Origin: Candidatus Methanofrustulum fimipullorum
Lineage (GTDB): Archaea > Halobacteriota > Methanosarcinia > Methanosarcinales > Methanosarcinaceae
Assembly: GCA_012518265.1 (NCBI GenBank)
Contig: JAAYST010000103.1
Location: 1-34,246, forward strand
Length of the DNA stretch: 34,246 nt
Reading direction: 5' to 3'
The notes beneath the pieces were generated by a model. It was not told the DNA's origin. It did no database searches and saw only the letters and a program-made list of their open reading frames with translations. This document shows, in pieces, positions 1-34,246 of the stretch (positions are counted from its first letter, which is position 1; every line of letters starts with the position of its first letter). The position numbers and the translations under genes are program-made.

Positions 1-39
1 ATTTTTATTATTTTATAATCTTTATTATTTTATTCAATC

Positions 40-531
40 TTAATAAACATCGTTCGGGTCGAATACTTTTTCTTCTTTTACTTCTCCTGTAACCGTTTCA
101 TAAAAGCACGATTCATATCCTGTATGGCATGCGCCACCCGTTTGCTCAACTAAAATTAAAACGGCGTCTCTGTCACAATCCACTCTGATTTCTTCAACTT
201 TTTGAACATGTCCCGAAGTTTCTCCCTTTTTCCAGAGTTTTTGTCTGCTTCTGCTCCAAAAGTGTGTATATTTCGTTTCATACGTCAATTTCAAAGATTC
301 TTCATTCATAAAAGCGAACATCAAAACCTTTCCGGTTTTTACATCCTGAATTATTGCAGGAATCAATCCGTTTTTGTCGTATTTGAGACTTTTTAAAATC
401 TTCATATTTTCAAAAGTTCCGTTTTGATTTTCAAAATTTTCATTTTGATTTCCTGAGGTTCCGTTTTGATTTTCAGAAATTTTGTTTTGATTTCCCGAAG
501 TTTCATTTTGATTTTCAATTGTTTCTTGCAT
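40..531 (-). CDS. hisI: Phosphoribosyl-AMP cyclohydrolase HisI with a repetitive N-terminal extension
   Basis: Catalyses the third step of histidine synthesis in the cytoplasm, hydrolytic opening of the adenine ring of phosphoribosyl-AMP. The family core starts near residue 43 and shows SRSRxxLW (93-100), the metal-binding DCDRD (118-122) and [11 protein letters not shown], giving the three conserved cysteines C119, C135 and C142. The monofunctional length of the core (about 120 residues) is normal, and there is no fused HisE domain. Residues 6-42 are five heptad-like units of the form ENQNGTS, absent from usual HisI. The far ATG at 531 is preferred because an AGGT ribosome site lies about 9 nt upstream. 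The internal ATG at 405 has no visible ribosome site but would give a classical HisI. No other his gene is in the window. Confidence 0.95.
422..526. repeat. 21-bp tandem repeat, five units, inside the 5' end of hisI
   Basis: On the plus strand five successive 21-bp units begin TTTGATTT and end in variable T-rich or GGTTCCGT-like tails. The period is exactly seven codons, so unit gain or loss keeps hisI in frame. It encodes the Asn/Gln-rich extension of HisI. Confidence 0.85.
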
Positions 532-619
532 AACATTTACCTAATTTTTTATCTATATATATTTTTTTATTTTTAAAATTTAAAACATTTAATATATTTT
601 TTAGACATATTTTAAATTC

Positions 620-1579
620 GTGAAGTACGATCGCTTATATTTCACGACAGGCATTTCAGATATTGACAATGCTACCGGCAATTTCATTAACAACGGTTCT
701 TGTATTGTTCTCTTTGGAAATGACGTTGTCGGAATGTTGTCCTTTGTTAAGTATAATATTAATTGGGGAAGCACTTCAAAGGACAACAAAACCTCTAAGT
801 TTGGAACCAATTCTGTAATACTCTTCGGATCAGGATTCGATTTAAAACCCAACAGTTTTAATTCTAACATACCGATTTTTATTCACATAAGATTTAAAAG
901 TTTACCATTTAAGAGTTTACAGTTTTTTAAATCAGATTTTAAATATGATATTTCAGTATCAAATTTTAATTTATTAGTGTCAAATTTTGATTTATTAATA
1001 ACGAATATGTTTGATAATTTTGAAGATTTTTCAGCTTCTCTTGATTCACAAATTGAAAATTTCTACAGAAAACATGAATTGTTAAAACGAGATTTTGTAA
1101 AACACGAATCGTTAAAACAAGATTCTGTAAAACATGAATCATTAAAACAAGATTCTGTAAAACACGAATCATTAAAACAAGATTTTGTAAAACATGAAAT
1201 AAACGGCGAAAACGAGAATTATAAAAAACATATATGTTTTTTATTTTATCCCGCATATGAAATTTCTTTATTTTCAGACGCTTATGCTTTTTTTATTAAT
1301 TTTAAAAATTATATGAATCGTTTAAAAGTAAAATTTCCGAATTTTTTATTCTTTTCAATATTCGTTCTTCATGAAAATATATTAAAAAAAGAAGAGCAAC
1401 AGGCAATCTGTTGCTCGTCCGATATTTTATTCAAATTTAAAATACAGGATGATTCATATTCGATTACAAGAAGGCTTAGAATTCGTCATATAAAAAATGG
1501 AAATCAGCCTTCCGATGTTATTTATTATTCAATTCAAAATGATAAAATCGTAATCGAAAAAACAAAGAGAATTTATTAA
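620..1579 (+). CDS. Degenerate KaiC/RecA-superfamily-like protein with internal repeats
   Basis: Function is not known. The beginning (residues 9-50) follows the KaiC-family pattern TGIxxLDxxxGGGIxxGSxxLLxG, but the position of the Walker A loop reads GNDVVGML (33-40) with no GKT/GKS, so ATP binding is doubtful. The end (about 260-319) follows the KaiC C-terminal pattern of a strand, RRLRIRHIK, then a short segment ending in a VIEKTKRIY-like strand. Between them lie short direct repeats (SNFDLL, residues 114-127) and five decapeptide units starting KHE (151-193). The start is a GTG at 620; an in-frame stop at 602 prevents an earlier one, and no ribosome site is visible, so translation may be leaderless. 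The reading frame is intact for 319 codons, which favours a real gene. Assignment to KaiC-like is by pattern only. Confidence 0.6.
   Translation: MKYDRLYFTTGISDIDNATGNFINNGSCIVLFGNDVVGMLSFVKYNINWGSTSKDNKTSKFGTNSVILFGSGFDLKPNSFNSNIPIFIHIRFKSLPFKSLQFFKSDFKYDISVSNFNLLVSNFDLLITNMFDNFEDFSASLDSQIENFYRKHELLKRDFVKHESLKQDSVKHESLKQDSVKHESLKQDFVKHEINGENENYKKHICFLFYPAYEISLFSDAYAFFINFKNYMNRLKVKFPNFLFFSIFVLHENILKKEEQQAICCSSDILFKFKIQDDSYSITRRLRIRHIKNGNQPSDVIYYSIQNDKIVIEKTKRIY
1070..1198 (+). repeat. 30-bp tandem repeat, about four and a third units, inside the KaiC-like gene
   Basis: Units begin AAACA(T/C)GAATC and continue with TTAAAACAAGATTCTGT. The period of 30 bp equals ten codons and encodes KHESLKQDSV. 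The central copies differ by only one or two bases, which indicates recent expansion. Confidence 0.9.
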
Positions 1580-1707
1580 TATTTTTATTTATTTTTTATT
1601 ATTTTTTATTTATTTTTTATTAGATTTTTATTATTTTTTATTAGATTTTTTGATTTATTAATTTTTATTATTTTTTCATTTTGTATTATTTTTATGTTTT
1701 ATAATTT

Positions 1708-2931
1708 TTATGTTGTATAGTCGGCATTGATTTTTACGTAATCGTAAGTCAAATCGCAGCCCCAGGCGGTTGCATCTTCTTCTCCTGCGGCCAAGTCTAC
1801 GTGTACGTATACTGTTTTTGCTTTCATAATATTTTTCAGTTTTTCCAAATGTTCGCCCGGCTTTTCAAAAAATTCGGGGCCTTTTCCGGATTTTACAATT
1901 TCTACAATATCAATTCCGTCCGAAAATGAAAGGGATATCTCGTTTTGGTCGAAATCGGCACCGGAGTATCCTATTGCACAAACAGCTCTTCCCCAATTCG
2001 GGTCCTGTCCGAATATCGCCGATTTGAATAAAGGTGATCTCACAATTGCTTTTGATGCTAAAATTGCATCGTCTTTCGTTTTTGCTCCGGAGACATTTGC
2101 TTCTATCATTCTCGTAGCTCCTTCTCCGTCTCTTGCAATTTTTTTTGCAAGATTTTTCAACACGAAATCAAGAGCTCCTCTAAAAACAGTTAAATCCTCT
2201 TCATCCAAATCCACTTTCACTTTTGAACAGCCGGTTGAAGTAATTAAACACATATCGTTTGTACTCGTGTCACCGTCGACTACGACCATATTGAAGCTTT
2301 CGTTTACTGATTCTTTTAAACATTTGTCAAGCGAAACTGATGAAATAACGGCATCGGTGTAAATGAATGCAAGCATTGTTCCCATATTCGGTTCAATCAT
2401 TCCCGCACCTTTACAAATTCCACCGATTCTGTATTTTCCGACTTTGGCGTTTACTTCTACCGCACATTCTTTTTCTACCGTGTCCGTTGTCATAATCGAT
2501 TTCATAACGGTACTGTTTCCTATTTCGTCGCTTCTTAAAGATTCCAAAACGAAATCTATATTATCTCGAATCCAATCTATATCAAGAGGCTTTCCGATTA
2601 TACCGGTTGATGCAACGGCAACATATTTTTCGTCAATTTCTTTCTTTTCCGCCAAAAGCCTTATCATTTCCTTTGCATCCGAAATTCCGCGCTCACCCGT
2701 AAATGCGTTTGCATTTCCGCTGTTTACAATAATCCCGGACAAATATCCGCCGTTTTCCGACAAATTTTTCTCGGTTACAATAACGGGAGCAGCTCTTACT
2801 TTGTTTCTCGTAAAAACGCCGGCAGCAGGACCGTCGGCAAGTATTATCCCAAGCCCGTATTTTCCTTTCTTAATTCCAAACGCTCTAACGCCTTCAACGG
2901 AACAAATGCCGCCATCAATTTCTTGAATCAT
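1708..2931 (-). CDS. argJ: Bifunctional ornithine acetyltransferase / N-acetylglutamate synthase ArgJ
   Basis: Transfers the acetyl group from N-acetylornithine to glutamate, so the arginine pathway runs as a cycle. Full-length at 407 residues. The self-cleavage region reads KGAGMIEPNMGTML (174-187), placing the autoprocessing site before the catalytic Thr185; most relatives have Ala rather than Gly at 184. NSGNANAFTG (70-79) and GQDPNWGR are further family signatures. The ATG at 2931 follows a GGGA ribosome site about 9 nt upstream. It lies 153 bp downstream of argC on the same strand, separated by a T-rich repeat, so co-transcription with dtxR-argC is likely but not certain. Whether it also makes acetylglutamate from acetyl-CoA cannot be told from the sequence. 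Confidence 0.96.
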   Translation of the reverse strand: MIQEIDGGICSVEGVRAFGIKKGKYGLGIILADGPAAGVFTRNKVRAAPVIVTEKNLSENGGYLSGIIVNSGNANAFTGERGISDAKEMIRLLAEKKEIDEKYVAVASTGIIGKPLDIDWIRDNIDFVLESLRSDEIGNSTVMKSIMTTDTVEKECAVEVNAKVGKYRIGGICKGAGMIEPNMGTMLAFIYTDAVISSVSLDKCLKESVNESFNMVVVDGDTSTNDMCLITSTGCSKVKVDLDEEDLTVFRGALDFVLKNLAKKIARDGEGATRMIEANVSGAKTKDDAILASKAIVRSPLFKSAIFGQDPNWGRAVCAIGYSGADFDQNEISLSFSDGIDIVEIVKSGKGPEFFEKPGEHLEKLKNIMKAKTVYVHVDLAAGEEDATAWGCDLTYDYVKINADYTT

Positions 2932-2975
2932 ATGACCATCCCTTTTTGATTTTGTCTCTCTAATTACTTTTTATT

Positions 2976-3048
2976 GATTTAACTTTTTATGATTTAATTT
3001 TTTATAGATTTAATTTTTAAGATTTACTTTTTACGATTTAACTTTTAA
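2976..3048. repeat. Imperfect 14-16 bp tandem repeat between argC and argJ
   Basis: Five successive units begin GATTTA and continue with (A/C)TTTTTA(T/A). Unit length drifts between 14 and 16 bp. It occupies half of the argC-argJ spacer; no hairpin or promoter was evident. Confidence 0.75.
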
Positions 3049-3084
3049 TATTTTTTTATATTTATTATAGTTTTTTTATATTTT

Positions 3085-4131
3085 TCAGGGCATACTCGGT
3101 ATAAAAAGGCCTTCCGTTTCATCGAGACCAAACATTATATTCATATTTTGTATCGCTTGTCCCGATGCTCCTTTTACAAGGTTGTCTATTGCGGAAATTA
3201 TGACTGCTCTATTTGCGTCTTTTTGAACATCAACGTATATATCGCAGAAATTTGACCCTCTTACGTTTGCAAGAGAAGGCATTTCCGAAATGACTCTTAC
3301 AAACGGAGAATTTGCATAAAAGTCATTATATTTTTCAACCAGTTTTTCTGTGGATATTCTTCCTTCTCTTCCATCACTTACTTTGTCATCTAATATTATA
3401 TGTGCAGTTGTAAGTATTCCTCTCGTTGCGGCAATAATGTGCGGTGTGAAGTATATTTCATTTACTTCCGGTTGGAACCTTTGTATTTCCTGTTTCATTT
3501 CGGCAATATGTCTGTGAGCCGTTAAATTATAAGGAATTATATTTTCCGTTAAATTCGGAAAGTGGGATTTGGCGGACGGTTTATTTCCGGCGCCGGAAAT
3601 TCCGGTTTTCGAATCAAAAATCACCGTTTTAATTACTCCGGCAGCAGCAAGAGGTGCGGCTGCAAGGGATGCTCCCGTCGGAAAACATCCTGGATTTGAA
3701 ACAAGTCTGCTTTCTTTAATTTTTTTATGAGAATGAAGCTCCGGAATTCCGTAAACGATATCGCATCTCGGGTCTTTATGTTTCATATTGTAAACCTTTT
3801 CAAAAACATCAACTGAAAGCCTATAGTCTGCGCTTAAATCAACTATTTTACACTTTCCCAAATTTAACAAATCCGGTACATAATCCATAGCGGTTCCGTG
3901 CGGAACCGCCAAGAATACGACATCGCAATTCTTAGCCAAATCTTCAGTTGACGCTTCTGTAAATTTCAAATCGCAAAATCCTTTCAAATGCTCATGGACA
4001 TCCGATACTTTTTTTCCCGCTTCACTTCTCGATGTAGCATAAACGACTTCCGTTTTCGGATGTGCTGCCAAAAGACGCATTAATTCGCCGCCGGTATATC
4101 CGTTGGCGCCAATTATTCCTGCACGAATCAT
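3085..4131 (-). CDS. argC: N-acetyl-gamma-glutamyl-phosphate reductase ArgC
   Basis: NADPH-dependent reduction of N-acetylglutamyl phosphate to the semialdehyde in arginine synthesis. The nucleotide-binding GANGYTGGEL is close to the N-terminus and the catalytic cysteine lies in SNPGCFPTG. Length and overall order match the family. The ATG at 4131 is chosen because the protein then begins MIRAGIIGANGYTGG as in relatives and a GTGA ribosome site lies 5 nt before it; an in-frame GTG at 4140 would add three residues and overlap the TGA of the preceding dtxR-like gene. The 5-nt gap to that gene implies one transcript. No argB or argD is present in the window. Confidence 0.96.
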   Translation of the reverse strand: MIRAGIIGANGYTGGELMRLLAAHPKTEVVYATSRSEAGKKVSDVHEHLKGFCDLKFTEASTEDLAKNCDVVFLAVPHGTAMDYVPDLLNLGKCKIVDLSADYRLSVDVFEKVYNMKHKDPRCDIVYGIPELHSHKKIKESRLVSNPGCFPTGASLAAAPLAAAGVIKTVIFDSKTGISGAGNKPSAKSHFPNLTENIIPYNLTAHRHIAEMKQEIQRFQPEVNEIYFTPHIIAATRGILTTAHIILDDKVSDGREGRISTEKLVEKYNDFYANSPFVRVISEMPSLANVRGSNFCDIYVDVQKDANRAVIISAIDNLVKGASGQAIQNMNIMFGLDETEGLFIPSMP

Positions 4132-4136
4132 ATCTT

Positions 4137-4568
4137 TCACTTACTTTGCTTTTTATTCTTTTCAAAATCTTTAAATTTTTCTATAAGATTTTTTCCTTCT
4201 TTTGTTTTTGCAAATTCTTTAAAGTTTAAAAAAGTTTCATATGTCTCCATATCCAGGATATGTTCCATTTTACAAGCATCCTCGTCCGCAATTTCTTCAC
4301 AGACGCCCAAAACTTTTAAAAATTCATTTATTGAACTGAATTTCTCCTGTGTCGTTCTTGCAATTTCCTTTCCTCTTTTTGTGAGAGTAACTCCTCCGTA
4401 CTTTTCATAATTTATAAAACCGTCGTCAGCTAACTTTTTAAACATACCGGTTACACTCGAAGGTCCCACATCTAAAGCGTTAGCCAAGTCTTTGACTTGC
4501 GCATAACCTTTCTCCGCTACAATTTTATCGATTTCTTTTAAATAATCTTCTTTACGATCGGTTGGCAT
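4137..4568 (-). CDS. DtxR/MntR-family metal-dependent transcriptional regulator
   Basis: A DNA-binding repressor expected to use Fe(II) or Mn(II) as co-repressor. Residues 1-65 form a winged helix (AQVKDLANALDVGPSSVTGMFKKL). The dimerisation/metal domain carries the family motif DACKMEHILD near residue 100, with the Cys, Glu and His that bind metal in DtxR and IdeR. At 143 residues it lacks the C-terminal SH3-like domain, as in MntR. ATG with a GGGA-type ribosome site. It is the first gene of a tight cluster with argC, an unusual partner for a metal regulator. A 30-bp perfect palindrome lies 111 bp upstream in the divergent promoter region. The metal specificity is not determinable here. Confidence 0.9.
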   Translation of the reverse strand: MPTDRKEDYLKEIDKIVAEKGYAQVKDLANALDVGPSSVTGMFKKLADDGFINYEKYGGVTLTKRGKEIARTTQEKFSSINEFLKVLGVCEEIADEDACKMEHILDMETYETFLNFKEFAKTKEGKNLIEKFKDFEKNKKQSK

Positions 4569-4678
4569 ATATTTCCCTTTTCCCTTTCTTTTTATAAAAT
4601 CATTGAAATTATGATTAAAATAAATAATTGATTAAAATATTATTATAGTATTTATTTAATAGTTTAAATATTTATTCT

Positions 4679-4708
4679 ATTAATAGTTTAAATATTTAAA
4701 CTATTAAT
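4679..4708. promoter_or_regulatory. 30-bp perfect palindrome in the dtxR-like/RIO2 divergent promoter region
   Basis: The left half ATTAATAGTTTAAAT and its exact reverse complement abut at 4693/4694. Most of the left half recurs at 4656-4674 (TTAATAGTTTAAATATTTA), so there is a full site and an extra partial site. The centre TTTAAATATTTAAA could also serve as TATA box for the RIO2 gene. Likely operator for the adjacent DtxR-family regulator (inference). Confidence 0.55.
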
Positions 4709-4760
4709 TCATACACAAAATTAAAATAACAATAAGTTCAAATTAAAAGCGTTGTTACAA

Positions 4761-5657
4761 ATGATCGGTGATGTTTTAAATATTTTTAATGAACTCAAAA
4801 ACTCCGATTTCAGAATATTGACCGGTATTGAACTTGGCATGAGAAATCGGGAGTGGGTTCCTGTTCCTGAAATATTACAGTACACAAATATGTCGGTTGA
4901 AAAATTAATATACAGGCTCGATTGGCTTAGGCGAAAGAAGCTTGTTGTGAGAACTTATCAACCGTATGAAGGTTACAGAATTTATTTTGAAGGCTATGAT
5001 GCGCTTGCTTTAAATGCTTATGTCAGGCGCGGAACATTTGATTCTATCGGAGTTGAAATCGGAGTCGGAAAAGAGTCGGTCGTTCTTGAGGTTCAAAAAA
5101 AGCCTACTCTTCCGATATCTTCTCCTGAAACTTATATTTTAAAATTGCATAGGGAAGGACAAACGAGTTTTAAGCAAGTAAAAAGGACGCGTGACCACAT
5201 TTCCGGAAAAGAACACATATCTTGGATTTATGCATCCCGGCTTGCCGCACAACGCGAATTTGAAATAATGAAAGAATTGTGGCCTGAAATTTCAATTCCG
5301 AAGCCTATTGATTGTAACAGGCATACAATTGTTATGGAAATCGCAAAAGGAAACGAACTTTATAAATCAAAACTGGAAGAGCCGAATTGGCATTTGGATT
5401 TGATATTAAAAGAGATTCAAAAAATTTACTCTCACGGCATAATACATGCGGATTTGAGCGAATATAATATATTCGTATCGGAAGAAGGTATCCAAATAAT
5501 CGATTGGCCTCAGTATGTTTCGTACTTGCATCCCAATGCGGATGAACTTTTAAAACGAGACGTTTCAAACATTCTTTCATACTTTTCACGTAAATACGGT
5601 ATAATTAAAGATATAAATGAAGTTTTAAATTTTGTTCGAGGAGAAATAAATAAATAA
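4761..5657 (+). CDS. rio2: RIO2-type serine/threonine protein kinase
   Basis: Atypical protein kinase/ATPase involved in small ribosomal subunit maturation. Residues 1-90 are the RIO2-specific winged helix (IYRLDWLRRKKLV). The kinase part has a short P-loop GVGKES (101-106), the ATP-contacting lysine in YILKLH, the catalytic loop HADLSEYN (229-236, Asp231) and the metal-binding Asp248 in IIDWPQ. Length of 298 is close to other archaeal RIO2 proteins. The ATG at 4761 is preferred to an in-frame TTG at 4752 because it aligns with the usual RIO2 N-terminus; no ribosome site is visible. Its stop TAA overlaps the ATG of the next gene by one base, so the two are translationally coupled. Confidence 0.93.
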   Translation: MIGDVLNIFNELKNSDFRILTGIELGMRNREWVPVPEILQYTNMSVEKLIYRLDWLRRKKLVVRTYQPYEGYRIYFEGYDALALNAYVRRGTFDSIGVEIGVGKESVVLEVQKKPTLPISSPETYILKLHREGQTSFKQVKRTRDHISGKEHISWIYASRLAAQREFEIMKELWPEISIPKPIDCNRHTIVMEIAKGNELYKSKLEEPNWHLDLILKEIQKIYSHGIIHADLSEYNIFVSEEGIQIIDWPQYVSYLHPNADELLKRDVSNILSYFSRKYGIIKDINEVLNFVRGEINK

Positions 5658-7660
5658 TGCAACCAAATCGACAAGAATCTTTGATTTACGGAATAGACAT
5701 ATTAAAAGGATCTGCTCAGTCCGGAAGCAAACCGCTTTATTCACTTTGTGTTATGAATATCGAAACCGGAGAAATCAAAGAATTTTCCGGTCTTCGATTG
5801 TTCAAAATATTGCAGATGGCGGAAAAAGATAATCCGAAAGCAATTGTAGTTGATAACATATTTGAACTTGCACCCGACAAATCAAGACTTATTGAAGTGA
5901 TGAAACAGTTTCCCGACAATATGCAATTAATTCAGGTTACGGGATCGGACGACTCGTTAAAACAGTCTCTTCCGGAACTTGCAAGAAAGTACGGAATTTC
6001 GATGTCTCCCGACAGCTCGGCCGATGAAGCGCGCACTTGTGCTCAGCTGGCCGATATGGGCGTTGGCACAATCGTTTCTCTTTTTGAAGATAAAACAAGG
6101 ATTAAGGTCAGTCGTGCCCGTTCTCCCGGGAAAGGCGGTTGGAGTCAAAACAGGTACGCAAGAAAAATTCACGGTGCCGTTCGTGAAAAAGCAAGAGAAA
6201 TCGAGTCCAAGCTCAGTAATTTTTCAAAAGAAACGGGTGTTGAATTTGAATCTAGACACGCAGAAGGTTTTGGCGGTTTTGTGCATGCGGAATTTGTAGT
6301 TTACGACAAAAAATCAAATATTCCTGTTCGGTCAGGCACATTTGGTGACAGCCGCGTTTCAGTTTCAAGCGTTGCTCGCGACAAAATCCATTTTATACCG
6401 CTTCACAAAAAAAGCCGCGAATTAACTATAGTAGGAATTGATCCCGGGACAACCATCGGAATTGCAATTTTTTCTCTAAACGGAGATCTTTTATTTAAAG
6501 GAAGTTTCAGAGGTCTTTCATCGACCGACGCCGTTCGTAAAATTTCTTTATACGGAAAGCCTCTTATTATCGCAAGCGATGTTTATCCTGTTCCGTCAAC
6601 AGTTGAAAAAATCAAAAGAAGTTTTCAGGCAGTTTCCAAAACGCCTGACCACGAAGTTTCTTCATCAGAAAAAATAGAATTGGCCAGGCCTTATAATTAT
6701 GTTAACGATCATGAAAGGGACGCCTTGGCTGCCGGGCTTTTGGCTTACAAAAGTTATAAACCTCTTTTTTCCAAAATTGAAAGTAAGACTCCGGCCGGAA
6801 TCAAACCCGACAATATCAAAGAAAGAGTCGTTCGCGGCGAATCGGTTGAAACGGCGATTGAAAACTTGTCTCGGAAATCCGGTGCTTCTGAAACGGATTC
6901 AATTTCTTCAAAGAATGAAGAGGTTGAAAAACTTTTAATTGAAATAAAGAAAATCCATGAGGAGTTGCGCGCAACAAACGACGAATTGTCATATCAAAAA
7001 CAGCTCTTTTCCGAAAAAGAAAAAGAATTGCTTTTGTCTCAAAAAACGATTAAGTCGCTTGAAAGCCGTATTCATAAAATTCAAACAGACAATTATAACG
7101 AGAACAGAAAGCTTAAAGAAATACAAATCAGAGATTTGGAAATTAAGAGTTTGAAAAAAGAGCTGAAAAGCAAAAACCAGGAAATCGATAGCTTAAGAAA
7201 GCAAAGGAAAAAAGCAAGGTCCATTAGAAAACGTGAACTCAGAGGCGACGGAATTCCTGTAAAAGTAATAGATTCGTTTACCCGTGAATCAATAAGTGTC
7301 GTTTTAAATAAATACGGAATTTCCGAAAACGAAATCGTTTACATTGACGACCCGAGCGGAGGCGGATCCGGCACCGCCGAAGTTTTATCGGAAACAAATA
7401 TAAGAGGCATAATTGCATCTTCCGTATTATCACATAAAGCGGTTGACGTGTTTTTTGACAAAGGAATTCTCATTTTGGATCCCGATAATTTGAATCTCGA
7501 AAAAGACGAAGACTTTGCAATAGTGTCTCCAAGTTTGCTCGAAAAAGAAATAGAGGTCGCGGAAGAACGTCTCAAAACACGAAGACATGAAAAAGACGAA
7601 GAAAAACTTCAAAACATGTTGGACGAATACAGAAGCGAAAGAAGGCGCGGCTTAATTTGA
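5657..7660 (+). CDS. DUF460 / COG2433 protein: RNase H-fold nuclease-like domain with coiled coil
   Basis: A widespread archaeal family of unproven function, predicted to be a nuclease of the RuvC/RNase H fold. An N-terminal half (YGIDILKGS, 11-19; IVVDN near 65) looks like one RNase H-like module. A second module at about 255-370 has GIDPGT (Asp262), IIASDV (Asp308) and NDHERDALAAGLLAY (350-364), the usual arrangement of acidic residues in RuvC-like enzymes. A coiled coil covers about 420-525, rich in KELKSKNQEIDSLRKQ-type heptads, followed by a basic stretch and a small C-terminal domain (about 535-667). It begins in the TAATG overlap with the RIO2 gene, suggesting a role in RNA or ribosome metabolism (inference). 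Confidence 0.88.
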   Translation: MQPNRQESLIYGIDILKGSAQSGSKPLYSLCVMNIETGEIKEFSGLRLFKILQMAEKDNPKAIVVDNIFELAPDKSRLIEVMKQFPDNMQLIQVTGSDDSLKQSLPELARKYGISMSPDSSADEARTCAQLADMGVGTIVSLFEDKTRIKVSRARSPGKGGWSQNRYARKIHGAVREKAREIESKLSNFSKETGVEFESRHAEGFGGFVHAEFVVYDKKSNIPVRSGTFGDSRVSVSSVARDKIHFIPLHKKSRELTIVGIDPGTTIGIAIFSLNGDLLFKGSFRGLSSTDAVRKISLYGKPLIIASDVYPVPSTVEKIKRSFQAVSKTPDHEVSSSEKIELARPYNYVNDHERDALAAGLLAYKSYKPLFSKIESKTPAGIKPDNIKERVVRGESVETAIENLSRKSGASETDSISSKNEEVEKLLIEIKKIHEELRATNDELSYQKQLFSEKEKELLLSQKTIKSLESRIHKIQTDNYNENRKLKEIQIRDLEIKSLKKELKSKNQEIDSLRKQRKKARSIRKRELRGDGIPVKVIDSFTRESISVVLNKYGISENEIVYIDDPSGGGSGTAEVLSETNIRGIIASSVLSHKAVDVFFDKGILILDPDNLNLEKDEDFAIVSPSLLEKEIEVAEERLKTRRHEKDEEKLQNMLDEYRSERRRGLI

Positions 7661-7668
7661 TTTTTTTT

Positions 7669-7731
7669 CATTTTTTTGCTACGCCCCTCGCTTCCGTTTT
7701 TCCATTTTTTTGCTACGCCCCCTGCTTCCGT
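7669..7731. repeat. Pair of 29-bp direct repeats with a 34-bp period
   Basis: Both copies (7669-7697 and 7703-7731) read CATTTTTTTGCTACGCCCC, one variable base, then GCTTCCGT, with one mismatch in total. They start 9 bp after the DUF460 stop codon. The T-runs in each copy could act as weak transcription termination signals. Confidence 0.85.
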
Positions 7732-7792
7732 CTTTTTTGTTTTCGGCCGCCCATTTTTGGAATTTTTCAGTGACCCGTTTTTTTAATTCCAT

Positions 7793-7881
7793 GAAAAACC
7801 CGATTTTTTTTTTTTAATGTTCATTTAAAACCTGTTTTTCGTTTTATTCTTTTTTGGAAAACTCCAGGTTCGTTTTATTTT
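7793..7881 (-). repeat. Diverged, inverted copy of the 30-kb family A repeat
   Basis: Read on the minus strand it carries the elements AAAACGAACCTGGAG, AAGAATAAAACG, GTTTTAAAT and TCGGGTTTTTC. Three of these (CGAACCnGG, GTTTTAAAT, CGGGTTTTTC) recur in the same order in each family A unit at 30141-30481. Similarity judged by eye. Confidence 0.5.
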
Positions 7882-7964
7882 TTTGTGAAATGATGTTTTT
7901 TGTCTTTTTCATTCCAATAATTTTTCATTATTATTTATGATAATTCTTTCATAAAACACGAAAG

Positions 7965-7973
7965 TTATATATA
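7965..7973 (+). promoter_or_regulatory. TATA box of the COG1395 regulator gene
   Basis: CGAAAG followed by TTATATATA matches an archaeal BRE-TATA pair. Its centre lies 28 bp before the ATG at 7997, so the transcript is probably leaderless. Confidence 0.7.
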
Positions 7974-7996
7974 GAAGTTCATTCATAGTTTTGACC

Positions 7997-9013
7997 ATGT
8001 CTAAGGATGTTTTAATTGAACATATTATATCAACTCTGACAGCAGCAGGTTTTTCACTGTCGGAGCGTTCTAATATCCGTCCTCAGAGTTTCGATATTGC
8101 CGCTCGTCGAGATGATACTCTTATTCTGTTTAAGGTTTTGTATAATATAGACGGTTTAACTCAAGATACCGCAAGGGAATTGGCAGTAATTTCCGCTTAT
8201 TTGAAAGGCTCTCCTATTATAGTCGGCGCAAAAACACGTGACCAAATGCTTGAAGATGATGTTGTATATATGCGCTACAATATTGCGGCAATTAATATTC
8301 AAACTTTATATGATCATTTTATTGAAGATATTCCTCTGCTGATTTCGGCTTCCCCGGGCGGTTTTTATGTTTCAATCAGCGGAGACCGTTTAAAGGAGGA
8401 AAGACTTTTAAATAATATGTCTTTGGGTACCCTTGCCGGCTTGGTCGGAGTTTCCCGGAGAACTATAAGTAAATACGAAGAAGAAGGAATGGATGCTTCA
8501 ATTGATGTTGTTTTGACTCTTGAAGAAGTATTCAATGTCGAACTTGCAAAACCAATTGATATTTTATCTCCGTACACAATTGATTTCTTAATTTCTCTAG
8601 AATACGACAAAAAACTGCCCGAAAAGGATCAATCAGTCGAAAACAAAATCAATAGCAATAGCAATAAAGATTCTTTAAACGAAGATAATACAATGCTCAA
8701 CCACATTTCCATGTTGGGATACGATGTTCGTGAAACGACCCAAACACCTTTTAAAGCGATTTCAAAAGACAGTTACGATATAATTTTAACGGGAATTGGT
8801 AAATACAATCAAACTACTATAAAAAGAGCCGAACTCATGAGCAGCATTTCAGATGTAGCGGAAACGGAATCTATTATTTTGATTACAGGTACATCAAAAG
8901 TAAAAAATATAAAAGATACCGTATTTATAGAAAAAGAAGATTTGAAAAAAATAGAAGGATCGGAAGAATTAATTGATATAATTCACGAAAGAAAAGATGT
9001 CGTTAAAAAATGA
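7997..9013 (+). CDS. COG1395-type archaeal helix-turn-helix regulator
   Basis: A predicted DNA-binding protein of the euryarchaeal COG1395 family. Residues 1-110 resemble a restriction-endonuclease-like fold (FDIAARRDDTLILFKVLYN, 32-50). An XRE-type HTH follows at 131-185 (LGTLAGLVGVSRRTISKYEEEG). After an Asn/Ser/Lys-rich linker near 212-225 a C-terminal domain of about 110 residues is present. The ATG at 7997 is chosen over TTG 7991 because the TATA box predicts transcription starting at or next to it. It is monocistronic, closed by the hairpin at 9049-9077, and convergent with the next gene. Targets are unknown. Confidence 0.87.
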   Translation: MSKDVLIEHIISTLTAAGFSLSERSNIRPQSFDIAARRDDTLILFKVLYNIDGLTQDTARELAVISAYLKGSPIIVGAKTRDQMLEDDVVYMRYNIAAINIQTLYDHFIEDIPLLISASPGGFYVSISGDRLKEERLLNNMSLGTLAGLVGVSRRTISKYEEEGMDASIDVVLTLEEVFNVELAKPIDILSPYTIDFLISLEYDKKLPEKDQSVENKINSNSNKDSLNEDNTMLNHISMLGYDVRETTQTPFKAISKDSYDIILTGIGKYNQTTIKRAELMSSISDVAETESIILITGTSKVKNIKDTVFIEKEDLKKIEGSEELIDIIHERKDVVKK

Positions 9014-9048
9014 AATAAAAATCAAAAATTAATAATTTAGCAAACTTG

Positions 9049-9077
9049 CAGATTAAACGGCGGAGCCGTTTAATCTG
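9049..9077. terminator. Hairpin terminator between convergent genes
   Basis: A perfect 12-bp stem (CAGATTAAACGG and its complement) with the 5-nt loop CGGAG. On the plus strand it is followed by a T-rich tract ending in TTTTTTTT. It can serve the COG1395 gene and, less strongly, the substrate-binding protein gene on the other strand. Confidence 0.8.
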
Positions 9078-9100
9078 TATTTTATATTTTTTTTATAAAT

Positions 9101-10240
9101 TCAAATCCTAATATTCTGATACGACATATTGCCCAAATTTTTATTCAATTGGTCAAATACCGGTCCGCCGTCTACAAATTTGTATATCTCGTCTGCTTTT
9201 TCAGCAGGATCTATATCTTTGAAATTTTCCGGATATAGAACTTTTCCTACAAAGTATGCGTTTGCAAGAGTTGTTTCGTGGTTTACAAACATTGCAGTGT
9301 GCGGGTTTACCGTGTAAATTTGATTGTTTTTAACAGCTGATAACTTGTTATATGTCGGATCATTTTTCAATTCTACAATTGCTCCTCCTTCCGCTGCGGA
9401 AAGAGTTGCCAAATCAACGAAAATGATATCTGGATCCCATTCCAAAATCTTTTCTTTTGAAACTTTTATATAACCTGTCTGAGACATTGCTGTTGTGCTT
9501 TCAGATGCAACGTTTCTTGCTTCTAAAACTTCAAACGGGTGGTACATCGGATCTGTTCCGTCCATTCCGTGAGAACCTCTGTACGAAACTCCTGCGATGT
9601 ATACGGTTGGTTTTTTATCATCATCGATATTCGGAACTCTCGATTTCAAATCTTTTTCAATATCTCCGAAATACTTTATGACTTCTTCGCATCGTTTCTC
9701 TTTTTTAAATATTTTAGCAAGCATTCTTAAAGTGTCGTCTATCTTTTCTTTTTCAGTTACATAATTTCCCATGTGGTACATAACAACCGGAATTCCGGTT
9801 TTTTCCTGAATGTCGTCCGCATTTTGTCTTGATGCAAAACCGGTCGAAATAAACAAAACCTGAGCGTTTGATGCCAAAAGTTTTTCATTGTCTACCGAAG
9901 CACCTGATGAACCGATCGGGTCTTTTTTCAGAATTTCCGGCCTTGCCAATATGTAAGGCCTTGTTTCTCTTGCCCAAACGTGATCTTTACTGTCCAAGAA
10001 ATCTACTATTGCCACTTTTTCCAAATCTATGTCCAAATATACAAAATATCTCATTGAACCCGAACCGCTAACGGCAATCCTCTCCGGATTTTCAGGAATC
10101 GATACGACTCGCCCGGCAGAGTCGGTAATTTCAATAAAATTCTCTTTTTCTTCAGGCGGCTCATCGATACAACCTGAAAATAAACAAAGAACGGAAACAA
10201 AAAAAACAGATAAGATAATAATATGTTTGTTGATTTTCAT
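9101..10240 (-). CDS. ABC-transporter substrate-binding lipoprotein, iron-complex/B12 (Peripla_BP_2) type
   Basis: Extracytoplasmic binding protein for a metal chelate, likely an iron-siderophore or corrinoid. The N-terminus is a lipoprotein signal with hydrophobic core and lipobox LFSGC, making Cys24 the acylated residue. The body shows the family opening ITDSAGRVVSIPENPERIAV and, near the end, YNKLSAVKNNQIYTVNP. The ATG at 10240 is chosen because a GAGGA ribosome site is 8-9 nt upstream and it leaves a proper signal peptide; an upstream in-frame start at 10285 would add 15 residues before it. No permease or ATPase gene lies beside it, so it must work with components encoded elsewhere. The ligand cannot be assigned. 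Confidence 0.88.
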   Translation of the reverse strand: MKINKHIIILSVFFVSVLCLFSGCIDEPPEEKENFIEITDSAGRVVSIPENPERIAVSGSGSMRYFVYLDIDLEKVAIVDFLDSKDHVWARETRPYILARPEILKKDPIGSSGASVDNEKLLASNAQVLFISTGFASRQNADDIQEKTGIPVVMYHMGNYVTEKEKIDDTLRMLAKIFKKEKRCEEVIKYFGDIEKDLKSRVPNIDDDKKPTVYIAGVSYRGSHGMDGTDPMYHPFEVLEARNVASESTTAMSQTGYIKVSKEKILEWDPDIIFVDLATLSAAEGGAIVELKNDPTYNKLSAVKNNQIYTVNPHTAMFVNHETTLANAYFVGKVLYPENFKDIDPAEKADEIYKFVDGGPVFDQLNKNLGNMSYQNIRI

Positions 10241-10587
10241 AAATAATTTCCTCTTTTTAAATACAAATGTTATGTATTCATACAACAGTTTATTTTTGTA
10301 ACACTATAAAGGTTGTATAGTATATAATCATATCTGTTTATAATATTATAAAACAAGAATGAAAAGCGGTCGAAGAGGGAAAATGGAGAATATAGAAAAA
10401 AAGAAAGAGATAAAAAAAGAAAGAGATAAAAAAAGAAAAAATAAAAAAAGAGAAAAATATTATATTTTTCAATAAAAACGGGTCGCCCGTTTTTATTCAT
10501 GCGGCGGCGCTTTTTTATGATTTTTTTCTCGGTCCTTTTTTTTATTTTTATAAAACTGTCGCCCGTTTTTTTTGTTTTGGGGATAAA
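10241..10587. other. Gene-free spacer upstream of the substrate-binding protein
   Basis: The left part is the probable promoter of the lipoprotein gene (several TATA-like ATTATATAC motifs near 10320 on the minus strand). The middle is A/G-rich low-complexity sequence (AAAGAGATAAAAAAAG repeated, 10400-10450). The right part carries the hairpin at 10471-10497 and GC islands (CGGGTCGCCCG, CTGTCGCCCG). A phenylalanine-rich minus-strand ORF here is considered spurious. Confidence 0.6.
10471..10497 (-). terminator. Hairpin terminator downstream of the CYTH gene
   Basis: Perfect 12-bp inverted repeat AATAAAAACGGG/CCCGTTTTTATT with a 3-nt loop. On the minus strand it is followed by a T-rich stretch. 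It lies 90 bp beyond the stop of the CYTH gene. Confidence 0.65.
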
Positions 10588-11160
10588 TTATGTTTTCACC
10601 GCTTGCTTTTCCCTTTTTTCAATTATAAGTTCAAGGTATGATTTTCTTTCGGATTTTTCTCTTTCGATTCCCAGAGTTTTTAAAAACTCAAAAATGCGGT
10701 TTGTTGCTTCCGTTATTTCTTTTTTGCTCGAGTCGTCTTCCAATCCGATTTCAATTTCCAAAAACTCGCCTATACCTTTGACGTTGTCGAAACACAAAGT
10801 CATATCTTCGTATTTGTGTATTTCTCTTGTTTTTTCAACAGTATCCGACAAAACGTAACCTAAAGATAAAAGAATTTGTGTCATGTTATATTTGTCAACG
10901 GGCGAATTAAATTCAGGTCTTGTTTTTGAAACGTCGTCCAACATATTTCCTTTATACGTTATTTCGCTTTCGTCGTTTATCGTTCTAATGCGGAGCGCTT
11001 CGTTCGTTTTTGCAAAATCTCTGTTCGGGTCGTTAAAATATTGATCATTCTGTATTTCCGTATTTATATATTGAATTTGTTTAAAATCGTTTTCTTTGTT
11101 TTTAAACAGTTCTTTAATTCGATCATGAGATGCATAAACTTTTACTTCAACTTCAATCAT
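10588..11160 (-). CDS. CYTH-domain protein (class IV adenylate cyclase CyaB-like)
   Basis: Member of the triphosphate tunnel metalloenzyme superfamily. The N-terminal EVEVKV gives the signature ExExK (E3, E5, K7). Further tunnel residues appear in ALRIR, EITYKG, KTRPEF and DNVKGIGEFLEIE. At 190 residues it has the size of the CyaB/thiamine-triphosphatase group. Archaeal members are usually annotated as class IV adenylate cyclase, but the substrate could be another triphosphate; cAMP synthesis is not proven. It starts at an ATG at 11160 without a clear ribosome site and is divergent from the GNAT gene across a 100-bp region holding two palindromes. Confidence 0.87.
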   Translation of the reverse strand: MIEVEVKVYASHDRIKELFKNKENDFKQIQYINTEIQNDQYFNDPNRDFAKTNEALRIRTINDESEITYKGNMLDDVSKTRPEFNSPVDKYNMTQILLSLGYVLSDTVEKTREIHKYEDMTLCFDNVKGIGEFLEIEIGLEDDSSKKEITEATNRIFEFLKTLGIEREKSERKSYLELIIEKREKQAVKT

Positions 11161-11186
11161 GACTGTTAATAGATTTTTATCAAATA

Positions 11187-11215
11187 AAAAGAATTCTTTT
11201 AAAAAGAATTCTTTT
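11187..11215. promoter_or_regulatory. Two tandem 14-bp palindromes between CYTH and GNAT genes
   Basis: AAAAGAATTCTTTT occurs at 11187-11200 and again at 11202-11215, each perfectly self-complementary, with a 15-bp period. They lie 26 bp before the CYTH start and about 7 bp before the TATA element of the GNAT gene. Possible shared operator; a simple repeat cannot be excluded. Confidence 0.45.
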
Positions 11216-11221
11216 TCAAAT

Positions 11222-11233
11222 AAACTTATATAC
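11222..11233 (+). promoter_or_regulatory. TATA element of the GNAT gene
   Basis: AAACTTATATAC is centred about 33 bp before the ATG at 11261, predicting a start near 11255 and a very short leader. Confidence 0.5.
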
Positions 11234-11260
11234 TAATTTCAAATTACAAAAGTGCAACAA

Positions 11261-11734
11261 ATGTCTCAAAACGAATTATTTATAAACGATCCGGCAGAAT
11301 CGGAAATATTTAAAAAACTCAATATTTATTACGGGAAAATAAGTGACGGCGGTGATATAGACCTCTTGCTTTCTTTTTATTTTTTAGACAGAGACAATAT
11401 CCCTTACGATGATTTTATAATTGCAAGACTCAAGTCGGGAAAAACGGTCGGTGTAATTTCAAACAAGGAAAACGAAGTTCATACAATTGCCGTTCATCCG
11501 TCTTATAAAAATAAAGGAATTGGAAAAATATTATTGTATTTAATGACGGATAAAATTAAAAAAAATTATCCTGATAAAAAAATAATATTTACAAAAACAA
11601 CGTCACCGGATTTCTTTTTGAAATGCGGTTTTGTCAGTTGTAAAAACGATTTTAAAAAAGAATTTTGGAACGAATGCCGCACTTGCGACAAATTCGATAT
11701 CTGCACACAAAAAGTACTTATTTATAAACTATAA
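11261..11734 (+). CDS. GNAT-family N-acetyltransferase with C-terminal cysteine cluster
   Basis: Acetyl-CoA-dependent acetyltransferase of unknown substrate. The GNAT core is clear: VHTIAVHPSYKNKGIGKILLYLM contains the acetyl-CoA pyrophosphate-binding loop (K/RxxGIG). A strand and TSPDFFLKCGF complete the fold. The C-terminal 30 residues hold five cysteines (CGFVSC, then CRTCDKFDIC), which could bind a metal. The ATG at 11261 fits the TATA position better than the in-frame GTG at 11252. N-acetylglutamate synthase activity is one possibility given argJ and argC in the window, but nothing here shows it. It is convergent with rubrerythrin. Confidence 0.82.
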   Translation: MSQNELFINDPAESEIFKKLNIYYGKISDGGDIDLLLSFYFLDRDNIPYDDFIIARLKSGKTVGVISNKENEVHTIAVHPSYKNKGIGKILLYLMTDKIKKNYPDKKIIFTKTTSPDFFLKCGFVSCKNDFKKEFWNECRTCDKFDICTQKVLIYKL

Positions 11735-11853
11735 TTTTTTTTATATTTATAAACTATATTTTTTTTCAGAATTAAAGCATGTTATATTTCATATATGTTA
11801 TATTTCATATTATTCATATAACACTATTCATATAACACGCTTTATATTCTTTT

Positions 11854-11927
11854 TGATAGATAGGTGGTACTTTTTTTATTTTATAGGATAGGAGGTATTT
11901 ATTTTTATTTTTATAGGATAGGTGGTA
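11854..11927. repeat. Three direct repeats containing GATAGGnGGTA downstream of the GNAT gene
   Basis: TTATAGGATAGG(A/T)GGTA occurs at 11881-11897 and 11911-11927, period 30 bp, and a variant TGATAGATAGGTGGTA at 11854-11869. Just before, at 11779-11839, TGTTATATTTCATA and TTCATATAACAC are each present twice. No gene lies here. Confidence 0.75.
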
Positions 11928-11974
11928 ATATATCGTTTTTTTTCTTACTTTTTTGTCTGATAACGAGATCAGTT

Positions 11975-12493
11975 TCAGAATATGTCGTTTGGTTCAAAGT
12001 ATCCTTGCGGGTGTTGGCATGAAGGACATTTTTTGGGTGCTTCTGTGCCTTTATATACAAATCCGCATTTGAGACATCTCCATTCAATCGGTTCGTCTCT
12101 TTTGTACAATGTTCCGTCTTCGAGCCTTTTGAGAAGTTTTTGGAATCTGTCTCTGTGGTGTGCTTCTACTTTTCCTATTTGTCTGAAAAGAGTTGCAGTT
12201 TCTTTGTCACCTTCTTCTTCAGCTTCTTCCGCAAATTTGACATACATGACGGTTGCTTCGTATTCTTCACCGTCTATTGCGTCTTGAAGGTTTGCTTTTG
12301 TATCTCTTATCATTCCGAGTTTTCTGTACTGGTCTTTTGCATGTTGAACTTCATTTTCGGCGGTTTCTTCAAATATTTTTGCAATAAACATGTGCCCTTC
12401 TTCTCTGGCAACTTTTGCGTAATATACATATTTGTTTCTTGCTTGAGATTCACCTGCAAATCCTTCTTTTAAGTTTTGCTCTGTTTTCTTCAT
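11975..12493 (-). CDS. rbr: Rubrerythrin
   Basis: Non-heme di-iron peroxidase that detoxifies hydrogen peroxide in anaerobes. The N-terminal four-helix ferritin-like domain carries the iron ligands in GESQARNKY (Glu15), ENEVQH (Glu48, His51) and KVEAHH (Glu110, His113). The C-terminal rubredoxin-like domain has Cys140-x-x-Cys143 and Cys156-x-x-Cys159. Full-length at 172 residues. The ATG follows a GGAG ribosome site about 10 nt upstream. A Fur/PerR-type regulator lies directly upstream on the same strand, and two AT-rich palindromes at 12588-12622 precede the start, so peroxide- or metal-responsive control is likely. Confidence 0.97.
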   Translation of the reverse strand: MKKTEQNLKEGFAGESQARNKYVYYAKVAREEGHMFIAKIFEETAENEVQHAKDQYRKLGMIRDTKANLQDAIDGEEYEATVMYVKFAEEAEEEGDKETATLFRQIGKVEAHHRDRFQKLLKRLEDGTLYKRDEPIEWRCLKCGFVYKGTEAPKKCPSCQHPQGYFEPNDIF

Positions 12494-12587
12494 TTATATC
12501 AAACTCCAAACTTTAATGTTAATTTGTTTTTTTTAATTTTTTAATGATTTGTAAATCAAATTAATAATTAATCTTTAATAATTACTT

Positions 12588-12622
12588 TAATAATCAATTA
12601 TTACTTTAATAATCAATTATTT
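12588..12622. promoter_or_regulatory. Two AT-rich palindromes, candidate Fur/PerR operator of rubrerythrin
   Basis: TAATAATCAATTATTA at 12588-12603 is a perfect 7-2-7 palindrome; a copy with one mismatch lies at 12607-12622. Together they form a 19-bp tandem repeat, 95-129 bp upstream of the rbr start. The arrangement resembles PerR/Fur boxes (inference); base composition makes chance palindromes less rare here. Confidence 0.5.
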
Positions 12623-12751
12623 GTAATTATTAGCAATTATTAATTTGTGATAAGATTGTGACAAATGACAGATTGTAGCAAATAACAAAATGACAGCTAT
12701 CTGTTTATCTGTTGTAATAACAATTTGTTATAATAACAGTTACTTAAACAG

Positions 12752-13180
12752 TCACTTATTATATTTATAATTCACCTTGTTACAATTTGCCTTGTCATTT
12801 ACATTTTTACAATTTTTACAATTTCCGTAAAATATTATCATGGTTTGTTCTATATTGAAATTGTCTATTTCAACATTTTCGTTAAAAAAGTCGGTAATAT
12901 TGTCGTCAAAAACATCAAAAATTTCTCGACAACTTAAGCAATATGCGTGATGGTGGAAGCTCGTGTCGGCATCATAGTGTGCTTCGTTTCCGAAATCAAG
13001 TTTCAAAAGCTCTTCATCTTCAACCATTGTATTTAAGTTTCTGTAAACAGTTGAAAGGCTTATCATCGGCAGTTCTTTTGAAACTTCGGCATGGACGGCT
13101 TCCGCAGTTGGATGAGATTTTGTACTCTTCATATATTCCATAATTTTTATTTTTTGCACGGTTTGCCTTTTAATTTTCAT
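12752..13180 (-). CDS. Fur/PerR-family transcriptional regulator
   Basis: Metal-dependent repressor. Residues 1-75 are the winged helix with the family pattern HPTAEAVHAEVSKELPMISLSTVYRNLN. The dimerisation domain has HHHAYC (76-81), a CLSC pair (C81, C84) and a second pair C121, C124 in FYGNCKNC, the structural zinc site typical of PerR. A low-complexity Asn/Lys tail (125-142) follows. The ATG at 13180 is chosen because an AAGGTGA ribosome site lies 5 nt upstream; the GTG at 13189 would sit within that site. The next gene downstream on the same strand is rubrerythrin, which argues for a PerR-like peroxide response rather than classical iron control. Confidence 0.92.
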   Translation of the reverse strand: MKIKRQTVQKIKIMEYMKSTKSHPTAEAVHAEVSKELPMISLSTVYRNLNTMVEDEELLKLDFGNEAHYDADTSFHHHAYCLSCREIFDVFDDNITDFFNENVEIDNFNIEQTMIIFYGNCKNCKNVNDKANCNKVNYKYNK

Positions 13181-13462
13181 GCTCTTCACCTTTTTGTATT
13201 TTGTTTTTTGTTTCCATATATTGTTGTTATTGAGAATTTAAATGTTGAGGAAATACTGAGAAATTTATACAGATAAATTATACTGAGAAATTAGAATGAA
13301 TATTTAGAATAGGTTAATTAAAAGAATACCTTAGTAGAAATAATTATCAATTAATAATAGGATTACTATTATTTATACTTTTGTGATGTAGTCTATTAAT
13401 TGTAGTCAATTACTTTATACTTAATTTAGTCAATTACTTTACTTTATGCAATAAATTACTGA

Positions 13463-13966
13463 TTACTTTATACTGACAGAATCGATTCCTTTTGCGGCGA
13501 CTATTTTTTCCATGGCCGCGCCGGATAATTTTTTATTTGTAATTATTGTAAGCTTCGGATTTTTAATCATATACGGGTCGTCCGATATTGCTTGTCTTAT
13601 GCTGTATCCTTCATCGGCAATAATTCTTGAAACTTCCGCAATAATTCCTATGTCTTCTCCGAATTTTGGCGTAATTACAATTACTCCAAGCCCCAAAAGA
13701 GGGGCGGCGTCTCTTAAAAAAGCAACAGATTTTAAATTCTTAAAAAATAAAAAAAGTTCTTCGTCTTCCAATATACGCAATGCGGCAGCGTCAACCGCTC
13801 TTGGGTCAACTTCAGCCTCTTTTGCAATTTGAGTATGAGGAATTTTTATTGTTCCTGAGCATACTTTTCCTTCTTCGGATATTTGAAATCCTCTTTCAAA
13901 AATCAATTTCACAGCAGCTTCTTGTGCAGGATACGATTTGAATTTATTAATTAACTTATCCCACAT
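13463..13966 (-). CDS. ACT-domain regulator of amino acid metabolism (COG2150-like)
   Basis: The N-terminal half (about 1-80) looks like a small DNA-binding domain (IPHTQIAKEAEVDPRAVDAAALRIL). The C-terminal half is an ACT-like ligand-binding domain: LGVIVITPKFGEDIGIIAEVSRIIADEGYSI. ACT domains usually sense amino acids, so this is probably an amino-acid-responsive regulator; the ligand is unknown. An AAAGGA ribosome site lies about 8 nt before the ATG at 13966. It starts 13 bp after the preceding gene ends, so it shares a transcript with the unrecognised gene at 13980-15149 and probably dnaG. Confidence 0.85.
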   Translation of the reverse strand: MWDKLINKFKSYPAQEAAVKLIFERGFQISEEGKVCSGTIKIPHTQIAKEAEVDPRAVDAAALRILEDEELFLFFKNLKSVAFLRDAAPLLGLGVIVITPKFGEDIGIIAEVSRIIADEGYSIRQAISDDPYMIKNPKLTIITNKKLSGAAMEKIVAAKGIDSVSIK

Positions 13967-13979
13967 TTTTTATTTCCTT

Positions 13980-15149
13980 TTATACAATTAAATATCGGCT
14001 CTGGCTCTTTAAATGCGTTCCGGAATCCACACCGATTACGCTTGCAATTTCAAGTCCTTCTCCACCGATATTTGAAAGCCTTGCATAGACTTCTTTTATC
14101 TCCATATATTTTTCATTTCTTGTTCCGTCTTCGTGCTGTATTTTTATAGATATTTCCGATTTTATAGGATTTCTTTTTATGCATTCATATACTAAATTTC
14201 CATATTGCTCCGCAATAATTTTCATCGAATCAAATATCAAATTATTATCTAACGCATCGTTTTCGTCTACAAGTATTTCAATTAATTCAAACGATTTTGC
14301 ATTATTTTTAATATATTCTATAAACTTACTCGGAATTTTGCTAAGCTCTTCCGGTACTAAAATTGCCGCCATTTCTTTATTTTTGGTAATGTCTACATCG
14401 CCGTCAAAAATAGTAAAGTTTCCTCTTTCACAAATAATCTTATATTCTCTTTTTTTATTTTCAAACATCAATGCGAAATTATTTGAGTCGATATAATAGA
14501 TATTTTGTATATTCGAATCGGAAACGTCCTCCATTTTTGCTTTCATTTCTTTTGTAAAGACACCCGTTCGTGTCATGTGGGGAAGTGTAAATTTTCCTAA
14601 AAGCTTGTTTACCGTAAGTTTTTCGTCATTAAAATATAAATTGTATGTATATTGAAGTCCGGAGACAGACTTTTTTAAAGTTCCCTTTGTGTTCATGTTG
14701 GAGTGCTCTATTACGTACTCGTTTCTTACTCCGTAAACGCTTGAAAATAAAAAAGGACTCAAGAGGTTTAAAACTTTTACTTTTGTTTCTTCCACTTCTC
14801 TATTTGTGTTAAGTTTTATTTCGTTTATTTGTGCATCCATATTAACTTGTAAATCAAGAGTCGACTCGGAAGAAATTTCTATCATTTTTTCAATAACAGG
14901 TACGATTGCATCAGTCTGGTAAGAGTTTTGTTTTTCTCTAAAAAAATCAAAAAGATCGTCTCTGAATTTTTTCATCTCATAAAGATTGGCGTTTAACTCA
15001 TTAATTTTTTCTTTTTCTTCATCTTTTACTCCAATGATTTTATTTTCCAAAGGTATGACTTGCTCAAGACATTCGATATAATTTTTCAAGTCCTGTATCA
15101 AATCTCTTTGTATCGGAAGATGCACCCCGTCCTGATATGTATAAATCAT
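13980..15149 (-). CDS. Unrecognised protein encoded between dnaG and the ACT regulator
   Basis: I do not recognise this 389-residue protein. The N-terminal quarter is predicted to be alpha-helical with a likely coiled coil around residues 30-75 (ENKIIGVKDEEKEKINELNANLYEMKKFRDDL in pattern). No transmembrane segment or signal peptide is evident. The middle is rich in beta-type sequence (VSGLQYTYNLYFNDEKL), and the C-terminal end has a short domain ending IGVDSGTHLKSQSRYLIV. The ATG follows a GAGGAG ribosome site about 11 nt upstream. The gap to dnaG is 39 bp and to the ACT gene 13 bp, so the three genes look like one operon. Ordinary codon use and spacing support a real gene. Confidence 0.85.
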   Translation of the reverse strand: MIYTYQDGVHLPIQRDLIQDLKNYIECLEQVIPLENKIIGVKDEEKEKINELNANLYEMKKFRDDLFDFFREKQNSYQTDAIVPVIEKMIEISSESTLDLQVNMDAQINEIKLNTNREVEETKVKVLNLLSPFLFSSVYGVRNEYVIEHSNMNTKGTLKKSVSGLQYTYNLYFNDEKLTVNKLLGKFTLPHMTRTGVFTKEMKAKMEDVSDSNIQNIYYIDSNNFALMFENKKREYKIICERGNFTIFDGDVDITKNKEMAAILVPEELSKIPSKFIEYIKNNAKSFELIEILVDENDALDNNLIFDSMKIIAEQYGNLVYECIKRNPIKSEISIKIQHEDGTRNEKYMEIKEVYARLSNIGGEGLEIASVIGVDSGTHLKSQSRYLIV

Positions 15150-15188
15150 AAAAGTGTCGACTCCTCAATATTTTTTATTTTTTCTGAT

Positions 15189-16832
15189 TTATTCGGTAAT
15201 AATTTTTATATTTGCAGGCATTTTAACAACGCTTCCGACTTTCAAACCGGCAATTTCCAGTATTCCCTGTTCGGCCGCAACATCTATAAGACGTTGAGTT
15301 ATAACACCGTCAAATACTAACGAATTTACTTTTACATCTCCTCTTTTAAGACGGTTCGTTAAATCCCTTACAGGGATTTCTTCTAAAATTTCCTCATTGT
15401 TTCCTATCAAGCGTGCAGACATCGTGCCTTTTAACTCATCCAAATTCTTTTCAATAAACGATTTTTCAAAAATTCCTTCATCTACAATATCGTCGTCAGT
15501 TTCAGCATCGTACCCATCGTATTGTTCCATGTGTTTGCTGCGCAGTTCCGTTTCAAACTCTTGCTTATCTTGATATTGATTGTCTTGGTATTGTTTTTCT
15601 TGATATTGATTATTTTGGTATTGTTTTTCTTGATAGTGATTATTTTGGTATTGTTTTTCTTGATAGTGATTGTCTTTGAATTGTTTTTCTTGATATTGTT
15701 TTTCCGGGAATTGCTTATCTTGATATTGTTTGTCTCGGAATTGTTTACCTTGATACTGTTTTTGATATTGTTTTATTTCTTGCTCTTCGTATTGTATTTC
15801 TTTTTCGTATTGTTTTTGTTCTTGTTGCGTTGTTTGTGTCTGATTTTCGTTTCCCTGCTTTTTATCTTCCATACGACTTCGAAGATTCGCTTTTCTTATG
15901 TCCGGGATTCTTTTAGGAGATTTTTTCTCCATAAAACGCGATGCGATAGTCGCTTTATTTGAGCCGGGGGGTTGTTTTACGGTTCTTAACGGTCTTGTGT
16001 AAGAAATTCCGTTTCTTTCAGCATATTGTTCAACAGGCAATTTTCTTCTAAGCGCTTGTATTATTTCTTTTTGAACAAGGTCTTCAACAGCTTTTCCGTC
16101 AGGCGGCCGTGCAACAAAATCCACTTTCGCAACTTGCAAAAGCTCACGTATTATAAGCTCTCCGCCGCGGTCGCCGTCAGTAAATACGGTTACGTTTTTC
16201 TTCGTTTTGGTAAGTTCGGCAACTTCCGGCGGAACACTTGTTCCTCCAACACTAATCGTGTTCTTAATTCCGTATTTTAAAAGATTTATAATATCTGCGC
16301 GCCCCTCAACTACGATTAAGGAGTCCGCCGTATAGTTCGGTCCTGCAGGGATTTTTGTTTTTCCGTAAGTTGTAACTTCTTCAATTCTTACAGATTCTCT
16401 AACCAAATCCGCAATTTCCTGAGATTCAAGCAAATCATCGTCAAACATTGACGAATATATTGTTTTTGCACGCTCGATAATATTTGCCCGTTTCGATGCA
16501 CGAACATCTTCTATTTTCGTTACTTCGACTTTTGCAAGGCAAGGCCCCACTCGTTCTATAGTTTCAAGAGATGCGGCCAAAACTGCAGTTCTTACTTTAT
16601 CAAGTCCGGACGGTACAAATATATTTCCGCGTGTTTTTCCCGCTTTTGAAGTAGTCATTACTTCTATGCGACCTATCCTTCCCGTTTTCTGCAATTCTCT
16701 CAGGTCAAGGTCTGAACCCAAAAGTCCTTCCGTTTGACCGAATATGGCACCAACGATGTCCGGTCTTTCTATGACACCGTCAGCATTGATTTTAGTATGA
16801 ATTATATATTTAGTTGTATCAGAACTTTGCAT
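15189..16832 (-). CDS. dnaG: Archaeal DnaG-type primase with a Gln/Tyr/Lys-rich repeat insertion
   Basis: Archaeal DnaG, a TOPRIM protein with primase activity that also associates with the RNA exosome in studied species. The archaeal N-terminal domain covers 1-165. The TOPRIM domain has the conserved Glu176 in [11 protein letters not shown] and the DxD pair Asp219/Asp221 in TDGDRGG. After about 320 the conserved core ends; residues 339-424 are tandem QYQEKQ-type repeats, and the typical C-terminal domain follows (about 440-547). The ATG at 16832 is preceded by a GGAG ribosome site 9 nt upstream; an upstream in-frame start at 16865 would add 11 atypical residues. It heads the likely operon with the following two genes. 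The insertion makes it longer than typical archaeal DnaG proteins. Confidence 0.94.
15561..15818. repeat. 15/30-bp tandem repeats encoding the Gln-rich linker of DnaG
   Basis: Units on the plus strand read TTGATA(T/G)TGATTATTTTGG or TTGATATTGTTTTTC-like alternations, giving a 30-bp (10-codon) higher-order period. The best conserved copies are at about 15570-15690. The encoded decapeptide is close to [10 protein letters not shown]. Confidence 0.88.
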
Positions 16833-17703
16833 GGTTCTTTTCTCCAGCGGACAAAAGAGACACATTAAAAAAATGAAGATTGTTCAAACCAAACTTTGCA
16901 AATTCCGTTTATTTCGAATACTTCAACTGAAATTACGAATTCGGTCGTAACTAATCCGATTACGATTGATACGATGTTGTCGTAAATAATTGATTAAATT
17001 TTAACAGCCGTTAATTTATAACAATTAACCCGAAATTGTGCTGTATGCAGTTCAAATTACCCTATTAATGCTAAACGATTGTTATGTTTTTGTATAGTTT
17101 TTATGAATATTTCAAATTATTGTATTGTATCCGCGCTTATTATCTTTTCTATTTTTCTGTTTTTATTTTTTTTCAGTTTTTTAGTAAGGAATAAGTATAA
17201 TGTATTACATTTTTAGTTAATGTTTTTTATTTAAACGGGTACTTAATAACTCGATTCGTTAATTCATTTCTAATTGTGATAATATGATTCTATAATTTTG
17301 ATTTATGATTTTTTTAACCATTACGGCAATATGCGCAATTCGAAATAAATAGAGATTTCTTTATTTCCTAATGTGGGTCATCTGCTATCCTTTTAGTATG
17401 AATTTGTAATTTTTAATTAATAATTATATTTAATAATAATGATTTAATAATAATGATTTAATAATTGAATTGTAGTATATTTATAAATTGTAGTATATTT
17501 ATATTATATACTTTGATAAATATGATATTTTAATATGAAATTTTAATTTTGATAAGTGTGATATATAGATTAAACTTATAGAATAAATAAATTTAATGAA
17601 CATATTAAGTTTTTATTAGTTTATAACTTTTACTATAGTTTATAACTTTTACTAAAGTTTATAACTTTTATTATAATTTATAACTTTTACTATATTTTCT
17701 ATT
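16833..17703. other. 870-bp gene-free spacer between kptA and dnaG
   Basis: No ORF with coding character, tRNA or strong hairpin was found on either strand. The dnaG-proximal part (16870-17100) is less A/T-biased and may hold the dnaG promoter or a diverged remnant. A weak stem GAAATAAA/TTTATTTC lies at 17342-17367. From 17430 on, direct repeats dominate: TTAATAATAATGA (three), ATTGTAGTATATTTATA (two) and the 19-bp array at 17618-17693. Confidence 0.55.
17618..17693. repeat. Four tandem 19-bp repeats just downstream of kptA
   Basis: Units at 17618, 17637, 17656 and 17675 read AGTTTATAACTTTTACTAT with one or two changes per unit. The array ends 10 bp from the kptA stop codon. No inverted symmetry, so it is not an obvious terminator. 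Confidence 0.88.
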
Positions 17704-18324
17704 TTAATCCGTCTTTTTAATATAATTTGGCGGAATTTTTCCTGTCAACACTATTTCTTCATTTGCCTGCATGACTTTGTATCCGTTTTCCATAAGTTTT
17801 GCGGCGTCAATTGTCAATACGATAGGCTTTTCCGTATGTATCACACAGACTTCATATGCTTTTTCAACTGTCATGCTCAAATGAACATATTTTTGTTTAA
17901 TCGGTTTTAATCCGTTCTCTAAAACAACGTCAAGCTCTTCTTCGCTTACACCGTAATATGCTTTTGGCAAAGTGTAATCAGGATAATTTAAAACAATATC
18001 GACCGAATGGCCGTATCTTGCTCTGATTTTTCCCCCGTTTTTTTCGTAACGCCTGTTTTTATCTACTTGCAATAAAGCATTCATGTGCTCTTTTTTAAAC
18101 CATCTGTATCTTTTTGAGCACACATACATTAAAGCATTATAACTTACCCAGCCGTCGGAATACATCGAAAGGCCGGCATTTTCAGGAAAATGTCTTAACG
18201 CGCCCGATACAAACTGCCCCAGTGTTTTTTCTTGTTCATCATCCAATACGATTTTATTTTTTTCATTGCAAGCAGGGCAATTATCTTCTTTGGAAAACCC
18301 GTGTACTTCGCAGGAATATATCAC
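17704..18324 (-). CDS. kptA: KptA/Tpt1-family RNA 2'-phosphotransferase with N-terminal zinc-ribbon-like segment
   Basis: The family transfers an internal RNA 2'-phosphate to NAD+. The pattern ALRHFPENAGLSMYSDGWVSY (42-62) with R44/H45 and RRYEKNGGKIRARYGHS (91-107) with R101 are recognisable. The N-terminus has C5, H8, C16 and C19, a zinc-ribbon-like arrangement often seen in archaeal members. Two deviations are notable: the usual YHGT is YYGV (123-126), and the position of the last Arg of the RHRR tetrad appears as Gln144 in KPIKQKYVHLS. Activity may therefore be altered. The start is GTG at 18324 with a GAGGT ribosome site 8 nt upstream. It lies downstream of the mcr operon on the same strand but beyond a terminator hairpin. 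Confidence 0.85.
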   Translation of the reverse strand: MIYSCEVHGFSKEDNCPACNEKNKIVLDDEQEKTLGQFVSGALRHFPENAGLSMYSDGWVSYNALMYVCSKRYRWFKKEHMNALLQVDKNRRYEKNGGKIRARYGHSVDIVLNYPDYTLPKAYYGVSEEELDVVLENGLKPIKQKYVHLSMTVEKAYEVCVIHTEKPIVLTIDAAKLMENGYKVMQANEEIVLTGKIPPNYIKKTD

Positions 18325-18477
18325 TTTGAATAACCTCGCGTTGTAAAATTATAAAATAATGTAAATATAACTGATGAATTTTAAGATTAATTTTAGGCAC
18401 TTTAAATATCGGAAAATATTTGTAATAATCGGTATATGTTTTTTTTATATTTTTTAATCGTAAAAAACCAAAAAAAA

Positions 18478-18501
18478 AGGAGATGAATAAATTCATCTCC
18501 T
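18478..18501 (-). terminator. Terminator hairpin of the mcr operon
   Basis: Perfect 10-bp stem AGGAGATGAA/TTCATCTCCT with a 4-nt loop, 27 bp after the mcrA stop. On the minus strand it is followed by nine T residues. Confidence 0.85.
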
Positions 18502-18528
18502 CGGTTTTTTTAATTTTTCAGACAAAAA

Positions 18529-20244
18529 TTATTTTGCTGGAATGATTAATGATCTTTCACCTGCAGGTTCGAACTCTCTGAGTGCACCGCGGCCGAATTC
18601 ATATCTCGGTCTGGTGTAGTCAAACGGCAAGAGATCGTCTGCAAATGCGACTTTAATCAACGGGTTGAGCGCAAAGGCGTCTCCTCTTCCGGAGTGTGAT
18701 GCCATTACGATACCTGCATATCCGCCTTGGTGACCTACGTTCATTGCGTAGTTCGGATAGTTCGGTCCTCTAAGTTCACCGATAAGTCCTTCGTCACCTT
18801 GGAATGAACATACGTTTGAAGCACCGCACTGGTCTTGCAAGTCGTATCCGTAGAATCCGAGACGTCCCCAACCTTCTTTGTGCAAGTACATTGACAAGTA
18901 CCATCCGGAAAGACCGGCGTTACTGTTTCCTGTTGCAAGTGCTACTGCACATCCTGCAGATGCTGCAAGAGATGTTGCTCTTTGTGAACCTCCGAAGTGG
19001 TCTTCAAGAGCGGACGGGTATTTCTCGTATTGTTCCATTCCGTAGAGTGTTGATTCGGTTGCAATGTCTTCAATCAAGTCGAGTGTCGGTTTAAGTTTGT
19101 TTTTAGTTCCGACTTTTGCGGCTTGGTTGTATTTTCTGTTAACATAGTCTGCTGCATAGTACAAGTTGTTGTCGAGAATATCGTCAGTGTAACCTGCTGT
19201 TGCATATTGTGTGAATCCTACACCACCTGACATGTATGAACCGAGCCAGATTTGGTCGTACATTACACATCCTGCGCCTACTACTTCCAAAGCAACTCTT
19301 GCCGGGTCATCCGTAATTACACGGCCGGTTTGGATAATATCGGAAAGGTGTCCAAACGGAACTCCTCCGGGTTCGTTGGGTGCTCTTACACGTCTTGCAG
19401 GAAGCATGTCTCCCATGTTGATTGAACCTGCGTGTTTTGCAGCGTATGACAAGTCGGCTACAGCCGCTTCACCGGCACACATGTTGTATGCGGAAATAAA
19501 CGACATACCGATTTGCATTGCAGCCCATCTGCTTGTTTGTCCACCGTCTGTAGATCTGATTACGATTGTCGGAATGTGGAGTGCTTGCCATGTTGAGTTT
19601 CCTACAGCTGCTTTCAATTGTTCTGCCTGGTCTTCAGGGAACATTTTGTTGATGTCGATTAAGAACTGTTTGTCGATTTCATCTGCAAGGTCGTCGTTTC
19701 CTGTAAATACTTTTACGTAACAGTCGTCTACGAGTGATGGGTGACATTCAACCATCATTTCTTGAACTACTGCTCCTCCGGGGAGTGAGTGGTTAAGGTT
19801 TTCAAGGTAGTTGTTGATTGTCTCAGGCGTAACTTCTTTACCCAATCTTTTTTCAAGGGTTTCGTGCGCCATGTCCATGCTTACAATCGTTGTTCTTTTA
19901 ATGTCGTCAACCATTTGTTGCATTGCTGTGTTGTTTACATAGTGCAAGTCGTCAGGGTCGACTACAAGGTCGGTTCCTGAAAGTCTGTACGGTGTAATAC
20001 ATCTTTGTCCCAACGGAGCACCTGTGTGCATCATCGGGTTGTAGCCTACGAGACCTCTCTTTTTCGCGATCTCTTTTCCGGCTTTAATCATTTCTCTTTT
20101 TCTTGGACTTTGTTCGGGACCCAATCTGTAGAATTTTTGCGTTTTGGATGTAATGTCCGTTCCGCCTTGTCTGTTGTCTCCATAATCTGTTCCGAATTTA
20201 ATTTCCATAGATTTCTTAAATCTTTCAAATATATCTTGTGCCAT
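18529..20244 (-). CDS. mcrA: Methyl-coenzyme M reductase I subunit alpha
   Basis: Catalytic subunit of the enzyme that releases methane from methyl-coenzyme M and coenzyme B using nickel cofactor F430. At 571 residues it is full length. The axial nickel ligand is Gln161 (GGAVVQEMM). Positions that carry the known modifications are all present: His271 (methyl-His), Arg285 (methyl-Arg), Gln421 in GGSQRA (methyl-Gln), Gly466 (thioglycine) and Cys473 in [10 protein letters not shown], with Asp471 between them. [20 protein letters not shown] is the classic family signature. ATG with a GGGAGA ribosome site. It is last in the operon, 14 bp after mcrG, and is closed by the hairpin at 18478-18501. Confidence 0.99.
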
Positions 20245-20258
20245 TTATGTCATCTCCC

Positions 20259-21020
20259 TTATTGGCTCTTTTCGACACCCGGTTTGAATCCATATTGAGT
20301 TCTTTGTTGGAATACTCTGTGCACCCATTCGATTGTTTCCGAATCGGTTCTGTACGGAACGTTGTCTACACGGTATATCGTTGTTCTTTTTTCAAGCTCT
20401 TCATCCGACATCGGTTTTCCAAGGCTTACTTTGCGGTCAAGCGGTATTGCTACTTGGTTTTTGTCCATAATGATGACATCGCCGTCTTTTTTAGTTCTGT
20501 CAAGCATGTCAAACATTACTCCGTCTTCTTGAAGTCTGATAGAGTGTCCGTGAACCGTTGCACCACGTATATGGGATCTTGACGGGCAGCTCATGCTTGT
20601 TTCAAGTTGGTCTTTTGCAATAAGCTCCATGTCTCTTTCACGTGCTTCTACAATTTGACGTCCTGAAAGTGTTCCGGGGTCTACACCTCTAAAGTTGATT
20701 GCGGCGTAGTATGATCTGACGTACGGAACTGAAGGTGAGTTGTACATCGAATCTACAAATTGAACGTATCTTATACGGTCCCCTGCTTTTGCTCCGGGTG
20801 TGGGCTCAACGAGCTCTCTTACCGGGCATGCAGGTTCTTCCATTTCTGCAAGCGGCGGGTGTGTGCTCGGGTAATCGCTTCCCGGTGCACGGTGTCCGAG
20901 AATTGCAGTCAAATCTTCGTCTGAAATTTCTCTTAATTTTTCTAAATTGTGGCCCATTTGCTTTCTTCTGTTTTCAGCAACAGATGTAGTTCCTGGGTAA
21001 TATTGCGGTTTATATGCCAT
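20259..21020 (-). CDS. mcrG: Methyl-coenzyme M reductase I subunit gamma
   Basis: Third structural subunit of the alpha2-beta2-gamma2 enzyme. Begins MAYKPQYYPGTTSVAENRR and contains the family sequence LGHRAPGSDYPSTHPPL and SCPSRSHIRGATVHGHSIRLQEDG. Length 253 is normal for the family. It lies 17 bp after mcrC and 14 bp before mcrA, consistent with translation as part of one polycistronic transcript. Confidence 0.98.
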   Translation of the reverse strand: MAYKPQYYPGTTSVAENRRKQMGHNLEKLREISDEDLTAILGHRAPGSDYPSTHPPLAEMEEPACPVRELVEPTPGAKAGDRIRYVQFVDSMYNSPSVPYVRSYYAAINFRGVDPGTLSGRQIVEARERDMELIAKDQLETSMSCPSRSHIRGATVHGHSIRLQEDGVMFDMLDRTKKDGDVIIMDKNQVAIPLDRKVSLGKPMSDEELEKRTTIYRVDNVPYRTDSETIEWVHRVFQQRTQYGFKPGVEKSQ

Positions 21021-21037
21021 GTCTTTAAACTCCTTAA

Positions 21038-21643
21038 TTATTCTTTAATCCGGCCTAATTCTCTTTTAGTTTTTATAATAATCTCGCTAAGTTTTTCTCT
21101 CGAACAGGCTTCGCCTCGTGCAACACCTGTTACAATATCTACGATCATTCCGTTTGATATTGTTTCTTCTTCTTTCGGTTTAACATAGCGTGTTTTAATT
21201 CCTACATTTGCAAAATCTTCGTAGTCTACCAAAGCTTGGCTGATTATAATTACAGGTATGTCAATTCCTCTAAACATTTCTTCAGCTTTTCGTACAAAGT
21301 GATTTCGTACGTTTCCGAAGTGTATTATAGCCAATTTGTGCATGTTTATTTGGTCAACTTCTTTCGGATCTATTCCGAAAGTTCCCATCGTTCCCGAGTC
21401 TGGATATCCTGTTCCTGCATACAATACAAGAACGCCTGTTTGTACATTCTCTCTTCTTATGGCAAATGTAATTTCGCATACAGGCTTTGTTATGTGTCTT
21501 CTGCCCGACCCCATTGTAACAACGACAACATCAAGCTGTCCTGCTTGCGACAATGTTCCGGCTCTTGCAAGACTTCCTCCCGTTCCGTGACCGGTTCCGA
21601 GACGACAATCTACTACCTGTGTGTTTCTGTCAAAATTTAACAA
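21038..21643 (-). CDS. mcrC: Methyl-coenzyme M reductase operon protein C
   Basis: Accessory protein found in the ATP-dependent MCR activation complex of studied methanogens. Begins DRNTQVVDCRLGTGHGTGGSLARAGTLSQAG, the typical start of McrC, and continues with VVTMGSGRRHITKPVCEITFA and LYAGTGYPDSGTMGTFG. Only a TTG at 21643 can serve as start: the codon before it is a stop, no ATG or GTG occurs in the following stretch before the conserved region, and a GTGA ribosome site is 6 nt upstream. The gene thus overlaps the last 7 bases of mcrD, which suggests translational coupling. Length 201 is normal. Confidence 0.95.
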   Translation of the reverse strand: MLNFDRNTQVVDCRLGTGHGTGGSLARAGTLSQAGQLDVVVVTMGSGRRHITKPVCEITFAIRRENVQTGVLVLYAGTGYPDSGTMGTFGIDPKEVDQINMHKLAIIHFGNVRNHFVRKAEEMFRGIDIPVIIISQALVDYEDFANVGIKTRYVKPKEEETISNGMIVDIVTGVARGEACSREKLSEIIIKTKRELGRIKE

Positions 21644-22143
21644 TTATTATCACTCTTTTTCTGTTCTATGAACTTTATATTGTCAACAGACGCTTTCGGG
21701 TCCGACATTCCGATCAACAAATCGTCGGCATCGGGTCCCATTTTCGCATAATCGACAACAGTTGAATGCTTCTTGAAAAAAACTCCTTCATAATATTCAA
21801 ACGGAAACGGAAGAACGTTTTCACATTTCTCTTTGATTTTATCGGCAGTTTCTTTATTGTAAACTTCAACATACAATTTGCTTAAAGTTACATTGATTTC
21901 GACTTCCTGTCCGCCGATATTCAATGTTTTTTTAAGATGATGCTGTACTTTTTGGCCCTTTCCGGGTCCGTACCCGACAACGGCTGGAATACGTGAGCCT
22001 TGAATTAATACTCTGCGAATGTTTCCGCAATTATATATTTCCGTTAAAAGTTTTTCACTCGTTTCCGGATTCAATATTCTCTGCGGAACTATTTGTATCT
22101 GAATCATTTCGCTTTCTGATATTTCTTTTGTCGGATTTTGCAT
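21637..22143 (-). CDS. mcrD: Methyl-coenzyme M reductase operon protein D
   Basis: Accessory protein of MCR assembly; in other methanogens it associates with the enzyme lacking its cofactor. Recognised by IQIVPQRILNPETSEKLL, NIRRVLIQGSRIPAVVGYGPGKG and the C-terminal VDYAKMGPDADDLLIGMSDPK. At 168 residues it has normal size. ATG with an AAGGT ribosome site about 11 nt upstream. It lies 31 bp after mcrB, in the standard mcrBDCGA position. Confidence 0.96.
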   Translation of the reverse strand: MQNPTKEISESEMIQIQIVPQRILNPETSEKLLTEIYNCGNIRRVLIQGSRIPAVVGYGPGKGQKVQHHLKKTLNIGGQEVEINVTLSKLYVEVYNKETADKIKEKCENVLPFPFEYYEGVFFKKHSTVVDYAKMGPDADDLLIGMSDPKASVDNIKFIEQKKSDNNC

Positions 22144-22174
22144 AATAAATTAGACCTTCTTTGAATTTTTATAT

Positions 22175-23479
22175 TTAGAGTGCTCCTGCTACGGCTTTCA
22201 ACGGTTCTCTGAACTCGTCAATTGTGCCGAATACGTCTCCGATAATTGCGGATGTTGCTTCAATTGTGAACATTTGTGTTCCTGCGTCAAGCGCACATGC
22301 GGCAGACACACACGGCATTGCAAAGCCTCTTGAGTGTCTCGTTACAACGTGGTTTCCGTTAAATATACCGGGTCCTCCACCACCATAGATTGAGTGACTG
22401 AAGAATGAGAAACCTACAGATGCACCTTGGAGCTTTCCGTAGTCTACACCGGGGAGACCGGTTTCTTTTTCAAGTATATCGTTGAAGTACAACATTGTTG
22501 CTGCTACACCTTGTGCGGCACGTGCGGAACCTACGTTTACCATTGTTGCTGCAAGTGTTCCTGCTGCTGCGTATGCGTTCCATTTTGCAACATCGTCGGC
22601 TGCATAGAATTTGTAGCCGGACGGGCCTACTTTGTCTACGTGAATTACTTTGTCTTCGATTGCTCTTGTGACTGTAGATTCAATTACGGATCCGATTGTT
22701 CCGGATTTTCCGTTTTCTTTTACCATTTCGTAGACCATGTTGTTTGCGTTAAGACCTTGATATGCAAGTCCCAAAAGTTGGTGTCTTTCAAATCCTCCGA
22801 TTGCACCGCCCATTTCAAATATACTGGTTTGTTCGTAAATTGATGAGAGTGCCGCAGCGTTCATTGCGTTTCTTCTTGTGATAGCCGCTACGTGGTTTGA
22901 CGTGATGTTTCTCATAGAGTATCCGAGACCTTCGTTTCTTGCCGGGATGTCTATAATTGCTTTTATCGGACTTCCGGACATACCGATTGTTTGCGGATAA
23001 CTTCCCCAACATGCACCTTTGACTACCATTGAGTCATACATATCGGTGTCATATATGTCTAAAATTGCTTGTGTAAATGCGGCTGCGCTGACTGTCATTG
23101 AAACGGTCGAGTCGGCTGCATATTTAACTCTTGATTCCGGCAATTGTACTAAAATTTGTTTTCCGCCGGATAAGGCTTCTACGACAGTGTCGTCCCCTTC
23201 TTTTACTTGTACGAATTCTTTAACTGCATCTACGATTGCACCATGGTTTTCAACCAAGTTATAGTTTAATGTTCGTCCAAGAATCTTTTTCTTTCCACCA
23301 CCGAGTGAACCGGTAGCTATAGCTTTTTCAATTGCGCCAAGATTTACCGCGACAGATCTTTTTGTATCCATAATAATTTTTTGGATAGCTTTGTTTCTTG
23401 TCGGGGCGAGATCTTTAATATTAACGTTGCTCTCTAAAAGTTGTCCTCTATCGCTATAGAGATCGACTGTATCAGACAC
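22175..23479 (-). CDS. mcrB: Methyl-coenzyme M reductase I subunit beta
   Basis: Beta subunit, which contributes to the coenzyme-binding channels. Recognised by VDLYSDRGQLLESNVNIKDLAP, YPQTIGMSGSPIKAI, the glycine-rich GGAIGGFERHQLLGLAYQGLNANN and SHSIYGGGGPGIFNGNHVVTRHSRGFA. Length 434 is typical. The start is GTG at 23479 with a perfect AGGAGG ribosome site 7 nt upstream, the strongest in the window, as expected for a very highly expressed operon. It is the first gene of mcrBDCGA. Confidence 0.98.
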   Translation of the reverse strand: MSDTVDLYSDRGQLLESNVNIKDLAPTRNKAIQKIIMDTKRSVAVNLGAIEKAIATGSLGGGKKKILGRTLNYNLVENHGAIVDAVKEFVQVKEGDDTVVEALSGGKQILVQLPESRVKYAADSTVSMTVSAAAFTQAILDIYDTDMYDSMVVKGACWGSYPQTIGMSGSPIKAIIDIPARNEGLGYSMRNITSNHVAAITRRNAMNAAALSSIYEQTSIFEMGGAIGGFERHQLLGLAYQGLNANNMVYEMVKENGKSGTIGSVIESTVTRAIEDKVIHVDKVGPSGYKFYAADDVAKWNAYAAAGTLAATMVNVGSARAAQGVAATMLYFNDILEKETGLPGVDYGKLQGASVGFSFFSHSIYGGGGPGIFNGNHVVTRHSRGFAMPCVSAACALDAGTQMFTIEATSAIIGDVFGTIDEFREPLKAVAGAL

Positions 23480-24012
23480 GATGTATCCTCCTAATTTCTA
23501 AAAATCCATTTTGAATAAATACGATATTTCTTTTTTGAGAATTTATTTAAGAATTAATTTTACATTTTTTTACATCTTTTATCGCATAAACGTTTTTTTG
23601 TAATCAGTGCAATAAAACCGGATGTAATTTATATTATTTCTATTAATTCTATTTTTAAAGCACTATAATTTTTTAGTTCACACTTTTATTATATTCTTTA
23701 TGCATATTTAAAATTCTCAATTTTTGTATCAATTTATTCATTTACTAATTAGCTCATTTTATACTTAAACCTTTTGAAGATTTTTTATATTCTTTTTCAT
23801 TTTTTTATTTTCAAATCGGCAGCACGCTCTTTTTTAAGAAATCGTGTTACTTATGTATACAAGTAGTGCTATTGTCCATGTATAAAAGTAAATAGAATTT
23901 ATTTCCTTTTTTTTTGTTTTTATGTTTTCATTTTATATTTTCATTTTATATTTTCATTTTTTGTTTATTTATTTTATATTTATTTTATATTTATTTATTT
24001 ATTTATTTATTT
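23480..24012. other. mcr leader and promoter region; gene-free
   Basis: About 530 bp between apgM and mcrB, both on the minus strand. A TATA-like AATAATATAAATT at 23626-23638 (minus strand) predicts a transcript start near 23605 and a leader of about 125 nt. The apgM-proximal end (23910-24012) is simple sequence: repeated TTTTCATTTTATA and then TTTA tetranucleotides. No ORF of coding character was seen. Confidence 0.5.
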
Positions 24013-25278
24013 TTACTTCTCATTTTCGAACATTATATCCATCAAATCCGGTGCAAACACCGTTTTATAATATCCTTTTGTCGCTTCCGTTTCATTATAC
24101 GCTTCTATATCGTCCGCTTCGTTTTTATTTTCCTCGGAGCTGTATATTAAAAACGGAACAGGATCGCTTGTATGCGTTCTATATCTGATCGGTGTCGGAT
24201 GATCGGGCATTATTAGTATTTTTGTAATTTGCCCGCTTTTTTCCTTTTCTTCTTTTGCGTATTTTAAAAGCGGTCCTGCTACCTTTTCATCCAAATCTTC
24301 TACAGATTTTATTTTAAGCTTGCAGTCGCCCATATGGCCGCACTCGTCAGGCGCTTCGACGTGTATAAATACGATATCTTCATCATTTTCTTTCAAAGCA
24401 TTTATTGCCGCACTTACTTTTCCCTCGTAGTTTGTATCTATGAATCCTGTTGCGCCTTCTACATCGATTGAATTTAATCCGGCACTTATCCCGATTCCTT
24501 TTAAAAGGTCAACGGCCGATATGACTGACCCGTTTTTCCCGTACTTTTTAAAAAAGTTTGTAAAATTCGGCGCATTTCCCTGCCCCCAAAACCAAATACA
24601 ATTTCCGGGATTTTTCCCTTCTTCAATTCTCTTTAAATTAATCGGGTGGCGTTTAAGCAGTTCATAAGATTTCAATATCATTTCTCTTAATTTTTCAGAC
24701 TCCGCACCCGACGGCAAATTGTCGGAAACACTTTGTCCTATAACATCGTGCGGCGGGATACAAACAGATTCTTTTCCGTAATTGTTTTCCGTAATCAAAA
24801 GATGTCTGTAACTTACACCGGGCGTAAACGAAAAGCCTTCGGCTTTCAATTCATCAGCAACAAATTCGATTAATTCTTTTGCCTCTTCCGTTGTGATATG
24901 CCCGCTTCCGTGGTCCAATATATTCAGCTTTTCAGCAGGTAAATCCGATATTTTAAGAGGACTCCCGCTTTCACCGATTGTAATTAAATTGCAACGAAAC
25001 GCCAAATCGGAATCTTTCATTGTAACTCCCATACTTACGGCTTCAAGAGGCGACCTTCCGGTATAATATTTTTCCGGGTCATATCCGAAAATAGCCATAT
25101 TTGCAACATCACTTCCCGGCGGCATTCCGTCCGGAACAGTTTTTGCAATTCCTGAGCGCCCCATCTTCGCCATATAATCAATATTAGGTTTGTGCGCAAC
25201 ATCGAGAATCGTTTTATTACCCAACCCTTCAATCGGCAAATCTGCCATACCGTCACCGATAATTACTATATATTTCAT
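24013..25278 (-). CDS. apgM: 2,3-bisphosphoglycerate-independent phosphoglycerate mutase, archaeal type
   Basis: Interconverts 3- and 2-phosphoglycerate in glycolysis/gluconeogenesis. Alkaline-phosphatase-superfamily metal site residues are visible: GDGMADLP (Asp9), the catalytic serine in PPGSDVANM (Ser56), HVEAPDECGHMGD, and MPDHPTP near the end. The archaeal ApgM sequence FGYDPEKYYTGRSPLEA is also present. Length 421 is usual. ATG with an AGGGA ribosome site 7 nt upstream. A TGTGAC/GTCACA palindrome lies immediately before its probable TATA element. It is monocistronic or co-transcribed with the upstream permease; the low-complexity 213-bp spacer with a candidate promoter favours the first. 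Confidence 0.95.
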   Translation of the reverse strand: MKYIVIIGDGMADLPIEGLGNKTILDVAHKPNIDYMAKMGRSGIAKTVPDGMPPGSDVANMAIFGYDPEKYYTGRSPLEAVSMGVTMKDSDLAFRCNLITIGESGSPLKISDLPAEKLNILDHGSGHITTEEAKELIEFVADELKAEGFSFTPGVSYRHLLITENNYGKESVCIPPHDVIGQSVSDNLPSGAESEKLREMILKSYELLKRHPINLKRIEEGKNPGNCIWFWGQGNAPNFTNFFKKYGKNGSVISAVDLLKGIGISAGLNSIDVEGATGFIDTNYEGKVSAAINALKENDEDIVFIHVEAPDECGHMGDCKLKIKSVEDLDEKVAGPLLKYAKEEKEKSGQITKILIMPDHPTPIRYRTHTSDPVPFLIYSSEENKNEADDIEAYNETEATKGYYKTVFAPDLMDIMFENEK

Positions 25279-25397
25279 AGTTTTTCCCTGTCTCAGTTTT
25301 GTTGTTTGTTTTTGTTTCTGTTTGTTTTTTGTTTTTATTTGTTTTTTGTTAATTTTTGTTTCTGTTTGTTGTTTGTTTTTTGTTATTATTGAATCAA

Positions 25398-25435
25398 TAT
25401 TATATGAAAATTATGTGACAATATTATTGTCACAT
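25398..25435 (-). promoter_or_regulatory. apgM promoter with TGTGAC/GTCACA palindrome
   Basis: Perfect palindrome ATGTGACAAT-ATT-ATTGTCACAT at 25413-25435 (10-bp arms, 3-bp centre). On the minus strand it stands directly upstream of a TATA-like CATATAATATT at 25398-25408. Position and symmetry suggest an activator or repressor site. A terminator for the permease gene is an alternative, but no T-run follows it on the minus strand. Confidence 0.5.
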
Positions 25436-25491
25436 TAGATGTTATAAAATTTATGTGTAAAATTTATGTTATAATTATGTTAGAATGTAGT

Positions 25492-26595
25492 TTATATGAT
25501 ATAATTAAACAAGAATATCAATATGATTAAAAACAGAGCATTAAATATTGTAAATATCGTTATATATTTTTTTATTTCTTTTTCACTTCTCATGTATATA
25601 TTCAAACTTATAATTGAGGCAAGGGATGCAACCGGTGTTCCGAGTCCTCCGATATTTACTCCTAAGAGCAATTGGTCTTGCCTGTTTGTAAATTTCGAAA
25701 GCAGGATTGCTGCCGGAACGTTACTTATTATTTGAGAAGTTGCAGCAGAAAATATTAATTCGTTTCCTTCTAAAAATCGACTTATAATTTCTTTTATAAA
25801 GATCATGTTTTCCATATTTCCGGAAAATATAAAAAAGCACACAAATGTAAAAAGCAGTCCGTAATCGACAGACTGTATATATTTAGAGTTGTAAATTAAA
25901 GCAGATGCAGCTGTCAAAACGAAACAGAGAATCGGGCTTATTACTTTTATTATGCTTAACAAAACTATAATTAAAAGAAACATTCCGAACACGAATTCTT
26001 TTTTGTCATATGTTTCGTTTTGATTTATTTCATCAATTTTTATTTTTTTCCCGAAACAAATAACACACAAAATCAAAATTAAAATTAGGCTTATAAAAGT
26101 CAATGGAAACGTTGTACTCAAAAAATCATGTATATTGTATCTATAGAAATAATAAATGTATATATTTTGAGGATTTCCGATAGGTGTAAACGCACTTCCT
26201 ATATTTGCCGCAATAGTTTCCAAAACTATTACATAAATCAGTTTATCTTTCAATCCTGTAGTTTTCATCAAATAAACGGTAAACGGGACGAACGCCAAAA
26301 GCACAACGTCGTTTGTTAAAAACATAGATGTAAAAAAACAAAGAAGCACCAAGCCGGTCAAAAGACGAAAACTGTCTTTTCCGTGCTTTGTTGCAATGTA
26401 CGATAAATATTTCAAATAATCTGACGACTCAACAGCCCCGATTACAACCATTAACGAAAATAGCAAAAGTAACGTGTTGTAGTCAATATAATTAAAATAA
26501 TTCGCATTCGGCGGCACAAAAAACATTGTGATAAACGCACAAATAAATGCAATAACCGCAACAGCATTATTCTTAAAAAACTCTAAAACATTCAT
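25492..26595 (-). CDS. ArsB/NhaD/SLC13-superfamily membrane permease
   Basis: Polytopic ion transporter with about ten hydrophobic segments. The superfamily motif TPIGNPQN follows GSAF, and a second internal-repeat motif appears as SNVPAAILL with NIGGLGTPVASLASIISL near the end. FLTNDVVLLAFVPF is also typical. The substrate (arsenite, Na+/H+, dicarboxylate or another anion) cannot be decided. The ATG at 26595 (MNVLEFFKNNAV) is preferred: the longer frame to 26736 adds 47 residues that derive entirely from a 23-bp repeat and contain no family sequence. No ribosome site is evident. It lies downstream of tRNA-Gly and its terminator. Confidence 0.85.
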   Translation of the reverse strand: MNVLEFFKNNAVAVIAFICAFITMFFVPPNANYFNYIDYNTLLLLFSLMVVIGAVESSDYLKYLSYIATKHGKDSFRLLTGLVLLCFFTSMFLTNDVVLLAFVPFTVYLMKTTGLKDKLIYVIVLETIAANIGSAFTPIGNPQNIYIYYFYRYNIHDFLSTTFPLTFISLILILILCVICFGKKIKIDEINQNETYDKKEFVFGMFLLIIVLLSIIKVISPILCFVLTAASALIYNSKYIQSVDYGLLFTFVCFFIFSGNMENMIFIKEIISRFLEGNELIFSAATSQIISNVPAAILLSKFTNRQDQLLLGVNIGGLGTPVASLASIISLNIYMRSEKEIKKYITIFTIFNALFLIILIFLFNYII

Positions 26596-26634
26596 TGTAT
26601 CAATAAAATGAAAAAGACAAACAATGTAAAAACA

Positions 26635-26724
26635 GTAAAAGAGTAAATAGAAGAGTGTAAAAGAGTAAAATATAAGAGTGTAAAAGAGTAAAATAGAAGA
26701 GTGTAAAAGAGTAAGTAGAAAAGT
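26635..26724. repeat. Four tandem 22-23 bp repeats upstream of the permease gene
   Basis: Units starting at 26635, 26657, 26680 and 26703 read GTAAAAGAGTAAAATA then AAGAGT, varying by a few bases and one indel. They keep the frame open upstream of the permease, creating an apparent but unlikely N-terminal extension. Confidence 0.88.
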
Positions 26725-26750
26725 ATAAAAAAGCAAATAAAAAAATAAAA

Positions 26751-26789
26751 AACAAAAAGATAAACAGATTAACTGTCTATCTTTTTGTT
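26751..26789 (-). terminator. Hairpin terminator downstream of tRNA-Gly
   Basis: A 17-bp stem with one mismatch (outer arm AACAAAAAGATA) around the loop ATTAA. On the minus strand it is followed by a T-rich tract, 32 nt beyond the tRNA 3' end. Confidence 0.65.
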
Positions 26790-26820
26790 ATATTTCGTTT
26801 TTGGTAAATAATTTTGGAGA

Positions 26821-26892
26821 TGCATCGACCGGGATTTGAACCCGGGTAGGTGGCTTGGAAGGCCACAGTCATAGCCGCTAGACCATCAATGC
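26821..26892 (-). tRNA. tRNA-Gly (anticodon UCC)
   Basis: The minus strand folds as a 72-nt cloverleaf. Acceptor arms GCATTGA and TCGATGC pair with one G-T. The anticodon stem GTGGC/GCCAC holds loop CTTCCAA, so the anticodon is TCC (26857-26859). The T arm is CCGGG-TTCAAAT-CCCGG. Discriminator A; no encoded CCA and no intron. A TATA-like AATATAATA near 26950 is the likely promoter. Confidence 0.97.
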
Positions 26893-26928
26893 AATTTCTA
26901 TCCATTTTTCATTTCTGTAAATGAATGC

Positions 26929-26946
26929 AAAACCTTAAAAGGTTTT
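26929..26946. promoter_or_regulatory. 18-bp palindrome upstream of tRNA-Gly
   Basis: AAAACCTT-AA-AAGGTTTT lies between the end of the P-type ATPase gene and tRNA-Gly. It may be a weak terminator of the ATPase transcript, though no T-run follows on the minus strand, or part of the tRNA promoter region. Confidence 0.35.
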
Positions 26947-27029
26947 TATTATATTTAAGCTTTACTATATTTGGGTTTTGATTTTTCTGTTTTTACTCTT
27001 ATTTTTATTAGTTATTTTTATTAGTTATT

Positions 27030-29435
27030 TTAATTCGTGCTGCAGCATTTATCGTTACAGGCCGTATCAGTAATGATTTTATCTTTTATGTATGGTTTCG
27101 GTTTATAAAACAGAATTCTTTGTGCGTTTATTACAGCAATTATCGTAACTCCTACATCTGCAAATACCGACTCCCACATTGTTGCATACCCTGTAATTCC
27201 TAAAATCATTACTATAAATTTAATTCCGAGCGAAATTATAATATTTTGATATACGAGTTTTTTTGTGAATTTCGATATGTGAATGCTTTTTGGAATTTTT
27301 GTCAAATCGTCATTTAAAATAACGATGTCCGATGCTTCTATTGCGGCATCCGACCCGACAGTTCCCATCGTTATTCCGACATCGGATCGGACTAAAGCGG
27401 GTGCATCGTTTATTCCGTCTCCTATAAATATTGCGCTTTCGTCTCTTCCTCCTTTACCTTTCTCTTTTCCGTTTTTCTCTTTGATTTCTTCATATATTTC
27501 CAATTTATGTTCCGGCCGCAAATTTGAATATATGTTTTCTTTTTTAATACCGATACTTTCTCCTATATATTCCGCTTCCGATTTTCTGTCGCCTGTCAGC
27601 ATATAAATTTCTTTAATTCCCGCCTTTTTAATTTCTTCTATTGCAAATTTCGCATTCGGTTTCGGTTTGTCGGAGAGCATTATACTTCCAACATAGTTTT
27701 TATCGATTGCTACGAATACAACCGTGTTGTTTTTGTCTTTTATCGTATCGGTTATGTTTTTTATTCCTCTTTTTTTCATCAACTCGTAATTTCCGACAGT
27801 AATTTCTCCGAATTCAAATTCGGATACGACTCCGCCGCCCGGAAATTCTTCGTGTTTTTTCGCAAAGCTTTCGATTTTGTTATTTTTCAGAAATTCTTTT
27901 TTTATCGAAATCGCAATTGGGTGATTCGACTTTTCTTCCGCATATGCGGCATACATTAAAATATCATCTTTACTCAATTTTTTTTCTGAAAAGCCTAAAT
28001 TTGCGGGCTTTATGGAAACAATTTCAAAATCACCTTTAGTTAGAGTTCCCGTTTTATCAAAAACGACAATTTTTGATTTTTCCAAAGCTTCAATATATTG
28101 ACTTCCTTTTATTATAATTCCGTTTTTGGAAGCCGTTCCGATTGCTCCGAAATAACACAAAGGAACGGACAAAACGAGTGCGCACGGGCACGAAATCACT
28201 ATGAAAATAAGAGCTCTGTAGATCCACACCTCAGCCGGCATTTTAAATAAAAATGTCGGAACGGCCGCAATTAAAATTGCGGCCGAAATGACGGCGGGTG
28301 TGTAGTAGCGTGCAAATTTCGTTATAAACTTTTCAGCGTTTGACTTTTTGTGAGATGCGTTCATTACAAGATCCAATATCCTTGATGCCGTAGAGTCTTT
28401 ACTCGTTTTTGAAACTTCCACGTTTAAAACGCCGGTTTGATTTACACAACCGCTTAAAACCTCGTCTCCCGGCTCAACATCAACCGGCATACTTTCTCCG
28501 GTTATCGATGAAACGTCTATTCTCGATTTCCCCGAAATTACAAACCCGTCAAGCGGAATTCTCTCGCCGGGATATATTTGAATTACGTCTTTTACTTTTA
28601 TATGCTCAACAGGCTTTTTTTTCGTTCTCGGTATTATTTGCGCACCGTTTCCCGTTTCACATAAAAGCCTTGCTTCATCGGGCTTTATAGAAAGTAGCGA
28701 ATTTATTGAATCTTTTGAATTGTCTAACGCCATTTGTTGGAGCAATTCTCCTATTCTGTAAAAAACCATAACGGCCACAGCTTCATTATATTCACCGATG
28801 ACAATTGCAACGACAGTTGCAATTGTCATCAACAGATTTTCATCAAAAAAGTTTTTCGATTTTATATTTCTCGCGGTTTTCATTAAAACAGGCGTTCCGA
28901 CCAAAAAATATGAAACAGTGCAAATTATAAACGAATAAGGTTTAAAATACGGTACAAATGAAATTAAAAAAAGAATTAAAGAAGTAGCTATAATTGCGAT
29001 TTCTTTTAAATTTTCTCTTCTTTTCAAGTTTTTTATAAAAAAGTTTTCCGAAACAGTTTTGTTTTTGCCTTCGGTTTTGTTTTTATTTTTTCCTTCGGTT
29101 TTATTTTTGTTTTTGCCTTCGGTTATATTTTTGTTTTTATTTTTGTTTTCATCGGTCGGCACTATATAAACATCGTGTTCTATTTTTTTCATAGAATCTT
29201 CAATCCGCTTCAGAAAATCCGATTCATTTTCTTTATTTACTTTATTTTCTTCATTTTTTTTATATTCTTCATTTGCATTTATATTTATATTATATTCGAT
29301 TTTCATAACTTTCGTTATAATATCTATTGACACGAATTGTACTTCTTCCATTTTTTGAATTTCATGTTCCATTTTTGCAGCACATGAGGCACAACCAAGG
29401 TTTTTAACATTAAAATATTTAACAACATTTCCCAT
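27030..29435 (-). CDS. P1B-2-type heavy-metal (Zn/Cd/Pb) exporting ATPase
   Basis: Membrane ATPase that exports soft divalent cations. An N-terminal HMA domain has GCASC (C15, C18), followed by a repeat-rich linker at about 95-130. The core has TGES (312-315), the membrane metal site SCPCAL (C416, C418), DKTGTLT with the phosphorylated Asp460, the HP motif SNHPIA (His505), and GDGINDAP (672-679). Asp760 in FADVGVTIIAVINAQRIL is the P1B-2 signature that points to Zn, Cd or Pb rather than Cu. The tail has C793, C797 and C798, a possible extra metal-binding site. ATG with a GAGGGA ribosome site. It lies 69 bp downstream of the arsR-type gene on the same strand, forming a classic sensor/exporter operon. 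Confidence 0.95.
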   Translation of the reverse strand: MGNVVKYFNVKNLGCASCAAKMEHEIQKMEEVQFVSIDIITKVMKIEYNININANEEYKKNEENKVNKENESDFLKRIEDSMKKIEHDVYIVPTDENKNKNKNITEGKNKNKTEGKNKNKTEGKNKTVSENFFIKNLKRRENLKEIAIIATSLILFLISFVPYFKPYSFIICTVSYFLVGTPVLMKTARNIKSKNFFDENLLMTIATVVAIVIGEYNEAVAVMVFYRIGELLQQMALDNSKDSINSLLSIKPDEARLLCETGNGAQIIPRTKKKPVEHIKVKDVIQIYPGERIPLDGFVISGKSRIDVSSITGESMPVDVEPGDEVLSGCVNQTGVLNVEVSKTSKDSTASRILDLVMNASHKKSNAEKFITKFARYYTPAVISAAILIAAVPTFLFKMPAEVWIYRALIFIVISCPCALVLSVPLCYFGAIGTASKNGIIIKGSQYIEALEKSKIVVFDKTGTLTKGDFEIVSIKPANLGFSEKKLSKDDILMYAAYAEEKSNHPIAISIKKEFLKNNKIESFAKKHEEFPGGGVVSEFEFGEITVGNYELMKKRGIKNITDTIKDKNNTVVFVAIDKNYVGSIMLSDKPKPNAKFAIEEIKKAGIKEIYMLTGDRKSEAEYIGESIGIKKENIYSNLRPEHKLEIYEEIKEKNGKEKGKGGRDESAIFIGDGINDAPALVRSDVGITMGTVGSDAAIEASDIVILNDDLTKIPKSIHISKFTKKLVYQNIIISLGIKFIVMILGITGYATMWESVFADVGVTIIAVINAQRILFYKPKPYIKDKIITDTACNDKCCSTN
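29070..29141. repeat. 24-bp tandem repeats in the linker of the metal ATPase
   Basis: About three units beginning TTCGGTT and continuing TTGTTTTTGCC-like on the plus strand, at 29070, 29094 and 29118. They encode TEGKNKNK octads between the HMA domain and the first membrane helix, in frame. Confidence 0.85.
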
Positions 29436-29504
29436 GTTCGCTCATCCCTCATTTCGTTTTTTTCCGTTTTTTTACTCTATTTATTTTTTTTATTTTTTTT
29501 TATT

Positions 29505-29894
29505 TTATTTTATTTCAGTTACGTGTTCGAATCCCTGTTCGAAAATTTTGTATACGTGTTCATCATCGAGCGAATAATATACGACTTTTCCTTCTCTTCT
29601 GAATTTTACAATTTTCGCTTGTTTCAGCACTCTTAACTGATGAGATATTGCAGAAGAACTCATTCCGAGAAGATTTGCCAAATCGCACACACACATTTCC
29701 GATTTAAACAACGCAAAAATTATTCTCACACGCGTAAAATCCCCAAAAACTTTGAAAAGATCTGAAATTTGCTCCAAAATTTCGTCGTCAGGCATTTCAG
29801 TTTTTACATCTTTTATGTTTTCCGGATGAATCGTAGAAATCTGACAGATTTCTATATCGGAAAAGTCGTCTTCGTTTCCTTGCTTTTTTCTCAT
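29505..29894 (-). CDS. ArsR/SmtB-family metal-sensing repressor
   Basis: Winged-helix repressor that releases DNA on binding metal. The recognition helix is SSSAISHQLRVLKQA. Two known types of sensor site are present. The alpha5 zinc site is complete with SmtB spacing: Asp111-x-His113, then His124-x-x-Glu127 (DEHVYKIFEQGFEHVTE). The alpha3 region has C68, C70 and D71 in EMCVCDL, and a further C17 in the N-terminal arm could complete a CadC-like thiolate site. This fits Zn and Cd/Pb sensing, matching the P1B-2 exporter downstream. ATG with a GGT-type ribosome site. Tandem operators overlap its promoter, so autoregulation is expected. Confidence 0.94.
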   Translation of the reverse strand: MRKKQGNEDDFSDIEICQISTIHPENIKDVKTEMPDDEILEQISDLFKVFGDFTRVRIIFALFKSEMCVCDLANLLGMSSSAISHQLRVLKQAKIVKFRREGKVVYYSLDDEHVYKIFEQGFEHVTEIK

Positions 29895-29962
29895 TTCATT
29901 TACCTTTGTTTTTTCATTCTATTTCCTTTTATTTTTTATTTCATTTCCTTTTGTTCGGTTCA

Positions 29963-30006
29963 ATTGAACGAATGTTCAATTGAACAGTTGTTCAATCGTT
30001 TATATT
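29963..30006 (-). promoter_or_regulatory. Tandem ArsR operators and TATA box of the metal-efflux operon
   Basis: ATTGAACA-GT-TGTTCAAT (29979-29996) is a perfect 8-2-8 palindrome; a second site ATTGAACG-AA-TGTTCAAT (29963-29980) differs by one base and shares two bases with the first. On the minus strand a TATA-like AATATAAA (29999-30006) precedes them, so the sites cover the predicted start. This is the standard geometry for SmtB/ArsR repression. Confidence 0.85.
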
Positions 30007-30058
30007 CTATTTTATTATAAATATTTTGTGTTGGAGTTGTGAGATTGAAAAACGGTTT

Positions 30059-30506
30059 AATAAAATTCTAAAAGAATAAAACGCAGCAACCGTAAAATTC
30101 TAAAAGAATAAAACTCAGCTCGTTTTTTTCACGAAATCTAGAAAAAACGAACCCGTGGAAATCTCGAAAAGCACCGGCCAAAAATAAAAAAAACGGAAAA
30201 CGGGCGTTTCAAATAAAAAACAAAAAGCCGAATCCGGGTTTTCTTTTAAAAAATTAAAAAACGGAGCGACCGTTAAAATTCTAAAAAAGAATAAAACGGA
30301 ACGACCTTTTAAATCCTAAAAATTAGGAAAAACGAACCCGGGGAAATCTCGAAAAGCGCCGGGCAAAAATCAAAAAAACGGAATACGGGGCGTTTTAAAT
30401 AAAAAACGAAAATCCGAATCCGGGTTTTTCTTAAAAAAAATAAAACGGAGCAGCCGGTAGAATTCTAAAAAGAATAAAACGTAACAGTCGTTAGAATTCT
30501 AAAAAA
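30059..30506 (+). repeat. Repeat family A: two ~155-bp direct repeats plus five short hairpin units
   Basis: Long copies at about 30141-30298 and 30326-30481 share AACGAACCCG(T/G)GGAAATC, CGAAAAGC(A/G)CCGG, GTTTnAAATAAAAAAC and CGAATCCGGGTTTT in the same order, offset about 184 bp. Interleaved is a shorter unit, ATTCT-A(n)-AGAAT-AAAACG followed by a GCAnCCG-like core, at 30065, 30097, 30278 and 30462, with a partial one at 30496. ATTCT and AGAAT can pair over an A-rich loop. Confidence 0.8.
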
Positions 30507-30810
30507 AATAAAAAAAGATATTTGGTAAAATAAAATTATTTAAGTGTTTTATGTATTTTTATAAATTTAAATTAATATTTTCCAATCATATGATTCATTC
30601 ATATGTTTCAATTCATATGTTTGGTATTTTTAGTGTTTTACTGTTTTTTATATTTTTAGTATTTATAATATTTTTAATATTTTTAGTATTTATAATATTT
30701 TTAGTGTTTTTATTATATATCATCACTCAAAAGTAAAAATATATAATAATATCACAATATGTTAATCTATTATAAAATGTTGTTGTATAAATGCATTAAA
30801 AAAAATGGAG

Positions 30811-31110
30811 AAAAAGTTGGATAAAAACGTGCCGTGATTTTTTTAATTAGAAAAACGAGTACGGGGGAATTCCTAAAAATGAATTAAAAGAAGCAGCCGG
30901 AAAAATCATGAAAAAAGTAGAAAAAAACGTACCGTTTTCTTTTAATTAGAAAAACGAGCACGGAGAAATTCCTAAAAATGAATTAAAAGAAGCAACCGGA
31001 AAAATCATGAAAAAAAGTAGGGAAAAAACGTGCCGGGATTTCTTTTAATTAGAAAAACGAACACGGAGAAATTCCTAAAAACAAATAAAAAAGCAACCGA
31101 AAAAATAGTG
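30811..31110 (+). repeat. Repeat family B: three tandem ~100-bp units
   Basis: Units 30811-30910, 30911-31009 and 31010-31110 each read AAAAAAGTAG, AAAAACGTGCCG, TTTTAATTAGAAAAACGA, CACGGAGAAATTCC, GAATTAAAAGAAGCAACCGG and AAAAATCATG in that order. The last half-unit, AATTCCTAAAAATGAATTAA then AGCnnCCGG, matches the short hairpin unit of family A, so A and B appear related. Confidence 0.88.
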
Positions 31111-31189
31111 AAAAGGGCTGAGCCGCAAAAAAAACGCGGCGGCCGTTTTTTTTTCAAAAAAAAACTATTTGATTCAGTTTTTTTTCAAA

Positions 31190-31223
31190 AAAAAGAAAAA
31201 ACCGCATACGGTTTTTTCTTTTT
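31190..31223 (-). terminator. Terminator hairpin of the DUF5684 gene
   Basis: Perfect 15-bp stem AAAAAGAAAAAACCG with a 4-nt loop CATA, 15 bp after the stop codon. On the minus strand it is followed by further T-rich sequence. Confidence 0.75.
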
Positions 31224-31238
31224 AAAGAATATATTTTA

Positions 31239-31688
31239 TTATGACTCTTGTTTCATATATCTTTCTTTATAATGCGGCCCTATATACTTTGATTTTCCAA
31301 AGCCTAATATAATCCAAAATATCGGTGCAAATAAAATTAAACCTATTGTATATATTATGGGGCTAGAAACGTCAAATCTTTTAGACAAATTATAGAATAT
31401 ATTGGCATATAATATAATAGAGAAAACAAAGCCGATAATCGGAATTAAATTTATAAAAAAAGCTAATAATCCGTGCAAACCAGACAATCCAGCTATTTCC
31501 GCTAATACCATCAAATTATAAATAGGTATTATTGAATACCAACCTTTTTCTCCTGCTTTTGTAAATACTTTCCACCTTGCGGCTAATATAATTATAAACA
31601 AAAATATTGAAAAACCGATGAAAATTAAATATGTTAAAAGTAATCCTGCGCTCATCAATATTTCTGATAAATATACTTGACTTTCCAT
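31239..31688 (-). CDS. DUF5684-type small membrane protein
   Basis: A 149-residue membrane protein with a hydrophobic helix at about 12-36 and three more at about 70-135. The diagnostic segment is KAGEKGWYSIIPIYNLMVLAEIAG (44-67 in pattern), the DUF5684 signature, and the C-terminal region LFAPIFWIILGFGKSKYIG is also typical. The family has no established function; members occur in bacteria and archaea, often near signal-peptidase or secretion genes, but no such neighbour is seen here. ATG with an AGGAAG ribosome site about 9 nt upstream. Its promoter region has a TGTGAC-T-GTCACA palindrome resembling the one before apgM. Confidence 0.8.
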   Translation of the reverse strand: MESQVYLSEILMSAGLLLTYLIFIGFSIFLFIIILAARWKVFTKAGEKGWYSIIPIYNLMVLAEIAGLSGLHGLLAFFINLIPIIGFVFSIILYANIFYNLSKRFDVSSPIIYTIGLILFAPIFWIILGFGKSKYIGPHYKERYMKQES

Positions 31689-31779
31689 TAGATCGCTTCC
31701 TGTAATTTGTAAAAATATTTTGTTTGTGAAATTATTTTGTTAGTAAAATTATTTTGTCAGTTATTTATTACAGGCAAAA

Positions 31780-31809
31780 GTATATTTAGGTGTCATTGTG
31801 ACTGTCACA
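31780..31809 (-). promoter_or_regulatory. Promoter of the DUF5684 gene with TGTGAC/GTCACA palindrome
   Basis: TGTGAC-T-GTCACA at 31797-31809 is a 6-1-6 palindrome. On the minus strand it is followed after about 10 bp by TATA-like AAATATAC (31780-31787), predicting a transcript start near 31758. Confidence 0.45.
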
Positions 31810-31935
31810 TATTTTTAATTACAGTATTTGTTTTTTTGTGACTGGCATTGTTTTTCTATTATTGTCTTTGTTTTTTTATTACAGTCATTATTTTTTATTA
31901 TATTTTTTATTACATTTTTTTTCAATAAATTATTT

Positions 31936-33777
31936 TTATCTGTTTAATATTGCGGCCGTTTTTTTTCCTGCATCCCCTTCTCCGATGACTGTAACAATGT
32001 CGCCTTCTTGAAGTACCAGGTTTCCGTGTGCAATAATGGATTCCTCGTCTCTGTTAATCATTACGAGGAGACTGTTTTCGGGGAATTTTATATCTTTTAC
32101 GGCTTTTCCGATGACTTTCGGGTTTGTAACTTTCACTTCGCTAACCGTTCCGCCACTTCCTACTTCTGTCATTGCGAACAAGTGAGGAGTTCCAACCATA
32201 TCGTCGATTACAACGGCGGTTGTCATTTCGGAACTCATTGCACGAACACCCAAATCCCAAAACGCCTGCAAATTCTCCATGTCGTTTACTTTTGCAATAA
32301 TTTGTTTACTGTCCAATCCGAAAGTTGTTTTTGCAATTTGGCATAACAAAAGGTTAGTGTTGTCTTTGTTTGTAACGGCAATTAAGTATTTCGCATTTTC
32401 AATTCCGGCTTTCCTTAAAACATTAATATCTTCGCCGTTTCCTTGAATCGCCTGAACGCCGAGTTTCGTACACGATGTCACATTTTCAGAATCAAGGTCT
32501 ACGACCATTACATTTTCTCCTCTTTCGTCAAATCTCTTTGCCAAAATTTGCCCTACTTTTCCGCCACCCACAATTAATATTTCCATTGGAATCACCTTCA
32601 ATAATTTCGCTACTTTTTTTGCAAAAGCGCCGTTTATAATTACTGTTATAATTACCGCCATGAAGACAAGCCCCATAAGCATTTGACCGCCTTCAATTCC
32701 CGTTTCGTTTAATCTGAACGCAAAATATGTCGCAACTGAAGTCGGAACGACTCCTTTTGGTCCCAAAAATGAAATAAAAGCCTTTTCTCTCGTATTCAAT
32801 GTAGAACGGCTCATCGATACAAAAACGGCAATAGGTCTAATCACCAGAGCCATTATTAAAACTACAATTACACCGGCAAGTCCGATTTTTAACATATATT
32901 CAAATTTAAGCATTCCTGCCAGCGCTAAAAATATAAAAGAGATAGCAACAGTAATTATATCTCCGAAAAATTCTTTTATTGTTTCTTTGTAAGGAGAATC
33001 GGTACTTCCCAAAATTATTCCGAAAATAGCGGCAGTTAAAATTCCGGATTCGTTTCCTAAATATTCGGACAATCCGTAACTTGCAAAAAGAATACCAAGC
33101 GTCAAAAACTTTACATTTCTCTCTTTTAACGATTTTCCGTTTGTAAATATTTTTTTCAAAAAAAGCCCGGCCAAAGAACCGATTATAATTCCTATAAGCA
33201 ATCTTTGAAGAACGAACGAAAATACGCTTGCACCTGTCATTTCGGCAATAATCCACTCAAATACCAAAGCGGCCAAAATTACACTTGCGGCATCATTTAA
33301 AATACCCTCAAGTTCAAGAGTTCCCGTCAATTTTCGTGAAACTCGTATATTTCTTATAATCGGCCCTACCACAGTCGGTCCCGTTGCAGTCATGAGCGCA
33401 CCGAACAAAGCCGCAATTTCCCAAGAAATTCCAGGAACTAAAAACTTGGTAACAAGAGTAATTCCTATAAAACCGATAACAACACCAACAGACGCCAAAC
33501 TTATTACACTTTCGTAAACAGTTCTCATCTGTTTTATATTAACATTTAATCCGCCTTCAAAAACGACAATCGCAACCAAAATAGAAATAACCGGACTTAT
33601 AATACTTACATGCTCGGTCGGGTTCGTAATTTTCAATACTTCCGGCCCTATCACAATTCCCAATATGAGTAAAAATATAATCGACGGAATTTGTAATTTG
33701 TTACTCAGAATTTGTGACACAACTGTTATAAAAAGAAGAGCAAATAAAACTCCCGAAATCGTAACAAGACTTGACAT
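31936..33777 (-). CDS. NhaP/CPA-type Na+(K+)/H+ antiporter with C-terminal TrkA (RCK) domains
   Basis: Monovalent cation/proton antiporter of the plasma membrane. Residues 1-390 hold about twelve hydrophobic segments. EGILNDAASV (157-166) carries the ion-binding Asn161-Asp162 pair of electroneutral CPA1/NhaP exchangers, and FEGGLNV (73-79) and LMTATGPTVVGPI are also characteristic. A TrkA-N nucleotide-binding domain starts at 399 (ILIVGGGKVGQILAKRF), and a TrkA-C domain occupies about 530-613, so gating by NAD(H) or another nucleotide is likely. Family-typical length. ATG with a GAGAAG ribosome site. Whether Na+ or K+ is exchanged is open. Confidence 0.93.
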   Translation of the reverse strand: MSSLVTISGVLFALLFITVVSQILSNKLQIPSIIFLLILGIVIGPEVLKITNPTEHVSIISPVISILVAIVVFEGGLNVNIKQMRTVYESVISLASVGVVIGFIGITLVTKFLVPGISWEIAALFGALMTATGPTVVGPIIRNIRVSRKLTGTLELEGILNDAASVILAALVFEWIIAEMTGASVFSFVLQRLLIGIIIGSLAGLFLKKIFTNGKSLKERNVKFLTLGILFASYGLSEYLGNESGILTAAIFGIILGSTDSPYKETIKEFFGDIITVAISFIFLALAGMLKFEYMLKIGLAGVIVVLIMALVIRPIAVFVSMSRSTLNTREKAFISFLGPKGVVPTSVATYFAFRLNETGIEGGQMLMGLVFMAVIITVIINGAFAKKVAKLLKVIPMEILIVGGGKVGQILAKRFDERGENVMVVDLDSENVTSCTKLGVQAIQGNGEDINVLRKAGIENAKYLIAVTNKDNTNLLLCQIAKTTFGLDSKQIIAKVNDMENLQAFWDLGVRAMSSEMTTAVVIDDMVGTPHLFAMTEVGSGGTVSEVKVTNPKVIGKAVKDIKFPENSLLVMINRDEESIIAHGNLVLQEGDIVTVIGEGDAGKKTAAILNR

Positions 33778-33980
33778 ATAAACTTCTCATTTTGAAACAG
33801 CATCAAAAGCATCAAAAAATTATCGCCTTTATTATTACTTTTTGCTTTTATAATTACTTTTATATATAATTACTTTTATAACTGCTTTTATTTTATCTTT
33901 ATAATCTCTTTATAATTCTTACATTATAGTTTTTATCAGATATTTAATAATTTGCAACTGAGTTTATACATTAGTTAACT

Positions 33981-33990
33981 TTATATATTA
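33981..33990 (+). promoter_or_regulatory. TATA box of tRNA-Arg
   Basis: TTATATATTA lies 44-53 bp before the mature tRNA 5' end, predicting a short 5' leader that is later removed. Confidence 0.55.
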
Positions 33991-34033
33991 TGATTGCTTT
34001 TCTAGAGTCCTTGTAAAATAGTTTTTTTATTGC

Positions 34034-34108
34034 GGGCTCGTGGCTTAGCCTGGATATAGCGTCGGGCTTCTAACCCGAATGCCGGGGGTTCGAATCCTCC
34101 CGGGCCCG
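34034..34108 (+). tRNA. tRNA-Arg (anticodon UCU)
   Basis: A 75-nt cloverleaf. Acceptor arms GGGCTCG and CGGGCCC pair with one T-G. The anticodon stem TCGGG/CCCGA holds loop CTTCTAA, giving anticodon TCT (34069-34071). T arm CGGGGG-TTCGAAT-CCTCCCG region has the TTCGAAT loop. Discriminator G; no encoded CCA and no intron. Reads AGA/AGG codons. Confidence 0.96.
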
Positions 34109-34181
34109 TTATTTTTTTTATTTTTTATTTTTTTTGTTTTTGATTTTTTCATTTTTTTTTTTTTTTATTTTTTTTTTTTTT
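34109..34181 (+). terminator. Oligo-T tract after tRNA-Arg
   Basis: The tRNA is followed by about 70 bp that are almost entirely T in runs of 5 to 15, typical of factor-independent termination of archaeal stable RNA. Confidence 0.55.
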
Positions 34182-34246
34182 TTATTTAAAAAATTTGAAC
34201 AAGTCGTTTCTCTTTAAAACATGCAGTTCATTTCTTAATGCTTTTA
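34182..34246 (-). CDS. Possible 3' end of an unidentified gene cut by the window edge
   Basis: On the minus strand a frame is open from the edge for 20 codons to a TAA at 34182-34184, with sequence ending ALRNELHVLKRNDLFKFFK. Composition is protein-like, and sequence after the T tract is less biased than the spacer. Too short to identify; a chance open frame is quite possible. Confidence 0.25.
   Translation of the reverse strand, partial: KALRNELHVLKRNDLFKFFK

Follow-up and report, generated by a model that had tools for sequence, protein, structure and literature searches.

A mosaic array of head-to-tail modules in Candidatus Methanofrustulum fimipullorum and related arrays at about 80 intergenic loci of the same genome

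We analyzed a 34,246-nucleotide stretch of the Candidatus Methanofrustulum fimipullorum genome (contig JAAYST010000103.1, hereafter the window), in which a repeat-rich spacer lies between two genes on the minus strand. The 5' end of an ArsR-type regulator gene (29505-29894; Pfam HTH_5, E=1.4e-16) faces the repeats from one side, and a DUF5684 gene (31239-31688; Pfam, E=4.9e-14) turns its 3' end towards their downstream end. The sequence-only reading had placed two related arrays in this spacer. The shared modules held up but the division into separate arrays did not, and positions 30059-31225 are better described as a single mosaic array, which we confirmed to be real.

The family A part of this array (30059-30513, plus strand) consists of A units of 34-35 bp and two composite copies containing a C core, in the module order A C A A C A A, as based on TRF and on genome-wide homologues. 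TRF placed the short units at 30059-30113, 30247-30322, and 30432-30513, and the two long copies (~30110-30275 and ~30295-30460) align well across ~165 bp. A core model, R2, was built from an alignment (A3) of 34 copies that does not contain the copy at 7.7-7.9 kb of the window. R2 matched both C-core modules, the first (AAAACGAACCCGTGGAAATCTCGAAAAGCACCGGCC...) at 30144-30209 (plus strand; E=1.1e-8 genome-wide) and the second at 30329-30388 (plus strand; E=5.8e-10, this copy being itself within the training alignment). The family B part (30811-31114, plus strand) comprises three 99-bp composite units (TRF period 99, 3.0 copies, 86% matches). The full 99-bp unit was found only here, with partial matches elsewhere, and its sub-modules recur in family A, as had been proposed: positions 30934-31026 match family A by BLAST (E=3.3e-4), and a degenerate C core at 31097-31152 (plus strand; R2 E=0.0036 genome-wide) closes the family B part. 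The array stretch ends in a terminator-like hairpin with a 15-bp stem, AAAAAGAAAAAACCG-CATA-CGGTTTTTTCTTTTT (31190-31223, plus strand; fold -16.2 kcal/mol, z=-6.65), located ~16 bp from the DUF5684 stop codon and matching in type the hairpin module found within other arrays.

The inverted copy suspected at 7.7-7.9 kb is also real. This diverged solo copy, which could be aligned, lies 3' of a DUF460 gene (7665-7881, minus strand), is matched by R2 at 7721-7781 (minus strand; E=3.9e-6 over the 1.5 Mb genome), and retains the order hairpin, core, GGGGCGTAGCA module. The DUF460 protein, together with the related genomes, indicates an archaeal host. A third, weaker candidate, with the core adjoining a hairpin, is located at 10473-10525 (minus strand; R2 E=0.0021 genome-wide). 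Tandem repeats within reading frames were also seen in the window: a 24-bp repeat (29057-29138, 3.4 copies, an 8-residue repeat) in a heavy-metal P-type ATPase ORF (27030-29435, minus strand), and a 30-bp repeat (15561-15774, 7.2 copies, a 10-residue protein repeat) in the ORF at 15189-16865 (minus strand).

Further copies, whose absence would have refuted the observation, are abundant in the organism's own genome. BLAST with the window stretch gave 198 matches at E<=10, scattered over many contigs, and a second query added loci; the core model matched 139 places at E<=0.01 in the whole assembly, adding 16 clusters. Module profiles, with overlaps removed, counted 161 A, 96 Z, and 92 C copies (~350 modules) in 63 clusters, so that with the 16 later clusters the genome holds ~80 intergenic arrays or loci. 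The same profiles had no match at E<0.01 in dinucleotide-resampled sequence. These copy numbers were taken from searches and fetched stretches of the genome and are lower bounds, since the assembly has a completeness of 81% and 11 arrays come within ~425 bp of a contig end.

Three main modules, A (34 bp), Z (about 54 bp), and C (about 70 bp), make up the arrays, together with a hairpin module that often sits between C and the following module and whose arms vary together. Most modules start with AATAAAACG. The modules run head to tail on one strand in 63 of 63 clusters, with no mixed-strand cluster, and spacing ranges between about 29 bp and more than 100 bp. We found that a cyclic order Z-A-C is preferred (123 Z>A, A>C, and C>Z transitions vs 51 reversed; p=5e-8, adjacent transitions not being fully independent) and that tandem ZZ and AA runs are common. 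The end modules are variable: the first is A in 22, Z in 15, and C in 12 arrays, and the last is C in 20, A in 18, and Z in 11. Identity is higher within than between arrays for Z (.877 vs.817), A (.793 vs.738), and C (.839 vs.643; 0/1000 permutations each), and Z copies reach 87% mean column identity across loci. The greater likeness of units within an array supports local tandem amplification, and the modules common to many sites demonstrate spread between sites. Moreover, one array strand carries 5.70 A4 runs but 0.81 T4 runs per 100 nt, a seven-fold asymmetry, compared with 2.05 each in other intergenic DNA; transcripts entering from the array's downstream end would therefore meet many U4 tracts. 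At two loci (L077 near 3980-4620; L098 near 2230-2300), same-strand arrays include two modules with extended stretches that are reverse complements of one another (CGGCGTATCATTGACAC, GTGTCAATGATACGCCG), hinting at a larger ancestral inverted repeat.

The suggestion that this is a dispersed intergenic element and not a decayed gene was borne out by its ~80 loci, with only three of the first 63 clusters overlapping an ORF of at least 100 aa. The 34 bp unit, which is not a multiple of three, likewise counts against a decayed gene. With genes taken as simple longest-ORF calls of at least 100 aa plus tRNA genes, which may be wrong in single cases, 24 clusters are flanked by convergent genes and 6 by divergent ones (p=0.0014), the opposite of long intergenic gaps without arrays (3 convergent, 15 divergent). 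Gene 3' ends form 61 of 96 flanks at arrays vs 29 of 82 in array-free long intergenic gaps (p=2.8e-4). In arrays with a tRNA gene nearby, this gene borders the downstream end and points its 3' end at the array (8/8 such arrays). Overall, 53 of 72 downstream flanks are gene 3' ends, compared with 42 of 70 upstream flanks, a difference that is not significant (p=0.11), and gene 5' ends occupy 19 downstream flanks. Unit orientation between co-directional genes was 20:13 (p=0.30, not significant), and in the later 16 clusters the tandem orientation was the same in three cases and opposite in two. Replication-linked orientation was considered and rejected, as the array strand was associated with neither the GC skew (p=0.54) nor the AT skew (p=0.41) of the flanks.

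In relatives, the module profiles found no match at E<0.01, whether in 180 kb from a genome of the same genus or in 400 kb from one of a sister genus. The Z and C models had no match in 111 other genomes of the taxonomic family under the stricter filters of these wide searches, bar one marginal C match. The exact A-unit pattern had no match outside the organism's own genome in 84,980 named genomes or IMG/VR; as judged by this one strict pattern, a viral carrier was not apparent. The same-genus genome (G001) is diverged and holds no copies. Listed in the same genus, G001 has 50% GC vs 34% in the fetched stretches of our genome, and it carries numerous non-dispersed tandem repeats of its own (L111-L130). 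Weak BLAST matches in a sister-genus genome (G023) were rejected as arrays, being a terminator-like site and a single short match. A terminator-like inverted repeat there (L099 near 1400-1550) resembles the A unit and is perhaps the sort of sequence from which the A unit arose. The sister genus, g10, has a different dispersed intergenic element of ~400-500 bp in four genomes, built from a CAACCGCCCGCTAATTT-like start, the hairpin CCGTTCGC-GCGAACGG, a 25-27 bp tandem array, and an end resembling GCGCGCGAGC; its sites in G023 are L131:18270-18660, L132, L135, L142, L145, and L147. The papers covered by a limited literature search do not describe such a family for this lineage.

Bacteria are the best-known hosts of composite interspersed repeats, whose origin and role there are still debated. 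In our best reading, the archaeal repeat works like pneumococcal BOX or enterobacterial BIMEs and is a member of neither. BOX of Streptococcus pneumoniae likewise has distinct modules, one or more of them in tandem, occurs at about 100 intergenic loci, is enriched between convergent genes, and is nearly species-restricted (PMC3049150). The defined module order and internal tandem copies by which BOX is recognized are also found in the archaeal arrays (Z-A-C 123:51; ZZ and AA runs). However, BOX is bounded by boxA and boxC as outer modules and has terminal inverted repeats as well as target duplications (PMC3049150), whereas the ends of our arrays vary; the host here is archaeal, and no sequence relation is claimed. 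BIMEs and REPs are similarly mosaic clusters of short units that are extragenic, high in copy number, and species-specific, but the palindromic units of BIMEs alternate in orientation and are accompanied by RAYT (Y1) transposases (PMC2817692), whereas the archaeal units all run head to tail and the Y1 transposase (PF01797) is absent from the 81%-complete genome. SPRITE repeats share the terminator-like character and the location near gene 3' ends, but each is a short simple repeat (PMC3049150) and not a modular array. Borg tandem repeats are archaeal, head-to-tail, genome-scattered, and enriched in A on one strand, but they are perfect, nearly all locus-unique, and about half of them lie inside ORFs (PMC9879509), in contrast to the imperfect units described here (within-array identity 0.79-0.88), which are intergenic and common to ~80 loci. 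The g10 element (L131-L150) comes from the same taxonomic family and is also intergenic and modular with a tandem array, yet it differs in sequence, forms an ordered unit with recurrent ends, and is absent from our genome. A CRISPR array was rejected, as the units are contiguous and diverged without spacers, as opposed to identical repeats with unique spacers. An IS200/IS605-derived element or a retro-element was also rejected, with TnpB (PF07282) and reverse transcriptase (PF00078) absent from the 81%-complete genome.

On balance, we consider it probable, with moderate confidence, that the arrays form a composite (mosaic) interspersed repeat, specific to this species, in an archaeal chromosome, and that it works in four steps. 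Slippage or unequal recombination would lengthen and shorten arrays locally, keeping units within an array alike. Modules would occasionally be copied between intergenic sites, whether by a transposase, template switching, or gene conversion. Copies would survive where they are least harmful, next to the 3' ends of genes and at a distance from promoters. Finally, the series of U4 tracts would halt RNA polymerase entering at the downstream end, so that the element may act as a one-sided multi-signal terminator. In Methanococcus maripaludis, termination improves with the number of U4 tracts (PMC8716108), and the sequence asymmetry of the arrays suggests a possible terminator role here. For pneumococcal repeats, the gene-end preference has been argued to fit tolerance (PMC3049150), and that of the arrays fits it as well. 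Given the 20:13 orientation and the non-significant downstream excess of 3' ends, tolerance alone may explain the placing.

Mobility of a more conventional kind was one of the possibilities raised from sequence alone. The dispersal of the family agrees with a non-autonomous mobile repeat, but neither terminal repeats, nor fixed end modules, nor a candidate transposase were found. A MITE- or REPIN-like element, inserted as a unit by a transposase encoded elsewhere and then amplified in tandem, would account for the common module order at ~80 dispersed loci, the high identity of Z copies across loci, and a 3' location like that of BOX, RUP, and SPRITE (PMC3049150). The varying first and last modules, however, leave the ends unfixed, and Y1 transposase, TnpB, and reverse transcriptase, the three families covered by the search, are all missing from the 81%-complete genome, making this a possible but clearly less probable account. 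We regard as unlikely a further-reaching proposal, in which a transposase-free archaeal mosaic element, its modules copied between intergenic sites, has been turned into genome-wide one-sided multi-U-tract terminators, with lineages of the family evolving their own unrelated versions. About equally unlikely is the idea that selection keeps the arrays as functional terminators or insulators and that their spread is secondary. The seven-fold A4/T4 strand asymmetry, the gene 3' ends on the U-rich reading side (8/8 tRNA arrays and 53/72 downstream flanks), and the co-varying hairpins speak for it, but the tandem orientation is not significantly biased, gene 5' ends make up 19 of the downstream flanks, and all relatives searched lack the arrays, so that the job would not be a general one.

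A protein-binding array serving the nucleoid, segregation, or regulation would fit the near-palindromic AACG-N7-CGTT, the conserved GC islands with A tracts between them, and the high conservation of Z. We nevertheless judge it quite improbable, given the variable spacing, the missing association of array strand with flank GC skew, the lack of a candidate protein, and a sister genome without arrays. Least probable is a transcribed, structured non-coding RNA repeat, which the initial reading had also listed. The arms of the hairpin module do co-vary (stem score 12.75 vs 9.14, sd 0.57, for swapped arms; 0/60 in the arm-swap test), and one weakly supported hairpin lies upstream of the core, but the correlated arms belong to this one terminator-like module. 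RNAalifold returned no pairs on 42 aligned copies of the core, and Rfam had no match in the array. The proposed ATTCT/AGAAT stem is not compensated either: in the 89 of 170 units that could be parsed, the 5' side varies (ATCCT 22, ATCTT 21, ATTCT 17) and the 3' side is mostly GAAT.

For the genome itself, the arrays may explain part of the assembly fragmentation, with 11 of them so close to contig ends. More broadly, ~80 strictly one-directional arrays beside gene ends in one archaeal genome only, with another family in the sister genus, amount to a natural experiment on how repeats originate without an obvious transposase and on whether such repeats become terminators.
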